Origin: Riemerella anatipestifer ATCC 11845 = DSM 15868
GTDB lineage: Bacteria > Bacteroidota > Bacteroidia > Flavobacteriales > Weeksellaceae
Assembly (NCBI RefSeq): GCF_000252855.1
Contig: NC_017045.1
Coordinates: 1,488,001-1,552,000 of the forward strand
Length of the DNA: 64,000 bases
Reading direction: 5' to 3'
The position numbers and the translations under genes were made by a program. Positions 1 to 64,000 of this stretch are shown here, piece after piece (the first letter of the stretch is position 1; every line of letters starts with the position of its first letter). The notes under the pieces are model-generated. The model was not told where the DNA came from, did no database searches, and saw only the letters and a list, made by a program, of their open reading frames with translations.

Positions 1-875
1 TTGAAAAAATATCCAAAGCAGTCATAGGGAAAAGTAAGGTAGATGATGAAGTTTTAGATGATTTGGAAGAGGTTCTTATTGCATCAGATGTAGGGGCTCA
101 GACAACTATCAAGATTATCGAACGAATTGAAGATAGAGTTGCTAGGGATAAGTATGTTGGTGTAGATGAACTACATAAGCTTCTTAAAGAAGAAATTACA
201 GCATTGCTTTTAGAAAATCCTCATGCTGATACGGGGAATATAGATGAGGCTAAAAAACCTTACGTAATAATGGTGGTGGGAGTCAATGGAGTAGGTAAAA
301 CAACTACGATAGGTAAATTAGCACATCAGTTTAAAACACAGGGTAAAAAAGTGGTGCTAGGAGCAGCAGATACTTTTAGAGCGGCGGCGGTGGACCAGCT
401 GGTGATATGGAGTGAGCGAGTAGGTGTACCTATTGTAAAGCAAAATATGGGTTCTGACCCTGCTTCTGTTGCCTTTGATACAGTGCAATCTGCAGTAGCT
501 CAAAATGCAGATGTAGTACTTATAGATACAGCTGGGAGGCTTCATAATAAAGTAAATCTAATGAATGAATTGTCTAAGATAAAAAGAGTAATGCAGAAAG
601 TAATTCCTGATGCTCCACATGAGGTTTTATTGGTATTAGACGGTTCTACAGGGCAAAATGCATTTGAACAAGCTAAGCAATTTACTGCTGCAACAGAAGT
701 TAATGCTCTTGCGGTTACAAAATTAGATGGTACAGCAAAAGGAGGTGTGGTTATTGGTATTTCTGATCAATTTCAAGTTCCTGTAAAATATATAGGGGTA
801 GGAGAGAAGATGGAAGACTTGCAGTTATTTAATGGCACGGAGTTTGTTGACTCTCTCTTCAAGAAAAAGAGTTGA
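1..875 (+). CDS. ftsY: Signal recognition particle receptor FtsY (5' truncated by window edge)
   Basis: The SRP receptor GTPase docks ribosome-nascent-chain/SRP complexes at the inner membrane during co-translational insertion. The reading frame is open from base 3, so the gene starts before the window; the visible part is the end of the N domain and the whole G domain. The GTPase motifs appear in order: [10 protein letters not shown] (G1), DTFRAAA (G2), DTAGR (G3), [10 protein letters not shown] (G4) and a closing IGVGE. An apparent internal start at 63 (TTG) is not the real one because the frame and the N-domain sequence continue upstream. It is followed at 41 bp by a small membrane protein gene. 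Confidence 0.97.
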
Positions 876-915
876 TACTCAGAAAATAAATACTAAATCT
901 TAAAACTATTAAATT

Positions 916-1170
916 ATGGGAATTTTATCTTGGCTATTATTTGGTCTTATTGCAGGTGCTATTGCTAAAGCTATTCATCCTGGGAAGGATCCTGGAGGAT
1001 GGTTAGTAACTATTGTTATAGGTATTTTGGGAAGTATGGTAGGAGGCTGGTTGGGCTCTATGTTGTTTAACATAGATGTTACAGGCTTTAATCTCAAAAG
1101 TTTCTTTGTAGCGGTAGGAGGAGCGTTAATTTTACTGGTACTTTATTCAAAAGTAATCGCAAAAAAGTAG
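916..1170 (+). CDS. GlsB/YeaQ/YmgE family small membrane protein
   Basis: This is an 84-residue, very hydrophobic, glycine-rich protein of the transglycosylase-associated/GlsB family, usually annotated as a stress-response membrane protein of unknown biochemical role. It begins MGILSWLLFGLIAGAIAK and shows three likely membrane helices with the family GLIAGAIAK and GWLGSMLF-type glycine patterns; its length matches the family. It lies 41 bp after ftsY on the same strand and is followed by a clear intrinsic terminator, so it probably ends the ftsY transcript. Confidence 0.85.
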   Translation: MGILSWLLFGLIAGAIAKAIHPGKDPGGWLVTIVIGILGSMVGGWLGSMLFNIDVTGFNLKSFFVAVGGALILLVLYSKVIAKK

Positions 1171-1225
1171 AAACATTAATTTGAATACGGTTATATACTG
1201 GCATTTCTGATTAATTTAATTATAG

Positions 1226-1263
1226 AGAGGTTGTTCTAAAATAGAGAACTACCTCTTTTTTTT
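1226..1263 (+). terminator. Intrinsic terminator after the GlsB-family gene
   Basis: The arms AGAGGT and ACCTCT, extended by GTTCT/AGAAC across one T-T mismatch, close a short A-rich loop and run into a T tract. It separates the ftsY-glsB transcript from topA. Confidence 0.75.
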
Positions 1264-1331
1264 ATATCAAAAAAAGAAATTCTTTCAAGTAATTAAATAA
1301 GATAATAAATAGTCATTTGTTAAAAAGTTTA

Positions 1332-1339
1332 TACTTTTG
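1332..1339 (+). promoter_or_regulatory. Bacteroidota -7 box (TACTTTTG) for topA
   Basis: TACTTTTG fits the TAnnTTTG element and lies 17 bp before the topA start codon. No well-spaced TTG -33 element is visible, so the call rests on the -7 match and position. Confidence 0.45.
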
Positions 1340-1356
1340 CAAAAAATAAAAAACAC

Positions 1357-3876
1357 ATGCCCAAAAACTTAGTCATCGTAGAGTCTCCTGCAAAGGCGAA
1401 AACTATCCAAAAATATTTAGGTAAAGATTTTGAAGTATTGTCTAGTTTTGGACACATTAGGGATTTGCCTAAAAAAGGGATGGGGATTAATCTTAATACC
1501 TTTACTCCAGAATATGAGGTGTCTACGGACAAAAAGGAGTTGGTGTCGGATTTAAAAGCAGCAGCGAAGAAAGCGGATATGGTATGGCTAGCATCTGATG
1601 AGGACCGAGAGGGAGAAGCTATTGCTTGGCATCTGGCTCAAGAGCTTAAGTTAAAGGATGAAAAAATAAAAAGAATTGTGTTCCACGAAATTACTAAAAA
1701 TGCAATTCTAAAAGCTATAGAAAATCCTAGAAATATAGATAAAAACTTAGTGAACGCTCAACAGGCTAGGCGTGTTTTGGATAGGATAGTAGGTTTTGAA
1801 ATGTCTCCCGTCCTTTGGAAGAAAGTAAAAACAGGACTTTCTGCGGGCAGAGTTCAGTCGGTTGCAGTTAGGCTTATCGTAGAAAAAGAAAAGGAAATAC
1901 AAGACTTTGTTCCTAACTCCTATTATAAAACAGAAGGGAAGTTTTTAAACGCTGATAATCAAGAAATATCAGCTCAGTTGAAAAAGAGCTTTTTTGAAGA
2001 GTCAGAGGCGAAAGAATTTTTAACCTTAGCGAAAAATACAGCGTTTAAAGTTCTTAATATAGAAAAAAAGCCAGGTAAAAGAACAGCTTCTGCTCCTTTT
2101 ACGACTTCAACTTTACAACAAGAAGCGAGTAATCGCCTAGGTTATGGAATTACCACTACGATGAGGGTGGCTCAGCGATTATACGAGGAAGGGTATATTA
2201 CTTATATGAGAACCGATTCGGTTAATTTATCTCAAGAAGCGATAGAGGGAGCCAAAGAACAAATTATCAAAGAATTTGGGCAGGAATACTCTGAACCGAG
2301 AAACTATACTACTAAATCATCTTCTGCACAGGAAGCTCACGAGGCTATTCGTCCTACGGATTTCAAACTAAAAACAGTTGCGGGAGATACTCAACTTAAT
2401 AGGCTTTATCAGCTCATCTATAAGAGAACGCTGGCTAGCCAAATGGCAAATGCTCAAATAGAAAAAACCGTTGTTGAGATAGGTAATCCAAAGTTGCCGT
2501 ATAATTTTGAAGCTCAGGGGGAGGTTATTGTATTCGATGGTTTTTTAAAGGTTTATGGTATATTAAAATCGGAGGAAGAAGATGCAGAAGATACCGAAAA
2601 AACTTTACCAAAGGTAAGTGTTGGGGAGAGTTTAACTTATCAAAATATCATTTCCGTTCAGAAGTTCACTCGCCCACCTGCACGATATACAGAGGCAGGG
2701 CTTGTGAAGAAACTTGAAGAATTGGGTATTGGTAGACCTTCTACTTACGCTCCAACCATACAAACCATACAAAATAGAGAGTATGTAGATAAAAAAGAGA
2801 TTGCTCCGCAGGAAAGGGAAGTTATTAAACTTAACCTCACTTCAAATAAGATAGATAGAAAGGTTTTAACCGAAAATTACGGTGGAGATAAAAATAAATT
2901 TGTACCTACGGATATAGGTATTGTAGTTAATGATTTCTTAACCAAAAATTTTGCAGAAGTTTTAGACTACGGTTTTACAGCTAAGGTGGAACAAGATTTT
3001 GATGACATTGCGAACGGTGATGAAAAATGGAAGGAGGTGCTTTCAGGGTTTTATGAAAAATTCCATGATAAAATAGAAGATGTAGAGGAAAATGCAGATA
3101 GAGCGAATGGAGAGAGAATTTTAGGGGAAGACCCTAAAACGGGAAAGACGGTTTTAGTGAGAATTGGTAGATATGGAGCTATGGCTCAGCTAGGAGATAG
3201 TGATGATGATAATCCCATTTACTCTTCGTTATTGTCCCACCAGAATATCAATACCATCACATTAGAAGAAGCCTTAGACTTGTTTAAAGTCCCTTTTGAT
3301 TTAGAAAAAGTAGACGGCAAGACTGTTTCGGTGGGGGTAGGTCGTTTTGGACCTTATGTGAAGTGGGGCGAAACTTACATTAGTATTCCCAAAGAGGAAG
3401 ACCCCTTAACTGTAAATCAAAAAAGAGCTGAAGAGCTGATTAGAGAAAAACAAAAAGCAGATGCTCCTATAACAACATTTAAAGGAGAGCCAGTAACTAA
3501 AGGGACAGGGCATTTTGGACCTTTCTTGAAGTATAAAAATATTTTCGTAAATGTGCCTAAGAAGTATGATTTTGAAAATCTTAGTCAAGATGATATTGTG
3601 GAACTCATAGAAGCTAAGTTAGAGAAAGAAGCTAACCGTTACATTAAACAATGGGAAAAAGAAGGTATTTCTATAGAGAATGGAAGGTGGGGACCGTTTA
3701 TCAAATTTAATAAAACTAATTTCAGGATTCCTAAAAATGGAGATGAGAAATACACTGCTGAAGAATTGAAAGAAGTACCTTTGGAAGAGATTAAAAAATG
3801 GATTGTAGCACAGGATAAAAATGCTTTTGCAGAGAAAAAAACAACTAAAAAGAAAACCGTAACTAAGAAAAAATAG
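1357..3876 (+). CDS. topA: DNA topoisomerase I (type IA)
   Basis: This 839-residue enzyme relaxes negatively supercoiled DNA through a transient 5'-phosphotyrosine. The Toprim domain is at the N terminus (VESPAKAKTI with Glu9; DEDREGE at 81-87). The catalytic tyrosine is Tyr283 in YMRTDS. The QSVAVRLIVEKE and SAGRVQS regions match the type IA core. The C terminus has no Cys4 zinc fingers; it carries four repeats of the GRYGAMAQLG / GRFGPYVKWG / GHFGPFLKYK / GRWGPFIKFN type, followed by a lysine-rich tail. That C-terminal form is common in Bacteroidota and Actinobacteria. The start follows a TAnnTTTG box by 17 bp. Confidence 0.98.
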   Translation: MPKNLVIVESPAKAKTIQKYLGKDFEVLSSFGHIRDLPKKGMGINLNTFTPEYEVSTDKKELVSDLKAAAKKADMVWLASDEDREGEAIAWHLAQELKLKDEKIKRIVFHEITKNAILKAIENPRNIDKNLVNAQQARRVLDRIVGFEMSPVLWKKVKTGLSAGRVQSVAVRLIVEKEKEIQDFVPNSYYKTEGKFLNADNQEISAQLKKSFFEESEAKEFLTLAKNTAFKVLNIEKKPGKRTASAPFTTSTLQQEASNRLGYGITTTMRVAQRLYEEGYITYMRTDSVNLSQEAIEGAKEQIIKEFGQEYSEPRNYTTKSSSAQEAHEAIRPTDFKLKTVAGDTQLNRLYQLIYKRTLASQMANAQIEKTVVEIGNPKLPYNFEAQGEVIVFDGFLKVYGILKSEEEDAEDTEKTLPKVSVGESLTYQNIISVQKFTRPPARYTEAGLVKKLEELGIGRPSTYAPTIQTIQNREYVDKKEIAPQEREVIKLNLTSNKIDRKVLTENYGGDKNKFVPTDIGIVVNDFLTKNFAEVLDYGFTAKVEQDFDDIANGDEKWKEVLSGFYEKFHDKIEDVEENADRANGERILGEDPKTGKTVLVRIGRYGAMAQLGDSDDDNPIYSSLLSHQNINTITLEEALDLFKVPFDLEKVDGKTVSVGVGRFGPYVKWGETYISIPKEEDPLTVNQKRAEELIREKQKADAPITTFKGEPVTKGTGHFGPFLKYKNIFVNVPKKYDFENLSQDDIVELIEAKLEKEANRYIKQWEKEGISIENGRWGPFIKFNKTNFRIPKNGDEKYTAEELKEVPLEEIKKWIVAQDKNAFAEKKTTKKKTVTKKK

Positions 3877-3887
3877 TACAAATATTC

Positions 3888-4952
3888 ATGACTATTGAAG
3901 AGATTGTAAAGCCTTTTCCTTTAGGAGATTATAAACCATGGCAACTGGGTAGTTTGGTATGTAATGAGATAAAAGAAGGTGGAGTAGTGCTATTATTTTG
4001 CTCCGATGATAGAGGAGCAGGAGGATCTGCGGTGGCGAAAGATTTTAGTGCAATAAGAAAATGCTTATATCAACTTTCTAAGAGTGATTTTGGTTTTCCC
4101 ATTTGTGATTTAGGAGATTTAATATCAGGAAAATCATTGGAAGATACTCAGTATATTGTTGCTGAAATTGTTTCTAAATGTATCGCTGAAGGTGCATTAC
4201 CTATAGTTATTGGTGGTAGCAATGATTTGGCTCTTTCGTTATACACTGCGGTAAAAAATCATAAAGAGAAAATTTCTTATACACAAATTAACTCGTTTAT
4301 ACATTTAGAAGATGTGAAAGAAAGTATCAACGAGCGAAATTTTGTATCAAAAATATTGAGCAAACTTTCACTGAAGAATTATTATCATTTAGGCTATCAA
4401 AAACATTTGAACGAACCTCATTCGGTTTCTGTACTTAAAGAGATAGATTTTGAAGTGTTAAGGCTCGCTGATATGATGAACAGTACAGACCTAGCAGAAC
4501 CTTTCTTAAGAAGGGCAGAAGTGGTAAGTCTTAGTGCTGATGCGGTGGAGAGTTTTAGTGGAGAGTTTTCTTTTCACGCTCAAGTTAACGGGTTGAATAA
4601 GAGAGAAATTTGTGCCTATATGAAAGAAATAGGCTTAGGTGAAAACTTAATGGCTTTTGGTCTGTTTAATGTAAATATAGACGCTTCTTATTTGGTTTAC
4701 AATCAACTTATTGCCCAAATGATTTGGTATTTTTTAGAAGGTTTGAGCATACAGAAAACTCACCCTAAAGAACGCCAGTACGAAAATTATTTAGTGGTAA
4801 TCAATAATCAAGATTATACTTTTAAGAGAGATACCTTTAGTGGATTATGGTATTTCGGAAATACCGATGATATTTTAAAATGTTTGCCTTGTGCTGAGAA
4901 AGATTATTATAATGCTAAAAAGGGACTTTTGAACCCTAGGTTTTTAAAATAA
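3888..4952 (+). CDS. Arginase/formimidoylglutamase-like protein with degenerate metal site
   Basis: The protein has 354 residues and the ureohydrolase (arginase/agmatinase/formiminoglutamase) fold by overall pattern: LPIVIGGSNDLALS sits where the family has GG(D/G)H, and VVSLSADAVES where it has SxDxDxxDP. The expected manganese ligands are missing: the His of GGxH is Asn, no DAHxD motif is visible (the equivalent stretch reads INSFIHLED), and the third motif keeps only one Asp. Homologues beside topA in flavobacteria are usually named formimidoylglutamase, but this copy is unlikely to have that activity. It starts 12 bp after topA and ends 2 bp before a glycosyltransferase gene, so it is probably co-transcribed with both. 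Confidence 0.75.
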   Translation: MTIEEIVKPFPLGDYKPWQLGSLVCNEIKEGGVVLLFCSDDRGAGGSAVAKDFSAIRKCLYQLSKSDFGFPICDLGDLISGKSLEDTQYIVAEIVSKCIAEGALPIVIGGSNDLALSLYTAVKNHKEKISYTQINSFIHLEDVKESINERNFVSKILSKLSLKNYYHLGYQKHLNEPHSVSVLKEIDFEVLRLADMMNSTDLAEPFLRRAEVVSLSADAVESFSGEFSFHAQVNGLNKREICAYMKEIGLGENLMAFGLFNVNIDASYLVYNQLIAQMIWYFLEGLSIQKTHPKERQYENYLVVINNQDYTFKRDTFSGLWYFGNTDDILKCLPCAEKDYYNAKKGLLNPRFLK

Positions 4953-4953
4953 T

Positions 4954-5946
4954 ATGAAGAAAGTTTCCGTTATTGTCCCTGTTTATAATGTTGAACGCTT
5001 TTTAAAAAAGTGTTTGGATTCATTGGTCAATCAAACATTAGAGGATATTGAAATTATCGTGGTAAATGACGGAAGTAAAGATAGCTCTCAGGCTATTATT
5101 ACTGAGTATGAAGATAAGTATCCTAATAAAATAAAGGCGTTTCAAAAGGAAAATGGTGGATTAAGCGATGCTAGAAACTTTGGTTTAGAACAGGCGAACG
5201 GTGAGTATATAGGCTTTGTAGATAGCGATGATTTTGTGAGAGAAACAATGTTCGAAGAAATGTATCATCTTGCAACGAAGCATCAAGCAGAAATGGTAAT
5301 ATGTAATCTACAAAAAGTGAATGAAGCTGGAGAGGTCACTCAGTTACTCACACAAGTACCTAATATGCCTGAAAAAATAGTTTTAGAAGAACATTTTTCC
5401 GTTTTCTCTGATATGAGCTACTTTGCTTGTAATAAATTGTTTCATCGTAGTTTATTTCAGAATAAAAGATTTAAAAAAGGAGTTCATTTTGAGGATATAC
5501 AACTTATTCCTCAATTATTGTTAGAGTGTAAAGTTGTTGCCCAAACTCAAACCTATCATTATCAATATTTAGAACGAACGGATTCTATCACTAAAACCCA
5601 TACAGAGAAAGGTTTGGATATTTTAAAAGCGGTAGAAGATGTGGAAAATGCATTTGAAAACTCACTCTATAAGCATAAAAAAGAAGAGCTAAAAGGGTTT
5701 CAGATTTTAGAGGGTTTTTATACTTTTCTAGCCTATTTAGCATTTGTTAAAGATGATGAATTGTATAAGCAATTATCTCAAAAGTTAAATGCTTTTCTCT
5801 CTGAGCGAGCTATTTCTAAGAAAGAAATACTTGGTTATCGTAGATTTGGAAAGAATTATCTCGTATCTTTGTCAGTTAAAAAACAGATTTATTATCTGTT
5901 TTATTTGTTAGGGTTAGATAAAATTTTAAGAAGGCTAATTCACTAA
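4954..5946 (+). CDS. Glycosyltransferase family 2 protein
   Basis: A 330-residue inverting GT-A glycosyltransferase, likely adding a sugar to a lipid-linked surface-polysaccharide repeat. The N terminus has the classic family-2 signature SVIVPVYNVERFLKKCLDS, the nucleotide-binding VVNDGSKD near residue 40, ENGGLSDARNFG and the metal-binding FVDSDDF. The C-terminal part is Lys-rich and would lie at the membrane surface. It overlaps the end of the preceding gene closely (1-bp gap) and is followed after 9 bp by a Wzy/EpsG-like polymerase. The donor and acceptor sugars cannot be deduced from sequence. Confidence 0.9.
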   Translation: MKKVSVIVPVYNVERFLKKCLDSLVNQTLEDIEIIVVNDGSKDSSQAIITEYEDKYPNKIKAFQKENGGLSDARNFGLEQANGEYIGFVDSDDFVRETMFEEMYHLATKHQAEMVICNLQKVNEAGEVTQLLTQVPNMPEKIVLEEHFSVFSDMSYFACNKLFHRSLFQNKRFKKGVHFEDIQLIPQLLLECKVVAQTQTYHYQYLERTDSITKTHTEKGLDILKAVEDVENAFENSLYKHKKEELKGFQILEGFYTFLAYLAFVKDDELYKQLSQKLNAFLSERAISKKEILGYRRFGKNYLVSLSVKKQIYYLFYLLGLDKILRRLIH

Positions 5947-5955
5947 TTACCAACA

Positions 5956-7080
5956 ATGAATATTGTTTTTTTACATCCTGTATTTACAGCGGTTACTCTA
6001 ATTCTTATTGCTTTTAGTTTTTTAGAGGTGTATAACTATAAGAATTATAAAGCGGTATGGATTGTTGTATTTGGGATGATTGTATTCGTGGGCTTTAGAG
6101 ATTGGATTGGAGCTGATTATGGTGCTTATGTACAGATGTATGAATATTTTGGACAGAGAACAGCATATTCAACCGTCTATAATAAGGCTTTTTTCTCAGG
6201 TAGTGAGAGGTTAGAGGTAGAGTGGCTTTATGTTTTGATAGGAAAATATGTTTATGACTTTGGTTTTCCTTTTTTTATTTTTACATTTGTAATTGCTTTA
6301 TTTTCAATTGTTCCAAAATATTTCACATTTGAAAATGCAGTAGTTTATCCATCATTGAGCTTATTGCTTTATATGTTCCCTTCTTATTTTACAGCAGATG
6401 GAGGGCATATGCGACAAGCAATGTCTATGTCTATTCTTATTTTTTCTTTTTATTTCATTAAAAAACGAAATTTACCGTTGTTTTTATTGATGGTCTATTT
6501 GGCAATGGGGTTTCATAAATCCGCGGTTGTTTTTATTTTTGCTTATTGGATTGTTTTATTGCCTATAACTAAAACGAGAATTATTATAGCTTTAGTGATT
6601 AGTGCTATTTTATCACCGTTTCAGTTGTATCAGTATTTTTCATTACTTGACACATTAGCCCCTGCTGAAGTTTATGAAGGCTTTTCTGCATATGAGATGA
6701 TAGAGAATACAGATACTGGAAAAATCAATTTTACAGATATGATGGTTATTTTCTATAGCTATTTTTTAATATTTTATAATAGAGAAGCGTGTGAAAAAAT
6801 ACCTTATTATGAATATATGAGAAATATAGCGTTGTTTGGAATGTGTTTGTACTTTATATTCAGAGGAAGTCCAATATTCTCTTCAAGATTAGCTATGATA
6901 TATATGATTTTTATAGTAATGGTTCTTCCCAATATTATCGCAGCTGTAGAAGATGATAAACATAGAAAATATTTACACTTCATAGTAGTTTGTTTTGTGG
7001 TGTTTTATTATTTTGTTTATGCCAGCTTTCAATCAAGAGCAGGATATATAATGGATGTTTACAGAAATTATTTATGGTAA
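5956..7080 (+). CDS. EpsG/Wzy-like polysaccharide polymerase
   Basis: A 374-residue polytopic membrane protein with roughly ten hydrophobic segments. The motifs GFRDWIGADYGAYV near residue 50 and SGSERLEVEWLYVLIGK near residue 85 are typical of the EpsG family (O-antigen/EPS polymerase-like), which joins undecaprenyl-linked repeat units in the periplasm. Its position between a GT2 transferase and a polyisoprenyl-phosphate sugar-phosphate transferase fits a Wzy-dependent cluster. Family-level assignment is good; exact polymer and linkage are unknown. Confidence 0.8.
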   Translation: MNIVFLHPVFTAVTLILIAFSFLEVYNYKNYKAVWIVVFGMIVFVGFRDWIGADYGAYVQMYEYFGQRTAYSTVYNKAFFSGSERLEVEWLYVLIGKYVYDFGFPFFIFTFVIALFSIVPKYFTFENAVVYPSLSLLLYMFPSYFTADGGHMRQAMSMSILIFSFYFIKKRNLPLFLLMVYLAMGFHKSAVVFIFAYWIVLLPITKTRIIIALVISAILSPFQLYQYFSLLDTLAPAEVYEGFSAYEMIENTDTGKINFTDMMVIFYSYFLIFYNREACEKIPYYEYMRNIALFGMCLYFIFRGSPIFSSRLAMIYMIFIVMVLPNIIAAVEDDKHRKYLHFIVVCFVVFYYFVYASFQSRAGYIMDVYRNYLW

Positions 7081-7100
7081 CCAATTCAATATAATAGTTT

Positions 7101-8206
7101 ATGATAATATTAGAAGAATTTTTACATAATTTAGGGCTACCTTTATTTTATCTTAAATTAGTGGGAGCTATGCTATTATCTATGATTTTGAGCTATAGAG
7201 CTATACCTACAATATTGAGGATTTCCAAAAGAAAAAATTTAATGGATGAACCAGGGATAAGAAGTTCACATGTAAGGAAAGTTCCTAATCTGGGAGGAAT
7301 AGCTATATTTTATGCGATTGGTATTACGGCACCTATATTTGCTTATGAGTTGTTTGATATGTATAAGTTTTTGTTCCCTACGCTTATCATATTACTCTAT
7401 GTAGGTGTTATGGATGATATTGTAGTAATGAGAGCTTATAAAAAACTATTAGCTCAAATAGTGGTTGCTACACTTATAGTTATAGGTTCGGATGTTAGGA
7501 TAAGAAGTTTGTTTGGATTATTTAATATCTATGAACTACCTTATTGGGTTAGTATCATTTTTTCCATTGTTACTATCATTATTATGATAAACTCATTTAA
7601 CTTGATAGATGGAATAGATGGTCTGGCGGGGTTTTACTCTATCTTTTGTAGTATAATATTTGGTGTTAGTTATTATAGATTGGGAGAATATAACTATCCG
7701 ATGATTATTCTGTGTAGTATCATAACAGGTTCTTTAATAGGTTTTTTATATTATAATTTATCGGATAGGAGTAAGAAAATATTTATGGGTGATACGGGGT
7801 CTATGATCATGGGATTTTTATTGGCCTTCACAGCAATATATTTTATTGATATATTTATGTATAAAGGAGAGTTGAATGCTCCTAGATACCATCTTGATGC
7901 AACACCAGTTATAGCATTCTCTATCCTTATACTGCCTATGGTAGATACGCTTAATGTAATAATAATAAGGCTAATGAACAAAAAATCGCCTATGGAAGCA
8001 GATAAAAATCATATACATCATAAGTTTTAGATCTAGGGCTTTCACATAAAAGAGCTACATTCTATATCATATGTTATTATCTGTTTGTAGTTTCTGTAAC
8101 ATATTTTTTGAGGCACACTAATATTAATTTACTCTTGTTTATAGTATTAGCATTAGGCTTTCTAGGAGCTTATATACCTAGGATTATTATTAAAATGAAA
8201 AATTAA
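7101..8206 (+). pseudogene. WecA/TagO-type sugar-1-phosphate transferase, frameshifted near the C terminus
   Basis: An MraY-family polyprenyl-phosphate hexose-1-phosphate transferase that would start the lipid-linked polysaccharide unit. Visible family motifs are VMDDIVVM (catalytic Asp-Asp), NLIDGIDGLAG, GDTGSMIMGF and the HIHH motif near residue 305. The frame stops at 8030 directly after HHKF, but shifting by one base in the four-T run at 8025-8028 continues with LDLGLSHKRAT and a further membrane segment to a stop at 8206. The family normally has that extension (HHxFLDLGLSHKRAT), so one T has been lost or was missed. As written it encodes 309 residues; restored it would be about 368. It may keep partial activity, since all catalytic motifs precede the break. 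Confidence 0.85.
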
Positions 8207-8211
8207 AACCG

Positions 8212-8219
8212 TATTTTTG
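8212..8219 (+). promoter_or_regulatory. -7 box (TATTTTTG) before the export lipoprotein gene
   Basis: TATTTTTG matches TAnnTTTG and sits 14 bp before the start of the Wza-like gene, so the export genes may be transcribed independently of the frameshifted gene upstream. Confidence 0.45.
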
Positions 8220-8232
8220 TAAAAAATAACAG

Positions 8233-9132
8233 ATGAATAAAATGAAAGTATATTTATTGTTGTCGTTAGTTACTGTTTTTACAACCTCGTGTTTAACCAC
8301 AAAGGAAGTAAGATATCAGCAGCCAAATGAACATTTAGTTCTTAATGAAGAGGGCTTAATTCCATATAGTAATGAAGTTTATCGAGTGACCAAAGCAGAT
8401 ATTCTCAATCTCAATATAGTAACTACCCCTAAGGGAGATGCGGCTCAGTTTTATTCTAGTTTCAATACTTCTGGTGGGGAAAATGGAAGCCTAGGAAATG
8501 GGGGAAATGCAGGTGGTGCTGTAGGAGGAGGTATTGCTGGTGGAGGAAATATTGGAGGTGCAGGAGGAAGAATAGGAGGGAATAGAAACTTTTATTTTAA
8601 TGGATTAAAGGTGAACTCTAGAGGTAATATAGATATAATGGGGATAGGGGAAATAAAGGCAGTGGGTAGAACTATTGAGGATATAGAAGCGGAAATACAA
8701 TCTCGGGTTAATGAAAACTTTATTGAAGGGAAAACCCAAGTAAGACTTAACACAGATGGAATCACTTTTTACCTGTTAAGTGATATAGAAGAGATGGGTA
8801 ATCTTACAGGAGAAAAGAGGTCTTATACTAATATGTTGAGCATTACAGAAGCTTTGGCTCAAAATGGGGGGCTTAATAGAACAGTGGATAGAAGACATGT
8901 GGTTTTGCAAAGAAAATATCCAGAGGGTATTAAACGAGTTGCATTGGATTTAACAAGAGATGATATCATGAACTCACCATATTATTGGGTTCAGAATGGA
9001 GATATGATTTATCTTAATACACGCTCTAAGAGTTTATATGGATTTGGCAAAGAACCTTTGCAAACACTAACTACAGGCGTTTCTCTTATAACTACAGCAC
9101 TTTCTGTATATTTATTAATTTCAAGATTTTAG
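8233..9132 (+). CDS. Wza/BexD-like polysaccharide export lipoprotein
   Basis: A 299-residue outer-membrane export lipoprotein. It opens with a signal peptide ending in a lipobox (FTTSC, Cys about residue 20) and carries the polysaccharide-export domain (YRVTKADILNLNIVT) followed by an SLBB-like region (DGITFYLLSDIEEMGNLTGEK, SITEALAQNGGL). It probably forms the outer-membrane channel working with the Wzc-like kinase encoded 2 bp downstream. Odd feature: a glycine-rich insert of about 40 residues (roughly 80-120) interrupts the export domain. A second ATG lies three codons in; the first is used because both are in frame and the first has the usual spacing from the -7 box. Confidence 0.88.
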   Translation: MNKMKVYLLLSLVTVFTTSCLTTKEVRYQQPNEHLVLNEEGLIPYSNEVYRVTKADILNLNIVTTPKGDAAQFYSSFNTSGGENGSLGNGGNAGGAVGGGIAGGGNIGGAGGRIGGNRNFYFNGLKVNSRGNIDIMGIGEIKAVGRTIEDIEAEIQSRVNENFIEGKTQVRLNTDGITFYLLSDIEEMGNLTGEKRSYTNMLSITEALAQNGGLNRTVDRRHVVLQRKYPEGIKRVALDLTRDDIMNSPYYWVQNGDMIYLNTRSKSLYGFGKEPLQTLTTGVSLITTALSVYLLISRF

Positions 9133-9134
9133 AT

Positions 9135-11645
9135 ATGATACCAGATAAAGTAGGACAAAAATCATCTAATATTCAGTCTGAAAAATCAAAGATTGGTACT
9201 TTTGATTTCTTCAATGTGGAGTTTTTTATAAGAAAGCTGATAAAGAATTGGTATTGGTTTTTGTTATTAGCTATATTAGGTTATGTTATTAGTTACATTT
9301 ATAAAAAATATTATGTACAATACATTTATGAATCTAGTATTTCTCTCAGTGTTTCTAATAATACAGCAAGTTATTTAGCTCCTAGCCAGTCCATTAATTT
9401 TATATGGGGGCAGAGTGGTAACCAAGACGGATTGTATGTAAAGAAACTACTTCTTTCAAGAACTCATAACGAGTTTATTACTAGAAAACTTGATTTGTAT
9501 ATCGACTATAGCACCTCTGGTAAACTAAAAAGTACATTTTTAGACAAGAATGATGCTCCTTTCTTTTTAGAAATAGACAAAGAGCATCTTCAGGCAATCA
9601 ATACACCAATTACATTTATACCTAATGGTAATGCTTATGCAGTAAATTTACCAGAAGTTTTACCTAATTCTTTGTATAGTTACAAAACAGAGGATTTTCA
9701 TTCTTTAAAAGACGCTCATAAAGACAAATCTGTTCCTCAAAATATACAGTTAAACCAATGGTATGACTCCCCTTATTTTAGGTTCAGAATTGTTAAAAAT
9801 CCAGTGCAGCCGAGTATTGATTATGATAACATAACGGTTACTTTAAGGAGTATAGACCAAAAAGTAAGAGAGAATATAAGTAGTATCAATGTAGAGTTTG
9901 ATAAAGAGCTACCATCCATAATGTCTATATCAAAGAAGGGGACTAATCTAAACTCTACGGTTAACTTTTTGAATAGCACAATAAAGGAACTTATAGAAAA
10001 AAGAAAACAAGACAAGAGTTTAGTAGATAAAAATACAGTTGCCTTTATAAAGAAAAATCTAGATAGTGTAAAAATAAAGTTAGACTCATCAGCACAAAGT
10101 CTTAATGGGGTTAAGATAGATGAAAATATTGTTGATGTTGGAGGAGGTGTAGGTCCTATAATGGAGAAAATGAAGGATATAGAAAAGAAAAAAGCAGACT
10201 TACTAACTCGTATTTCTGCACTTAATAATATCCGGAACTCCATGAATAAAAATTTAGATGAGGTTATCAATATCAATGCTGCAGGAGTGGAAGATGGTAA
10301 CTTTATGGCCTCCGTTGCAGAGCTAAAAGCTCTTATACAGAAGCGAGAGGAGATGAGGACAATCTATACGCCAAACTCTGAACCTATGAAAGAAATCAAT
10401 CGTCTCATTAGAGAGGCAAGGGGTAAATCTTCTGGGGTTGTAGGGAATTATTATAGTATGTATTTGAACGAGATAGAAAAGCTAAATGCCGAACTCCTAC
10501 AATACGAAAATGATATTAGGAAACTTCCTCTTAAAGAGCAAAAATTAATTGATGCAGAGCGAGGCTATTCAATTAACGAAACCACATATAATACCTTGCT
10601 TTCAGAGCAAGCAAAAGCAGAAATGCGTCTTGCAATAGGTCAGTCAGACATCACTGTTTTAGATTGGGCTAAAAATCTTGGTCAAGGTCCAGTAGGTCCT
10701 AATACTTCTATGTTTGGGGTGGCACTCATTGGAGGGCTGTTATTTATACCATTTCTTATACTGCTTATAAGCTCTCTTTTAGACAATAAGGTGAGAAATA
10801 TTAAAGAAGTTATCAGTGCTACTAAAATACCTTTACTAGGGGTTATTGGTAAAAACACTAATGAAAATAATCTCACCGTAATTCAGCAGCCTAAATCTTC
10901 TGTTTCAGAAGCCTTTAGAGGGGTTAGGTCTAATTTGAGATTCTTGTATGATGATAATAATAAGGAAGGTGGTAAAGTAATATTGGCTACATCTTCTATC
11001 AGTGGGGAAGGGAAGACTTATTCTTCTATAAATATAGCTTCTGTTTTAGCATTAAGTGGTAAGAAAACGATATTGCTTGGAATGGACTTGAGAAAACCTA
11101 AAATTTTTGGAGATTTCAAGATTAATAATAAATATGGTATATCTAACTTCCTAACGGGAGAAATACCTTTAGATCAAATAATCAACAAAACTCAAGTGCC
11201 TACCTTAGATGTGGCTACTTCAGGACCTATTCCGCCTAATCCTTCGGAATTATTGATGAGTGATAAAAATATTAACTTTATAAAAGACCTTAGAAAAGAC
11301 TACGATTTTATTATTATAGATTCTCCTCCTGTTGGTCTAGTGGCAGATTCTTTTGAGCTGATGAAGCATACTGATGCCAACATCTATGTGGTACGTCATG
11401 AATATACAGAAAAATATATGCTTAAGATGGTTATAGAAAAGTATCATAATCAGGAAATTAAGCATCTGGGTCTAGTATATAACGATTATTCTACCAATCA
11501 AGGCTACGGTTACGGTTATGGCTACGGTTATGGCTACGGTTATGGCTACGGTTACGGTTATTTTGATGAAGACAAAAATTATCAAGAACCTATACTCGTA
11601 AGGTGGAGAAATAAATTAAAATCAATTTTTAATAAGAAAGGTTAA
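9135..11645 (+). CDS. Wzc-like polysaccharide co-polymerase / BY-kinase
   Basis: An 836-residue inner-membrane tyrosine autokinase controlling chain length and export. The N-terminal Wzz domain has a membrane helix near residues 36-55; a long coiled-coil periplasmic segment (about 260-490) follows; a second helix lies near 525-550. The cytoplasmic kinase has Walker A SISGEGKT (about 622-629), Walker A' LLGMDLRKPK and Walker B FIIIDSPPVG. The C terminus carries a tyrosine cluster in unusually regular form, ten Gly-Tyr dipeptides, then FDEDKNY and a basic tail. It follows the Wza-like gene at 2 bp and ends before an intrinsic terminator, so it closes the cluster. Confidence 0.93.
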   Translation: MIPDKVGQKSSNIQSEKSKIGTFDFFNVEFFIRKLIKNWYWFLLLAILGYVISYIYKKYYVQYIYESSISLSVSNNTASYLAPSQSINFIWGQSGNQDGLYVKKLLLSRTHNEFITRKLDLYIDYSTSGKLKSTFLDKNDAPFFLEIDKEHLQAINTPITFIPNGNAYAVNLPEVLPNSLYSYKTEDFHSLKDAHKDKSVPQNIQLNQWYDSPYFRFRIVKNPVQPSIDYDNITVTLRSIDQKVRENISSINVEFDKELPSIMSISKKGTNLNSTVNFLNSTIKELIEKRKQDKSLVDKNTVAFIKKNLDSVKIKLDSSAQSLNGVKIDENIVDVGGGVGPIMEKMKDIEKKKADLLTRISALNNIRNSMNKNLDEVININAAGVEDGNFMASVAELKALIQKREEMRTIYTPNSEPMKEINRLIREARGKSSGVVGNYYSMYLNEIEKLNAELLQYENDIRKLPLKEQKLIDAERGYSINETTYNTLLSEQAKAEMRLAIGQSDITVLDWAKNLGQGPVGPNTSMFGVALIGGLLFIPFLILLISSLLDNKVRNIKEVISATKIPLLGVIGKNTNENNLTVIQQPKSSVSEAFRGVRSNLRFLYDDNNKEGGKVILATSSISGEGKTYSSINIASVLALSGKKTILLGMDLRKPKIFGDFKINNKYGISNFLTGEIPLDQIINKTQVPTLDVATSGPIPPNPSELLMSDKNINFIKDLRKDYDFIIIDSPPVGLVADSFELMKHTDANIYVVRHEYTEKYMLKMVIEKYHNQEIKHLGLVYNDYSTNQGYGYGYGYGYGYGYGYGYGYFDEDKNYQEPILVRWRNKLKSIFNKKG
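11502..11561 (+). repeat. Hexanucleotide tandem repeat encoding (Gly-Tyr)10
   Basis: Ten in-frame copies of GG(C/T)TA(C/T) lie at the end of the BY-kinase gene. Alternation of ggctac and ggttat gives a 12-bp higher-order unit. The length is a multiple of three, so copy-number change would alter the number of phosphorylatable tyrosines without breaking the frame. Confidence 0.95.
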
Positions 11646-11650
11646 TACTA

Positions 11651-11686
11651 AAAGGGCTACTTCTAATTTTTGGAGTAGCCTTTTTT
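11651..11686 (+). terminator. Intrinsic terminator of the polysaccharide cluster
   Basis: GGCTACT and AGTAGCC pair perfectly around a 12-nt loop and are followed by six T. It lies just after the kinase stop codon. Confidence 0.85.
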
Positions 11687-11703
11687 AACCCATAATGTTT
11701 TGT

Positions 11704-11711
11704 TATTTTTG
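11704..11711 (+). promoter_or_regulatory. -7 box (TATTTTTG) for mutS
   Basis: TATTTTTG lies 21 bp before the ATG at 11733. It falls inside the longest open frame (from 11700), which argues that the real start is 11733 and not the upstream codon. Confidence 0.5.
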
Positions 11712-11732
11712 CTGTTCAAAATTAGGATAAAT

Positions 11733-14324
11733 ATGGCAAAAGCAAAGAAAGAAACTCCACTAATGCAACAATACAATAGTATTAAAGCTAAATACTCTGA
11801 TGCGATATTACTTTTCAGAGTAGGAGATTTCTATGAAACCTTTGGAGCAGATGCCATTAAAACATCTCAAATTTTGGGCATTGTTCTTACTAAAAGAAAT
11901 AATGGTGGAGATGGTCAGAGTATAGAGCTTGCAGGGTTTCCACATCATTCTTTAGACTCCTATCTTCCAAAGTTGGTAAGGGCAGGTCTTAGAGTAGCGA
12001 TATGCGACCAATTAGAAGATCCTAAATTAGTAAAAGGTATCGTTAAAAGAGGCGTTACGGAATTGGTAACTCCAGGGGTTACATTTAATGACCAAGTTCT
12101 TAATTCTAAGAAAAATAATTTTTTACTTGCTCTTCACAAGGAGAAGGAGAAGTATGGCGTTGCTTTAGTGGATATTTCTACAGGAGAATTTTTGTTAGGA
12201 GAGGGCAATTTAGAAAAGTTACTACATATCATCAATACTTTTGAACCTAGCGAAATTATTTACCAGAGAACTCAAGAAATTCCTAGTCAAGTTAAAAATA
12301 AAAGCGTTTTTAAGATGGAGGATTGGGCATTTCAGTATCATTTTGCTTACGAAAAGCTCACGCAACATTTCAAAACCAATTCTCTTAAAGGCTTCGGAGT
12401 AGAAGACCATAAGCTAGGCATTACGGCTGCTGGAGCTATTTTTGCCTATTTGGTGGAGGATACACATCATAATTTACTCAATCATATTACTCAGATAAAA
12501 CTTATTCCACAGGAAGATTATTTAATGATGGATCAGTTTACGCTGAGAAATTTGGAAGTGGTATTTCCTGCACATCAAAATGGGAAAAGTCTTTTGGATA
12601 TTATAGATAAAACAGCCACGCCAATGGGCGGAAGACTTTTGAGAAGAAGATTGATATTGCCACTTAAATCCGTAAATGAAATTAACAGAAGACTCTCTTT
12701 AGTTGAATTTTTGAATAACGAGGAGCAACTAAGACTAGATGTTGCAACAAGGCTTAAAGGTATTTCTGACTTAGACCGATTGATGGGTAAACTAGCGGCA
12801 GAGAAAATCTCACCTAAAGAATTAGGTTATCTTAGGCAAAGTTTAGTTTATATTTCCGAGATAAAATCATTACTGCATCAATATCCTGATGTTTTGGCGT
12901 GGCTTAATCCACTTAATCATTTGGAGGAAGTTATCAATACTTTAGAAAATAATTTAAACGAAGAATTGCCTGTAAACTTAGCCAAAGGCAATGTGATTAA
13001 GTCTGGTGTTTCTGACGAGCTAGACCGTTTGAGAGGTTTGCAGAACTCTGGTAAAGAATATCTAGACGAGATGTGCCAAAGGGAAATAGAAAGAACGGGC
13101 ATTGCTAGTCTGAAAATCAATTTTAATAATGTTTTTGGCTATTATATAGAAGTTAGAAATACACATAAAGATAAAGTTCCTGAAGAATGGATTAGAAAGC
13201 AAACGCTAGTTAATGCAGAGAGATACATTACAACAGAGCTGAAGGAATACGAAGACCAAATTTTAGGAGCAGAAGAGCGTATAGCCATTCTAGAGCAAGA
13301 GATTTATAGAAAGGTATGCCAAGAGGTACTTGTTTATATAGACCAAATTCAGGAAAACGCACAACTCATCGCACAGCTAGATGTGGCGGTTGGGCTATCA
13401 GAGTTGTCTGTGGAAAAAGGCTATACTAAACCAGTGCTTAACGATGGCTTTAGTATAGAACTCAAAGAGGCAAGACACCCTATTATAGAAAATGCTTTGC
13501 CGTTAGGCGAAAAATACATTCCTAACGATTTGTTTTTAGACCGAGAGGAGCAACAGATTATTATGGTAACTGGTCCTAATATGGCGGGTAAATCGGCGAT
13601 ATTGAGGCAAACGGCAGTTATTTGTCTTTTGGCTCAAATCGGGAGTTTTGTCCCGGCTAAATATGCTTCTATTGGTATTTTAGATAAGATATTTACGAGA
13701 GTTGGGGCAACGGACAATCTCTCTGCGGGAGAATCAACCTTTATGGTGGAAATGAACGAAGCGGCTAATATCCTCAATAATATTTCCGACCGAAGTTTAA
13801 TTCTTTTAGATGAAATAGGGCGAGGTACTTCCACTTATGATGGCGTTTCTATCGCTTGGGCTATTGCGGAATATTTGCATCAGCACCCAACCAAACCTAA
13901 GACTTTATTCGCCACCCACTACCACGAGTTGAATGAAATGACCAATAATTTTGAAAGGATTAAAAACTTCCATATTTCAATTAAAGAACATAAGGGGAAC
14001 ATTATTTTCCTAAGGAAGTTGGTGTCTGGTGGTAGCGAACATAGCTTTGGTATCCACGTGGCAAAATTGGCAGGAATGCCTGCTACGGTAGTTAATAGAG
14101 CTAACGAAATCCTAAAAACTTTGGAAAACAACCGCTCACAGAATGATACAAAAGAATCTATTAAAAGGGTAACGGAAGAAAATTTGCAACTCTCGTTCTT
14201 CCAATTAGACGACCCCGTTTTAGAAAACATCAGAGAGGAACTTACTAAAATAGACATCAATACACTCACGCCTATAGAAGCTATGATGAAGCTCAATGCC
14301 ATTAAAAATATGATAGGCAAGTAA
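11733..14324 (+). CDS. mutS: DNA mismatch repair ATPase MutS
   Basis: An 863-residue mismatch-recognition ATPase. The N-terminal mismatch-binding domain has the Phe-x-Glu motif in FRVGDFYETFG; connector and lever/clamp domains follow; the C-terminal ABC-type ATPase has Walker A TGPNMAGKS near residue 613, STFMVEM (signature), Walker B ILLDEIGRGTST and the ATHYHEL His switch. The start MAKAKKETPLMQQY is chosen because the 11 codons upstream overlap a promoter box and lack similarity to the family. A short perfect hairpin with a T tract (14341-14365) ends the transcript. Confidence 0.97.
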   Translation: MAKAKKETPLMQQYNSIKAKYSDAILLFRVGDFYETFGADAIKTSQILGIVLTKRNNGGDGQSIELAGFPHHSLDSYLPKLVRAGLRVAICDQLEDPKLVKGIVKRGVTELVTPGVTFNDQVLNSKKNNFLLALHKEKEKYGVALVDISTGEFLLGEGNLEKLLHIINTFEPSEIIYQRTQEIPSQVKNKSVFKMEDWAFQYHFAYEKLTQHFKTNSLKGFGVEDHKLGITAAGAIFAYLVEDTHHNLLNHITQIKLIPQEDYLMMDQFTLRNLEVVFPAHQNGKSLLDIIDKTATPMGGRLLRRRLILPLKSVNEINRRLSLVEFLNNEEQLRLDVATRLKGISDLDRLMGKLAAEKISPKELGYLRQSLVYISEIKSLLHQYPDVLAWLNPLNHLEEVINTLENNLNEELPVNLAKGNVIKSGVSDELDRLRGLQNSGKEYLDEMCQREIERTGIASLKINFNNVFGYYIEVRNTHKDKVPEEWIRKQTLVNAERYITTELKEYEDQILGAEERIAILEQEIYRKVCQEVLVYIDQIQENAQLIAQLDVAVGLSELSVEKGYTKPVLNDGFSIELKEARHPIIENALPLGEKYIPNDLFLDREEQQIIMVTGPNMAGKSAILRQTAVICLLAQIGSFVPAKYASIGILDKIFTRVGATDNLSAGESTFMVEMNEAANILNNISDRSLILLDEIGRGTSTYDGVSIAWAIAEYLHQHPTKPKTLFATHYHELNEMTNNFERIKNFHISIKEHKGNIIFLRKLVSGGSEHSFGIHVAKLAGMPATVVNRANEILKTLENNRSQNDTKESIKRVTEENLQLSFFQLDDPVLENIREELTKIDINTLTPIEAMMKLNAIKNMIGK

Positions 14325-14340
14325 TTAATATCTTTTGTTG

Positions 14341-14365
14341 AGTGTTGTAAACACTACTTTTTTTT
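14341..14365 (+). terminator. Terminator after mutS
   Basis: AGTGTT and AACACT close a three-base loop and are followed after two bases by eight T. It overlaps the last codons of the convergent acyltransferase gene. Confidence 0.6.
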
Positions 14366-15431
14366 CAGAATAGGCTTCTCAATCAAAAACCAAGATAGGC
14401 TACCCATTACAATGCTTCCTAATAAAACAAAGCTAAATGAGGAGTAGGTTTTAATGGGAATATTGTACTGAATAAATATATTGATGATAAGCATATGGTA
14501 AATATATATTCCGTAGGAAATATCTTGCTTTCTTAATATTTTGTCACTAATATCTCTATAACTAAAGGCAAAGGATAGGACAGTTATGTTGAGTAAAAAT
14601 ATAAAGATTAATTTATAAAAAGATTTTAGGTAGTAGTTGTTTAAATTTATGTCTATAATATCCTTTAGTAAGAAATGAGATGAAAGGAAAATGATGATCC
14701 ATAGAAAGAATTTATTTTGGATAAAATTTTTTATACAGTTCCAATAGTTGTAAAAAAACACACCAAATAAGAAATAAAATAAATATTGGAATAATGAAAC
14801 AAATCCCAATTTATAGATTAAGTCGGTTTTGTTAAATCCTGATATCCAATGATTAAATGCTATGGAGATAATAAAAACGAAATGAAAATATTATAAATTT
14901 GCATTGAGGATATTTCTTAACCAGATAATATAATAAAGGGACAAAGAAATAAAACTGTAGCTCAACACAGATGCTCCATAGACTAGCATTGGGAGAGCCT
15001 TCTCCGAAAAATTTAAGAAAATTAGGAGTCCAAAATTGAATAATGGACAATTGTCCTAGTATCCATATCAAAAACATTTCTACATTCTGTAATATTACTT
15101 TGTTTTTGTCTGCTATTAGTACTACTATTACAGTTATGAACAGGCAGAACCAAAGAGCAGGATAGATTCTTAAAAGTCTATTCTTGAGATATTTTTTAGG
15201 ATTATTAGAATTTCGTTCAAAGGACCAATAAATCAAAAAACCACTAACCATAAAAAAGATAGGAACTCCAGGAAACGCCAAAATAATTTCTTTAATTAGA
15301 TTAAGACTTTTATTTTCAAAATCGTGTTTGTAAAAAACATGTCTAAATACTACCTGAATGGCGGCAAAAAACCTTATAAGATCAAGATTGTTGTGAATAG
15401 AGATAATGCTGTTAGTTTCTTTTATAGACAT
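14354..15431 (-). pseudogene. Acyltransferase 3 (OafA-like) membrane protein, frameshifted
   Basis: A membrane O-acyltransferase that would acetylate a surface glycan. The N-terminal part (15431 to about 14880) has the family start NNLDLIRFFAAIQVVFRHV with its conserved Arg and His, then FPGVPIFFMVSGFLIYWSF and SLWSICVELQFYFFVPLLY. The C-terminal part is in another frame (from about 14880 to 14354) and ends with the typical SWFLIEKPILKKK. The frames join without any intervening stop if one A is removed from the run at 14880-14882, giving about 358 residues, the usual length. So there is a single +1 insertion, either a mutation or a sequencing error. The two shorter open frames (15431-14853 and 14809-14354) are its fragments. 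Confidence 0.85.
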
Positions 15432-15570
15432 GGATTAGAATCTAAGGTTTTATATTGCAAATATAATGATTTGTGAAATATTGGATTTGTAGATAAGTGG
15501 GTGTAAATAATTAAAAAATTCAAAGCCGTTATTTTCCCCACAAACCACTTTTTCCTAATTAAAAAAGGCT

Positions 15571-15578
15571 TAACTTTG
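15571..15578 (+). promoter_or_regulatory. -7 box (TAACTTTG) for dpm1
   Basis: TAACTTTG is a perfect TAnnTTTG element 20 bp before the dpm1 start. It probably drives the dpm1-DUF4296-tgt set. Confidence 0.6.
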
Positions 15579-15598
15579 CGGATTATTAGTTTTTTTGA

Positions 15599-16315
15599 AT
15601 GAAAAAAATCGTTGTCATTCCTACCTATAACGAAAAAGAAAATATACAGTCCATTATTCAAGCGGTGATGGATTTAGAAGGAGATTTTCATATTTTGGTC
15701 GTAGATGATTCCTCTCCTGATGGTACGGCAGATATTGTTCGTTCTATGCAGAATCTTTTTCAGGATAGGCTTCATTTAACCGTAAGAAAAGTAAAAGATG
15801 GTTTGGGCAAGGCTTATTTGCATGGCTTTCGTTGGGCAATAGAGCAGGGCTGTGATTTTATTTTTGAGATGGACGCCGATTTTTCTCACAATCCAAAGGA
15901 TTTACCCAGACTTTATGAGGCGTGTTTAGATGCGGATATGTCGGTAGGTTCTCGTTACTCTCAAGGGGTTAATGTGGTTAATTGGCCTATGGGACGGGTT
16001 TTGCTATCTTATTTTGCGTCTAAATATGTAAGGTTTATTTTAGGTTTACCCGTGCACGATACTACGGCAGGGTTTGTCTGTTTCAGAAAAGACACACTTC
16101 TAAAAATCGGGTTAGACAAGGTAAAACTAAAAGGTTATGGCTTTCAGGTGGAAATGAAATACAGAGTATTCAAAAAAGGTTTAAAAATAAAAGAAGTTCC
16201 TATTATTTTTACCGATAGAACCAAAGGCGAGTCCAAAATGAATGGCGGAATTATTAAAGAAGCAGTAATAGGTGTACTTAATCTAAGATGGAAGGCTTTA
16301 ATAGGTAGATTATGA
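15599..16315 (+). CDS. Polyprenol monophosphomannose synthase (Dpm1-like GT2)
   Basis: A 238-residue GT2 enzyme that transfers mannose (or a related hexose) from a nucleotide sugar to polyprenyl phosphate. Visible signatures are VVIPTYNEKENI at the N terminus, VVDDSSPDGTADI, EMDADFSHNP (metal-binding DxD) and SRYSQGVNVVNWP. No C-terminal membrane domain is present, as in soluble bacterial Dpm1 proteins. Its last four bases overlap the start of the DUF4296 lipoprotein (ATGA), showing translational coupling; tgt follows. Confidence 0.88.
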   Translation: MKKIVVIPTYNEKENIQSIIQAVMDLEGDFHILVVDDSSPDGTADIVRSMQNLFQDRLHLTVRKVKDGLGKAYLHGFRWAIEQGCDFIFEMDADFSHNPKDLPRLYEACLDADMSVGSRYSQGVNVVNWPMGRVLLSYFASKYVRFILGLPVHDTTAGFVCFRKDTLLKIGLDKVKLKGYGFQVEMKYRVFKKGLKIKEVPIIFTDRTKGESKMNGGIIKEAVIGVLNLRWKALIGRL

Positions 16316-16710
16316 GTAGGTTGATTGGGCTTTTTTTTGTGATGATATTCGTGGTAGCTTGTAGACATTCAGTCGAAGCTCCTAAAGATTTATTATCCAA
16401 AGAAGAAATGGCGCAGATAGTGGCAGACTTTGCTGTTTATACACAGTCTTCCGATTTTACTAGAAATATGGATATGGAGGAAGTCAGTCGTTTTGTGATG
16501 AATAAAAATAAAGCTAAGGGCAAAGCATTTGAAAACAGTTTTAAATACTATTTGAACAAACCGTCTGATATAGATAAAATTTATGATATGGCTCAAGATA
16601 TATTGCTTAATGATTCAGACTTAGAGGAGTATATTAAGAAGAAAGAAGGAGAGAATAAAAATCAAAATAAAGAAGAAAAAATTAATGCAGGAGATTTACA
16701 ACAACAATAG
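16312..16710 (+). CDS. DUF4296 lipoprotein
   Basis: A 132-residue predicted lipoprotein. The signal peptide is MSRLIGLFFVMIFVVAC, with Cys17 as the lipidation site. The mature part contains the DUF4296 pattern (LLSKEEMAQIVADFAVY, SFKYYLNKPSDIDKIYDMA) and ends in a Lys/Glu/Gln-rich tail. Function is unknown. It is translationally coupled to dpm1 through an ATGA overlap and is normally found beside tgt in flavobacteria. Confidence 0.85.
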   Translation: MSRLIGLFFVMIFVVACRHSVEAPKDLLSKEEMAQIVADFAVYTQSSDFTRNMDMEEVSRFVMNKNKAKGKAFENSFKYYLNKPSDIDKIYDMAQDILLNDSDLEEYIKKKEGENKNQNKEEKINAGDLQQQ

Positions 16711-16717
16711 CAACGCA

Positions 16718-17854
16718 ATGTCAAAACCATTTTTTAGTATAGAAAAAACTACCAAATCTAAGGCTAGAGCAGGAGTAATTAGTACCGCTCATGGAGAAAT
16801 CCAAACGCCTATTTTTATGCCTGTGGGTACGGTAGCATCGGTAAAAACACTACATCAAAGAGAAATAAGAGACGATGTTAAGGCACAAATTATTTTAGGT
16901 AACACCTATCATCTTTACCTAAGGCCAGGTATGGAAGTGATGGAGAAAGCAGGAGGACTACATCGTTTTATGAACTGGGAGCGTCCTATCCTTACAGATT
17001 CTGGAGGTTATCAGGTCTTTTCTCTTTCAAAAAGCAGAAAGATGACGGAGGAAGGGGTTAAGTTTAAATCTCATATTGATGGAAGCTACCACTTCATTTC
17101 TCCAGAAAAGTCTATGGAAATACAAAGGCAGATAGGAGCCGATATTTTTATGGCGTTTGATGAGTGTACACCTTACCCTTGTGAGTATAATCAAGCCAAA
17201 GCCTCTATGGAACTCACCCACAGGTGGCTTAAGCGTTGTATAGAATGGACAGAAAATAATGCCGAATTGTACGGGCATAAGCAGCGTTTATTTCCGATAG
17301 TTCAAGGTTCTACGTACTCTGATTTAAGAAAGATTTCCGCTGAAGTTATTTCAGAGGCAGGGGCTGAAGGTAATGCCATCGGAGGGCTTTCGGTAGGGGA
17401 GCCAGAAGAAGAAATGTACCGAATTACCAACGAGGTTACCGATATTCTTCCGAAAGAAAAACCAAGATATTTAATGGGCGTAGGCACACCGTGGAATATT
17501 TTGGAAAGCATAGGTTTGGGAGTGGATATGATGGATTGTGTGATGCCAACTAGAAACGCCCGAAACGGAATGTTATTCACTTGGCAAGGCGTTATGAATA
17601 TGAAAAACCAAAAATGGAAAGAAGATTTTTCTCCGTTAGATGAGATGGGGACGAGCTTTGTGGACAAAGAGTATTCTAAGGCTTATGTAAGGCATCTTTT
17701 TGTAGCTAAAGAATATTTAGGTAAGCAGATTGCTTCTATACACAATTTGGCATTCTATTTAGATTTGGTAAAGGTGGCTAGAGAGCATATCTTAGCAGGG
17801 GATTTCTACGAGTGGAAGGAGCAGATTGTACCAGTTTTAAAACAAAGGCTTTAG
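16718..17854 (+). CDS. tgt: tRNA-guanine transglycosylase (queuine/preQ1)
   Basis: A 378-residue TIM-barrel enzyme that exchanges guanine 34 of GUN-anticodon tRNAs for preQ1. The catalytic motifs LTDSGGYQVFSL and MDCVMPTRNARNG (nucleophilic Asp and substrate pocket) are clear, as is GGLSVGEP. The usual zinc site CxCxxC...H is not visible: the equivalent stretch reads DEMGTSFVDKEYSKAYVRHLF, with no cysteine. I place the start at MSKPFFSIEKT because the 11 upstream codons overlap the DUF4296 gene and do not match the family. Confidence 0.95.
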   Translation: MSKPFFSIEKTTKSKARAGVISTAHGEIQTPIFMPVGTVASVKTLHQREIRDDVKAQIILGNTYHLYLRPGMEVMEKAGGLHRFMNWERPILTDSGGYQVFSLSKSRKMTEEGVKFKSHIDGSYHFISPEKSMEIQRQIGADIFMAFDECTPYPCEYNQAKASMELTHRWLKRCIEWTENNAELYGHKQRLFPIVQGSTYSDLRKISAEVISEAGAEGNAIGGLSVGEPEEEMYRITNEVTDILPKEKPRYLMGVGTPWNILESIGLGVDMMDCVMPTRNARNGMLFTWQGVMNMKNQKWKEDFSPLDEMGTSFVDKEYSKAYVRHLFVAKEYLGKQIASIHNLAFYLDLVKVAREHILAGDFYEWKEQIVPVLKQRL

Positions 17855-17876
17855 TGAGTTTACAACTTTTAGTAAA

Positions 17877-18008
17877 GTTAGGGCGTTTCCCTCTCCAGGG
17901 CTAAAGTCTAGCGGCTAGGGTCGGGCTATCGCTCATACGCCTTCGGTCATTGCCGCTCCGCTTCGCTCCGCGGCTTCTTCCCTTCAGGGTATCCACTCTA
18001 TCCCTAAC
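17877..18008. repeat. GC-rich dispersed repeat element with GTTAGGG/CCCTAAC ends
   Basis: A roughly 130-bp block strikingly GC-rich against its surroundings begins with GTTAGGGCG and ends with CCCTAACGCGG, giving a 7-bp inverted terminal pair. It contains an internal palindrome (GCCGC ... GCGGC around CTTCG) near 17953-17975. Elements with the same ends (TTAGGGCGTTTCCC ... TCCCTAACGC) are, as I recall, scattered in intergenic DNA of many flavobacteria. No reading frame is apparent. Confidence 0.7.
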
Positions 18009-18054
18009 GCGGTAGCTGCCAAAACAAAAAATAGAGAAAAGTAAGAATTAAATT

Positions 18055-19149
18055 ATGAAAATAATAGACGCCTATATCATCAAGAAATTTTTAGGAACAT
18101 TAGTTTTTATGCTAGTGTTGTTATCTATTATTGTGATAGTGGTGGACATACAGGCGAAAGCTCCCAACATAGAGAAAAGTGGTTACACGGTGGGGGACTT
18201 TTTATTACACTTCTATCCGTTTTGGATGATATATCTTATCCTTACCTTTATGTCTATTTTGGTGTTTATTTCCGTCATTTACTTTTCATCTCGTATGGCG
18301 GATAATACCGAAATTGTAGCCATTGTAAGTAGCGGAGCTAGTTTTCATAGATTTGCAAGACCATACTTTATGGTAGCAGTTGGGATAGCCTTGTTTATGT
18401 TGATGCTTAACCATTTTGCTCTGCCTTGGGCTAATGTTAAAAAGAATGAATTGATGGTCTTTACCGAAAGTCAGGTAAGGCAAGAGGAAAAGAATAGGAG
18501 TGTTGCTATCTCGGCTCAGATGTCGCCAACAGAATATGTATTTATAGGCTCTTATCACAGGAAGGAAGCAAGAGGCTCGGATTACCTTTACCAAAAATTT
18601 GATAAGAACAACAAACTCATACATCAAATTAGAGGCGATTATGTCTCTTGGGACGAAAAAAAACAAGCCTTTTCCATCACCTCTTTTTATGAAAAAAAGG
18701 CAGGTAAAAACGAAACGGAAAAGCTAAGTAATGGTACGCAGACCTATCAGAGTTTTGGTTATCCACCAGAAGAGCTTTTTCCAGACGAGCTTTTAGGTGA
18801 GAACAAAACAACACCAGAGCTGGTGAAATTCATCAATAGAGAGAAAATAAAAGGCAACGGTAATATCAATACCTATCTCAACGAGCTTCACGCCCGCACC
18901 TCAATGCCGGTTTCTATTATAATTTTAACCATTTTAGGTTTGGCTCTAGCGTCCGAAAAAAAGAGAGGTGGGATAGGCGTCAACCTTGCGGTGGGGATAG
19001 CTTTGGCATTTGTGTTTATTTTCTCGTTTGAAGCACTTAAAGTGGTTTCATCTAGTAAAATACTCACACCTTTCGTAGCGATGTGGATGCCTAATTTTGT
19101 ATTCGCTCCGCTTGCCTTATTGCTGTATTTCAGAAGGGCTCGTCAGTAG
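18055..19149 (+). CDS. LptF/LptG family LPS export permease
   Basis: A 364-residue YjgP/YjgQ permease, a subunit of the LptBFG ABC transporter that extracts LPS from the inner membrane. The N terminus MKIIDAYIIKKFLGTLVFMLV begins the first helix; three more helices run to about residue 130; a jellyroll-like periplasmic domain occupies about 135-270; two more helices end the protein (SMPVSIIILTILGLALA and WMPNFVFAPLALLLYF). Whether it is the F or G paralogue is not decidable here. The 3' end overlaps the convergent birA gene by 7 bp. Confidence 0.88.
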   Translation: MKIIDAYIIKKFLGTLVFMLVLLSIIVIVVDIQAKAPNIEKSGYTVGDFLLHFYPFWMIYLILTFMSILVFISVIYFSSRMADNTEIVAIVSSGASFHRFARPYFMVAVGIALFMLMLNHFALPWANVKKNELMVFTESQVRQEEKNRSVAISAQMSPTEYVFIGSYHRKEARGSDYLYQKFDKNNKLIHQIRGDYVSWDEKKQAFSITSFYEKKAGKNETEKLSNGTQTYQSFGYPPEELFPDELLGENKTTPELVKFINREKIKGNGNINTYLNELHARTSMPVSIIILTILGLALASEKKRGGIGVNLAVGIALAFVFIFSFEALKVVSSSKILTPFVAMWMPNFVFAPLALLLYFRRARQ

Positions 19150-19853
19150 AGCATTTGGATTTCCTTATGGTAAAACTTATGCAGTTGCTCGTCTTCTAGT
19201 TCTATCCAAAGATATCCTTCGGCATCTGCTTTTCGGATAATGCCATTTTGTCTTACGCCTTTAATGTCAAACACGCAGACCTCGTCTTTTTTGAAAAGAG
19301 TATTATTAAGTATTTCTAGAATTTGGGCTTCTGTTTTTGGTTGTGCTATTTCGTTAGCGAAAAATTCAAAGAACTCTTTAGCAAGTAGATGAGGTTCAAA
19401 AGAGCGATGAGTTTGCGTATAAATAGACCCCGCTTTCGGGAAACGCTCAAAGTTTTGCTGTAATACATTGATGCCGATGCCAATGACTAAACAGTTATTT
19501 TTCTTTTCAAGGAGAATACCTGATACTTTCTTTTGGTTGAGTATAATATCGTTTGGCCACTTGATTTTTAGCTGAATTTGGGTCAAATTGGCAACAAAAT
19601 CTCTCACAATAATAGCGGTATAATAATTGATGATAGAAACCGCAAACGGAAATCTATCCAGAGAAACAGCTATACTGATGGCAATGTTTTCGTTAGGATT
19701 TATTTCCCAAGAATTGCCGTATTGTCCCTTTCCTTGAGTTTGGTTAAGTGTATAGACACCTACTAAATCTTCTTTTTGGAGAATAGAGGGAACAAAGTTG
19801 ATAATCTCGTCATTGGTAGAATTACATTCGGTAAGATGATGTAAGATTTTCAT
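19143..19853 (-). CDS. birA: Biotin--[acetyl-CoA-carboxylase] ligase
   Basis: A 236-residue biotin protein ligase that activates biotin with ATP and attaches it to the carboxyl carrier protein. Motifs: TECNSTNDEI, QTQGKGQYGNSWE (biotinyl-AMP loop), LKIKWPNDI and the catalytic Lys region SGILLEKKNN. There is no N-terminal helix-turn-helix, so it is a non-regulatory class I ligase. The start is at MKILHHLTECN, not the 16 codons upstream: a TAATTTTG -7 box lies within those codons. It converges on the Lpt permease gene. Confidence 0.92.
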   Translation of the reverse strand: MKILHHLTECNSTNDEIINFVPSILQKEDLVGVYTLNQTQGKGQYGNSWEINPNENIAISIAVSLDRFPFAVSIINYYTAIIVRDFVANLTQIQLKIKWPNDIILNQKKVSGILLEKKNNCLVIGIGINVLQQNFERFPKAGSIYTQTHRSFEPHLLAKEFFEFFANEIAQPKTEAQILEILNNTLFKKDEVCVFDIKGVRQNGIIRKADAEGYLWIELEDEQLHKFYHKEIQMLY

Positions 19854-19859
19854 AATGGG

Positions 19860-19867
19860 CAAAATTA
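19860..19867 (-). promoter_or_regulatory. -7 box (TAATTTTG) for birA, leaving almost no leader
   Basis: On the minus strand TAATTTTG ends only 6 bp before the birA ATG, so transcription should start at or next to the start codon. Confidence 0.5.
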
Positions 19868-19902
19868 CGGTGTTAAAGTAGATAAAATAAATAAAAAACA
19901 AT

Positions 19903-19910
19903 TAAATTTG
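19903..19910 (+). promoter_or_regulatory. -7 box (TAAATTTG) for rsfS-ftsH
   Basis: TAAATTTG lies 18 bp before rsfS and back to back with the birA promoter. Confidence 0.5.
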
Positions 19911-19928
19911 CAGATAATACATTTTTGA

Positions 19929-20297
19929 ATGAGTAATACAAACGATAAACAAGAGTTGATAGACACTATCATTAGAGCAATACAAGATACTAAGGGAGAA
20001 GATATCCAAGTTCTTAATTTAACTAAAATAGAAAATGCCGTAGCAGATTATTTTATTATCTGTAGTGGTAACTCTAATACTCAGGTATCAGCTATTGCAG
20101 GGAATATAGAGAAAACAGTGCGTAACGAGCTTAAAGAACGCCCTTGGCATACCGAAGGTGCAGAAAATGCATTGTGGGTACTGGTAGATTATGTATCTGT
20201 AGTGGTGCATGTTTTCCAAAAACACATTAGAGAATATTACGAAATAGAGGAGCTTTGGGGAGATGCAGAAGTAACCAAAATAGAAGATTTAAATTAA
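19929..20297 (+). CDS. rsfS: Ribosome silencing factor RsfS/YbeB/Iojap
   Basis: A 122-residue protein binding L14 of the large subunit and blocking subunit joining in starvation. The family pattern is clear: IENAVADYFIICSGNSNTQVSAIA, then RPWHTEGAENALWVLVDYVSVVVHVF and a final EYYEIEELWGDA. Length is typical. It is 15 bp upstream of ftsH, an arrangement common in Bacteroidota. Confidence 0.95.
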   Translation: MSNTNDKQELIDTIIRAIQDTKGEDIQVLNLTKIENAVADYFIICSGNSNTQVSAIAGNIEKTVRNELKERPWHTEGAENALWVLVDYVSVVVHVFQKHIREYYEIEELWGDAEVTKIEDLN

Positions 20298-20312
20298 ATT
20301 TAAGAAAAAAGT

Positions 20313-22289
20313 ATGGATAAAAATAAAGGGTTTAACTGGTTCTACTTACTTATTTTTGGTGCTTTGGCAGTTTTATTTTTGCCAAAGTTGTTTTCTTCAT
20401 CTAATACGAAAACCATCAATGAAGATGAGTTTTTTAATATGATGAGAGGAGGCAAAGTAGAGAACCTTGTCTTAATGAGAGACTCTAAAGAAGGCTTAGT
20501 TTTTCTAAACAAAACTGCGAAAACAGCCTCAAAAGGTACTTCACAAGCGGATAATCCACTTATGGCACTACAACCGTCGCCAGATTTTAAATTTGCTTTT
20601 GGAGATTTACAATATTTTCAGCAGAGATATGATGCTGTAAAGAAGGAAAAACCACAGATAAAAACATCTATGGATTTTGATGACTCTGAATCGCCAATGC
20701 AGAGCTTATTATTCCAAGCGTTGTTTTGGATAGGGATTATGTTTTTGTTCTACTTTGTTATCTTTAGAAAGATGGCTGGAGGCAGTGGTGCTGGTGGTCA
20801 GATTTTCAACATAGGAAAATCGAGAGCTAAGCTTTTTGATGAAAAAGATAAAGTGCAGGTAACATTTAAAGACGTTGCAGGATTAGAAGGAGCTAAAGAG
20901 GAAGTACAAGAAGTAGTGGATTTCCTTAAAAATGCAGAGAAATATACTAAACTGGGCGGAAAGATACCTAAAGGAGTTCTTCTTGTAGGACCTCCAGGAA
21001 CAGGTAAAACTTTATTGGCTAAAGCAGTTGCTGGTGAAGCTAAAGTACCTTTCTTTTCGTTGTCTGGTTCAGACTTTGTAGAGATGTTTGTGGGAGTTGG
21101 GGCTTCTAGAGTGAGAGATTTGTTTGCTCAAGCTAAAGCAAAATCACCAGCCATCATATTTATAGACGAGATAGATGCTATTGGTAGAGCTAGAGGTAGA
21201 GGTGCTTTTACGGGAGGAAATGATGAAAGAGAAAATACACTAAACCAACTTTTAACAGAAATGGACGGTTTCGGTACAGATACTAATGTGATAGTAATGG
21301 CAGCAACCAACCGTGCGGATATTTTGGATAAAGCCTTGATGCGTGCAGGAAGGTTTGACCGTTCCATTTATGTAGATTTACCTGAATTACACGAGAGAAA
21401 ACAAATATTTAATGTTCATTTAGCTAAAATAAAACTAGACAATACTGTAGAGGTAGAGTTTTTGGCAAAGCAAACGCCTGGTTTTAGTGGTGCAGATATT
21501 GCGAATGTATGTAATGAGGCGGCATTAGTGGCGGCAAGAAAAGGACACGAAGCGGTAGGGAAACAAGATTTCTTAGATGCAGTGGACAGAATTATAGGTG
21601 GATTAGAGAAGAAAAATAAAGCAATTAAGCCTTCCGAGAAGAGAAGGGTAGCGTTCCACGAAGCTGGTCATGCGAGTATTAGTTGGTTAGTAGAACACGC
21701 AGCACCGTTGCTTAAGGTAACTATTGTTCCTAGAGGGCGTTCTTTAGGTGCAGCTTGGTATCTTCCAGAGGAAAGACAGCTTACTACTACAGAGCAGATG
21801 CTAGACGAAATGTGCGCAACTCTAGGTGGTAGAGCAGCGGAGCAAGTAGTATTTGGAACCATCTCTACGGGAGCTTTGTCTGATTTGGAAAGAGTTACGA
21901 AACAGGCTCAAGCGATGGTTACCATTTATGGTTTAAATGATAAGGTAGGTAATATTTCTTATTATGATAGTTCAGGACAGCAGGAATATAGCTTTGGGAA
22001 ACCTTATTCTGAACAGACGGCTAAAATGATAGATGAGGAAATTTCTAAAATCATCGAAGGTCAATACCAAAGAGCTATCAATATTTTAAATGAAAATAGA
22101 GATAAACTAGATGCATTGGCGGATAAGCTCCTTGAGAAAGAAGTTATCTTCCGTGAAGATTTAGAAGCGATATTTGGCAAGAGAGCGTGGGATCCAGAAC
22201 TTACTGAAACTCCAGTTTCCTCTATAGAGGAGGTTAAGAAATATGATGAACCAGTAGTAATTGACAATGATGAAGAAAACAAGGGCTAA
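20313..22289 (+). CDS. ftsH: ATP-dependent zinc metalloprotease FtsH
   Basis: A 658-residue membrane-anchored AAA+ protease that degrades misassembled membrane proteins and some regulators. Two membrane helices (about 8-24 and 133-152) flank a periplasmic domain; the AAA module has Walker A GPPGTGKT at 226-233, Walker [12 protein letters not shown] and the second-region-of-homology arginines in MRAGRFDR; the zinc site is HEAGH near residue 449. The C-terminal tail is acidic. A strong bidirectional terminator follows and separates it from the convergent transporter. Confidence 0.97.
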
Positions 22290-22315
22290 ATCAATAATAG
22301 AAAATTAAATAAAAA

Positions 22316-22356
22316 AAACAGACCACCATATCAAAAAAGTGGTCTGTTTTTGTTTT
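22316..22356. terminator. Bidirectional terminator between ftsH and the NhaC-family gene
   Basis: AACAGACCAC and GTGGTCTGTT pair perfectly over 10 bp, with a T-rich tract on the plus side and an A-rich tract (T-rich on the minus strand) on the other. Confidence 0.85.
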
Positions 22357-23658
22357 TTATATTTGTGCTTTCTTCTCTTCTTTAGAGAAAAAAATCCAAA
22401 GGAGTACGCATAAAAGCAATAAAATGGGATAAAAAGTATAGCTTACTAGGTTGAAGTAATCAATACGGTTATTGCTTAGTCCAATGATAATAAGTATCTG
22501 AGCTCCATAAGGGAGTAGCCCTTGTATAACACAGGAGAAAATATCTAGTACAGATGCCATAAATCTAGGAGCTATTTTATAGTGTGTACTTATATTTTTA
22601 GCAATTTTACCTGATATAATAATAGCGATTGTATTATTGGCAGTTGCAATATCTACAAGACTTACAAGTGTACCTGCACCTAGTAAAGCAGATTTTCTTC
22701 CTGAAATAATTTTTTTTATTCTGTTAAGAAGAAATTCCATTCCTCCTGCCTTCTCAACTAAAGCGGCCAAACCACCTGTAAAAAGTGAAAGTATAAAGAT
22801 TTCTTGCATACTTGTAAAGCCTTCATATACTTTTTTACTGATTTCCAATACTCCAAAATCCAAAATGAAAAACCCTAAAGAACTACTGAATACAATACCC
22901 AGTAGAAGCACTAAAAAAACATTGATACCCGCAAGAGAAAGGATAATCACCAATAAATAGGGTAAGGTGAGAAATAATTGGCGAGTATCTACAGATGTTG
23001 TGGTATTGAGTTCGGTAGGCGTGGAAATTACGTTTGCTAGTATGACGTATAATACGCAGGTAATAATGGCTGCAGGAATAGCTATTTTAAGATTGGTCCT
23101 TAGCTTGTCCTTCATCTCACAATCTAGTGATTGGGTAGCGGCTATAGTGGTGTCCGAAATTACAGAAAGGTTATCACCTAGCATAGCACCTCCTAATAGT
23201 GCTGCTCCTAATAGGTTAATATCTATCCCTTTATCGGCAAATCCAACAACCACAGAGCCTAGAGTTACAATAGTTCCTACGGAAGTTCCAGACGATATAG
23301 AAATAAAAGCAGCGATAATAAAAATACCCAAAGGAATGTACGAGGAGGAAATTAGACTCACTCCAAAATCCACGATAATGTCTACGCTTCCTATGGACTT
23401 AGATACCACCGCAAAAGCTCCAGCAAGGAGATAGATGATACACATATTGAGTATCTTGTGGTCGCCACAACCATTTAGGAAAGTATCTATTTTTTCATTA
23501 AAAGACTCTTTAAATAAAATGAAAGCCACTACAATACCTGCCATCACAGCAATGGGAGAAGGCAAAGCGTAAAAATCGTTAAAATAAATACCACTGCCAA
23601 TAAAGGTAAACACGAATACCAATAGAGGTACAACAGAGATAACAGAGGTTTTTTTCAT
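22357..23658 (-). CDS. NhaC-family Na+/H+ antiporter-like transporter, probable methionine transporter
   Basis: A 433-residue polytopic protein with about 11 hydrophobic segments and NhaC-family motifs (SSGTSVGTIVTLG, LLGGAMLGDNLSVISDTTIAA, ATANNTIAIIISG, GLLPYGAQI). Some NhaC-family members preceded by S-box leaders have been predicted to carry methionine (MetT). Here the roughly 180-nt leader contains a SAM riboswitch-like fold, so methionine uptake is the likeliest role; that is an inference from regulation. The open frame can be read from a TTG at 23664, but ATG at 23658 (MKKTSVISVVP) is preferred. Confidence 0.85.
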   Translation of the reverse strand: MKKTSVISVVPLLVFVFTFIGSGIYFNDFYALPSPIAVMAGIVVAFILFKESFNEKIDTFLNGCGDHKILNMCIIYLLAGAFAVVSKSIGSVDIIVDFGVSLISSSYIPLGIFIIAAFISISSGTSVGTIVTLGSVVVGFADKGIDINLLGAALLGGAMLGDNLSVISDTTIAATQSLDCEMKDKLRTNLKIAIPAAIITCVLYVILANVISTPTELNTTTSVDTRQLFLTLPYLLVIILSLAGINVFLVLLLGIVFSSSLGFFILDFGVLEISKKVYEGFTSMQEIFILSLFTGGLAALVEKAGGMEFLLNRIKKIISGRKSALLGAGTLVSLVDIATANNTIAIIISGKIAKNISTHYKIAPRFMASVLDIFSCVIQGLLPYGAQILIIIGLSNNRIDYFNLVSYTFYPILLLLCVLLWIFFSKEEKKAQI

Positions 23659-23691
23659 TTCCAATACAGTTTTTAGTCTGTATCCATCAAT

Positions 23692-23699
23692 GAACCTTA
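23692..23699 (-). promoter_or_regulatory. Possible anti-aptamer strand in the SAM leader
   Basis: On the minus strand the leader carries TAAGGTTC, a perfect 8-base complement of GAACCTTA in the 5' arm of aptamer helix P2 (23810-23817). Pairing of the two would dissolve the aptamer, which offers a switching mechanism. Just downstream, ATACAG/CTGTAT can form a hairpin beside the start codon. Confidence 0.4.
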
Positions 23700-23759
23700 T
23701 TGTGTTTTTAAGAAAAATAATGTGGAATACTTAAAGACAACATTTTTTCCTTTGTTAAG

Positions 23760-23826
23760 GCTTATCTTTTTAGCACCTTGCTTGTTGTTGCAGGTTGCTA
23801 CCTTTCTATTAAGGTTCTTGATAAAT
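23760..23826 (-). promoter_or_regulatory. Compact SAM-I-like (S-box family) riboswitch aptamer
   Basis: Read on the minus strand: P1 TTATC/GATAA; AAGA junction; a minimal P2 hairpin ACCTT-AATAG-AAGGT; then the invariant S-box P3 strands AGCAACCTGC and GCAAGGTGCT, followed by AAAAAGATAAG. GCAACC, AGGTGCTAA and AGATAAG are the hallmark conserved blocks of SAM-I aptamers. The long P2 with kink-turn and the P4 helix of classical SAM-I are missing, so this is a reduced form, perhaps of the SAM-I/IV-variant type. It lies at the extreme 5' end of the transcript from the -7 box at 23836-23843. Confidence 0.72.
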
Positions 23827-23835
23827 ACAGTGGTG

Positions 23836-23843
23836 CAAATATA
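23836..23843 (-). promoter_or_regulatory. -7 box (TATATTTG) for the riboswitch-transporter transcript
   Basis: TATATTTGCACCAC on the minus strand is identical to the box in front of tRNA-Asn (40708-40715). The predicted RNA start falls a few bases before aptamer helix P1. Confidence 0.6.
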
Positions 23844-23955
23844 GAAATTTAATTAAGAGTTGTCTAAATTTTATTCAATAAAGTTTAAACAAATTATCAT
23901 ATATTTTCTCTAATGATTTGATATATAGTGTTAAAATATTGAATTCAACAATTAA

Positions 23956-24762
23956 CTAATTATACTCAATATTCACACGGATATAACTGTTGTTAGAGCA
24001 ATCGCTTATATTACTTTTGTACATTTCTGAAATGTAATTGTTGGCTTTATAAGTATTATTAGTATTTGTCTGTTTCAACATATACTCTCCCCAAAAGCCT
24101 ATATAATTATCATCTTCTATTCTAAAACTATTACCACCGTCAATTAGGGCAAAAGCAATTTTAACTGGTTCGCTAAGGTTTTTAAAAGGATTGTATTTTG
24201 TTTCGTATTCGTAATTATAATCTCCCTGTAGTGTTGATATTCTACTTATTTCGTTTCCTTTGTATAAAATATGTTCTACATGTTCGCTATTGAATTTTGG
24301 TGTTCTAAAGTGAACATCTGTTAGCTTTCCGTTTGAGTCGTACTTAAGGCTAATGTATCTTACTACATCGCTTTGGGTATGCCAACCAATAGGAGCAATG
24401 TATCTCACTTCGGTTACCTTATTTCCTGTATAATAAAACTTCATAGATGTAAGAGGATAATGGCTGAATGTAACATTATCTAACGTGCCCTCAGAATGAT
24501 TAAAGTAGGTTACCCTATCATTATTAGAAGAGGTGGAACTGATTAAGTTATTATCACTATCATATTTATAGCTTGTAATTTCATTGTAATTATAAGGGGT
24601 ACAGTTGGCAAGTCTATCATATCCCTTTTCTTCTACTTTTATCAACTTTGGTAATATCTTACTGCTTTCTTTTGGAGTATTATATGTATTTGCTACATTG
24701 TCTGCACTCCTTTGGCAAGCGGTAAAGCCCACACATAAAAACACTAATAAAATTTTCTTCAT
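23956..24762 (-). CDS. Putative lipoprotein with YD-like repeats
   Basis: A 268-residue protein with the lipoprotein signal MKKILLVFLCVGFTAC (Cys16). The mature region has short beta-strand repeats such as TSYKYDSDNNLISST, YISLKYDSNGKLTDVHF and YNYEYETKYNPF, resembling the extended YD/DUF4595-type lipoproteins common in Bacteroidota. No catalytic motif is visible and I cannot assign a function. A TATTTTTG box on the minus strand at 24781-24788 lies 18 bp before the start. It sits just outside the integration hotspot, so it may belong to the older integrated element or to the chromosome. Confidence 0.75.
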   Translation of the reverse strand: MKKILLVFLCVGFTACQRSADNVANTYNTPKESSKILPKLIKVEEKGYDRLANCTPYNYNEITSYKYDSDNNLISSTSSNNDRVTYFNHSEGTLDNVTFSHYPLTSMKFYYTGNKVTEVRYIAPIGWHTQSDVVRYISLKYDSNGKLTDVHFRTPKFNSEHVEHILYKGNEISRISTLQGDYNYEYETKYNPFKNLSEPVKIAFALIDGGNSFRIEDDNYIGFWGEYMLKQTNTNNTYKANNYISEMYKSNISDCSNNSYIRVNIEYN

Positions 24763-24780
24763 AGCTTACTTTTTAAGTTC

Positions 24781-24788
24781 CAAAAATA
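24781..24788 (-). promoter_or_regulatory. -7 box (TATTTTTG) for the lipoprotein gene
   Basis: A TAnnTTTG match on the minus strand, 18 bp upstream of the ATG at 24762. Confidence 0.4.
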
Positions 24789-24874
24789 CAAACTTGCAAT
24801 CTAATTAACAGTCTATTGGATAATTTTACCATAGTTATTTTAAAAGCAATCTATTAACTTATATTTGATTTGTC

Positions 24875-25234
24875 TTAAATGATATCTGGAATATGCAGTA
24901 TGTATGGATAAAAAATAGCTAAAGTTTCTCCTTTATATTGTGTATAGATGTCATTTACATCAAATTTTTCTTCCTTAACTTGAAGGAATAAAAAAGCCTG
25001 ATTAATGTTATTTTTAATCAGGCTTAATTGTGTATTGATAAAGATGTTTTCTTCATTGGGTGGAAATGCTTTTTGTTTTTTAGAATTCCAGTTATCAGGA
25101 TTTATGAATAATCCTGTTGCAAAAGGCTTCCTTTCTGAATTGTAGGTGATTCTACAATTTAATGGAGCGAATCCTTGCTTATTTATTCTTGAAGCTGAAA
25201 TTACAAATAATATTTTTAAAATGTCTGTATTCAT
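24875..25234 (-). pseudogene. Truncated tyrosine integrase, N-terminal fragment only
   Basis: 119 residues. The first hundred or so match the start of the complete integrase at 39213-40421, nearly identically over NTQLSLIKNNINQAFLFLQV and VNDIYTQYKGETLA. The match stops at that point (about 24916); the last residues (IFYPYILHIPDII) come from unrelated flanking DNA. The catalytic domain is absent. The first 60 residues, the likely arm-site-binding domain, differ clearly from the intact integrase. It lies just left of the attL repeat, as the intact gene lies just left of attR, so it marks an earlier element in the same tRNA site that has been mostly deleted. Confidence 0.85.
24994..25025 (-). 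terminator. Terminator-like hairpin inside the integrase fragment
   Basis: AAGCCTGATTAA and TTAATCAGGCTT pair perfectly over 12 bp around an 8-base loop; on the coding strand a T run follows. The same hairpin is conserved in the intact integrase (40181-40212). Confidence 0.6.
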
Positions 25235-25260
25235 TGCTGTGATTTTAGATGTTATAAATG

Positions 25261-25292
25261 TTGCAACCCAAGTAAAAAAAGTTGCAACCCAA
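25261..25292. repeat. Two direct repeats TTGCAACCCAA, 21 bp apart
   Basis: Identical 11-mers at 25261-25271 and 25282-25292, two helical turns apart, lie upstream of the integrase fragment and inside its former att end. The position matches the arm-type repeats beside the intact integrase, but the sequence differs. Confidence 0.6.
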
Positions 25293-25385
25293 ATGTTAGC
25301 CTTTCATAAGCCTTTTAGTTGTGAAAAATCAAATGTTGTAAATAAATAGAATAGCAGAAATAGCAATCAAATACTTTAAAATCAG

Positions 25386-25446
25386 TATAAAACAAAAAAG
25401 ACCTACATTTCTGTAAGTCTTTTTGCTCCTCCTGCTGGGCTCGAAC
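25386..25446. other. Left attachment repeat (attL), 61 bp
   Basis: A perfect 61-bp copy of 40570-40630. It contains the last 21 bases of tRNA-Asn (ending at CTCGAAC on the plus strand) plus the tRNA terminator hairpin AAAGACTTACA/TGTAGGTCTTT. Beyond CTCGAAC the sequence departs from the tRNA, so this is a 3'-end fragment and not a gene. Confidence 0.92.
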
Positions 25447-25494
25447 TTTATATTTTTACATTTTGATATTTAATGTCTTTCATTTTTTTCTGAA

Positions 25495-25524
25495 TTAGGG
25501 TATGCCTAAAAGTATGCCTTTTAG
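25495..25524. repeat. Left arm-type repeats of the island
   Basis: TTAGGGTATGCCT (25495-25507) and GTATGCCTTTTAG (25512-25524) lie just inside attL. Both 13-mers recur exactly just inside attR (40460-40472 and 40443-40455). They are candidate binding sites for the integrase N-terminal domain. Confidence 0.65.
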
Positions 25525-25952
25525 TCTGAAATTTCTTCTAGAGCATTAGATTTTATTTCTTCTAAAGAAGATGAGTTGCCATAGATTATAAGTAAGCTAT
25601 TAGGTTTCTTTAAAACTAGAAATAGTTGTATTTCTCCTGCATAATATTCATATAAATCATAATTGAGATGCACCTCATAGGTAGCAAGGGAATACTTGCA
25701 CTTTAGAGTGTTTTTAATCTCTTCAATAGCATCTATTCCAATATGAAAGAAAGTTAAGATGACAGCTTCTAGCCTATCCCAGTAGAATATTAATTCAGTT
25801 CTATTAGGCTTTTGATTGAGAAACTCCTTTGCTTCTCCTATATATAGATAGCTATCATAGTTAGGTACTCTTTCTATATCTAAAACTTCTAGTTCAAATT
25901 CCCAAGTTTCATAATCTTGTCTTAATACAAAAGGTAAATTAAAATTTTCCAT
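25521..25952 (-). CDS. Hypothetical protein (143 aa), island cargo
   Basis: I do not recognise this protein. It is acidic, rich in Leu, Glu and Tyr, begins MENFNLPFVLRQDYETWEFEL and has no signal peptide, membrane segment or catalytic motif. The composition and size resemble small cytosolic immunity-type or adaptor proteins, but that is only an impression. It is the leftmost gene of the island; its stop codon overlaps one of the presumed integrase arm sites. The terminator at 25963-25991 separates it from the genes upstream. Confidence 0.7.
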   Translation of the reverse strand: MENFNLPFVLRQDYETWEFELEVLDIERVPNYDSYLYIGEAKEFLNQKPNRTELIFYWDRLEAVILTFFHIGIDAIEEIKNTLKCKYSLATYEVHLNYDLYEYYAGEIQLFLVLKKPNSLLIIYGNSSSLEEIKSNALEEISD

Positions 25953-25962
25953 AGATTTTGAT

Positions 25963-25991
25963 ATAAAAAAACCACTCTAATTTGAGTGGTT
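25963..25991 (-). terminator. Terminator after the small membrane protein gene
   Basis: On the minus strand AACCACTC and GAGTGGTT form an 8-bp perfect stem followed by a T tract. Confidence 0.8.
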
Positions 25992-26021
25992 ATATTATTT
26001 TCTATATTGCCTTTGTAGAAT

Positions 26022-26303
26022 TTATTTTTCATCTTTATGCTCCACTTTTAAGAGTATCAATAAAAAAATAGCCACCACAACATCTATGATGTTCCATAGA
26101 GTTCTTCCTAATGCAATTTTTATAAATGGTTGAAATAGTAAAGCTAAACTAATAAAAATAACAAGCAAGGTATGGTTGTTTTTATATTGATAAGCTAACA
26201 TAGAAAAACATATTAGAGCAATAAATCTTACTAATTGATAATACCCATAGGGCATATCAAACAAACACAGCATTAAAAATATTGATAAGATAATTTTAAT
26301 CAT
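26022..26303 (-). CDS. Small membrane protein (93 aa), possibly DUF6804-like
   Basis: A hydrophobic protein with three or four membrane segments and a short charged C-terminal tail (KVEHKDEK). The N-terminal stretch CLFDMPYGYYQLVRFIAL resembles a small family of Bacteroidota membrane proteins named DUF6804; I am not certain of that link. Function is unknown. It is 17 bp downstream of another membrane protein gene on the same strand and ends at a strong terminator, so the two probably form an operon. Confidence 0.7.
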   Translation of the reverse strand: MIKIILSIFLMLCLFDMPYGYYQLVRFIALICFSMLAYQYKNNHTLLVIFISLALLFQPFIKIALGRTLWNIIDVVVAIFLLILLKVEHKDEK

Positions 26304-26320
26304 AAATGCAAGATAATTAA

Positions 26321-26710
26321 TTATTTAGCAATAAAGTAGAGAATAAACCCCAAAATAGGATAAATAGTTGCTATAAATTTTAATTTTCTAATGCTATAAA
26401 TAGTATTAAATGGATACAAAGAGAATGCAATGAATGGCACTATAAGCTGTGAGGAAATCACAGCTATTACAATAGCAAGTAACCAATGTATGTTCAATCC
26501 ACCAATTAAAGGGAACAAGGATAATATCCAAGAGCTTAAGAGGTTTAAACTCATATATTTATTTTCACTAATATCTCCATTCTCAAAAATATAATTATCT
26601 GCTTTCAATGCGTTGTAATATTTCATTCTGTTTAGCCTCCTCATAGTGTCACCATAGAATGCTAGTGGTAATTGGAATAGAATAAAAGATAAAATTAAAA
26701 GTATTTTCAT
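26321..26710 (-). CDS. Membrane protein (129 aa), unknown
   Basis: I do not recognise this protein. It begins with a hydrophobic segment that could be a signal anchor (MKILLILSFILFQLPLAFYG), has a hydrophilic stretch at about 22-55 and then three hydrophobic helices. No known motif is visible. It precedes the 93-aa membrane protein by 17 bp and follows a YD-repeat-like gene by 47 bp, so the three may be expressed together. Confidence 0.7.
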   Translation of the reverse strand: MKILLILSFILFQLPLAFYGDTMRRLNRMKYYNALKADNYIFENGDISENKYMSLNLLSSWILSLFPLIGGLNIHWLLAIVIAVISSQLIVPFIAFSLYPFNTIYSIRKLKFIATIYPILGFILYFIAK

Positions 26711-26757
26711 TTTTTTATTTATTAAAATTATACTCGCTTATTACATATATTCAAGTT

Positions 26758-27654
26758 CTATTTACTTGTTTTTTCCTCCTCTTCATAAATATATTCCCAT
26801 TTTTCAATGTGAGTTATTTCTTTTTCATCATGGAAAACTATTTCAACAATATCATTATTTGTATTAAAAGCTCGAGTAAGCCTCCTATTTAAAATATTGT
26901 TCTTCCAAATTTTTTCATCTACAATGTTGCCTCTCTCATCATAAATATATTCACAAGTTTGAATGATATTATCTGAAGGTCTGTAGGTATAGAATATGTT
27001 ATAATAAATTTCGTGACCTTTCTCATTGTAACCTTTATAAATATTGAAATGAGAAGATTTCAATATAGATTTTACTAAAGTTCCATTGGAATAGAAAAAT
27101 TCTGTTACAGTTGTGTAAAATCTATCTTCTGTATCTTCACCATTATCTGTAGTGACAATTTCTTTTATCTTTTGATTTGAATTATTATAGGAGCTTGAAA
27201 TTTTCTTATTACCTAAAATATCTGTGATTTCTTGGAAAATACAGTTATCATTTTCATCATACTTGTATGTTGTATCTGAAATACACTCTTTATTAGCATT
27301 TACTTTATATACTCTTATAAGTTGATTTTTAGAGTTGTAATAATATTTAGTAACTGTTCTTTCTTTATCATAATCAGTAAATATTTCTTCTTTTAGACTT
27401 CCATCATTATTATATCTGCATGTATGAGTATGATTATAATTTCCACTTTTGTAATGAATTACATCTTCATTCTTTTTAAAATAATTCCCTAACATTATTT
27501 CACTAATGCTTTCACTATCACTATCATAACTTACATAGCAAACTACTTTTTTATCTTTGGTATATTCTGCATATTCTGAAAGTTGTAAAGCTCCCTTTTC
27601 ATTTACTATATATCTTCTTTGTATTTGTAGTAGAATTGTTTTTTCTTTTGTCAT
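26758..27654 (-). CDS. YD/RHS-like repeat protein (298 aa)
   Basis: The protein is built of short beta-strand repeats of the type YYYNSKNQLIRVYKVNA, YKYDENDNCIFQEITD and YIYDERGNIVDEKIW, the G-N/D-x-variable pattern of YD/RHS-like sequences. No signal peptide, toxin domain or membrane segment is present, so it is probably cytosolic. Such stand-alone proteins occur beside polymorphic-toxin immunity genes, but no toxin is apparent here. The GTG at 27657 opens the frame; ATG at 27654 is preferred. The upstream gene lies 51 bp away on the same strand. Confidence 0.7.
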   Translation of the reverse strand: MTKEKTILLQIQRRYIVNEKGALQLSEYAEYTKDKKVVCYVSYDSDSESISEIMLGNYFKKNEDVIHYKSGNYNHTHTCRYNNDGSLKEEIFTDYDKERTVTKYYYNSKNQLIRVYKVNANKECISDTTYKYDENDNCIFQEITDILGNKKISSSYNNSNQKIKEIVTTDNGEDTEDRFYTTVTEFFYSNGTLVKSILKSSHFNIYKGYNEKGHEIYYNIFYTYRPSDNIIQTCEYIYDERGNIVDEKIWKNNILNRRLTRAFNTNNDIVEIVFHDEKEITHIEKWEYIYEEEEKTSK

Positions 27655-27705
27655 CACTTTTGGATAGGGTTACCTGTTTTTTAAGCTTTTAGCCAGTAGC
27701 TAACT

Positions 27706-28809
27706 TCATGTTTGCGGAGTATTTTGATTTCTTTCTAAACATGTTTTACAAGGGTGAACATTATACTCTTCTAATTGTTTACTACAAAATCCGAGAGTAT
27801 GTAAATCGTATATACTTAGGAGATATTTAATTACTATACTATACGCTTTTTGAGATAAATCATAATGTTTCTTCCAAAAATTTTTAACTTTCTCTAATCC
27901 TCCAAAATTTTTAATCATCCTTTCATAGTTTTCTGCATTTTTAAGATTGTGTATTATTTCATAAATTTCCTCCTTCTCCTTGTTATAACAAAATGAAAGT
28001 CTTGCTAACTTATAAAGTTGCTCTCCATAATGTTGGGGTAAACAAAGATTACTTAAGTCTTGTATAATTTTTTTTGTTTCTTTCTCCATATCAAACCCTA
28101 CATCCATACCAATATTTCCTGTGTTTGTAAATTTCTCTTCTACGAGCTTATATTCTGAATTAAGTTCTTTTAAAATACTTTCTCCATTTTCATCTTTATA
28201 GTTTTTAAATTTTCTAACTATAAAGGTATTATATCTGAGAACCAACATCTCTCTGTTTACCTTGAATTCTAGTAAATCTATAATTTTGCCTAGAGATTTT
28301 ATCTTATCAATATCCTTTTCAATGCATTTTTTTGAAAACTCTTCGTTAGTTCTTCTCCTCTCTTGTATTTGCTCATAAACAAGTCTCTCAAACCAATTTC
28401 TAAAAAAGTCTACAGCATTAGTTTCAGGATACAATTTCTCCAAATCTTTTATTTCCTGAGGAATATGAAAGTCTACATAATTATTTTTAAGATTTTCACA
28501 ATCATTAAAAAGGTGATATACTCCCCCATTTTTTCCTCTATAAAAAACCTTGTCTTTGGGGTCTGGAAGAAAAGGTAAAGGGGTGAATTTAAAAGTGTCT
28601 CTTAAGTATATTTCGTTATCACTATTAATTAGTAGAAGTTTTGCATTATGCAGTTTATTTAGTTGAAATCTATTGAAAATATAGTACAGTAATTCGTTAT
28701 TGTATATGTGTTCTATAAAAACTTCTTTTTTTATTTTGTCTATATATTCTCTCTTTTCAACAGTATTTATCAGTAATTTAAATGTAGATATGGTAATATA
28801 AGCTTTCAT
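27706..28809 (-). CDS. Uncharacterised protein (367 aa) divergent from an XRE regulator
   Basis: I do not recognise this protein. It is soluble, Lys/Glu-rich and largely helical. Notable stretches are GVYHLFNDCENLKNNYVDF and AVDFFRNWFERLV near residue 100-150, and a C-terminal cysteine cluster, FCSKQLEEYNVHPCKTCLER (C-x12-C-x2-C), that could bind zinc. It is transcribed divergently from the XRE gene, and their promoters and a palindromic operator overlap, so the XRE protein probably controls it. A defence or stress role is possible, but the sequence gives no direct sign of one. Confidence 0.72.
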   Translation of the reverse strand: MKAYITISTFKLLINTVEKREYIDKIKKEVFIEHIYNNELLYYIFNRFQLNKLHNAKLLLINSDNEIYLRDTFKFTPLPFLPDPKDKVFYRGKNGGVYHLFNDCENLKNNYVDFHIPQEIKDLEKLYPETNAVDFFRNWFERLVYEQIQERRRTNEEFSKKCIEKDIDKIKSLGKIIDLLEFKVNREMLVLRYNTFIVRKFKNYKDENGESILKELNSEYKLVEEKFTNTGNIGMDVGFDMEKETKKIIQDLSNLCLPQHYGEQLYKLARLSFCYNKEKEEIYEIIHNLKNAENYERMIKNFGGLEKVKNFWKKHYDLSQKAYSIVIKYLLSIYDLHTLGFCSKQLEEYNVHPCKTCLERNQNTPQT

Positions 28810-28854
28810 AGACTCCCAAGTTTAAATAATTGTCATATATGGCATTTAGTTAGG

Positions 28855-28862
28855 CAAATGTA
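28855..28862 (-). promoter_or_regulatory. Promoter of the 367-aa gene (TACATTTG with TTG -33)
   Basis: On the minus strand TACATTTG is preceded by TTG (28882-28884) at a 19-bp spacer, the Bacteroidota consensus spacing. The -33 element lies inside the palindromic operator. Confidence 0.6.
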
Positions 28863-28867
28863 AGGAG

Positions 28868-28875
28868 TAATTTTG
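28868..28875 (+). promoter_or_regulatory. -7 box (TAATTTTG) of the XRE gene
   Basis: TAATTTTG lies 20 bp before the TTG start codon and overlaps the left arm of the operator. Confidence 0.55.
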
Positions 28876-28893
28876 ACTTGTCAAATAAGTCAA
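28873..28893. promoter_or_regulatory. Palindromic operator TTGACTT-n7-AAGTCAA
   Basis: A perfect 7-bp inverted repeat with a 7-bp spacer ends one base before the XRE start codon. It covers the XRE transcription start region and the -33 element of the divergent gene, so a bound dimer would repress both. Confidence 0.7.
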
Positions 28894-28894
28894 G

Positions 28895-29122
28895 TTGGAA
28901 AAAACTGAAATTCTTAAAAAAATAGGAAAAAAAGTTAAGGAGATGAGAGAATCTAAAGGAATTTCTCAGGTAGAACTTGTAGGCAAAATGCAGGGAGAAA
29001 TAGACCCTACCAATATTTCTAGGATAGAATCTGGTAGAACTAATCCTACTATCTATACACTCTATAGAATTGCAGAAGCCCTAGAAATTAAAATAAGTGA
29101 TTTAGTAGATATAGAAAACTAG
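28895..29122 (+). CDS. XRE-family HTH transcriptional regulator (75 aa)
   Basis: A single-domain Cro/CI-type DNA-binding protein. The helix-turn-helix is GISQVELVGKMQGEIDPTNI followed by SRIESGRTNPTIYTLYRIAEAL, which matches the family well. The start is a TTG codon immediately after the operator; the first in-frame ATG lies inside the first helix and would delete part of the domain. It probably represses itself and the divergent 367-aa gene. It resembles controller (C) proteins of restriction-modification systems in size, but its palindrome does not occur before the methyltransferase gene at 30322. Confidence 0.9.
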   Translation: MEKTEILKKIGKKVKEMRESKGISQVELVGKMQGEIDPTNISRIESGRTNPTIYTLYRIAEALEIKISDLVDIEN

Positions 29123-29381
29123 TATCTGATATACTACTGTTACTGCTACAATTTGGCTATAATATTATATCTAGGAATATTATTTTTAGCTCAAATTCCC
29201 TTTTTTTAAGTACATACTACACATACACACACATTAAGATTTTATTTTTTTACTAAAATCTCTAAAATTACTACCATAATAGGGAATAGATTGGTGGTTA
29301 ATAGAAAAAAAATAATGAGTTCTAACTTATAGGTACTTACTTAGAAGTAGGGAAAGTTAAAACTCATTACTATTGTAAAAT
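29123..29381. other. Intergenic region with imperfect hairpin
   Basis: No gene is visible. Near its right end AATGAGTTCTAACTT (29313-29327) can pair with AGTTAAAACTCATT (29355-29368), an imperfect stem with a long loop that may terminate the convergent transcripts of the XRE gene and the 128-aa gene. The rest is low-complexity AT-rich DNA with a short ACACAC run near 29220. Confidence 0.4.
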
Positions 29382-29768
29382 CTAAAATGCTTGTTCTAGT
29401 TCATATTTACCATTTCTAGAAAAAGAATTTGAATTTGTTTCAAAGCTCTTTTCTATAGCAGGATTAGAAGACTTTTCTGGAACATATACATATCTATGTT
29501 CTAGTATTGTTACCTCTCCTGTTTCTCTATTAGTATACTCATAAGGTTCACAAGATTGTCTTTCTACAGAACCTGCCATTTCAGTCCCTATTAAAGCCTT
29601 ACAAGTTTCTTCATCAAAGGTTGAAGTGATGTAGGCTTTTTTTGCAGTAGCATAATACTGTCCTGTAGTTTGGGATTGTACCATTTCTATACCACCTGAA
29701 ATTTCTAGTGCAAAAAATTCTCTTCCATCTTCTGCTACTCTTTGTTTGTAATTGATAATTCTTACCAT
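29382..29768 (-). CDS. Conserved hypothetical protein (128 aa), replication/recombination-module type
   Basis: The protein begins MVRIINYKQRVAEDGREFFALEI, has ATAKKAYITSTFDEETCKALIGTEM in the middle and a polar Ser/Asn-rich tail. I recall similar proteins beside DUF3871 and AAA ATPase genes in integrated elements of Bacteroidota, but they have no assigned function. The beta-rich N-terminal half with a flexible C terminus recalls single-stranded-DNA-binding proteins; this is speculation from composition. It is transcribed alone, away from the 553-bp region before the methyltransferase. Confidence 0.72.
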   Translation of the reverse strand: MVRIINYKQRVAEDGREFFALEISGGIEMVQSQTTGQYYATAKKAYITSTFDEETCKALIGTEMAGSVERQSCEPYEYTNRETGEVTILEHRYVYVPEKSSNPAIEKSFETNSNSFSRNGKYELEQAF

Positions 29769-30260
29769 TGTTTTTGATTTTTGAGTTAAACTTTTTTGAT
29801 TGTATAAGTTGTAAGTAAGAATAATTTATTTCTACTGCTATCACCTAGAGAAATACAAAAAAGCATTACTACAACTTACTCTACACATTGAGTGATGTGC
29901 AAGAATAAGTGAGAGGGGTTTGGAGAGGTGAGAGATAAAAAATATTAGATAGGTAGATATTCTAGGAATAGAATATTAGTTTTGATGTTTTGTAAACTAA
30001 TAATTAAAGCTAGATACTAATCTTTTAGAGAAGTAGCTAAACATTTATAATACCCTATGCATTCTATATAGCTACTATAGGCATAACATTGAAGTATGAT
30101 TAGACCTAGTTTGTTCCATTATTTTATCTCCCTGAGAATAAAAGTTCTATTAACATTTTAAGGGTGGGGTATTTGGATTTCTTAAATAAGGGTGGGGGGT
30201 GTTTTGCAGGGACAACCAAACACGCATAATATTGAGGTGGAGAAAAATTTGCAAAAAAAA
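29769..30260. other. Long non-coding region of the island
   Basis: No credible gene is seen. It contains AT-rich DNA, two G-rich direct repeats (30162-30199) and the sequence GTTTTGCAGGGACAACCAAA just after them. Its non-coding nature between the 128-aa gene and the methyltransferase promoter makes it a candidate for an origin, transfer or packaging site. Confidence 0.4.
30162..30199. repeat. G-rich direct repeats AAGGGTGGGG
   Basis: GGGTGGGG (30162-30169) and GGGTGGGGGG (30190-30199), each preceded by AA, start 28 bp apart. Four G-tracts in one strand could form a long-loop G-quadruplex. They stand out sharply in an AT-rich region. Confidence 0.6.
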
Positions 30261-30309
30261 TGTTATAAAATTGGATTTGCAAAAGTATAACATTAACTTT
30301 GCCAGTTAA
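30261..30309 (+). promoter_or_regulatory. Promoter of the methyltransferase-nuclease operon with two palindromes
   Basis: TTG (30271-30273), a 20-bp spacer and TAACTTTG (30294-30301) form a near-consensus promoter 20 bp before the start codon. Two perfect inverted repeats overlap it: TGTTATA (30261-30267)/TATAACA (30286-30292) around the -33 element, and TTAACT (30293-30298)/AGTTAA (30304-30309) around the -7 element. They are candidate operators. Confidence 0.6.
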
Positions 30310-30321
30310 GAAATTTTTATT

Positions 30322-33300
30322 ATGCAGTTAAAATCATTATTAGAAAAATTAAATCTATCAGATAAGGATGGATTGTTTTTTTATGGTGATTTAGATAATG
30401 AAAAAACTAGTTTTCTATCTATTAGGATTAAAGAGATTTTCTCTGAAGAAATTAAACCTGATGCTTTTTTTTGTATCAATAATGAGCCCCTAATTTTATT
30501 TTTTGAAAAAAAAAGAGATTTAGAAAAATTAGAAAGGCAGATTTGGAATCTTAATCAATCCCCTGTAATATTTATCCATGATGATAATCAATGGTTAATA
30601 AAAAATGGGTTTAAATTTTTAAAATCTACAAAAAGACTAGACATTTTAACCTCAAGTAAAAACCTCAAAGATTTTGAGTATTTTGAGCTAATAACAGGTA
30701 ATAGTTGGGAGAAGCACCAGAAAAAATTTGAAAAAAAAAATAGAGTAGATTTTTATTTACTTAAAAACATTGAAGAAGCAAGAAGTGTTCTTATAAACCC
30801 CAAATTTGGTAATTTACATCCTAAGGTTGCAAACTCATTGCTAGGTAGAGTTATATTCATTAGATATTTGATTGATAGAAATGTTGAGCTAAATAAATAT
30901 CATATAAAAGAAAAAGAGGATTTTTATCAAATTCTTTCTAATCATAAAGAAACTTATCAGTTCTTCCAGCAGGTAAAAGATGATTTCAATGGAAATTTAT
31001 TTCCCCTTAAATATAAAATAAATGATATAGAAATAAATGAAAATGAGAAAGTTAATGCTGGGCATCTTTCAATTATCTCAAGTCTTTTAAAAGGGGACAA
31101 AATACATTCAGATAGCAATATTGAACTTTCATTATTTGAAATTTATGATTTCTCAATCATCCCTATTGAATTTGTAAGTAATGTGTATGAAAAATTCATT
31201 GGAGTTGATAAACAGGCAGATAGTGGAGCCTATTATACCCCACTATTTTTAGTTGATTATATACAAAAAGAAACTGTTTCAAAATACTTTTTAGACAATC
31301 CTAATGAATATAATTGTAAGGTTCTAGACCCAGCTTGTGGTTCAGGTATCTTTTTAGTAGAAACATTAAGACAAATTATCTCTCAATACACCAAACAGCA
31401 TCCTGTAAATGTTGATAATGAGGTAGAATATAATCAATATAAGGATAAGCTAAAATCATTATTACAAAATAACATATTTGGTATTGATAAAGATGAAAAT
31501 GCTATTTCTGTTGCTATTTTTTCTCTTTATATAACTTTATTAGACAGTCTAAAGCCTAAAAGCATTGTTGGTTTTAAATTTCCACTTTTAGAAAACACAA
31601 ATTTTTTTGTTGCTGATTTTTTTGATACAAATAATACTTATAATACAGAATTAAAAAAACATCATTTTCAATTTATTCTAGGGAATCCACCTTGGAAAAC
31701 CAAGGGACATCCTAAAGAAAAACAATTATTTGAAAAGTATATTGAAAATAGAAAAAAACAAGAAAACTCAAGTTTAGAAATAGAAAACAGAGAAATTGCT
31801 GAGGCGTTTCTAGTAAGGGTTTCTGATTTTAATTTTTATGAGTCAGGGTTAATTATAACTAGTAAGGTACTTTATAAAATTAGTAGAAAAAAAGAAAAGA
31901 AAGGGGTGTTTAGAAAATATTTTTTAAACCATTTTCTTGTTAGACAGGTTGTTGAACTTTCATCAGTAAGACATCAAATTTTCAATAACTCTAATGATAG
32001 TGCTGTAGCACCTGCAACAATATTATTCTATAAAAAAGAAAATGACATCGAAAAATTAAGAGAAAATATTGTTAAACACATTTCTCTTAAACCTAACATA
32101 TTTTTTGAAGCTTTTAAATTAATGGTAATTGAAAAATATGACATTAAGGATATTGCTCAAAAGTTTTTTATTGATGAGGATTGGATGTGGAAAGTATTGG
32201 TTTATGGAAACATTTTAGACTACTATTTTATAAAAAGACTGAAAGATAACTATTCAACAATAGGGAAAGTAATATCTGATAAATCAAAATTTGTCTTTGG
32301 ACAAGGAGTTATGGAAGGTGGTGGAGATGAAAATGACTTTAGTGAATTTTTAGGTTATAAATATATTAACAGTAGTAAAAAAGATGTTAGACAATATTAC
32401 ATAAAATATTCTGACATATGGACTAATCCCATAGTGCATAGAAATAGAAATCCTTTATTATTTGATAAGAATATATTACTTATCACAGAAGGGATTAACA
32501 ACAAATTTAGAGCAATTTCTGCTGTTAACTATGAAAAAGCTGTTTTCAAAAGTTCATTGACAGGTATTAGGGCTTATCAAACCAATGATGTTGATGTATT
32601 GAAGTCTATTTCAAGTATTATAAACTCATCTTTTTTTAGTTATTATATTATTGCAACAGGCTCTTCAGCAGGTATAGAAAGGGAGCAAACTCATGATGAA
32701 GAGAAGTGGAGTGTGCCATTTAATAAAAGTGAAGAATTAATAGATAAATTTCATTCTGTAGAGAAGCTTTCAAAAGAGTATTATACTGTTGATATGATAG
32801 ATGATTTTCTAAAAAACCAATTAGAAGACTCTATTGAAAATCTTAATGCAGAAGTAATTAATTTATTTGAACCATCAAATCAAGAAAAAGATTTGATAGA
32901 TTACACCAATACTGTTACAATTCCACTTTTAAAAGGCAAAGGTATTGAGAAGAATAAAGTAATCTCTAAAATAAAATATAAAGCTGATATACTAAAAAAA
33001 TACTGTGGAATCTTTATTGAACATTTTGGGAAAAGGTTTAATAGTGATGGTCATTATTTTGAAGTAGAAGTTCTGTGGTCTGATTATTTGATAATGACAA
33101 AATTTAAAATAGTATCAGAACCATCTAAAGAAAAAGATTTAATTAAATGGTCTAAACTTGATGATAAGGAATTAATTATTAATCTGACAAAATTAGGATT
33201 TGAAAATCTTAGTGATAGTTTATTCTTACAAAAAGATATTAAAGGATTTGAAGAAGATTATTTCTATATAGCAAAACCTAATCAATATAAATCTTGGCAC

Positions 33301-33366
33301 TCTGCATTAGCTCATTTAGATTTATCTGAGTTTATTAATGAACTGCATAAAAATAATGAGGTATAA
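30322..33366 (+). CDS. Type IIG-like (Eco57I-family) DNA adenine methyltransferase, island defence module
   Basis: A 1014-residue gamma-class N6-adenine methyltransferase. SAM-binding motif I DPACGSGIFL begins at residue 336, preceded by GAYYTP (motif X); the catalytic motif IV GNPPW is at 454-458. The C-terminal third looks like a target-recognition region, with the family stretches FKSSLTGIRAY and SSAGIEREQTHDEEKW (about 780). The N-terminal 250 residues are not methyltransferase; KPDAFF (47-51) followed by PLILFFEKK (about 56-64) could be a PD-(D/E)XK nuclease core as in type IIG enzymes, but this is uncertain. It is followed after 2 bp by a separate nuclease gene, so the two form one operon. 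Confidence 0.88.
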   Translation: MQLKSLLEKLNLSDKDGLFFYGDLDNEKTSFLSIRIKEIFSEEIKPDAFFCINNEPLILFFEKKRDLEKLERQIWNLNQSPVIFIHDDNQWLIKNGFKFLKSTKRLDILTSSKNLKDFEYFELITGNSWEKHQKKFEKKNRVDFYLLKNIEEARSVLINPKFGNLHPKVANSLLGRVIFIRYLIDRNVELNKYHIKEKEDFYQILSNHKETYQFFQQVKDDFNGNLFPLKYKINDIEINENEKVNAGHLSIISSLLKGDKIHSDSNIELSLFEIYDFSIIPIEFVSNVYEKFIGVDKQADSGAYYTPLFLVDYIQKETVSKYFLDNPNEYNCKVLDPACGSGIFLVETLRQIISQYTKQHPVNVDNEVEYNQYKDKLKSLLQNNIFGIDKDENAISVAIFSLYITLLDSLKPKSIVGFKFPLLENTNFFVADFFDTNNTYNTELKKHHFQFILGNPPWKTKGHPKEKQLFEKYIENRKKQENSSLEIENREIAEAFLVRVSDFNFYESGLIITSKVLYKISRKKEKKGVFRKYFLNHFLVRQVVELSSVRHQIFNNSNDSAVAPATILFYKKENDIEKLRENIVKHISLKPNIFFEAFKLMVIEKYDIKDIAQKFFIDEDWMWKVLVYGNILDYYFIKRLKDNYSTIGKVISDKSKFVFGQGVMEGGGDENDFSEFLGYKYINSSKKDVRQYYIKYSDIWTNPIVHRNRNPLLFDKNILLITEGINNKFRAISAVNYEKAVFKSSLTGIRAYQTNDVDVLKSISSIINSSFFSYYIIATGSSAGIEREQTHDEEKWSVPFNKSEELIDKFHSVEKLSKEYYTVDMIDDFLKNQLEDSIENLNAEVINLFEPSNQEKDLIDYTNTVTIPLLKGKGIEKNKVISKIKYKADILKKYCGIFIEHFGKRFNSDGHYFEVEVLWSDYLIMTKFKIVSEPSKEKDLIKWSKLDDKELIINLTKLGFENLSDSLFLQKDIKGFEEDYFYIAKPNQYKSWHSALAHLDLSEFINELHKNNEV

Positions 33367-33368
33367 TT

Positions 33369-34010
33369 ATGCAAGGGATTTCAAAATTTCTTTTTACTAC
33401 AGAATATAATAAAAGGGACTTGAAGTATCTCTTAAACTCATTGTACCTATGCTACAAAAAAATTATTTCTGAAGTTAGCATTATATCACACAAGGAAAAT
33501 GACATTAGGGACGTTTTTATTTCTGATAATTATCTTGAAAGCCATAAAATAAGAGAAGAATTAGGGGTAAAAGAATTTCAATTTGATAAAGAAATTTCTA
33601 CTTTAAAAGGAAGAGCAGACATTAGGATTTTCAACATGATTGAAAAGTTATCTGGAAAAGAAAAGCCATATTACTACATTGAATGCAAGGTATTAGATAG
33701 TTCTAAACCATCCACTGCTGATTCAAACCTATATTCCAAATATATAAACAATGGGATTAAAAGGTATATTGATGGAGTTTATCCCACACATAATGAAGCT
33801 AATGGAATGCTTGGTTTTTTTATAAAACCTGCAGATATCACAAAACAATGTGAATTTTTTTCAGATTTAAAACCTCATATTTTTATAGAAGATTTTCCAC
33901 AGTCATATATTTCAGAGCATAAAATATCTGACAGTAAAAAAATTATCCTCTACCATCTAATGCTAGATTTTTCTTCAAAAATAAATCCTAGCCTTAAATT
34001 AAAAGGCTAG
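33369..34010 (+). CDS. PD-(D/E)XK nuclease partner of the methyltransferase (213 aa)
   Basis: A small restriction-endonuclease-fold protein. The catalytic core is LKGRADIRIF (Asp84) and YYYIECKVLD (Glu105-x-Lys107), a 20-residue spacing typical of the PD-(D/E)XK superfamily. A following stretch YSKYINNGIKRYIDGVYP with a basic patch, then GMLGFFIK, recalls a group of nucleases associated with defence loci. It has no membrane segment. It starts 2 bp after the methyltransferase and ends in a strong terminator, so it is very likely its restriction component. Type and target are unknown. Confidence 0.82.
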   Translation: MQGISKFLFTTEYNKRDLKYLLNSLYLCYKKIISEVSIISHKENDIRDVFISDNYLESHKIREELGVKEFQFDKEISTLKGRADIRIFNMIEKLSGKEKPYYYIECKVLDSSKPSTADSNLYSKYINNGIKRYIDGVYPTHNEANGMLGFFIKPADITKQCEFFSDLKPHIFIEDFPQSYISEHKISDSKKIILYHLMLDFSSKINPSLKLKG

Positions 34011-34019
34011 GATTCTTTT
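33984..34019. terminator. Strong bidirectional terminator after the nuclease gene
   Basis: AATCCTAGCCTT (33984-33995) and AAGGCTAGGATT (34003-34014) form a perfect 12-bp stem; a T-rich tract follows. The nuclease stop codon is inside the 3' arm, and the convergent DUF3871 gene ends next to it. Confidence 0.88.
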
Positions 34020-35223
34020 AACTCAAAAACCAATGATAATCAGAATTACCATTGAGAGTTTTTTGAATGCCTTTAGAAAACTCAAAAGCATTCAAATTCC
34101 TGTCTAGGAAAGTATCTATATAAGAAGACTTATTAGCCTGAGTAAAGAGGTTATAAACACTCCATAGGTTTATCCTGCCATCTTCTTGCCTACAGAAGTT
34201 CTTATCCTCATAATAATCTCTAGCTAGAGTGTTAATATGGCTGTCATTAAAATTAAGTACAGGGATTTTAGACTTCTCAGATTTAGGAAGATGTTGGTAT
34301 AGTCTAGATTTACCTATGAGTTGTGCAAACTGATGTTCTGTAAGAAAATCTTGAGAAAGCTCTTTCATTTCCATAAGGTGTAAATCTGCATTGTAGTTTT
34401 GCATTACTTCTAGAGTTTTAGATTGTAGTTCTAATGCATTAGAAACTCTCATATCTTCCACAAAACCATCACTCCAAACACACAAATTCATACAGACTTG
34501 ATTTTGAAACCCAATGAAAAACTTAAACTTCTCAAGTGTTTTTTTACTATACAAGTTCTCTTGATTATATGCCCTCACTCCACCTATACAAAGAGATAGC
34601 TTATTTCCATTTACTACTTCTGTAATGCTAGGGATTTTTACTATAAAAGCCATTCTTTCATAATAAATGGTTTTCTCATGGTCTAATAAATCTTTCACAT
34701 TTTTATGAATAGCCTCAGGCACTCTCCCTTTAATTTGATGAGATACCCTAATTTCAGGAATAGTCATGCTATGATGAGGAAATACCTTTTGAGTAGCATT
34801 GAGTATCACTTCTATAAACTCTTGATGGGCAATAGTTCTCTCATTGTCTTTACTAAATACAGGCACAATACAATCTTGTTTTAGATGAAGTAGAGGTACT
34901 TCTGTAGTATTAGCTACAATGAAAGGACTAGGCTTATTATCTTTTGGTTCTTCTACAGCAGAAGTAACTACAGAATTAGCCATTAAAAAAGTCTGAACTT
35001 TATTTTTAGGTTCAGACTTAGGTTCTTCATTCATTTTACTTGGGTAATAGACTTCTGCATCTTCTATACCATCAGAATTATCTAGAAATACATCTCTAAT
35101 AGATTTCTTAGCTACATTCCTTAATTCCATTGTACTAGTATCTTTCCCTATTATGGTAGTAGAATTTGGAATTTCAAAGGCTTCTTCTAAAGTAGCAGGT
35201 TTAATGATGTTTTGCGTGTCCAT
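34018..35223 (-). CDS. DUF3871 family protein (401 aa)
   Basis: The central and C-terminal parts match DUF3871, a Bacteroidota family found in mobile elements: MTIPEIRVSHQIKGRVPEA, DLLDHEKTIYYERMAFIVKI and CIGGVRAYNQENLY. The N-terminal 130 residues are polar, low in conservation and probably flexible. Function is unknown; the family is encoded beside AAA-type ATPases, which suggests a role in DNA replication or recombination. Its start overlaps the end of the ATPase gene by 23 bp, so the two are translationally coupled. Confidence 0.85.
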   Translation of the reverse strand: MDTQNIIKPATLEEAFEIPNSTTIIGKDTSTMELRNVAKKSIRDVFLDNSDGIEDAEVYYPSKMNEEPKSEPKNKVQTFLMANSVVTSAVEEPKDNKPSPFIVANTTEVPLLHLKQDCIVPVFSKDNERTIAHQEFIEVILNATQKVFPHHSMTIPEIRVSHQIKGRVPEAIHKNVKDLLDHEKTIYYERMAFIVKIPSITEVVNGNKLSLCIGGVRAYNQENLYSKKTLEKFKFFIGFQNQVCMNLCVWSDGFVEDMRVSNALELQSKTLEVMQNYNADLHLMEMKELSQDFLTEHQFAQLIGKSRLYQHLPKSEKSKIPVLNFNDSHINTLARDYYEDKNFCRQEDGRINLWSVYNLFTQANKSSYIDTFLDRNLNAFEFSKGIQKTLNGNSDYHWFLS

Positions 35224-36088
35224 TTTGACTAAAATTTTGAGGGTTGGTTAATTGTATTAAAAGGGATTTCTTAGCTTCAAAATCAGGTTTTAAATTTTTC
35301 TGATAGTGTGGGTACTTCTGATACAGAGCCAATAACTCTGATAAGGAGTTACACATTTGAATTTCTTGATACACTTCTTGCTCAGATAATTCTTTAGAGC
35401 TAGATGGAACTTCTAGCTTTCCAGAATTACACCAATCTAGAATTTTCTTACCTGTTTCAGAAGTGATGATAAACTCAGGTTTATCCATAAAAATTTCAGT
35501 TCTGTCCTTACTAGCTACAGCAAAGTGCTTAATATCCACATCAAAAACTAGAGTGAACTCAAAGTCTAATCCATCTCTTTGAACAGCCTTTAAACCTACT
35601 TTTTCAGGGATAAACTTTCCATCTTTTTGATTGAGTACATAGTCCTGTTTAGTCCTCATAGTAGCAATTACATGAGCATTAGATTGAAGTATTTTATCAA
35701 TAAATAGTTTCTCCAAAGGCTTAATTTTAGCCCAATTGGTAAAGCTATTTCCAGCTAAGGAACTGTGATAATCTAACAGATAATCCCAACAATGAGAAAT
35801 ACTATCTAAAATAATTACCTCCATTCCTGCTTTCTCGCAAACTTCAATAGCTTGTACATACTTTTGAGGACTAAATGGAGGCTGCATAGAAAGTACATTG
35901 TAGTTGCCTAAATGAGCATATAAGTCAGCACTTCCATTTTCTGTATCAATAATGGCTACTTTAGAAAAGTCTCCATTGGTTAGTCCTTGTGCTAGTAACA
36001 AACTTGAGTAAGTTTTACCACTTCCTGCACTTCCTTGTAAAGCCATTTTTATCTTGGCTCTTTTTCTTTCACTTGGTCTTAGTTGCAT
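35201..36088 (-). CDS. RecA-like AAA ATPase (Sak4/AAA_24-type)
   Basis: A 295-residue ATPase resembling the phage recombination mediator family Sak4 (AAA_24). It has Walker A QGSAGSGKTYSSLLLAQGL near residue 16-34, ATENGSADLY-type AIIDTENGSADLYAHLG and Walker B EVIILDSISHCW, then IATMRTKQDYVL and VQRDGLDFEFTLVFDV. These proteins anneal or exchange single-stranded DNA in phage replication. The open frame extends 16 codons upstream, but MQLRPSERKRAKI fits the family start. It is transcribed towards the DUF3871 gene with overlap. Confidence 0.82.
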   Translation of the reverse strand: MQLRPSERKRAKIKMALQGSAGSGKTYSSLLLAQGLTNGDFSKVAIIDTENGSADLYAHLGNYNVLSMQPPFSPQKYVQAIEVCEKAGMEVIILDSISHCWDYLLDYHSSLAGNSFTNWAKIKPLEKLFIDKILQSNAHVIATMRTKQDYVLNQKDGKFIPEKVGLKAVQRDGLDFEFTLVFDVDIKHFAVASKDRTEIFMDKPEFIITSETGKKILDWCNSGKLEVPSSSKELSEQEVYQEIQMCNSLSELLALYQKYPHYQKNLKPDFEAKKSLLIQLTNPQNFSQNGHAKHH

Positions 36089-36136
36089 AATTTTGAAATT
36101 TATTAGGTTAAAAAATATTTTTTGAGATAAATACAA

Positions 36137-36525
36137 TTTAGCTATTAGCCTTAAAGTACTATAAATAAGACTAAAACACTGGAAATTATCATTTATTTTT
36201 TGTAACTTTGTGTACCAAAATTTTGGAACAAAAACTTACAACAGAGTTGTCCTCCTCTGAATTCGTGCGTTGTTAAATCTTAGATTTTTTAGGATGGGGA
36301 GATTTCTAAAGAACCCCTATGAATTTGTAAAATACTTGCTTTTCAAAAATTCCGTTTAGATTTTACATTTAAATATTTGCAAATCTCTTTTTTTTAGAAC
36401 TAGGGATAGCAAAGTATAGATATTATCAGAGAAAGAATGACTGTGATTTGGACTGTTGAGTATTAGAAAAAGGACACTTTCTGTATATACTATATATAGA
36501 AAAACAAAAAGTGTCTTTTTTTATC
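36137..36525. other. Intergenic region with plus-strand promoter and terminator (possible ncRNA)
   Basis: A plus-strand TAACTTTG box (36203-36210) and a stem GACACTTT/AAAGTGTC with T tract (about 36474-36520) frame roughly 300 bp without a gene on either strand. Just after the box is CCAAAATTTTGG, a 12-bp palindrome inside a longer imperfect one. A 21-codon frame begins at 36293 (MGRFLKNPYEF). The transcript could be a regulatory RNA, possibly antisense-acting towards the ATPase leader, or could encode that peptide. Confidence 0.4.
36474..36520. terminator. Hairpin terminator between the helicase and the non-coding region
   Basis: GACACTTT and AAAGTGTC pair over 8 bp across a loop of about 30 bases containing TATATAC/TATATA. 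T tracts follow on both strands, so it may stop transcription from both sides. Confidence 0.6.
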
Positions 36526-39162
36526 TCATATTTCATCTATTGAGGAAAGAAGTTGAGTAATTTTCTCATTTTCATGCTTTTTAAATTCTTCATAAGAGCT
36601 GAATTTTGCAATCTCTGAAGCAAATACCTTACATTCGTATTCTTTTATATACTCCATATAATTCTTATCAAAATCTGCGGGAGTTACTACATCAATTATT
36701 TTATTTGGATTGAAAGGTAATAATTTTATTGAATTAATATAATGTACTCTTCTATTTCCTACCTTTTTATACCTTTCAAAAGTTATCTTGTTTACAAAAT
36801 CTTCTACTAAAATACTGTAAAATGACTCTATCTTTTGTTCCGTTGTTTTGTCTTCAAAATTTCTTTTAAAATTGAAAATGTTATTTCCTATAAAATCATC
36901 ATTTTCTATCAATAAATCAATTGTTTCTAAAGCCTTTGAAGTTTCATCTGTATTTAAAAAACCTGATAGTGGTTTTATAGGTAAATAACTAAATCTTCTT
37001 CCTCTTGTAGTGGTGCCAATATAGTTTATAACTTTAGTTCTAAAATAATCTAAATTCTGATATGCCTTTATTTTGTTTTTGTATTCATCAGAATAGTCTA
37101 TTTGCTCTAGATTAATAGTTCTAGCTACAGCAATACAATCTAAAAAATAGTTGCTCCGAGTATATTCAATATCATGATTTTTATTTTCAATATCATCAGG
37201 ATAATAATAGTTATTTTGAAAATATTGTATGGCACAAAATCTTAGAAGCTGATTTTCAAAAATTTTGTTATTATATGGTGTTATTTTACTCCATTGTGCT
37301 GATTGAGTACCTTTTTGATATTTCATTTCAAATAATCGAAATAAACTATTTCTAAAATCTGTATAAAACCTATTAAAATTACATATTGTAGTTCTACTAA
37401 TGTAGTAATCTTCTCCAAAATATCTATTGAAGCATTGAGTTAAATTTTCCTGTAGCTCTCCTTCTTTAAAAGACAATGTTCTCTTATAATTAATTCCCAC
37501 CAGCTTACAATTAATGAATTGATTGGTTAATGCTGCAAAAGTTAGATATGCACTTATATCTTCTCCAAATATAGGGTATTCATTGGCTAAAAACTCTTCT
37601 CCATTTTCAAGTTTAAACTCATCATAAGTAGGGTAGCTTAATTTAGCTAGATTGAACCTAGATAAATTATTCTCAATAGCTTCAATTTCATTCTTAACAT
37701 TTCCTCTTAATTTATTTTCATAAAATTCTCTTAGGAAAAAATTTTGCCTGTTTAGTTTGATATACTTTACTAGTTTTTTAGGGTCTTTATGATAGGTTAT
37801 TAGGTTGTAATAATTCTCAAACTCCTCTTTTTGTAGAGAGTTCATCTCTGTATGCTTTAGGGTAGAAAAGTCAAATTTATCTGGTCTTGGTAAGATAATA
37901 TGGATTTCTCCTTTGTTTCTTTGTCTAGCTAAAGCTTGAATAACAGAGTTGATGCCTCCTGAAAAAATACCATATTTATTTCTGAACCACATTCTTGTAC
38001 TTCTAGGTGGAAGAATAATGATAAATGCATGGTTTGCTTTCCTAATACTTACTCCTGTCTTAAAGTTAGTGCCTACATTACATTTTGTATTATCAAACTG
38101 GTTTTTTGGCTCTTCATTTTCAGGTCTTTGGTTAGTGATGAGTTCAGAAGTACAATCTTTTATTTCTCCATAGGTTTCTACAAGTAGTTTTCCTATTTTA
38201 TCTCTAGAATTAAGTAGACTTTTTGCTAAAGTTTTAGAATAACATAAGATGTCTATTTTCTTTCCTCTAGTGATTAGTTTTGTGATTAGTTCTTTGATTT
38301 CTAATGTACTAGAAGTAAAAATATGGTCAGGAGAATAATGTAAATACAGAGAGCTTTGCTTTTGAGGAAATCTTACTCTTTCAGATTCTATAATTTGAAT
38401 TTTAAAATCTGTGAGTTCAGCTAGATATTCTATAACTACTTTAGAAGCCTCATTATAGGTGGCACTTAGTACAAAATTTTTGTGTATTACATTCCTCCAT
38501 TTCCATAGATTAAATATGTATTTTTGTTTGAAGTTCTGAAAAGAATCATGCAACTCATCATAAATAAAAACTGCTTTAATATTGTTTTCCTCGCAGTATG
38601 TAGTTAGGTGATTTAGATATTCTCTCTTGATGTCAGAGTTTTTAAAACCATCTTCCCCAGGATTTCCTAAAAGGGTATTTACAGTAATAACTTGTATAGC
38701 TCTGTCAAGATAGTTTGTTTCAGTATCTCTCCCAAGATTGTCATAATTGTAAATTTGGCTTTCAGGTATTCCTGCTTTTACAATATCATCATAGTATTGC
38801 TTTACTAAACTCACAAATGGACTAGCTACAAAAATGAGGTATTGTTGCCCTCCATTTTGCATAGCATCATAATACCTTTTTATGATTTGTATAATTGAGT
38901 AAGATTTGCCTTGTCCTACTGCTGCATTGATAACCACAGTATTTTTATGTTCTAGTTCAATGTGGCTTTGTAATTCTTCATTGATATAACCATCTTCATT
39001 AGGAGAAATAATGATTTTCTCTCCATTATTTTCAATTTCAAAACAATTTCTTTCTTCTCTAGTTCCATCAGGGTTGAAAATATATTGAAAATCTTCTGGA
39101 TTGATTTTCTTAAATTCTATAGGGTAATCTTGGAAAGCAGAGTTGGTAATTTCTAATTGCAT
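36526..39162 (-). CDS. SF2 DEAD/DEAH helicase-like protein (878 aa)
   Basis: A large protein with superfamily 2 motifs: Walker A INAAVGQGKSYS (78-89), FVASPFVSLV (motif Ia type), Walker B VFIYDELHD (DELH, 202-205), motif III VLSATY (231-236) and a motif VI-like QALARQRNKGEI near residue 415. The C-terminal 450 residues match nothing I know. It is probably a replication helicase of the island or a defence effector; the position next to the integrase and the recombination ATPase favours replication or excision. No nuclease motif is evident. It lies 50 bp downstream of the integrase on the same strand. Confidence 0.8.
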   Translation of the reverse strand: MQLEITNSAFQDYPIEFKKINPEDFQYIFNPDGTREERNCFEIENNGEKIIISPNEDGYINEELQSHIELEHKNTVVINAAVGQGKSYSIIQIIKRYYDAMQNGGQQYLIFVASPFVSLVKQYYDDIVKAGIPESQIYNYDNLGRDTETNYLDRAIQVITVNTLLGNPGEDGFKNSDIKREYLNHLTTYCEENNIKAVFIYDELHDSFQNFKQKYIFNLWKWRNVIHKNFVLSATYNEASKVVIEYLAELTDFKIQIIESERVRFPQKQSSLYLHYSPDHIFTSSTLEIKELITKLITRGKKIDILCYSKTLAKSLLNSRDKIGKLLVETYGEIKDCTSELITNQRPENEEPKNQFDNTKCNVGTNFKTGVSIRKANHAFIIILPPRSTRMWFRNKYGIFSGGINSVIQALARQRNKGEIHIILPRPDKFDFSTLKHTEMNSLQKEEFENYYNLITYHKDPKKLVKYIKLNRQNFFLREFYENKLRGNVKNEIEAIENNLSRFNLAKLSYPTYDEFKLENGEEFLANEYPIFGEDISAYLTFAALTNQFINCKLVGINYKRTLSFKEGELQENLTQCFNRYFGEDYYISRTTICNFNRFYTDFRNSLFRLFEMKYQKGTQSAQWSKITPYNNKIFENQLLRFCAIQYFQNNYYYPDDIENKNHDIEYTRSNYFLDCIAVARTINLEQIDYSDEYKNKIKAYQNLDYFRTKVINYIGTTTRGRRFSYLPIKPLSGFLNTDETSKALETIDLLIENDDFIGNNIFNFKRNFEDKTTEQKIESFYSILVEDFVNKITFERYKKVGNRRVHYINSIKLLPFNPNKIIDVVTPADFDKNYMEYIKEYECKVFASEIAKFSSYEEFKKHENEKITQLLSSIDEI

Positions 39163-39212
39163 AAAAAAATAACTATGCTGTAAATTTAATACAGCACAGT
39201 TAAATATAGAAA

Positions 39213-40421
39213 TTATTTCAGCTTATCTTTTAATTTATTTAGCTGTTCACTTAATTTATTGGGCATTAGCTCCGCATAATATTCTTGTGTAGTAGTTATT
39301 TTAGAATGACCTAAAAGTTTAGATATAACTTCTATAGGAATGTCATTGTTCAATAATACTGTGGAAGCAAATGTTTTCCTGCCTGTATGATGAGTAAGAT
39401 TTTTAGGAATTTTTAATACAAAAGCTATTTCCTTTAGTAGCCTGTTGAAATACTGATTACTCACTCTAGGTAAAAGGTATTCACTTTCAGAAGAATATTT
39501 TTCTATCACTTTAAGTGCTTTTGGAAGTATCAGAGGAACAGAGAAATTTCTCCCTGTCTTATCTCTTTTCTTATAAATCCATGTAACTCCATCAGGTTTA
39601 GTGATTAAATCTTCTTTCTTGAGGTCAAACATCTCCTTGTATGCTAGCCCTGTATAACAGCAAAATAGGTAGCAATCCTTTACTTGATTTAGTATTTCGG
39701 ATTGGAATATATGATGTTCTAACTTGTAAAGTTCTTCTTGAGTAAGAAATACAATCTTAGGATATACTTTTTTAGGTTTATGTTCTTCAAAAGGGTTAGA
39801 TTCTAAATATTTCTGAATAACAGCCTGTTTAACTACTTTTTTAAATCTCTGTAAAGACTTGTTAATAGTAACCTGCTGATGCTTTAATTCAGTCTTAGAG
39901 TAATATTCAAACTCTGTAATAAAGTTAAAATCTAAATCTTTTAGTTTAATATCAGATTTTTTGTAATGAAATTTTATGAACTCTTTTACATCATCTCTGA
40001 TATAGCTGAATTTATCCCAAGTCTGCTTTTTAATCTCTATATCTATAAGTTTTTTCAGTTTCTCAAGATATATATCATAATATTCTAGTACACCATATTC
40101 TCTAGCTAAAGTTTCTCCTTTATATTGTGTATAGATGTCATTTACATCAAATTTTTCTTCCTTAACTTGAAGGAATAAAAAAGCCTGATTAATGTCATTC
40201 TTAATCAGGCTTAATTGTGTATTGATAAAGTTGTTTTCTTCATTGGGTGGTTTTGCAAGCTGTTTCTTACTATCCCAATTATTAGGGTTGATGAATAATC
40301 CTATAGAGAATACTTTTCTCTCTTGTAGATATGTCACCCTGCACCTTAAAGGTGCTATGCCTTTTGAATTTGTATTAACTTTATCCAATACAAATAGTAT
40401 GTTCAATTTATTATTATTCAT
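39213..40421 (-). CDS. Tyrosine-type site-specific integrase of the island
   Basis: A 402-residue integrase. The N-terminal arm-binding domain spans about 1-110, the core-binding domain 115-220 and the catalytic domain 230-395, with LTHHTGRKTFAS, LGHSKITTTQEYYAEL (His and nucleophilic Tyr) present. The first catalytic arginine is not visible in the usual place: CYTGLAYKEMF has Ala where RxxE is expected, as in IntDOT-type integrases of Bacteroidota. It is adjacent to the attR repeat and to direct repeats at 40442-40475. A terminator-like hairpin lies inside the coding sequence at 40181-40212. Confidence 0.93.
   Translation of the reverse strand: MNNNKLNILFVLDKVNTNSKGIAPLRCRVTYLQERKVFSIGLFINPNNWDSKKQLAKPPNEENNFINTQLSLIKNDINQAFLFLQVKEEKFDVNDIYTQYKGETLAREYGVLEYYDIYLEKLKKLIDIEIKKQTWDKFSYIRDDVKEFIKFHYKKSDIKLKDLDFNFITEFEYYSKTELKHQQVTINKSLQRFKKVVKQAVIQKYLESNPFEEHKPKKVYPKIVFLTQEELYKLEHHIFQSEILNQVKDCYLFCCYTGLAYKEMFDLKKEDLITKPDGVTWIYKKRDKTGRNFSVPLILPKALKVIEKYSSESEYLLPRVSNQYFNRLLKEIAFVLKIPKNLTHHTGRKTFASTVLLNNDIPIEVISKLLGHSKITTTQEYYAELMPNKLSEQLNKLKDKLK
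40181..40212 (-). terminator. Intragenic terminator-like hairpin in the integrase gene
   Basis: AAGCCTGATTAA and TTAATCAGGCTT form a perfect 12-bp stem with an 8-base loop; on the coding strand the hairpin is followed by a run of T. It is about 70-80 codons into the gene and is shared with the truncated integrase. Confidence 0.6.
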
Positions 40422-40441
40422 GTTGTTATAAGATTTTAGAG

Positions 40442-40475
40442 GGTATGCCTTTTAGAAAATTAGGGTATGCCTTTT
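40442..40475. repeat. Right arm-type repeats of the island
   Basis: GGTATGCCTTTT occurs at 40442-40453 and 40464-40475, 22 bp apart, with a partial third copy (TGCCTTTTT) following. They lie between the integrase start and attR and match the repeats inside attL. Confidence 0.65.
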
Positions 40476-40569
40476 TTTGTGCCTTTTTATCTTAAAAACT
40501 AGGATAAAATAATGACTTAAAGACTATGAGAAAAATATTAAGTTATGAGATAACTTGCAGATATAGAGT

Positions 40570-40630
40570 TATAAAACAAAAAAGACCTACATTTCTGTAA
40601 GTCTTTTTGCTCCTCCTGCTGGGCTCGAAC
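40570..40630. other. Right attachment repeat (attR), 61 bp
   Basis: Identical to 25386-25446. It spans the tRNA terminator hairpin and the last 21 bases of tRNA-Asn. Past CTCGAAC the tRNA continues here, so this is the junction carrying the intact tRNA gene. Confidence 0.92.
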
Positions 40631-40683
40631 CAGCGACCCTCTGATTAACAGTCAGATGCTCTAACCAACTGAGCTAAGGAGGA
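40610..40683 (-). tRNA. tRNA-Asn (anticodon GTT)
   Basis: The complete cloverleaf reads TCCTCCT acceptor, GCTC/GAGC D stem, TCTGA-CTGTTAA-TCAGA anticodon arm with GTT, and GCTGG-TTCGAGC-CCAGC T arm, closing with AGGAGGA and G as discriminator. CCA is not encoded. Its 3' end is the integration site of the island and is followed by a terminator hairpin. A TATATTTG box lies upstream at 40708-40715. Confidence 0.97.
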
Positions 40684-40707
40684 ATGGTTTGTTGTTTTTT
40701 CGTGGTG

Positions 40708-40715
40708 CAAATATA
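40708..40715 (-). promoter_or_regulatory. -7 box (TATATTTG) for tRNA-Asn
   Basis: TATATTTGCACCAC on the minus strand lies 24 bp before the tRNA and is identical to the riboswitch-transporter promoter at 23836-23843. Confidence 0.6.
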
Positions 40716-40754
40716 GAAACTTTTTCTAATATCTTCCAAATTTATTTTTAAAAT

Positions 40755-42086
40755 TTATTTAAAAATTTTAAAAATGTCACTTCCAATAATGAGTAACATC
40801 AATCCCATAAGGAAAATTACTCCTATGGTTTGAGCATTTTCAAGCACTTTTTGAGGGACAGGTTTTCCTGTAATAACTTCCCATAGAGTAAACATAACAT
40901 GCCCTCCATCTAAACCAGGTATAGGCAGTAAATTAAGGAATGCTAGCCATACCGAAAACATAGCGGTAAATGCCCAAAAGGCTTCCCAATTGATAGAGGT
41001 TGGCATCATTTTAACGATACCTATTGGTCCAGAAACTTTTTTATAACCTTGTGTTTTTTGGTTGAAAATAATTTTGAACTGTTTTACTTGCATTACTAGA
41101 GCGTCTATTGTTCTTTCTAATCCTCTAGGTATAGCTTGTAGTAAACTGTATTCCTTATTTACTAAAGTATTGTTAAGTGATTTTAATATTTCTTCTTCGT
41201 TGGGAGTAAAACCAAGTTTTCCATCTTTATTTACTGTAATAGTTTGCTTCAATAGATTTCCATTTCTCAGAACTTCAATTTCTGTCGTTTGATTTTTAAG
41301 GTTTTTAAGTATAGAGGCAAGATTGTCAAAATACTTTATAGGAGTATTGTTTATACCAACTATTTTGTCTCCTTTTTTAAGTTGAGCCTTTTGTGCAGGG
41401 CTATTGGGTAAAATACTATCTATAACTATAGGGAATCTAGCAGAATAAATTGCTCTAACTTCATTAGCTTTCATAACTTCCGCTACACCATCTTCATTAG
41501 TAGGAAAAGTAACCTCTTTGCCTTCTCTAAGTACGGTAATTTCGTCTGATAAAAGCAGGTTTATCATAGAGTTTTCCATTCTTTCAGCAGGTTTACCATC
41601 TATGGCAACTATTTTGTCTCCATTTTGTAGTCCCATCTTTTGGGCAGCTTCACTTACGGCAATTCCGTCCTCAAATTTGCTATTATCGCGGTAAGTTTCT
41701 CCATTAAAAAAGCTAAGACAAGAATAAATAAACCAAGCTAAAAAGAAATTCACGGTAACACCACCAAGCATAATGATGAGCCTTTGCCAAGCAGGTTTAG
41801 AACGAAACTCCCAAGGTTGTGCAGGTTTTTTAAGTTGTTCGGTGTCCATACTTTCGTCCACCATACCTGCTATTTTTACATAACCTCCGAACGGAAGCCA
41901 GCCGATACCGTATTCTGTTTCTCCAATTTTCTTTTTAACAACAGAAAACCAAGGGTCAAAGAAAAGATAAAACTTCTCAACTTTAGTTTTAAAATATTTA
42001 GCTGGAATAAAATGTCCTAACTCATGTAAGGTAACTAAAATTGAAATACTAAGAACAAATTGAAATATTTGGGTTAACAAATCCAT
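40755..42086 (-). CDS. rseP: RIP metalloprotease RseP (site-2 protease)
   Basis: A 443-residue intramembrane zinc protease that cleaves anti-sigma factors and leftover signal peptides. The zinc motif is VTLHELGHF (HExxH at 21-25); GYVKIAGM and two PDZ domains (about 145-290) follow; the third ligand is in NLLPIPGLDGGH, and the last helix ends the protein. The start MDLLTQIFQF is chosen because a TACCTTTG -7 box lies 25 bp upstream, inside the longest open frame. Confidence 0.95.
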   Translation of the reverse strand: MDLLTQIFQFVLSISILVTLHELGHFIPAKYFKTKVEKFYLFFDPWFSVVKKKIGETEYGIGWLPFGGYVKIAGMVDESMDTEQLKKPAQPWEFRSKPAWQRLIIMLGGVTVNFFLAWFIYSCLSFFNGETYRDNSKFEDGIAVSEAAQKMGLQNGDKIVAIDGKPAERMENSMINLLLSDEITVLREGKEVTFPTNEDGVAEVMKANEVRAIYSARFPIVIDSILPNSPAQKAQLKKGDKIVGINNTPIKYFDNLASILKNLKNQTTEIEVLRNGNLLKQTITVNKDGKLGFTPNEEEILKSLNNTLVNKEYSLLQAIPRGLERTIDALVMQVKQFKIIFNQKTQGYKKVSGPIGIVKMMPTSINWEAFWAFTAMFSVWLAFLNLLPIPGLDGGHVMFTLWEVITGKPVPQKVLENAQTIGVIFLMGLMLLIIGSDIFKIFK

Positions 42087-42111
42087 GTTATATTTTTGTT
42101 TTAAATTGGTG

Positions 42112-42119
42112 CAAAGGTA
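42112..42119 (-). promoter_or_regulatory. -7 box (TACCTTTG) for rseP
   Basis: TACCTTTG on the minus strand lies 25 bp before the rseP ATG and fits TAnnTTTG. Confidence 0.5.
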
Positions 42120-42140
42120 ATAAACTAAAATGATTTTGAA

Positions 42141-42169
42141 TAAAAAAGAGACTACCAAAGGTAATCTCT
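42141..42169 (-). terminator. Terminator after the small outer-membrane protein gene
   Basis: The arms AGAGACTACC/GGTAATCTCT pair with one mismatch around a 3-base loop, followed by a T run on the minus strand. Confidence 0.7.
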
Positions 42170-42192
42170 CTTAATGATGTTGATGGCTTTGT

Positions 42193-42621
42193 TTATAAAT
42201 TGATAGAAACTCCTAGTCCTCCGTTGTTGCCTATTTCGGCAAAAACGCCTAATTTTTTAGTGAAGAAATATCTTGCACCAATGTGAGCTCCTAGCCCAAA
42301 CCCATTTCCAAGTACACCTATATCTAGACCAGGATAGATGTCTAGCTGGTCAGGTAGGTTAAGGGCATCTTGTAGGTGGTAATTAGCTCTACCGAATAAG
42401 AAAAAACCATTTTCTTTTTTGTTATTGAAATAAAAATGAGCTCCACCTCCTAGCGAAATAGCATCTGTAATTCCATAATCATAAGTACCCGATAGCCCAG
42501 AACCGTAGCCCCAAGCAGAAAGCCCTATTTGTATTTTTTGGTCTCCTTTTCCATTCCAAGCCTGAGCAAACGAAAACTGAGTTAGTGCAACTGTCATTAA
42601 AATTAAAAGTGTTTTTTTCAT
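42193..42621 (-). CDS. Small outer-membrane beta-barrel-like protein (DUF6646 type)
   Basis: A 142-residue secreted protein with the signal peptide MKKTLLILMTVALTQFSFAQ. The mature part alternates hydrophobic and polar residues in strands typical of small eight-strand barrels (GLSAWGYGSGLSGTYDYGI, SLGGGAHFYF, GLGAHIGARYFF), ending in the aromatic/hydrophobic GVSINL. Homologues in Chryseobacterium are, to my recollection, called DUF6646. Function is unknown. A TATTTTTG box (42651-42658, minus strand) precedes it. Confidence 0.75.
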   Translation of the reverse strand: MKKTLLILMTVALTQFSFAQAWNGKGDQKIQIGLSAWGYGSGLSGTYDYGITDAISLGGGAHFYFNNKKENGFFLFGRANYHLQDALNLPDQLDIYPGLDIGVLGNGFGLGAHIGARYFFTKKLGVFAEIGNNGGLGVSINL

Positions 42622-42650
42622 AGAAATCTATTTTTAGTTTAAATTAGCCT

Positions 42651-42658
42651 CAAAAATA
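42651..42658 (-). promoter_or_regulatory. -7 box (TATTTTTG) for the small outer-membrane protein gene
   Basis: TAnnTTTG match on the minus strand, 29 bp before the ATG at 42621. Confidence 0.4.
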
Positions 42659-42701
42659 AAGATATATTTCCTTACAGTAACGCCATTTTTTCAACTTAAT
42701 T

Positions 42702-43463
42702 ATGAATGATTTTAAAATTACAGCTTTAAACTTTGATATTCAGTGGAAATTGCCATTAGATAATTTTAGCAAAATAGAAGATAGTCTTAAAGGTATAGAT
42801 GCTAATTTGTTCCTCCTTCCTGAAATGTTCTCTACAGGATTTTATATGAAACCAGAAGAAATCGCAGATGAGCAAGAAAAAACACTACAGTGGATGAAAG
42901 TTTTAGCTAAAAATAAAAATGCTGCCATTGGAGGTAGTGTTTCCGTGAAAGAAGGCAATAATTACTATAATAGATTTTATTTTGTTAAGCCTTGTGGAGA
43001 TTATCATTTTTATGATAAAAGACATCTTTTCTCATACTCTGGGGAAGATAAAGTCTATTCTAAAGGTAATAATAGAGTAATTGTGGAGTATGAAGGCGTG
43101 AGATTTTTACTGCAAATCTGTTACGATTTACGCTTTCCTGTATTTAGTAGAAATAAAGGAGATTATGATATGGCTTTATATGTGGCTAATTGGCCTATCC
43201 AAAGAATAGATGCGTGGAATACTTTGTTAAAAGCTAGGGCAATTGAAAATCAAGCCTATGTATTTGGGGTTAATAGAGTAGGTACAGATGGCAATGGATT
43301 AGAATATCCTGAAAGCACTCATTGCTTTTTTCCTGATGGCAGAGAAGTTTCTCATAAAAAAGGAGATTTAGTAGAGGTTGTTTTAGATATGGAAAGTTTG
43401 AATAAATTTAGAACGAAGTTTCCTTTTTTAGGAGATGCTGATGACTTTAAAGTTAGTCTTTAA
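42702..43463 (+). CDS. Omega-amidase / nitrilase-superfamily hydrolase (YafV-like)
   Basis: A 253-residue carbon-nitrogen hydrolase. The Glu-Lys-Cys triad is visible: FLLPEMFSTGF (Glu near 41), YDKRHLFSYSGE (Lys near 106) and FLLQICYDLRFP (Cys near 140). The pattern GFYMKPEEIADE and the SxGED stretch match YafV/omega-amidases, which hydrolyse alpha-ketoglutaramate in methionine salvage and glutamine metabolism. A strong bidirectional terminator follows and separates it from the convergent ATP-grasp gene. Confidence 0.9.
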   Translation: MNDFKITALNFDIQWKLPLDNFSKIEDSLKGIDANLFLLPEMFSTGFYMKPEEIADEQEKTLQWMKVLAKNKNAAIGGSVSVKEGNNYYNRFYFVKPCGDYHFYDKRHLFSYSGEDKVYSKGNNRVIVEYEGVRFLLQICYDLRFPVFSRNKGDYDMALYVANWPIQRIDAWNTLLKARAIENQAYVFGVNRVGTDGNGLEYPESTHCFFPDGREVSHKKGDLVEVVLDMESLNKFRTKFPFLGDADDFKVSL

Positions 43464-43470
43464 AAAAGAA

Positions 43471-43506
43471 AAATCTCTTAAACTAGTTTTGTAGTTTAAG
43501 AGATTT
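43471..43506. terminator. Bidirectional terminator
   Basis: AAATCTCTTAAACTA and TAGTTTAAGAGATTT form a perfect 15-bp stem around a 6-base loop, serving the convergent omega-amidase and ATP-grasp genes. Confidence 0.85.
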
Positions 43507-43526
43507 AAAAAATCAAAAAAATGATA

Positions 43527-44573
43527 TTATCTGCCTTCTGCTAGTCGTATAGCTTCTTTAGCAACCTTTTCTTGTATGCCCATATCTAGGTGGCTTGTAA
43601 AGCCTACACACGAACAATTAATTTCACCTAAAACATACTTGTCGCTACCATCTGGGTGATAGTCTAGCATAAAGTCTGCCGTCCAAATGAGAGGTGTATT
43701 TTTCTCCTCTAATATTTCTTTTACTTTTGGAAGTTGAGAAAGGAAAATATCCATTAGTGGTTTCCAATCTTCGGGGCTATCGTAGCGGTATTGTGCCCCA
43801 GAAAACAAAGTCGCGGAGAAAGCATCTTCTGTATTGGCTGGTTTTTTATGTACTACAAAAACAGGTTCTTCGCCTACCATTAGAATTCTAATTTCGCCTT
43901 CTTTAATCCTAGGCATAAATCTCATATCTACTAGCATACCGTTTTCCCCAGTAATATACCTCTCACAAAAATCCATAAACCCTTCTAGCGTTTTGTATTC
44001 CACGTGATTGTCCACAGCTTCAGTTAATTTGAGTGGCGTATCTAGAGGGAGTTCATCTCCTGCTTGGTAAGAAATATTGCCGTCCACCTGCACTCTCCAA
44101 ATACCTTCCCCAGTACTTCCTCGGTTTTGTTTTAGAACTCTTTCACCATGCGAGATACTTCTTGGGAAATGCTTTCTGAATTCTTCTGTGGTATAATAAG
44201 CGAAAGTATCTGTAGGCACAAGGCTAGTATTTGCCAATTTTACAAGAGCATCTTTTGCTCCGAATTTTATCATAGATTTCGGCTCGCTCATTCCTACAAG
44301 ACCATGCTCTGAAAGTTTTGATAGAATAGAAAAATATATCTTTTCATTGTCAGGCAACGAGCCTGGATTTACTCTACTAATATAAGCGTCGAAGTTGTCT
44401 TTTACATAATTAAAGATTTCTTCAGCTTTATCATTTTCAAACTTTACTACTTCAGCATTCCAGCCTAAATCTTTAATGGAATTTAAGATAGGTAGAGTAT
44501 CCTTTCTGTGTCCGTCTGCACCTTTATCACTACCTCCAACAGATTCAAAAATTACAATTTTCTTATGTTTCAT
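43527..44573 (-). CDS. ATP-grasp protein of the Cj0069 family
   Basis: A 348-residue protein resembling glutathione-synthetase-type ATP-grasp ligases and known as Cj0069 family. Visible are KIVIFESVGGSDKGADGHRKDT at the N terminus, RVLKQNRGSTGEGIWRV (ATP-binding loop), MRFMPRIKEGEIRIL and YVLGEINCSCVG (metal-binding Glu and Asn). Substrate is unknown. ATG at 44573 (MKHKKIVIFES) is used in place of the TTG two codons upstream. Confidence 0.8.
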   Translation of the reverse strand: MKHKKIVIFESVGGSDKGADGHRKDTLPILNSIKDLGWNAEVVKFENDKAEEIFNYVKDNFDAYISRVNPGSLPDNEKIYFSILSKLSEHGLVGMSEPKSMIKFGAKDALVKLANTSLVPTDTFAYYTTEEFRKHFPRSISHGERVLKQNRGSTGEGIWRVQVDGNISYQAGDELPLDTPLKLTEAVDNHVEYKTLEGFMDFCERYITGENGMLVDMRFMPRIKEGEIRILMVGEEPVFVVHKKPANTEDAFSATLFSGAQYRYDSPEDWKPLMDIFLSQLPKVKEILEEKNTPLIWTADFMLDYHPDGSDKYVLGEINCSCVGFTSHLDMGIQEKVAKEAIRLAEGR

Positions 44574-44705
44574 AATCAAATAAAATTAACCTATCAAAGG
44601 TAAGGATAAACTACTTGAAAAACTATGATGTTTATCAATGTTTACATTTTTGTAATATGATATTGATAAGTGTTTTTAGATATGAGTTTATGGTTAATTA
44701 TTAGT

Positions 44706-44713
44706 TATATTTG
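44706..44713 (+). promoter_or_regulatory. -7 box (TATATTTG) for uvrB with very short leader
   Basis: TATATTTG ends 4 bp before the uvrB ATG, so the mRNA would be nearly leaderless. Confidence 0.5.
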
Positions 44714-44717
44714 TGAA

Positions 44718-46718
44718 ATGAAATTTAAACTCCATTCTGAATTTAAACCTACTGGAGACCAACCACAAGCGATTGATAAGTTGGTTTCAGGGATAGAACA
44801 AGGGCAACCCTACCAAACTTTGCTAGGGGTTACAGGCTCTGGTAAAACTTTTACCATTGCTAATGTGGTAAATACTGTTCAACGACCTACTATTGTTCTT
44901 GCCCATAACAAAACTTTGGCAGCTCAGTTATTTATGGAGTTTAAGGAATTTTTTCCTGAAAATGCGGTAGAATATTTTGTATCCTATTACGATTATTACC
45001 AGCCCGAAGCATACATTGCCAGTACGGGAACTTACATAGAAAAAGACCTTAGTATAAATGAGGAGGTAGAGAAATTAAGGCTTTCCGCTACGACAAGTCT
45101 TCTTTCAGGGAGGCGAGATGTGCTTATTGTGGCTTCGGTGTCGTGTATTTATGGTATTGGTAACCCAACGGAGTTTAATAAATCTCTTATAGAATTGGAG
45201 CTACAATCTAAAATTTCTAGAACAGATTTGCTCCACAAACTTGTTAATGCGCTTTATTCTAGGGCAGTTAATGAATTTGTACGAGGGAGTTTTAGAGTTA
45301 AAGGAGATGTGATAGATATTTTTCCTGCTTATGCCGATAATGCGATTAGAATAAGATTTTTTGGTAACGAAATTGATAAAATCCAAAGTTTTGACCCTAT
45401 TTCAGGAAGCATAATGGGTGATTTTGATAAAATTAATATTTACCCTGCTAATCTATTCGTTACCTCAAAAGAAACTATGAATAGTGCTATTAGAGAAATC
45501 CAAGATGACCTTGTAAAGCAAGTGGATTTTTTTAATGAAATAGGAAAAAACCTAGAAGCCAAGCGTTTGAAAGAGAGAACGGAATTGGATTTGGAAATGA
45601 TAAAAGAGCTAGGCTATTGTTCTGGCATAGAGAATTATTCTAGGTATATGGACGGTAGAAATCCTGGTTCTCGCCCGTTTTGTTTATTAGATTATTTTCC
45701 GAATGATTATTTAATGGTGATAGACGAAAGCCACGTAACCATACCTCAAGTACACGCAATGTACGGCGGCGACCGTAGTAGAAAAGAGAATTTGGTAGAA
45801 TACGGGTTTAGGCTACCAGCCGCTATGGATAACAGACCTTTGAAGTTTGAGGAGTTTGAAAGTATGCAAAACCAAGTCATCTATGTATCTGCCACGCCAG
45901 CGGATTATGAATTGGAAAAGACGCAAGGCGAATATGTGGAGCAGATTATCCGCCCAACAGGTTTGCTAGACCCGATTATAGAGGTAAGACCTACCCTTAA
46001 TCAGATAGATGATTTAATGGAGGAGATTCAAAAAAGAGCAGAGGAAGATGAGAGGGTTTTAGTAACCACACTCACAAAGAAAATGGCAGAAGAACTCACT
46101 AAATATTTTACCAAATTTGGGATAAGAACCAGATACATTCATTCTGATGTAGATACATTGGAGCGCATACAGATAATGCAAGATTTGCGTGCAGGACTTT
46201 TTGATGTACTTGTGGGGGTTAATCTACTTAGAGAAGGTTTAGATTTACCAGAGGTATCTTTGGTGGCTATCTTAGATGCAGATAAAGAGGGTATGCTTCG
46301 TTCTCGCCGTTCAATGATACAGACGGTAGGACGAGCGGCTAGAAACATCAATGGCAAAGCCATTATGTATGCAGATAAGATGACTAAATCTATGCAAGCC
46401 ACCATTGATGAAACCAACTATCGTAGAGAAAAACAAATGAGCTACAACGAGGCTAACGGTCTTATACCACAGCCTTTAAATAAGAAAATATCCGATGTTT
46501 TGGTAGGGCATACACCTGATTTCCCGAAACAAGAATATATCCAAAAAGAAATTGTGAAGCAGGTAGCTGAAACAAAGGTTAGCTATGGTAATGCAGAGGA
46601 TTTGGAGAAAATAATAGCAGAGAAACAAAAACAAATGGAAGCTGCTGCAAAACAATTAGACTTTATCTTAGCCGCAAAACTAAGAGATGAAATAAAGGCT
46701 CTAAAAGGAACACCGTAA
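44718..46718 (+). CDS. uvrB: Excinuclease ABC subunit B
   Basis: A 666-residue helicase-like damage-verification subunit of nucleotide excision repair. It has Walker [11 protein letters not shown] near residue 35, the beta-hairpin [21 protein letters not shown], Walker [19 protein letters not shown] and motif [11 protein letters not shown], then the C-terminal UVR domain ([17 protein letters not shown]). ATG at 44718 is preferred; the 16 codons upstream overlap the -7 box. The Crp-like gene follows after 25 bp. Confidence 0.97.
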
Positions 46719-46743
46719 ATACTCTCAATTAAAACCATAATTG

Positions 46744-47268
46744 ATGCTAACGCCCCAAGACCTCAATAATATCATTAAATTATCGGAGAAAACCATTCGC
46801 TTAAAAAGGAATGACTTACTTAAAGCCTCTGCTTCGGTAGATACCAACCTCTATTACATCACTAAAGGTAGCTTTAGAGTGTATCTTCTAAACAAAGAAC
46901 GAGAACAAACGGTGAGGTTAGGTTATACAGGCGATTTCATTGTTGCTCTTGATTCTTTTCTGTCCCAAAAACCATCGGAGTTTTTAATTCAAGCAATAAA
47001 AGCTTCGGAAGTGAAAATAATTCCCAAATACAAAATAGACGCATTTCTAGACAAAGAGGACAACCAAAAATTATGGATAGCCTTGCTAGAAAACCTACTC
47101 CTCCAACAGATGGAACGCGAGAAAGATATTTTAACCCCATCTACAAAAGAAAGATATCTGCGTGTTTTAAGACGAAGCCCAAGGCTTTTCCAAGAAATTC
47201 CTAACAAATATATAGCAGATTACTTAGGTATAAGTGCCGAAACTTTATCAAGGTTGAAAAAATCTTGA
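46744..47268 (+). CDS. Crp/Fnr-family transcriptional regulator
   Basis: A 174-residue regulator with an N-terminal cyclic-nucleotide-binding-like beta roll (LYYITKGSFRVYLLNKEREQTVRLGYTGDF) and a short C-terminal winged HTH (IADYLGISAETLSRLKKS). The cNMP-binding Arg/Glu phosphate cassette is not obvious, so the ligand is unknown. The TTG one codon earlier is ignored. It is followed by a DinB protein on the same strand after 49 bp; similar pairs are common in Bacteroidota. Confidence 0.88.
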   Translation: MLTPQDLNNIIKLSEKTIRLKRNDLLKASASVDTNLYYITKGSFRVYLLNKEREQTVRLGYTGDFIVALDSFLSQKPSEFLIQAIKASEVKIIPKYKIDAFLDKEDNQKLWIALLENLLLQQMEREKDILTPSTKERYLRVLRRSPRLFQEIPNKYIADYLGISAETLSRLKKS

Positions 47269-47317
47269 CTCTCATCAATTTTTATTAAAGCTACGCTACA
47301 GAACTTTGCAGAAAAAA

Positions 47318-47869
47318 ATGCGTACAGAACTTTTATTACAGACCTTAGAGTGGCAAATTAAAGAAGCTATAACAACGGCTGAAATTCTTAAAACTAAAGA
47401 CCTAGATTACCTTACTTGGAAACCACAGGAACACTCGTGGAATATATTAGAATGTGTAGAACACCTTAATCTATATGGTGATTTTTACCTCCCCGAATTT
47501 GAATTAAAAATAAAATCCTCTCATACCATACCAGAGGCAGATTTCAAAAGTGGTTGGTTGGGAGGCTATTTTGCAAAAAGGATATTGCCAAACCCCAAAA
47601 GCAAAATGAGAACAGCAAAGAGTAAAAACCCAATCAACAAAAACCTAGATAAATCGGTTTTAGAACGATTTATTTATCAGCAAGAGCGGTTTTTAGAGTT
47701 GCTAAATTTATCTAGAAGCATCAGCTTAAGCAAAACGAAAATAAATATTTCCATTTCTAAATGGATAAAATTACGACTAGGAGATGGTTTTATGTTCTAT
47801 GTCAATCATATTTTAAGACACTTACATCAAATAGAACATCTACAACAGGTTTACCAAAATATAGTGTGA
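47318..47869 (+). CDS. DinB family protein (putative metal-dependent hydrolase)
   Basis: A 183-residue four-helix DinB/YfiT-like protein. Typical elements are WKPQEHSWNILECVEHLNLY near the N terminus (first His ligand) and YVNHILRHLHQIEHLQQV at the C terminus (HxxxH pair), giving a three-His metal site. Reaction is unknown; many members act as thiol transferases or hydrolases. I use ATG at 47318 because the TTG at 47306 is inside an ACTTTG promoter-like stretch. Confidence 0.85.
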   Translation: MRTELLLQTLEWQIKEAITTAEILKTKDLDYLTWKPQEHSWNILECVEHLNLYGDFYLPEFELKIKSSHTIPEADFKSGWLGGYFAKRILPNPKSKMRTAKSKNPINKNLDKSVLERFIYQQERFLELLNLSRSISLSKTKINISISKWIKLRLGDGFMFYVNHILRHLHQIEHLQQVYQNIV

Positions 47870-47950
47870 AAATAAATTGGGCTCTCCGTTGTGTATTTTA
47901 TAGTATTTGACTTAATATTATTGGCATTTATGCATTTTACATTAAAAAGG

Positions 47951-48247
47951 TTAATACCTCTTAGGTAATAGCTGATGCCCCCTTCGTAACGGCATCTTGC
48001 TCCCTATAAAACGGGTTAATGACCACTCAAGTAATAGTCAACGTCCCCTTAGCGACGGTATCTTGCCTCCTATAAAACGGGACGATGGCTACTCAAGTAA
48101 TAGTTAACGCCTCCTTAGCAACGGTATCTTATCCCCTACAAAACGGGTTAATGACCACTCAAATAATAGTTAGCGAGCCCTTAGTAACGGTATCTTACGC
48201 CCTACAAAACGGGGTAATAACCACTTTTCAGGTAATCATTATCACGA
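47951..48247. repeat. Imperfect 66-bp tandem repeat, four copies and a partial fifth
   Basis: Copies begin at 47951 (65 bp), 48016, 48082 and 48148, with a decayed fifth from 48214. The most conserved parts are CTCAAGTAATAGT, CCTTAG, ACGGTATCTT and CTACAAAACGGG. Because 66 is divisible by three, copies 3 and 4 read as a 22-residue repeat, (M)TTQVIVN...LATVSY...LQNG, but copies 1 and 2 contain stops. It is richer in G+C than its flanks. Confidence 0.85.
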
Positions 48248-48379
48248 GTTCGTTTAATATTAAACAAAAAAAATATTTTATTCCTATTGATTTGTAATCA
48301 ATCCTGAAAATTGGCTATTTAGAATAGTTTTAATTTTTAAACATCACTTATTTTATCGCTATCGTTTAAAAAAAAGTTC

Positions 48380-48387
48380 TATATTTG
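48380..48387 (+). promoter_or_regulatory. -7 box (TATATTTG) for the OmpP1 gene
   Basis: TATATTTG lies 29 bp before the OmpP1/FadL start codon. Confidence 0.5.
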
Positions 48388-48416
48388 AAAACTTTAATTA
48401 ACTAACATAACAGTTT

Positions 48417-49652
48417 ATGAAAAAAATAATATTAACATCGGCAGTATTATGCGGTGTGTTAGCCCAAGCAGGAGGCTTTAGAGTTTCTTTGCAAGGGGTA
48501 AAACAGTTGGCTATGGCGCATACAAGTGCTCACGCAGAAGATGCGAGTGTGGCTTTCTTTAATCCCGCAGGTATATCCTTCATTCCGTCCAAACTAAGTG
48601 TTGTAGCAGGAGGCTTTGGTGCATTATCTAGCGTAACATATCAGAATTTAAACACTTTAAACTCTTACACTACTGATAATCCTTTAGGAACGCCTTTCTA
48701 TGCGGCGGCAGCTTATAAGGTAACAGATGATATTTCATTAGGATTTAGTGTTACAACTCCTTTTGGAAGCACTGTGCAATGGGGCGAAGATTGGGCTGGG
48801 AAGGAAATGGTTCAGAAAATGGAGCTCAAGAGCTTTTTCTTTCAGCCAATGGTATCTGTAAAGTTAGCCAATTGGGTATCTTTAGGGGCAAGTTATATTT
48901 ACGCTAAAGGCTCTGTAAATTGGGATAAAGCTGTAACTAGCGTTAATGGAACAATGAACATCAAAGACGGAAAAGCGTCAGGACAAGGTTTCTCGTTTGG
49001 TTTTTACTTTAAACCTGATGAAAAGTGGGACGTTAGTGTAGCTTACCGTTCGCCAGTAGATATGAAAGCTAATAGTGGGAAAGTTTCGTTTAATATGCCG
49101 AAAAGTTTATATCCTTTAAGAGGACTTGATGCTAATGGGCAAGATAATTTTAAAGCAACATTACCTCTAGTAGATGAGTACACAATAGGAGCAACTTACA
49201 AGATTACACCTAAATGGTTAGTTTCTGCTGATTTTAACTATACAGGCTGGTCGGAGTACAGCCACCTAGCGTTAGATTTTGAAAACGCTAAACTTGGCAA
49301 CCAGCCTAATGATGCTACCTTACTTGTTACACCTAAGAATTTCAAAAACACTCAAACTTGGCGTTTCGGAACCCAATATATGGTAACGGATAAAATAGCA
49401 GCCAGACTAGGCTATTACTATGATGAATCTCCCTATACAGACAAAGATTTTATCCCAGAAACCCCATCGTTTAACTCTAGTGTTGTTACAGCAGGTTTAG
49501 GATTTAAACTAAACAAAGTAGGGATAGATTTAGCAGGTGCAATGGCTTTTCCACAAGCGAGAACAGTAGCTAATGATTATTATAGTTTTTATGGACAGGC
49601 TAAGGCTAAAGCAGTATATTTTGGTTTAGGCCTATCTTACAACCCTTTTTAA
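48417..49652 (+). CDS. OmpP1/FadL/TodX-family outer-membrane transporter
   Basis: A 411-residue outer-membrane beta-barrel for hydrophobic compounds such as fatty acids. A signal peptide (MKKIILTSAVLCGVLAQAGG) leads into the family hatch sequence FRVSLQGVKQLAMAHTSAHAEDASVAFFNPAGI with its NPA motif. The barrel strands alternate (YYDESPYTDKDF, GLGFKLNKVGIDLA) and the final residue is Phe. The SGNH lipoprotein gene follows at 12 bp, a conserved pairing in Bacteroidota that suggests the lipoprotein processes or delivers a lipid. Confidence 0.92.
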   Translation: MKKIILTSAVLCGVLAQAGGFRVSLQGVKQLAMAHTSAHAEDASVAFFNPAGISFIPSKLSVVAGGFGALSSVTYQNLNTLNSYTTDNPLGTPFYAAAAYKVTDDISLGFSVTTPFGSTVQWGEDWAGKEMVQKMELKSFFFQPMVSVKLANWVSLGASYIYAKGSVNWDKAVTSVNGTMNIKDGKASGQGFSFGFYFKPDEKWDVSVAYRSPVDMKANSGKVSFNMPKSLYPLRGLDANGQDNFKATLPLVDEYTIGATYKITPKWLVSADFNYTGWSEYSHLALDFENAKLGNQPNDATLLVTPKNFKNTQTWRFGTQYMVTDKIAARLGYYYDESPYTDKDFIPETPSFNSSVVTAGLGFKLNKVGIDLAGAMAFPQARTVANDYYSFYGQAKAKAVYFGLGLSYNPF

Positions 49653-49664
49653 TTTAACAGATTT

Positions 49665-51125
49665 ATGAAAAAAATAATGATATCCTCATTAGCGGTAGCA
49701 TCTATGTTATCCGTTATGAGTTGTAAAACAGATTTTGATACAGATGTAGCAGATATTGCTATCACAAAAGGAGAAGCCGACTTCTCAAATTATGTAGCAC
49801 TAGGAAACTCTCTTACTTCTGGTTATAGGGATAGGGCGTTGTATTCTAGTGGGCAATTAGAATCGTATCCAGCAATGATAGCGGCTCAAATGCGGAAAGC
49901 GGGTGGTGGTGCGTTTACTCAACCAATGATGCCTAATGATGTAGGTGGGTTTAGTAATTTACCAGATTTCCCAGGTAAATTGGTGTTAAGCTTAGAGGAA
50001 GGAGCTCTAGCTCCTAAACCTTCAACTCCTACTGAGGCTTTAGATAAACTGACTGGAGCTTTTAACAATATGGGAGTTCCTGGAGCTAAGTCATTTCATT
50101 TAGTGGCAGATGGCTATGGTAGCAAGACGGCTCTAGCATTGGGAAAGGCTAACCCTTACTTTGTTAGATTTGCATCAAGTGATAATACGAGTGTACTTAA
50201 AGATGCTATGGCTCAAAAACCAACGTTCTTCTCTCTATGGATAGGAAATAACGATGCTCTTTACTATGCTGCTTCTGGTGGGGTTGGTAAAGACCAGACG
50301 GGAAACCTTGATCCAAGAACCTATGGAAATAACGATATCACGGACCCTAATGTGTTAGCCGCTTCTATTAAAGCCATATTAGATGGAATGAAGGCTGTAG
50401 GTGCTACCAAAGGGGTTATCGCGAATATTCCAGATATTACTTCTATACCATTCTTTACAACAATACCGTCTATGCTTAGATTAGACCTCACAGAAGCTCA
50501 AGCAGCGGGGCTTATGTCTATGGAAGCCTATGGTAAGTATAATGCTGCTTTAAAACAAGCTAAAACTTTGGGACTTTTAACTGCCGAAGAATATAACAAG
50601 AGAGTAATTAATTTTGTTGCAGGGAATGTGGTTAGTGGATTAGTAATAGAAGATAAAGATTTAACCAATCTGTCAGCATTGGGTATTCCTTCGTATAGAC
50701 AAACCACCTCCAGTGATTTTATTCTATTGCCTAATTTAAAATTTGTGAAAGAACAAGGAGGAGGAACTAAAGTAGTCTTGAAAGATGAGCAGGTTCTAAC
50801 ATATACAGAAGCTAAGAGGGTACAGGTAGCTACAGCTAAGTACAATGCAAGTATAAAAGCCTTAGCAGATGCTTATGGGTTGGCCTTTGTAGATGCTAAT
50901 GCTAAAATGGTAGAGTTAAATGGCACTTCTGGAATTCAGTTTGATGGAGTTAAATATACTACCTCTTTTTTAACAGGTGGAGCATTTTCATTAGACGGGG
51001 TACACCTTACGGGTAGAGGCTATGCGGTTATTGCTAACGAATTTATAAAAGCAATTAACGCTAAGTATAAATCCACACTTCCACAAGTGAATCCGAACAG
51101 TTATTCAGGAATTAAATTCCCATAA
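49665..51125 (+). CDS. SGNH/GDSL hydrolase-like lipoprotein
   Basis: A 486-residue lipoprotein with the signal MKKIMISSLAVASMLSVMSC (Cys20). The SGNH blocks are visible: YVALGNSLTSGYRD (block I, Ser), FNNMGVPGAKS (block II region), FSLWIGNNDAL (block III, Asn) and FSLDGVHLTGRGYAVIA (block V, Asp-x-x-His). A helical insert lies near 290-360. It is probably an outer-membrane or periplasmic esterase or lipase. It ends before an intrinsic terminator and follows the FadL-like barrel by 12 bp. Confidence 0.88.
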   Translation: MKKIMISSLAVASMLSVMSCKTDFDTDVADIAITKGEADFSNYVALGNSLTSGYRDRALYSSGQLESYPAMIAAQMRKAGGGAFTQPMMPNDVGGFSNLPDFPGKLVLSLEEGALAPKPSTPTEALDKLTGAFNNMGVPGAKSFHLVADGYGSKTALALGKANPYFVRFASSDNTSVLKDAMAQKPTFFSLWIGNNDALYYAASGGVGKDQTGNLDPRTYGNNDITDPNVLAASIKAILDGMKAVGATKGVIANIPDITSIPFFTTIPSMLRLDLTEAQAAGLMSMEAYGKYNAALKQAKTLGLLTAEEYNKRVINFVAGNVVSGLVIEDKDLTNLSALGIPSYRQTTSSDFILLPNLKFVKEQGGGTKVVLKDEQVLTYTEAKRVQVATAKYNASIKALADAYGLAFVDANAKMVELNGTSGIQFDGVKYTTSFLTGGAFSLDGVHLTGRGYAVIANEFIKAINAKYKSTLPQVNPNSYSGIKFP

Positions 51126-51146
51126 AATTTAAATAATTGAAAGAAT

Positions 51147-51184
51147 AAAAGCAGTTTAAAATTTTTAAACTGCTTTTATTTTTT
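51147..51184 (+). terminator. Terminator of the ompP1-SGNH operon
   Basis: AAAAGCAGTTT and AAACTGCTTTT form an 11-bp stem followed by a T tract. Confidence 0.85.
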
Positions 51185-51192
51185 TAACTTTG
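51185..51192 (+). promoter_or_regulatory. -7 box (TAACTTTG) for prs
   Basis: TAACTTTG, 22 bp before the prs start, lies directly after the T tract of the upstream terminator. Confidence 0.55.
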
Positions 51193-51214
51193 CAACCTCA
51201 ATAAAAAAGTAAAA

Positions 51215-52153
51215 ATGGCAAATCAGGCAAGTTATCTATTCAGTACGAGAACCAGTAAAGACTTAGCAGAGAAAATCGCAAAACATTACGGTCAAGAGTT
51301 AGGGAAAATTAACTTCCAATCCTTTAGTGATGGTGAGTTTGAACCTGTTTTAGACCAATCTGTAAGAGGTGGGAGAGTGTTTTTGATAGGCTCTACTTTT
51401 CCTCCAGCAGACAATCTTTTAGAAATGCTTTTAATGATAGATGCGGCTAAAAGAGCATCAGCTAAGAGCATCACTGTGGTTATACCTTACTATGGTCTTG
51501 CGAGACAAGACAGAAAGGACAAACCAAGAGCTCCAATAGGAGCAAAGCTGGTAGCCAATTTATTAACTGCAGCGGGAGCAACAAGAATTATGACGATGGA
51601 TCTTCACGCAGACCAAATACAAGGGTTCTTTGAAATTCCAGTAGATCACCTTTATGCTTCTACTATTTTTGTGGATTATATCAAATCTTTAAATTTAGAT
51701 AACTTAACCATTGCTTCACCAGATATGGGAGGAGCAAAAAGAGCTAAAAACTATGCAGGGCATTTAGGTGCTGAAGTTGTGATAGCCTATAAGGAAAGAA
51801 AAAAAGCCAATGTGGTGGAGGAAATGTTCCTAATCGGTGATGTAACAGATAAGAATGTTATCTTGATAGATGATATGATAGACACAGCTGGAACGCTTTG
51901 TAAAGCCGCTGATATCCTCATAGAAAAAGGAGCAAAGAGCGTAAGAGCGATGGCAACTCATGCGGTGTTTTCTGGAAAGGCTTACGAGAATATAGAAAAC
52001 TCTAAAATAACAGAAGTTATTGTAACTGATACAATTCCTATCAAAAATAATTTGTCATCTAAAATAAAAGTGCTATCTTGCGCTCCATTATTTGCCGAAG
52101 TAATGCAGATGGTACACGAACATAGATCTATTAGTGATAAATTTATCATCTAA
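51215..52153 (+). CDS. prs: Ribose-phosphate pyrophosphokinase
   Basis: A 312-residue PRPP synthase making the precursor for purines, pyrimidines, His, Trp and NAD. Motifs: FSDGEFEPVLDQSVRG, YGLARQDRKDKPRAPI, the metal-binding DLHADQIQGFF, and the PRPP loop VILIDDMIDTAGTL. Length and motif order are standard for class I enzymes. rplY follows after 56 bp. Confidence 0.97.
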   Translation: MANQASYLFSTRTSKDLAEKIAKHYGQELGKINFQSFSDGEFEPVLDQSVRGGRVFLIGSTFPPADNLLEMLLMIDAAKRASAKSITVVIPYYGLARQDRKDKPRAPIGAKLVANLLTAAGATRIMTMDLHADQIQGFFEIPVDHLYASTIFVDYIKSLNLDNLTIASPDMGGAKRAKNYAGHLGAEVVIAYKERKKANVVEEMFLIGDVTDKNVILIDDMIDTAGTLCKAADILIEKGAKSVRAMATHAVFSGKAYENIENSKITEVIVTDTIPIKNNLSSKIKVLSCAPLFAEVMQMVHEHRSISDKFII

Positions 52154-52209
52154 TTGATAATCAGTAAATAAAAACAATTGGAAATAAAACAATTTTAAAT
52201 TTTTTATAA

Positions 52210-52818
52210 ATGAAATCTATTACAATTCAAGGACAGAAAAGAGAAAGCGTAGGCAAAAAATCTACGAAAGCGTTACGCGATGCTGAATTAGTTCCTTGTG
52301 TTGTTTATGGAGGTAAAGAACCTTTACATTTTTCTACTGAAGAAAAATCGTTCAAAAACTTGGTTTACACTCCTGAGGCACACACGGTATCTATTGAAGT
52401 AAACGGAGAAACTATTCCAGCGGTATTGCAGGATATTCAGTTTCACCCTATTACAGACAGAATCCTTCATGTGGACTTCTATCAGTTAAGCGATGACAAA
52501 CCAGTGGTTATGGAGGTGCCAGTAAGAATTACAGGTAGATCTAGAGGGGTTGTTGCTGGTGGTGTACTTAGACAATCTTTCAGAAAGCTTAAAGTAAAAG
52601 CGCTTCCTGCTAACTTACCAGACGAAATCGTTATAGATGTAACGAAACTAAGAATTGGTAACAAAACTTATGTAGGTGATATCAAATCTCCAGATTACAC
52701 ATTTATGCATCCAGACAATGCTGTGGTAGTGGCAGTTAAGATGTCTAGAACTGCAATGAAAGGTGGAGCTATTGCTGATGATGACGATGAAGAGGAGGAA
52801 GAAGCTGCAGCTGAATAA
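52210..52818 (+). CDS. rplY: 50S ribosomal protein L25 / general stress protein Ctc
   Basis: A 202-residue two-domain (TL5/CTC-type) L25 protein binding 5S rRNA. N-terminal L25 domain: [26 protein letters not shown] and [23 protein letters not shown]-terminal beta domain: [13 protein letters not shown] and [15 protein letters not shown]. The tail is strongly acidic ([13 protein letters not shown]). A terminator follows directly. Confidence 0.95.
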
Positions 52819-52842
52819 GATTTAACAAGAATTTATAATCAT

Positions 52843-52872
52843 AAATCCCACTTTTAACAGGTGGGATTTTTA
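52843..52872 (+). terminator. Terminator after rplY
   Basis: AATCCCAC/GTGGGATT form an 8-bp stem followed by a T tract. Confidence 0.85.
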
Positions 52873-52878
52873 TTTTTG
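52871..52878 (+). promoter_or_regulatory. -7 box (TATTTTTG) for the SprT-like gene
   Basis: TATTTTTG overlaps the T tract of the rplY terminator and lies 20 bp before the SprT-like start. Confidence 0.45.
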
Positions 52879-52898
52879 TATATAGGAAAGATTATAGA

Positions 52899-53477
52899 AT
52901 GTCAAAAGAGAGGCTGGTAGATTTTCTTCCATTGGGAGCTTTTAGTTATGTGGAAAAATGGTGTAATGGTTATTCTGTATTTATTAAAATAACTAAAGAT
53001 AGAGTGTCTAAGTTGGGGGATTATAAGAAATTAAAAAATAAAGGTCATCAGATTACAATTAACGGAGGACTTGAGAAACCTTTGTTCTTTTTTGTATTAA
53101 CTCACGAAATAGCACATCTTATAGCATTTGAGAAATATAAAAAGATAGCTCCTCACGGCAAAGAATGGAAGCAAACTTTTAGGGAGCTAATATTAGAAAG
53201 CTTGGAAATTTATGATGTTGATTTTCAAAAAATATTATTAAAATTCTCTAAAAATCCTAAGGCAAGTTTTAATGCGAGTCGGGATTTAGAAATGTATTTT
53301 AAAAAAGAAAACAGAGATGGAGCTTTATTTATAGAAAATTTAGACGAAGGGCAGATTTTTACTTTCAGAAACGCCAAATTTAGAATGATTGAAAAAAAAG
53401 AAAAAGCGTTATCTTTGTACTCATCTGGATACAGGGAGGCAATATTTGTTCAGTCCTTTTGCAGAGATTTTAATTGA
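52899..53477 (+). CDS. SprT-like zinc metallopeptidase domain protein
   Basis: A 192-residue protein with the SprT-like core: LFFFVLTHEIAHLIAF (HExxH near residue 70) followed by APHGKEWKQTFREL (third His in the HGxxW motif). The remainder is basic and helical. Function is unknown; related SprT/Spartan domains process protein-DNA crosslinks, but that is not shown for this family. The next gene, a mannose-1-phosphate guanylyltransferase, starts 13 bp later and has a TATCTTTG box at 53410-53417 inside this gene. Confidence 0.85.
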   Translation: MSKERLVDFLPLGAFSYVEKWCNGYSVFIKITKDRVSKLGDYKKLKNKGHQITINGGLEKPLFFFVLTHEIAHLIAFEKYKKIAPHGKEWKQTFRELILESLEIYDVDFQKILLKFSKNPKASFNASRDLEMYFKKENRDGALFIENLDEGQIFTFRNAKFRMIEKKEKALSLYSSGYREAIFVQSFCRDFN

Positions 53478-53490
53478 TTAAATAAGAGAA

Positions 53491-54579
53491 ATGGAATATA
53501 ATAAAAATCACTATTGTGTCATTATGGCAGGGGGGATTGGGAGTCGTTTTTGGCCTCTAAGTACCCAAAGCTATCCTAAGCAATTTCAAGATATACTAGG
53601 TGTGGGTAGAACTATGATACAACAAACTTATGACCGAGTGTCTAAGCTTGTTTCTACCGAAAACATTTTTGTTATTACTAATAAAGAGTATGTTAGTTTG
53701 ACATCGGAGCAATTACCAGAGTTACCTTTCCAGAACATTATAGGAGAGCCTATGATGAAAAACACTGCTGCCTGTAACATCTATATGGCTAATATTATTT
53801 CAGAGCAAAATCCAGATGCTCAAATAATAGTTACACCTGCAGACCACCTTATTTTAAAGGAAGATAGGTTTTTAGACAAAGCTCTATTGGGGTTAAATAT
53901 TGCTGCGGAAAATGATTATTTAATCACATTGGGAATCACGCCTACGCGTCCAGATACAGGGTACGGCTATATTCAGTTTGTGGAAGAGAAAGGTATGCCA
54001 TTACTAAAAGTAAAAACCTTTACCGAAAAACCTAATTTAGAAATTGCTAAAACATTCTTGGAGGCAGGAGATTTCCTTTGGAATGCGGGGATATTTATTT
54101 GGTCCGCTAAAAGTATTATAAAAGCATTCTCCAAGCATCTGCCTGAGATGAAGCATCTTTTTGACGAATGTGATTATGACGCTAATGAAACTGAGCCTAA
54201 TTGTATAGAAAAAATATATCCAAAGGCAGAGAAAATATCTATTGATAACGGGATTATGGAGAAGGCAGATAATGTCTATGTGATTCCAGCTGACCTTGGT
54301 TGGAGCGATTTAGGAACTTGGAACTCTGTCTACGACAATGCAGAAAAAAACGACGAGCAAAATTCTATCAATTCCAAATATATTTTAACTTATAACTCTA
54401 AAGGCAATGTGATAAGGTTAAAAGAAAGTAATAAATTGGCAATTATAGATGGGCTACAAGATTATATAGTGGTAGATACAGAAAAAGCACTCCTTATTTG
54501 TCCTAGAGAAAATGACCAAAAAATAAAAGATTTTGTTTTAGATTTAAAAAACATCAAAAGCGGAGAAGATTTTATGTAA
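53491..54579 (+). CDS. manC: Mannose-1-phosphate guanylyltransferase
   Basis: A 362-residue GDP-mannose pyrophosphorylase. The nucleotide-binding signature VIMAGGIGSRFWPLSTQSYPKQF is at the N terminus; FTEKPNL, NAGIFIW and the Glu/Asp-containing DLGWSDLGTWNSVYD are typical. It lacks the C-terminal mannose-6-phosphate isomerase domain of bifunctional enzymes. GDP-mannose could feed the Dpm1-type transferase and the surface-polysaccharide cluster in this window. Confidence 0.92.
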   Translation: MEYNKNHYCVIMAGGIGSRFWPLSTQSYPKQFQDILGVGRTMIQQTYDRVSKLVSTENIFVITNKEYVSLTSEQLPELPFQNIIGEPMMKNTAACNIYMANIISEQNPDAQIIVTPADHLILKEDRFLDKALLGLNIAAENDYLITLGITPTRPDTGYGYIQFVEEKGMPLLKVKTFTEKPNLEIAKTFLEAGDFLWNAGIFIWSAKSIIKAFSKHLPEMKHLFDECDYDANETEPNCIEKIYPKAEKISIDNGIMEKADNVYVIPADLGWSDLGTWNSVYDNAEKNDEQNSINSKYILTYNSKGNVIRLKESNKLAIIDGLQDYIVVDTEKALLICPRENDQKIKDFVLDLKNIKSGEDFM

Positions 54580-54622
54580 TATTTAAAGAAAAACATTTAA
54601 ATTTAATCCAAAATCTGTATAG

Positions 54623-56155
54623 ATGTTGGTAAAAGTTTACGGTAGTGCAATACATGGTGTTTCAGCACAAACTATCACAATAGAAGTTAATGTAGATCAA
54701 GGTGTCGGTTACCATTTGGTAGGATTGCCAGACAATGCTATTAAAGAAAGTAGTCATAGAATTTCCGCTGCACTTAAAAATGTAGGCTATAAATTGCCTG
54801 GGAAGAAAATTACCATAAATATGGCTCCTGCTGATCTCAGAAAAGAAGGTTCAGCCTATGATTTAAGCATTGCGTTGGGGATTTTAGCTGCATCGGGTCA
54901 GATTATAGCTCCAGAGATAGAGCGGTATCTTATTATGGGAGAGCTTTCGTTAGATGGAGGTTTACAACCAATTAAAGGAGTGTTACCCATTGCAATAAGA
55001 GCTAGGGAAGAAGGTTTTAAAGGAATTATTTTACCAAAACAAAACACAAGAGAGGCTGCTATTGTAAACGATTTGGAAGTTTATGGTGTAGAAAACATCA
55101 AAGAGGTAATAGATTTTTTTAATGAAAACTGCCCTTTAGAACCAACTAAAGTCAATACACGAGAGGAATTTCACAAAAGAGTAAATCTTTTTCCATTTGA
55201 CTTTTCAGAAGTTAAAGGTCAAGAGACCGCTAAAAGAGCGATGGAAGTTGCGGCGGCAGGAGGACATAATATTATTCTCATTGGTCCGCCAGGAAGTGGT
55301 AAAACAATGCTAGCAAAACGAATTCCAAGTATTCTTCCTCCTTTAACATTGAAAGAAGCGTTAGAAACCACTAAAATACATTCCGTAGCAGGAAAGATGG
55401 GAGCTGAAACTTCCCTTATGACCATCAGACCTTTTAGGTCGCCGCATCATACTATTTCCGATGTAGCATTAGTAGGTGGCGGCAGTTATCCTCAACCTGG
55501 GGAAATTTCTTTGGCTCACAATGGGGTGTTATTTTTAGATGAGATGCCAGAGTTTAAAAGAACTGTTCTAGAAGTTATGAGGCAACCTTTGGAGGATAGA
55601 GAAGTTACTATTTCTAGAGCCAAGTTTACGGTAAACTATCCTGCTAGTTTTATGCTCGTGGCATCTATGAATCCTAGCCCTAGCGGATTTTTCCCTGATG
55701 ACCCTAATAATACCTCTTCTTCTTTTGAGATGCAACGCTATCTTAATAAACTTTCAGGACCTCTTTTGGACAGGATAGACATTCATATAGAAGTTCAAAA
55801 AGTGGAATTTGACCAACTATCCGACAAAAGAAAAGGAGAGTCTAGTGAGATTATCAGACAAAGGGTGCTAAAAGCAAGGGAAATACAGCAAGAACGCTAT
55901 CAAGATTTGGCTATTAGTTACAATGCTCAGATGGGACCTAAAGAAATAGAGCATTTTTGCGAATTAGATGAGGTATCTCTACTTTTAATCAAAAATGCTA
56001 TGGAAAAGCTCAATCTTTCTGCAAGGGCTTATGACCGTATTTTAAAAGTATCTAGAACCATAGCAGATTTAGAAAGAGAAACCAATATACAAAGTCATCA
56101 CATTGCGGAAGCTATACAGTATAGAAGTTTAGATAGAGATTTTTGGAAAGTTTAA
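54623..56155 (+). CDS. comM: YifB/ComM-type Mg-chelatase-like AAA+ protein
   Basis: A 510-residue AAA+ ATPase related to ComM, a branch-migration helicase for natural transformation. N-terminal Lon/ChlI-like domain: TIEVNVDQGVGYHLVGLPD and GELSLDGGLQPIKG. AAA: Walker A IGPPGSGKTMLAKRIP near 220, then RPFRSPHHTISDVALVGGG, LAHNGVLFLDEMPEFKR (Walker B) and the C-terminal NLSARAYDRILKVSRTIADLE. Start and length match the family. Confidence 0.93.
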   Translation: MLVKVYGSAIHGVSAQTITIEVNVDQGVGYHLVGLPDNAIKESSHRISAALKNVGYKLPGKKITINMAPADLRKEGSAYDLSIALGILAASGQIIAPEIERYLIMGELSLDGGLQPIKGVLPIAIRAREEGFKGIILPKQNTREAAIVNDLEVYGVENIKEVIDFFNENCPLEPTKVNTREEFHKRVNLFPFDFSEVKGQETAKRAMEVAAAGGHNIILIGPPGSGKTMLAKRIPSILPPLTLKEALETTKIHSVAGKMGAETSLMTIRPFRSPHHTISDVALVGGGSYPQPGEISLAHNGVLFLDEMPEFKRTVLEVMRQPLEDREVTISRAKFTVNYPASFMLVASMNPSPSGFFPDDPNNTSSSFEMQRYLNKLSGPLLDRIDIHIEVQKVEFDQLSDKRKGESSEIIRQRVLKAREIQQERYQDLAISYNAQMGPKEIEHFCELDEVSLLLIKNAMEKLNLSARAYDRILKVSRTIADLERETNIQSHHIAEAIQYRSLDRDFWKV

Positions 56156-56170
56156 TTAAAAACTTTTACT

Positions 56171-56962
56171 ATGAGAATACTGATATATATTATATTGTGC
56201 TCTGTGGGGAATCTTTGTTTTGGACAATATAGAGTAGATTATAGAGTATGGCATAGAGTGGATTCTGCGATAAGTATGGAACATACAAAGCCTTACGATA
56301 TGAGTTTATATATAAAAAATGCTAAACACTCAGTGTACATATCTCCATTGAAGGTTTATAATGACTCCTTAGATAACATTACGAAAGTAGAAAGTCTAGG
56401 AGACCTCACGCTGTTAATGGGGAGTAAGAAGAGAGGAGGACAACAACGAGAGTATATTGTAGCTAATTTGGAGGCTCAACGCATAGACCAATATTTAAAG
56501 GTAACATCTGATTGGTTTAAATATTCTACAACAGTTCCTAGATGGAAGTTAGTAGAAGAAACTAAAACTATAGGAACATTTATATGTCATAAAGCTATTA
56601 CGGAACTTTCTGGGAGAGCCTATGCTGTTTGGTACACAGAAGAAATTCCCATTTCTGAGGGACCTTTTAAATTGATGGGACTTCCTGGTTTGGTATTGTT
56701 TGCAGAGGACGGTACAGGAGATGTTAAGATAGAACTTGTTGCTGTTCAGAAATCTAACAAAGGTATAGAGGATTTAAACTTAATGAAGGAAAACACTAGT
56801 GAAATAAAAAATTATAAAAAACTTTTAGAGTTAACAAGAGCGTCATTTTATAATAGAGCTCACCCTCAATTGTATGATAGTTTTGACCAAAAAAGTAAGA
56901 AACAAGCAGACGAAAGGTACGAAGCTAGAGTGAGAAAATATAATAATTTTATAGAAAGATAA
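56171..56962 (+). CDS. GLPGLI family protein
   Basis: A 263-residue secreted protein of a Bacteroidota-specific family. A signal peptide (MRILIYIILCSVGNLCFGQ) leads to a beta-rich domain, and the name-giving motif GPFKLMGLPGLVLFAEDGTG is at about residue 172-191. The C-terminal 60 residues are charged and helical. The family is of unknown function, often in the periplasm or outer membrane. A weak hairpin follows (56968-56995). Confidence 0.88.
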   Translation: MRILIYIILCSVGNLCFGQYRVDYRVWHRVDSAISMEHTKPYDMSLYIKNAKHSVYISPLKVYNDSLDNITKVESLGDLTLLMGSKKRGGQQREYIVANLEAQRIDQYLKVTSDWFKYSTTVPRWKLVEETKTIGTFICHKAITELSGRAYAVWYTEEIPISEGPFKLMGLPGLVLFAEDGTGDVKIELVAVQKSNKGIEDLNLMKENTSEIKNYKKLLELTRASFYNRAHPQLYDSFDQKSKKQADERYEARVRKYNNFIER

Positions 56963-56967
56963 TGGGT

Positions 56968-56995
56968 AAAATCCTATCATTTTCGGTGGGATTTT
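56968..56995 (+). terminator. Weak terminator after the GLPGLI gene
   Basis: AAAATCC/GGATTTT pair over 7 bp with a 14-base loop and a T-rich flank. Confidence 0.45.
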
Positions 56996-57179
56996 ATTAT
57001 AATTTCCGCTTTCTTTGTTAAAAAATCTTAAATATCATATTTTTTATATACATTTGTCCTCTCAAAATAGACATTTATAGGGATAACTTTACATTTTTTA
57101 ATCGTTTAACAATTAGTAATAATCAACGGTCTTCCAAGTAAGGAATGGTTTTACTTTGGTTTAAATTAAAGGTAAAGTT

Positions 57180-57770
57180 ATGGAAATAATTACGGATAGT
57201 CTGCTCATACAAGAGTATCAAAATGGCAATGAACTAGCCCTAGAAAGGCTTATAGAAAGAAATCAATCTGACCTTTTTAACTTTATTTTTTACAAGGTGC
57301 TAGATGAAAGTTTAGCAAATGATATTTTCCAAGATACCTTTATGAAAATTATCATCAAGTTGAAAAAAGGAGAGTATAAAGATGAGGGCAAATTTGTACT
57401 TTGGGCAAAGCGTATTGCTCACAATCTAATTATAGACCATTACCGATTGTTATCTAAGCATAAAAAAGTTTCAGAAACCTCATATTCAGATGAGGAATTT
57501 TCTATTTTTGACCATATTAGCGAACCTACGGAAAATATAGAGGATTATTTAATTTCTCTTCAGATAAATGAAGACCTTATGAAAATGATACAACTCTTAC
57601 CAGATAACCAAAAGGAAGTGGTAAAACTCCGTTTTTTTGATGGACTTAGTTTTAAGGAAATTGCAGAGCATACGGATTGTAGCATCAATACCACTTTAGG
57701 CAGAGTAAGGTACGCTGTGATGAACCTTAGAAAAATAATGGAAGAAAATCAAATAATTTTAACAAGATAA
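57180..57770 (+). CDS. ECF-like RNA polymerase sigma factor
   Basis: A 196-residue sigma factor with region 2 (LFNFIFYKVLDESLANDIFQDTF and AKRIAHNLIIDHYR) and region 4 (LLPDNQKEVVKLRFFDGLSF, IAEHTDCSINTTLGRVRYAV). Regions 1 and 3 are absent, as in ECF factors. No anti-sigma gene is adjacent; instead a 44-codon gene begins 47 bp after it. Target promoters are unknown. Confidence 0.93.
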   Translation: MEIITDSLLIQEYQNGNELALERLIERNQSDLFNFIFYKVLDESLANDIFQDTFMKIIIKLKKGEYKDEGKFVLWAKRIAHNLIIDHYRLLSKHKKVSETSYSDEEFSIFDHISEPTENIEDYLISLQINEDLMKMIQLLPDNQKEVVKLRFFDGLSFKEIAEHTDCSINTTLGRVRYAVMNLRKIMEENQIILTR

Positions 57771-57817
57771 ACACTAAAGGTCTGAGCTTTTCGTTCTATG
57801 GTAAAATATATGTGCCT

Positions 57818-57952
57818 ATGAAAAAAGTTTATCCTAGTGTAGTAAAGGTAAAATTACCAAAAACTTCTACGATAAAATTTTTATTAGATTTTTCTAAATC
57901 CTTATCGGTGCTTTCTTCCAAGAAGAGAGTTTATGTACTTCCAAAAAATTAA
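57818..57952 (+). CDS. Small basic protein (44 aa) downstream of the sigma factor
   Basis: An ATG at 57818 opens a 44-codon frame ending TAA at 57952. The product starts MKKVYPSVVKVKLPKTSTIK and continues with FLLDFSKSLSVL and a basic end, SSKKRVYVLPKN. It is strongly basic and ends just before the next promoter box (57954-57961), and it is co-directional with the sigma factor. It fits a conserved small protein more than chance: coding-like composition and neat fit between genes. I do not know its function. Confidence 0.6.
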   Translation: MKKVYPSVVKVKLPKTSTIKFLLDFSKSLSVLSSKKRVYVLPKN

Positions 57953-57953
57953 C

Positions 57954-57961
57954 TAATTTTG
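57954..57961 (+). promoter_or_regulatory. -7 box (TAATTTTG) for the HAD phosphatase gene
   Basis: TAATTTTG lies 6 bp before the ATG at 57968, implying an almost leaderless mRNA. It includes the TTG at 57959 that opens the longer frame, so that codon is not the start. Confidence 0.5.
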
Positions 57962-57967
57962 TGCCTT

Positions 57968-58663
57968 ATGAAGATAAGGCACATTTTTTTTGATTTAGAC
58001 AACACACTTTGGGATCATCGTAAAAATGCGAGACTCACGCTCCAAAAACTTTTTAATAAATATTTGATTGAGGATAAAATCGGAGTAGATTTTGAAACCT
58101 TTCATGAGGTGTATCATACCATTAACGAAGAGCTTTGGGCTAAAATTAGAGACGGAATTATAGATAAAGAAACTTTAAGAAAACATCGTTTTTATGATGT
58201 GTTTCTTCATTTTGGATTAGATGATTTTGAACTATCTCAAACCTTTGAAAATCTTTTTCTAGACGAGATTATAGAATACAACGAGCTGGTAGAGGATAGC
58301 ATTTTTATTTTAGATTATTTAAAAAACAAAGGCTATACTCTTCATATTCTGTCTAATGGTTTTCAGGAGGTTACTCATAGAAAGTTAGATGGAAGTGGCA
58401 TTGCTCATTACTTTGATACGGTAACAAGCGCAGACGAAATAGGACTAAGAAAACCTCATCCTGAGATTTTTCAACTCGCTTTAGATAAAGCGAAAGCAAC
58501 GGTGGAGGAGTCTTATTTTATAGGAGATGATTGGATTGCAGACGCTTTGGGTGCTAGAGATTTTGGTTTGAAAGTTTTATTTTTTGATGTCTTCAACGAA
58601 GGTTTTGAGGAGCAAGGCGTTATCAATATTAAATCTTTAGCGGAGGTAGAGCGTTATCTTTAG
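57968..58663 (+). CDS. HAD-superfamily hydrolase (YjjG-like nucleotidase)
   Basis: A 231-residue HAD phosphatase with a helical cap. Motif I FFDLDNTLWDH (nucleophile Asp), motif II HILSNGF, motif III Lys in GLRKPHPEIF, and motif IV FIGDDWIADALGARDFG. Similar proteins are named YjjG/HAD-IA and dephosphorylate noncanonical nucleotides such as dUMP; substrate here is not proven. The ATG at 57968 (MKIRHIFFDLD) is the start. Confidence 0.9.
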   Translation: MKIRHIFFDLDNTLWDHRKNARLTLQKLFNKYLIEDKIGVDFETFHEVYHTINEELWAKIRDGIIDKETLRKHRFYDVFLHFGLDDFELSQTFENLFLDEIIEYNELVEDSIFILDYLKNKGYTLHILSNGFQEVTHRKLDGSGIAHYFDTVTSADEIGLRKPHPEIFQLALDKAKATVEESYFIGDDWIADALGARDFGLKVLFFDVFNEGFEEQGVINIKSLAEVERYL

Positions 58664-58698
58664 AGAATGCAGAGCCATAAGGAGTGGTAAAAAATCAT

Positions 58699-58706
58699 TA
58701 CTTTTG
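58699..58706 (+). promoter_or_regulatory. -7 box (TACTTTTG) for trpS
   Basis: TACTTTTG lies 54 bp before trpS. The leader contains CCTTTCC...GGAAGG, which can form a small hairpin. Confidence 0.45.
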
Positions 58707-58760
58707 TAAATCCTTTCCTGATGAAGGAAGGGATATTTAATTTTTAAAATTAGAAATACT

Positions 58761-59729
58761 ATGTCAAGAATACTTACGGGAATTCAAGCTACGGGGACGC
58801 CTCATTTAGGAAATTTGTTAGGAGCGATAATCCCAGCAATAGAGTTATCTAAAAACCCTGAAAACGAATCGTTTTTATTTATTGCCAATATGCATTCTTT
58901 AACCCAAATAAAAGATGCAGAAGTACTAAAACAAAATACTTACGAAATAGCGGCTGCTTGGCTGGCTTTTGGTCTTGACACGGAAAAAACTTATTTCTAT
59001 AGACAAAGTGATATACCTGAGGTGTGTGAATTGTCGTGGTATTTGTCTTGCTTTTTCCCTTATCAAAGGCTTACTTTAGCTCATTCATTTAAAGATAAAG
59101 CGGACCGTTTGGCAGACGTAAATGCTGGACTTTTTACTTATCCCGTTCTAATGGCAGCAGATATACTATTGTACGATGCGGAGATAGTTCCTGTAGGGAA
59201 AGACCAGCTACAGCACTTAGAAATGGCAAGAGATATGGGTGCGAGGTTTAACAATCAAATGGGAGAAACTTTTGTATTACCACAAGAAGAACTGCAAGAA
59301 AATACTAAGTATGTGCCTGGAACTGATGGTAACAAAATGTCTAAATCTAGAGGAAATATCATCAATATATTTTTACCAGAGAAACAGCTTAAAAAACAGG
59401 TGATGTCTATAGAAACGGATTCTAAAACTTTAGAAGAGCCTAAAGACCCTGAAACGGATAAAGTATTCGCTTTATACGAACTAATAGCTACACCAGAACA
59501 AACAGAACAGTTAAGACAGAAATATTTAGCAGGAAATTTTGGCTACGGGCACGCTAAAACAGAACTTCTTAATTTAATTTTAGAAACTTACTCAAAGGAG
59601 AGAGAGTTATTTAATTACTATATGACTCACCTTGATGAGCTAGAAGCCAAGCTGAAAGAAGGAGCAGAAAAAACAAGAAAAGTAGCAGCGGAAACTTTGA
59701 CTAGAGTGAGAAAAAATTTAGGAATGTAG
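58761..59729 (+). CDS. trpS: Tryptophanyl-tRNA synthetase
   Basis: A 322-residue class Ic synthetase. The HIGH-equivalent is GTPHLGNLLGAI near residue 12, followed by FIANMHSLTQ, LMAADILLYDAEIVPVGKDQ (substrate pocket) and the KMSKS loop DGNKMSKSRGNI. Length and order of motifs are standard. Confidence 0.97.
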   Translation: MSRILTGIQATGTPHLGNLLGAIIPAIELSKNPENESFLFIANMHSLTQIKDAEVLKQNTYEIAAAWLAFGLDTEKTYFYRQSDIPEVCELSWYLSCFFPYQRLTLAHSFKDKADRLADVNAGLFTYPVLMAADILLYDAEIVPVGKDQLQHLEMARDMGARFNNQMGETFVLPQEELQENTKYVPGTDGNKMSKSRGNIINIFLPEKQLKKQVMSIETDSKTLEEPKDPETDKVFALYELIATPEQTEQLRQKYLAGNFGYGHAKTELLNLILETYSKERELFNYYMTHLDELEAKLKEGAEKTRKVAAETLTRVRKNLGM

Positions 59730-59786
59730 TCGTAATAAAACTGTAAGGTCATTTGCTAGAGATTTTGTAATATTGAAAAAAACTAA

Positions 59787-60473
59787 ATGCTAGAACTTAT
59801 ATTTTCTGCTATTGGCTTGGGGCTAATGTTGAGTTTGGTTTTTATAGGACCTATCTTTTTTCTGCTTATAGAAACTAGCTTTTCGCGTGGAGCAAGGCAT
59901 GCATTAACCTTAGATATAGGTGTTATAACTGCAGATTTGGTTTGTATCTTGGTGGCCTACTTTGCGAGTGATGATTTAGTAGAGATTATAGACGAATATC
60001 CTAGCTTTTATAGAATTACGGCTTTTATTATCTTCATTTATGGGATTTTTATGATAGTCTCCAAAACTAAAATGAGGATAGAGGGAGGTCAGAAAATCAT
60101 TAGTCAAAACTATTTTAAAACTTTTTTAAATGGCTTTTTACTGAATATTCTTAATATAGGTGTGGTTTTATTTTGGTTGGTTACTGTAATATCAGTGCGA
60201 AACCAATATCCTAATCCGTATAAATTTACTTTATACATTGGAATTATGATAGCCACCTACATTGGAATAGATTTAATTAAAATCCTTTTGGCAAAACAAT
60301 TTCATCATAAATTGACTCAAAACCTGGCTAATAAAATACGAAGTGCTGTCGGAGGGATATTGGTTATCATTAGTGTATTTATATTTATGCAGAGCTTCAA
60401 AAAATTTAATAAGTTTGACCAAGAGTTAGAAAGAAGCGGCTATGTGAGGGATTCTCTAAAAATCAGAAAATAA
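59787..60473 (+). CDS. LysE family amino acid exporter
   Basis: A 228-residue membrane protein with about six helices and the LysE/RhtB N-terminal pattern (GLMLSLVFIGPIFFLLIETSFSRGARHAL, with the GP pair). Likely exports amino acids or related compounds; the substrate cannot be predicted. The C-terminal cytosolic tail is basic. The S66 peptidase begins 6 bp after its stop. Confidence 0.85.
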   Translation: MLELIFSAIGLGLMLSLVFIGPIFFLLIETSFSRGARHALTLDIGVITADLVCILVAYFASDDLVEIIDEYPSFYRITAFIIFIYGIFMIVSKTKMRIEGGQKIISQNYFKTFLNGFLLNILNIGVVLFWLVTVISVRNQYPNPYKFTLYIGIMIATYIGIDLIKILLAKQFHHKLTQNLANKIRSAVGGILVIISVFIFMQSFKKFNKFDQELERSGYVRDSLKIRK

Positions 60474-60479
60474 TTGTGT

Positions 60480-61409
60480 ATGATAACATTTCCCAAAAAA
60501 CTAAAAAAAGGAGCTAAAATAGGCATTATTTCTCCCGCAGGTGCTGTAGAGGCTTCACAAATACAGACAGGTATAGAACGAATACAGTCTAAAGGATATG
60601 AACCTATTTTGAGTCCGCATTGCTTGGGGATTTTTAAGAATGGATACAATTATTCTGGGACAGAGAAAGAGCGTTTATCGGACATCAATTGGGCATTTTC
60701 TAGCTCGGAGCTTTCGGCAGTATGGGCAACTAGAGGAGGTTATGGTTGTCAGCATCTCATTAAAAAGATTAAATTATCTGCCTTCAGGGAGAATCCTAAA
60801 TGGTATATAGGTTATTCAGACAATACTGTAATCCAAAGTTATCTTCTAAAAAACGGATTTGCTAGCATACACGGGCAAACACTTAAAACCGCTTCGTTTG
60901 GGGTCTCGGAGGAAAGTTATGAGTTTATTTTTGATATTCTTGAGGGAACACTTCCTAAATATGAAATTATACCACACGCATTTAATAAAGAAGGTGTAGC
61001 GGAAGGCACTCTAATAGGCGGAAATTTAGCCTTGATTTATGCCTTGTTGGGAAGTCCATATTCCTTTAATTTTAAAGATAAAATCCTTTTTATAGAAGAT
61101 ATAGGCGAGAACTTTTACGCTCTTGATAGAATGCTGATGGGGCTAGAACTTGCAGGAGCATTTAGAAAAATAAAAGGGCTCATCATAGGTGGTATGACGA
61201 ATATGGGCTCCGAAACCGATAATCCAAACTATGAAGACAGTTTTGATAGCTTTGCTTATGAAATTGTAAAACAAAGATTGGAGAAATATAAAATCCCTGT
61301 GATGTATCAGTTTCCTAATGGGCATATCTATCATAATTTGCCGCTTATTTTGGGGGCTTCGGTTCGCCTTGAAATTACCTCTGAAAAAGCAGAACTTTTT
61401 TATCTATAA
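60480..61409 (+). CDS. LD-carboxypeptidase (peptidase family S66)
   Basis: A 309-residue serine peptidase of the LdcA/MccF family, which removes the terminal D-Ala of murein tetrapeptides or cleaves related amides. Catalytic triad: Ser in IGYSDNTVI, Glu in LFIEDIGENFYALDRML, and His in QFPNGHIYHNLPL; WATRGGYGCQHL is also typical. ATG at 60480 (MITFPKKLKKGAKIGIISPAG) is used and not the upstream TTG. YraN follows at 3 bp. Confidence 0.92.
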   Translation: MITFPKKLKKGAKIGIISPAGAVEASQIQTGIERIQSKGYEPILSPHCLGIFKNGYNYSGTEKERLSDINWAFSSSELSAVWATRGGYGCQHLIKKIKLSAFRENPKWYIGYSDNTVIQSYLLKNGFASIHGQTLKTASFGVSEESYEFIFDILEGTLPKYEIIPHAFNKEGVAEGTLIGGNLALIYALLGSPYSFNFKDKILFIEDIGENFYALDRMLMGLELAGAFRKIKGLIIGGMTNMGSETDNPNYEDSFDSFAYEIVKQRLEKYKIPVMYQFPNGHIYHNLPLILGASVRLEITSEKAELFYL

Positions 61410-61412
61410 AAA

Positions 61413-61781
61413 ATGGCAGAGCATAATGATTTTGGAAAAGAAGCCGAAAATCAAGCCGTATTTTTCTTGGAGCAAAAGGGCTATAATATCATAGCCAGGA
61501 ACTTTAGATACCTTAAAGCAGAGCTAGATATTATTGCCGAAAAAGATAATACTCTAGTGGTGCTAGAAGTTAAAGCAAGGCAGCACAATGCTTTAGTAGA
61601 GCCTCACGAAGCAGTAAACAAACGGAAAATAAAACTCATTATTTCTGCTACTAACGAATTTCTACAAAGCTATCCCAAAAATTTAGAAGTGAGATTCGAC
61701 ATTGTTTCGATTATTAAGACGCCACAAAATGCCTTTGAAATTACTCACATAGAAAGTGCTTTTGAAAGTATAGATGGATGA
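61413..61781 (+). CDS. YraN family (UPF0102) endonuclease-like protein
   Basis: A 122-residue protein with the restriction-endonuclease-like YraN pattern: GYNIIARNFRYLKAELDIIA (Glu/Asp) and NTLVVLEVKARQ (ExK). The family is broadly conserved and of unknown function. Four bases separate it from the S66 peptidase, so it is co-transcribed. Confidence 0.93.
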   Translation: MAEHNDFGKEAENQAVFFLEQKGYNIIARNFRYLKAELDIIAEKDNTLVVLEVKARQHNALVEPHEAVNKRKIKLIISATNEFLQSYPKNLEVRFDIVSIIKTPQNAFEITHIESAFESIDG

Positions 61782-61849
61782 GTTTTACAGTTCACTCATA
61801 TAAAACTACCATTCAGTAAGATATTTTTATTTAGGGCAAAGGTCCGTTT

Positions 61850-61857
61850 TATATTTG
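61850..61857 (+). promoter_or_regulatory. -7 box (TATATTTG) for the 219-aa periplasmic protein
   Basis: TATATTTG lies 32 bp before the start codon. Confidence 0.45.
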
Positions 61858-61889
61858 CATCAGAAAGTTTAACAAAAAAATATCTTATT

Positions 61890-62549
61890 ATGAAAAACAA
61901 AGTTCTAAACACAAAGAAATGGGTCGCTGTTTTAGCCGTAGTAGTTAGCACAGATTTTGCACACGCACAAACCGATTATCAATCTCAACTACAAAAGAGC
62001 ATTGTTCAGATGGAACAATCCAAAAATGCCCAAGAGTTGGCTCCCGTAACTAAAGCGTTTGTGAAAATAGCTGAAGAAAATCCTAATCAGTGGTTGCCTT
62101 ACTATTATGCGAGTTACAATAGTGTAATGGAAGGGTTCAGAGGTAATTACACCGATAAAACCAAGTTAGAAACCTTAGCTAACCAAGCTGAAGAATGGAT
62201 GAAAAAGGCAGAGGCTCTTTCGCCTGAAAATGCAGAGATTTATATTCTTAAAGCTCGCATCAATGGATTGAGAATGATGATAAATCCACAGAAATATTAT
62301 GCGACTGATGGCAAATCTTATGGCGAAAATTTAGCGAAGGCTAAAAAACTTAGCCCTAATAATCCGAGAATTACTTTGCTGAAAGCTGAAACGGTGTACT
62401 ATACGCCAAAAGAACACGGTGGAAGTAAGGAACTTGGTTTAAAACTATTTGAAAAAGCCTTAAAACAGTTTGAAACTCAAGAAGCCGAGCAAAAACTATT
62501 GCCTCATTGGGGCAAGAAAGAGGCTCAGTATTTCTTATCTTTGAAATAA
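61890..62549 (+). CDS. Periplasmic TPR-like protein (219 aa), unknown
   Basis: A signal peptide (VLAVVVSTDFAHAQ) precedes an all-helical protein with TPR-like segments: LAPVTKAFVKIAEENPNQWL, LANQAEEWMKKAEALSPENA and NLAKAKKLSPNNPRITLLKA. The pattern W-x-P-Y-Y in WLPYYYASYNSV and the late HGGSKELGLKLFEKALKQF recall a Bacteroidota family of unknown function. A terminator hairpin follows; the LytS-type kinase gene begins 57 bp on. Confidence 0.8.
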   Translation: MKNKVLNTKKWVAVLAVVVSTDFAHAQTDYQSQLQKSIVQMEQSKNAQELAPVTKAFVKIAEENPNQWLPYYYASYNSVMEGFRGNYTDKTKLETLANQAEEWMKKAEALSPENAEIYILKARINGLRMMINPQKYYATDGKSYGENLAKAKKLSPNNPRITLLKAETVYYTPKEHGGSKELGLKLFEKALKQFETQEAEQKLLPHWGKKEAQYFLSLK

Positions 62550-62562
62550 ATATAAATATTTT

Positions 62563-62592
62563 GGTGAGGAAGAACTTTCCTCACCATCTTTT
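62563..62592 (+). terminator. Terminator before the two-component genes
   Basis: GGTGAGGAA/TTCCTCACC form a perfect 9-bp stem with a 5-base loop and a T-rich tail. Confidence 0.8.
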
Positions 62593-62606
62593 TCAAAATT
62601 TAGCTT

Positions 62607-63632
62607 ATGAAAACTTTTTCCTTTAAAAATATACGCACTTTGTTTATTGTAAGCGTACTTTCTGCTCTTTTCTTCTTTCTCATTACCTCGTCTGAAAAAA
62701 CAATTCGTAACTTTTTTATTAGCTGGGCAATATCGCTTGTCTATACTTTTGGCTATGGGTTATGTAATGGATTGATGAATGAACAACTTAATGAAAAGTA
62801 TAATTGGAATACTCATACTAAACCTCGTCTGATAATTGGACTTATAGCAACAGTTATTCTTAATACTCTAATAACTTATTTGCTAAATTATATTTCTTTT
62901 GTTCAGTTAAGAGGAGTTCCTACAGAAGATTTTTTTAGTAAAAAATACGGTTTTATCAATTGGTTTTGGATAAATTTCGCATTGCTAATATCATCATTAT
63001 ATCATGTTTACTATTTTATGAAAGCCTTGCAGCAAAGCACTCAAGAGAAAATAGAAGTGCAGGAGCAATTAGCCAAAGCCTCAGAGGCACAGTTTCAAAG
63101 TTTAAAGACTCAGTTAGACCCGCATTTTCTGTTTAATTCTTTAAATGTCTTAACAGCGTTGATTGAGGAAAACCCACCGAAAGCTCAAAAATTTACGGAA
63201 GATATGTCTAAAATATACCGTTATGTTTTGGAACAAAGAGACAAAAAAACGGTGAGTGTTGCCGAAGAAATCAGCTTTGCAAAAACCTATGCCGAACTTC
63301 TTAAAACCCGTTTTGAAGACAGTGTTAATTTTAGTTTTGATATAAATCCCAACTTTGAAAATCATTTGGTAGTGCCATTGTCCTTACAATTATTGTTGGA
63401 GAATGTGATTAAACACAACTTTGCTACCATTCAAAAACCGTTGAATATTAAGGTTTATACCGCCTCGTCTTATTTGATGGTAGAAAATAATTCACAAGCA
63501 AGAGAGATGCCTGCAGGTAGTACAGGCGTTGGATTAAAGAACATTCAGCAACGCTACGCCTTACTCACACATAAGGAAGTGAATGTTGTTAAAAATGAAA
63601 CTGTTTTTCGTGTAGAAATCCCTTTGATATAA
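62607..63632 (+). CDS. LytS-type sensor histidine kinase
   Basis: A 341-residue kinase with four N-terminal membrane helices (about 12-30, 36-55, 76-95, 117-135), a short coiled coil (about 140-165) and the His_kinase domain QFQSLKTQLDPHFLFNSLNV with the phosphorylated His. The ATP-binding part has PLSLQLLLENVIKHN and STGVGLKNIQQRY. It is encoded 10 bp before a LytTR response regulator, with which it forms a pair. The stimulus is unknown. Confidence 0.92.
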   Translation: MKTFSFKNIRTLFIVSVLSALFFFLITSSEKTIRNFFISWAISLVYTFGYGLCNGLMNEQLNEKYNWNTHTKPRLIIGLIATVILNTLITYLLNYISFVQLRGVPTEDFFSKKYGFINWFWINFALLISSLYHVYYFMKALQQSTQEKIEVQEQLAKASEAQFQSLKTQLDPHFLFNSLNVLTALIEENPPKAQKFTEDMSKIYRYVLEQRDKKTVSVAEEISFAKTYAELLKTRFEDSVNFSFDINPNFENHLVVPLSLQLLLENVIKHNFATIQKPLNIKVYTASSYLMVENNSQAREMPAGSTGVGLKNIQQRYALLTHKEVNVVKNETVFRVEIPLI

Positions 63633-63642
63633 TATTAAAAAA

Positions 63643-64000
63643 ATGAAAGCAATTATTATAGAAGACGAACAACTTGCTGCAAGAAAGCTAAAACGAATGT
63701 TAGAGAAGTTTCCAGAGATAGAGGTGGTAGCAACTTTATCTTCGGTAGAGGAAGGCGTTGATTATTTTAAAACCCAACCGCACCCTGACCTTATTTTTTC
63801 GGATATTATGTTAGGTGATGGGCTGTCTTTTGATATTTTTGAACAAGTGCCTACCAAAAGTTTCATTATTTATACTACGGCGTTTGACCAATATACTTTA
63901 AAGGCGTTTAAGCTTAACTCTATTGATTATTTACTAAAGCCTTTTTCACAAGAGGATTTAGAACAGGCGATAGAGAAGTTTCATTCCTTCCTTCCAAAAG
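63643..64000 (+). CDS. LytTR-type response regulator (3' end beyond window)
   Basis: The visible 119 codons are a receiver domain: IIIEDEQLAARKLKRML (acidic pocket), PDLIFSDIMLGDGLS (phospho-acceptor Asp), FIIYTTAFDQY (Thr) and DYLLKPFSQEDL (Lys). The context, directly after a LytS-type kinase, predicts a C-terminal LytTR DNA-binding domain, which lies outside the window. Confidence 0.9.
   Translation, partial: MKAIIIEDEQLAARKLKRMLEKFPEIEVVATLSSVEEGVDYFKTQPHPDLIFSDIMLGDGLSFDIFEQVPTKSFIIYTTAFDQYTLKAFKLNSIDYLLKPFSQEDLEQAIEKFHSFLPK

Follow-up and report, generated by a model that had tools for sequence, protein, structure and literature searches.

Riboswitches of the SAM-I/IV class (Rfam RF01725; crystal structure 4L81) combine P1, an unsplit P2, a P3 core, P5 and the pseudoknot PK-2, and have no PK-1; when first described, the class was met typically in metagenome sequences (PMC2864571, in excerpt). 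The leader RNA described here, which precedes a transporter gene of Riemerella anatipestifer, shares all of these elements. It differs from the crystallised SAM-I/IV RNA, which has a P4 (PMC6890682, in excerpt), in that it lacks this helix, is A+U-rich and has the predicted expression platform described below. With SAM-I (S-box, RF00162) it has the SAM-pocket motifs in common, but neither kink-turn, PK-1 nor P4 is present; with SAM-IV (RF00634) it shares the logic of PK-2 and P5, but not the split P2 or PK-1. As for the gene, the methionine transporter MetT has been assigned to the NhaC family, transporter genes are said to carry metboxes almost always, and MetJ represses the two metT genes tested, Vc and Sh, which we read as Vibrio cholerae and Shewanella (PMC3228920, in excerpt); elsewhere MetT is called a predicted sodium-dependent methionine permease (PMC4239095, in excerpt). 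The transporter behind our leader belongs to the same family (PF03553) as the MetT proteins of gammaproteobacteria and Gram-positives, and its homologues are likewise under methionine- or SAM-type regulation; unlike the known examples, it is placed under a SAM-I/IV riboswitch, in Flavobacteriales, and its transport activity is predicted.

A cmscan search with Rfam aligned the leader to the full RF01725 model (1-99) with 65.8 bits, the gathering cut-off being 41.1 bits, and with an E-value of 1.1e-8 in the 64-kb window, i.e. the whole stretch of DNA that was analysed; the motifs of the leader are therefore not a matter of chance. This is the sole riboswitch found by the Rfam scan of the window and, at E-values up to 0.001, the single RF01725 match in the genome (2,164,087 bases). 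At the same site the SAM-I model reached 25.1 bits, under its cut-off of 44.4, and a search for SAM-IV at E-values up to 10 gave zero matches in the genome. The leader RNA is thus a member of SAM-I/IV, a class that is already known and not new. The earlier note, which had proposed a search with these models, had recognized S-box-type hallmark motifs on the minus strand, all of which are present, and had read them as a compact SAM-I-like riboswitch. Its attribution to the SAM clan stands, but what it took for a compact SAM-I is, by the RF01725 score, a SAM-I/IV aptamer of ordinary length: P5 and PK-2 are part of the aptamer, which therefore measures about 97 nt and not about 65, a figure obtained by stopping at P1. 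The interval 23692-23843 was also too short, since it ends inside the switch arm and does not reach the start codon (Table 1).

Table 1. Features of the leader and of the gene behind it, in window coordinates
Feature	Position	Strand	Basis
TATATTTG, promoter element of the Bacteroidota -7 type (TAnnTTTG)	23836..23843	(-)	sequence
SAM-I/IV aptamer, RF01725	23733..23829	(-)	cmscan
P1, enclosing P2 and P3: TTATC (23824-23820) with GATAA (23766-23762)	23762..23824	(-)	Rfam alignment
P2, unsplit, five pairs (23815-23811 with 23804-23800)	23800..23815	(-)	sequence
P3: AGCAACCTGC (23799-23790) with GCAAGGTGCT (23781-23772)	23772..23799	(-)	sequence
P5 hairpin, 3' of P1: CCTT AACA AAGG	23749..23760	(-)	Rfam model
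Pseudoknot PK-2: P3 loop ACAACA (23788-23783) with TGTTGT (23742-23737)	23737..23788	(-)	six pairs
Switch helix, aptamer side: CTGTATTTATCAAGAACCTTA (5' tail, P1, J1/2, P2)	23810..23830	(-)	duplex energy, pair list
Switch arm: TAAGGTTCATTGATGGATACAG, predicted partner either the aptamer 5' half or the start-codon region	23678..23699	(-)	duplex/fold computation
Start-codon region: CTGTATTGGAAATGAA..., predicted partner of the switch arm in the OFF state; contains ATG 23658-23656	23647..23669	(-)	fold without aptamer
metT, transporter of the NhaC family (PF03553) with methionine import as predicted function; 433 aa counted from the ATG	22357..23658	(-)	Pfam 4.9e-22

Read from the sequence, P2 has no internal loop and no kink-turn, as already seen in the earlier note, which was also right about P4: the joint between P3 and P1 consists of just five bases, AAAAA, which is too short to hold this helix. 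P4 is missing from the RF01725 consensus as well, so that the family model does not require it. PK-1 is absent, since the P2 loop (AATAGA) and the P3-P1 joint can form at most one pair. P3 carries the SAM-pocket bases CAAC and GGUGC, and the pocket motifs AUC..GA, GCAACC, GGUGC and GAU match those of the SAM-I sequence given in PMC5393176 (in excerpt). The SAM contact positions are those listed in PMC6890682 (in excerpt); their mapping onto this leader is ours. Judging from these pocket motifs, the leader would bind SAM.

How might such an aptamer act on the gene? We consider it likely that, as a SAM-I/IV riboswitch, the leader represses translation of the predicted methionine importer MetT whenever the cell has plenty of S-adenosylmethionine. 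With SAM bound, the aptamer, including P1 and PK-2, would keep its own 5' half, and the arm 23699-23678 would be left free to pair with CTGTATTGGAAATGAA and to bury the AUG (OFF); when SAM is absent, the arm would invade the 5' half of the aptamer and the AUG region would be open (ON). The direction of control, OFF with SAM, is part of this model and shares its conditional standing.

The first component of the switch is found at the very beginning of the presumed transcript. The octamer TAnnTTTG, which we take to be the consensus of the Bacteroidota -7 element, was seen by eye just 5' of P1 in all 17 leaders in which a SAM-I/IV riboswitch precedes metT. From its position, transcription is expected to set in at about 23831-23829, on the 5' arm of the switch, giving an RNA whose first base is near 23830. 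An exact 8-base alternative pairing, GAACCTTA with TAAGGTTC, had been pointed out in the earlier note; it exists, but it is the core of a longer helix of 21 pairs (19 Watson-Crick and 2 G-U) with one bulged base, which joins 23830-23810 to 23699-23678. In the window, pairing of the aptamer 5' half with the downstream region is worth -28.4 kcal/mol (z -6.7), and 0 of 500 dinucleotide shuffles were as stable. The long form of the helix is confined to three of the leaders. Two relatives (G001 and G004) retain the helix with altered letters, at z -5.5 and -5.8, and overall an anti-aptamer helix with z -3.2 or lower was obtained in 10 of the 15 metT leaders tested for switch pairings (the near-duplicates G250 and G246 were left out of the 17). 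A strong helix of this kind is missing in the other five of these 15 (G003, G027, G248, G249, G251), among which G003 and G027 have a shorter complementarity to the 3' strand of P1. When the whole aptamer was taken as the partner, z-values were weaker: -5.2 in G000, -4.2 in G001, -2.8 in G004, -1.5 in G005 and -1.0 in G029. The comparison was also extended to the initial set of 37 SAM-I/IV loci, without L024. In 24 of these 36 the z-value was -2 or below, and a control stretch lying 300 nt downstream gave such a value in a single locus of the 36. Because many of the loci are close relatives, they do not count as 36 independent observations. In this family, the usual platform of SAM-I/IV thus seems to be an anti-aptamer arm. 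In the computed fold of the leader, which leaves SAM and PK-2 out of account, the anti-aptamer (ON) state is the best one, at -42.9 kcal/mol, compared with -35.2 kcal/mol for a fold constrained to contain the aptamer; switching would consequently rely on SAM, PK-2 and the order of folding.

The second component is the pairing of the same arm over the start codon. The hairpin next to the start codon, which the earlier note had regarded as a sign of an expression platform, is present: when the aptamer is omitted, the start region of the leader folds into a hairpin of -13.1 kcal/mol, in which the switch arm pairs with CUGUAUUGGAAAUGAA...ACCU and the AUG of the window is buried. The duplex between arm and start region (-15.0 kcal/mol) was equalled in stability by 14 of 300 shuffles, i.e. 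at about the 5% level, and the cost of making the start region (-12 to +9) accessible rises by 3.4 kcal/mol when the competing aptamer is absent. This difference in opening cost is positive in 11 of the 15 leaders, with at most 1 of 60 shuffles showing one as large in 9 of the 15, and is absent or reversed in G003, G029, G248 and G249. If the opened segment is moved to -30 to 0, which in several leaders includes part of the arm itself, 3 of 15 are positive and our locus stands at -5.2. When the sequence preceding the start was paired directly with the start region, at most 17 of 300 shuffles gave as stable a duplex in 10 of the 15 leaders. Where the anti-aptamer helix is strong (10 leaders), the stretches that engage in the two pairings overlap in all but G005, but in 5 of these 9 the stretch is just 20-26 nt long, so that overlap is nearly forced. 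Taken alone, the opening cost of the OFF state is ordinary in the window, 29 of 60 shuffles being as high; the case hence rests on the exchange of partners and not on an unusually strong start hairpin. An upstream TTG at 23664, which the ORF tool proposed as the start, was set aside for the ATG at 23658; the equivalent TTG is out of frame in G004.

The same SAM-I/IV riboswitch could act at the level of transcription instead, with SAM promoting early termination or the entry of Rho and the start codon not being hidden. The anti-aptamer helix would be equally suited as an anti-terminator, and the promoter-like element lies directly 5' of the aptamer. But no terminator-like site, that is no hairpin followed by a T run, was found between aptamer and start codon (23650-23830), which is why our model is translational, and the free arm folds straight over the AUG. 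We therefore regard transcriptional control as unlikely, though it is the strongest of the competing explanations.

The transporter itself matches PF03553 (79 bits versus a cut-off of 23), and it is 99% identical to its counterpart in Riemerella anatipestifer CCUG25054 (L040). That the SAM riboswitch governs a transporter with another substrate (Na+/H+, another amino acid or an organosulfur compound) is an idea that draws on these profiles: Pfam gives just a Na+/H+ antiporter family, the NCBIfam models for NhaC (equivalog) and ArcD match below their cut-offs, and a search by sequence returned no relative in the PDB. What speaks against it is the regulation of homologues in other phyla. Homologues were surveyed at 60 loci in named genomes, 13 of which were scanned with Rfam. 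A SAM-I riboswitch lies 100 bases upstream of the homologue in a Clostridia MAG (L075), and SAM-I/IV precedes it in L041 and in L042, the latter a Neoflavobacterium MAG with the riboswitch at the same place; at the other 10 of the 13 loci, some of them on short contigs, the scan gave no SAM riboswitch. In L042, a Flavo-1 RNA (RF01705) was also matched just upstream of the SAM-I/IV riboswitch (708-785; 43.1 bits, cut-off 42).

The gammaproteobacterial homologues were scored against what we take to be the MetJ box consensus. A MetJ-box-like site, defined by 12 or more matching positions out of 16 and located within 400 bases upstream, was found in front of 39 of 46 of them, against 5 of 460 control windows taken from the same loci; at the 14 other homologue loci the score was at most 10 matches. 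With a harder control, the best of 30 base shuffles equalled or beat the real upstream stretch in 12 of the 46 loci. Three unrelated regulators of the methionine type, SAM-I/IV, SAM-I and MetJ, thus appear on one gene family, and methionine import is for this reason the best reading of its function, in agreement with the MetT-type transporter named in the earlier note and with the description of MetT as an NhaC-family methionine transporter (PMC3228920, in excerpt). A different substrate seems improbable to us, slightly more so than transcriptional control, and the gene is best read as metT, a putative methionine importer whose function is suggested by the regulation of its homologues. Downstream, at 22310-22360 of the window, an inverted repeat followed by a T run was noticed by eye after the metT stop and before the convergent ftsH; it resembles a terminator, and was not flagged by the terminator scan because its loop exceeds the limit of the scan.

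Evidence that the aptamer fold is maintained comes from an alignment of 16 distinct aptamers of the main type, 11 before the transporter and 5 before TonB-type receptors; P1, P2, P3, P5 and PK-2 were counted, and the divergent subgroup described below was left out. Of 418 cells, 97.6% are paired, compared with 92.0% in shuffles and 30-41% when the partners are slid by 1-3 columns. Two-sided changes occur in 28 cells (8.2 in shuffles), and the covariation score was equalled in 0 of 500 shuffles. Counted by pairs, those with a two-sided change number 7 versus 4.7 in shuffles, a value reached by 6 of 500, and the number of further standard pair types across the 16 aptamers, 13, is not raised over the 13.4 of shuffles. 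Compensated pairs, for which the earlier note had suggested looking in orthologous leaders, are found in P2 (4 of 5 pairs), in P5 (2 of 4, both gapped, in 5 and 8 of the 16 rows) and in PK-2 (1 of 6); P1 and P3 are invariant in the 16 leaders and thus uninformative either way. The change in PK-2 is from C-G to A-U and was seen in 4 leaders out of the 15 without a gap at this pair; it is possibly a single event because all four sequences belong to one genus. PK-2 has 91.6% of its cells paired, its outermost pair being broken in 8 of 16. We relied on this column-wise count for PK-2 in place of a longest-complement test, in which at least 5 pairs were found in 29 of 37 loci against 43% of 1162 swapped-tail combinations and which is weak because related tails resemble each other. 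As far as sequence comparison can tell, these compensatory changes show that the aptamer structure is maintained. The alternative that the RNA is a minimal or degenerating SAM-I riboswitch, stripped of kink-turn and P4, would account for the common P1/P3 core and the 25.1 bits to RF00162. It was rejected as highly improbable on the model scores (the SAM-I/IV model matches over its full length, 40 bits better), on the presence of P5 and PK-2, and in view of the compensatory changes, which show an RNA that is maintained.

The distribution of the class was studied in 320 genomes of the same taxonomic family. RF01725 was found in 103 of them, in 99 above the cut-off, by a search with stricter filters that may miss weak matches, and an orthologue of the transporter (E-value up to 1e-60) is present in 70. 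Comparison of coordinates by eye placed SAM-I/IV directly upstream of 17 of the 70 orthologues, in five genera, the other 53 having no SAM-I/IV match at this position. At 19 loci of these 53 that were scanned, no Rfam RNA was found at the gathering score (the positive control was found), so MetT often is not controlled by a riboswitch; at several such loci, inspection by eye showed a promoter-like element immediately at the start codon.

SAM-I/IV elements also precede genes of other kinds. In 13 of 13 loci examined (L017, L018, L026, L027, L030-L036, L038, L039), a short ORF lies between the riboswitch and a TonB-dependent-receptor-like gene, and the end of such ORFs falls within or close to a series of Cys codons (e.g. 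...CMCCCF* or MMHSMCCCY*). A double control of these loci by SAM and by the supply of cysteine, through attenuation by a leader peptide, is possible. In L178 the TonB receptor was checked by Pfam, and no further ORF of at least 120 aa comes after it on that strand within the stretch.

A divergent group that also passes the RF01725 cut-off (L006, L009, L013, L014, L021, L022, L025, L028, L029, L037) carries CAACCGAG and has CACGGTGG or TACGGTGG as its core, and in 8 of its 10 members, judged by eye, the P1 pair beside the SAM pocket has A for G, i.e. a C.A mismatch. The elements occur in several copies per genome, some of them 0.65-1 kb apart, and precede proteins without a Pfam match (two were tested). 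Of four neighbourhoods of such elements that were inspected, three are next to genes for defence or of mobile type, namely Lamassu LmuA/LmuB in L183, BrxA/B/C in L184, and, by eye, HsdM-like and integrase-like ORFs in L186; L185 looks chromosomal, again by eye. A variant ligand or an element of gene cassettes is possible for this group.

The genome that carries our leader has in addition two SAM-I riboswitches above the cut-off, with 93.2 and 79.6 bits. One precedes a metX-like gene (MetX_acetyl, 6e-43, below the cut-off) and the other a metH-like gene (TIGR02082, 1.9e-151, below the full-protein cut-off, for the first 337 aa only). Among 18 genomes searched, namely the 17 with SAM-I/IV before metT and G002, 14 contain SAM-I above the cut-off. 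We read the ORFs behind 29 of the 36 above-cut-off SAM-I matches, one of each kind by profile and the rest by the likeness of their starts; the first ORFs are metX-like, metH-like or O-acetylhomoserine-sulfhydrylase-like, with a TonB-dependent receptor in two loci (L176 and L177). G003, G005 and G029 have SAM-I/IV and no SAM-I above the cut-off. A division of labour, with SAM-I for synthesis and SAM-I/IV for uptake, is thus frequent and not universal. A wider proposal, which we offer tentatively and with somewhat more doubt than conviction, is that the SAM-I/IV riboswitches of this family share a common, possibly undescribed platform, in which one arm is complementary both to the aptamer 5' half (tail, P1, J1/2, P2) and to the surroundings of the start codon and the ligand decides which partner it takes, and that genomes with both classes reserve SAM-I chiefly for making methionine and SAM-I/IV for importing it. 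The titles and abstract openings searched, with most subscription journals outside the search, contained no earlier description of SAM-I/IV before metT or of this platform.

In sum, the leader is well supported as a SAM-I/IV riboswitch, and the gene behind it probably encodes a methionine importer; the class is ordinary and the assignment of a function is what is useful. A class first met in metagenome sequences gains a host gene and a readable, if predicted, switching mechanism, and a transporter with an unclear substrate gains a function that can be tested, methionine import. Since one genome appears to use two related classes of SAM aptamer, one for synthesis and the other for uptake, the question of why both have been kept becomes testable as well.
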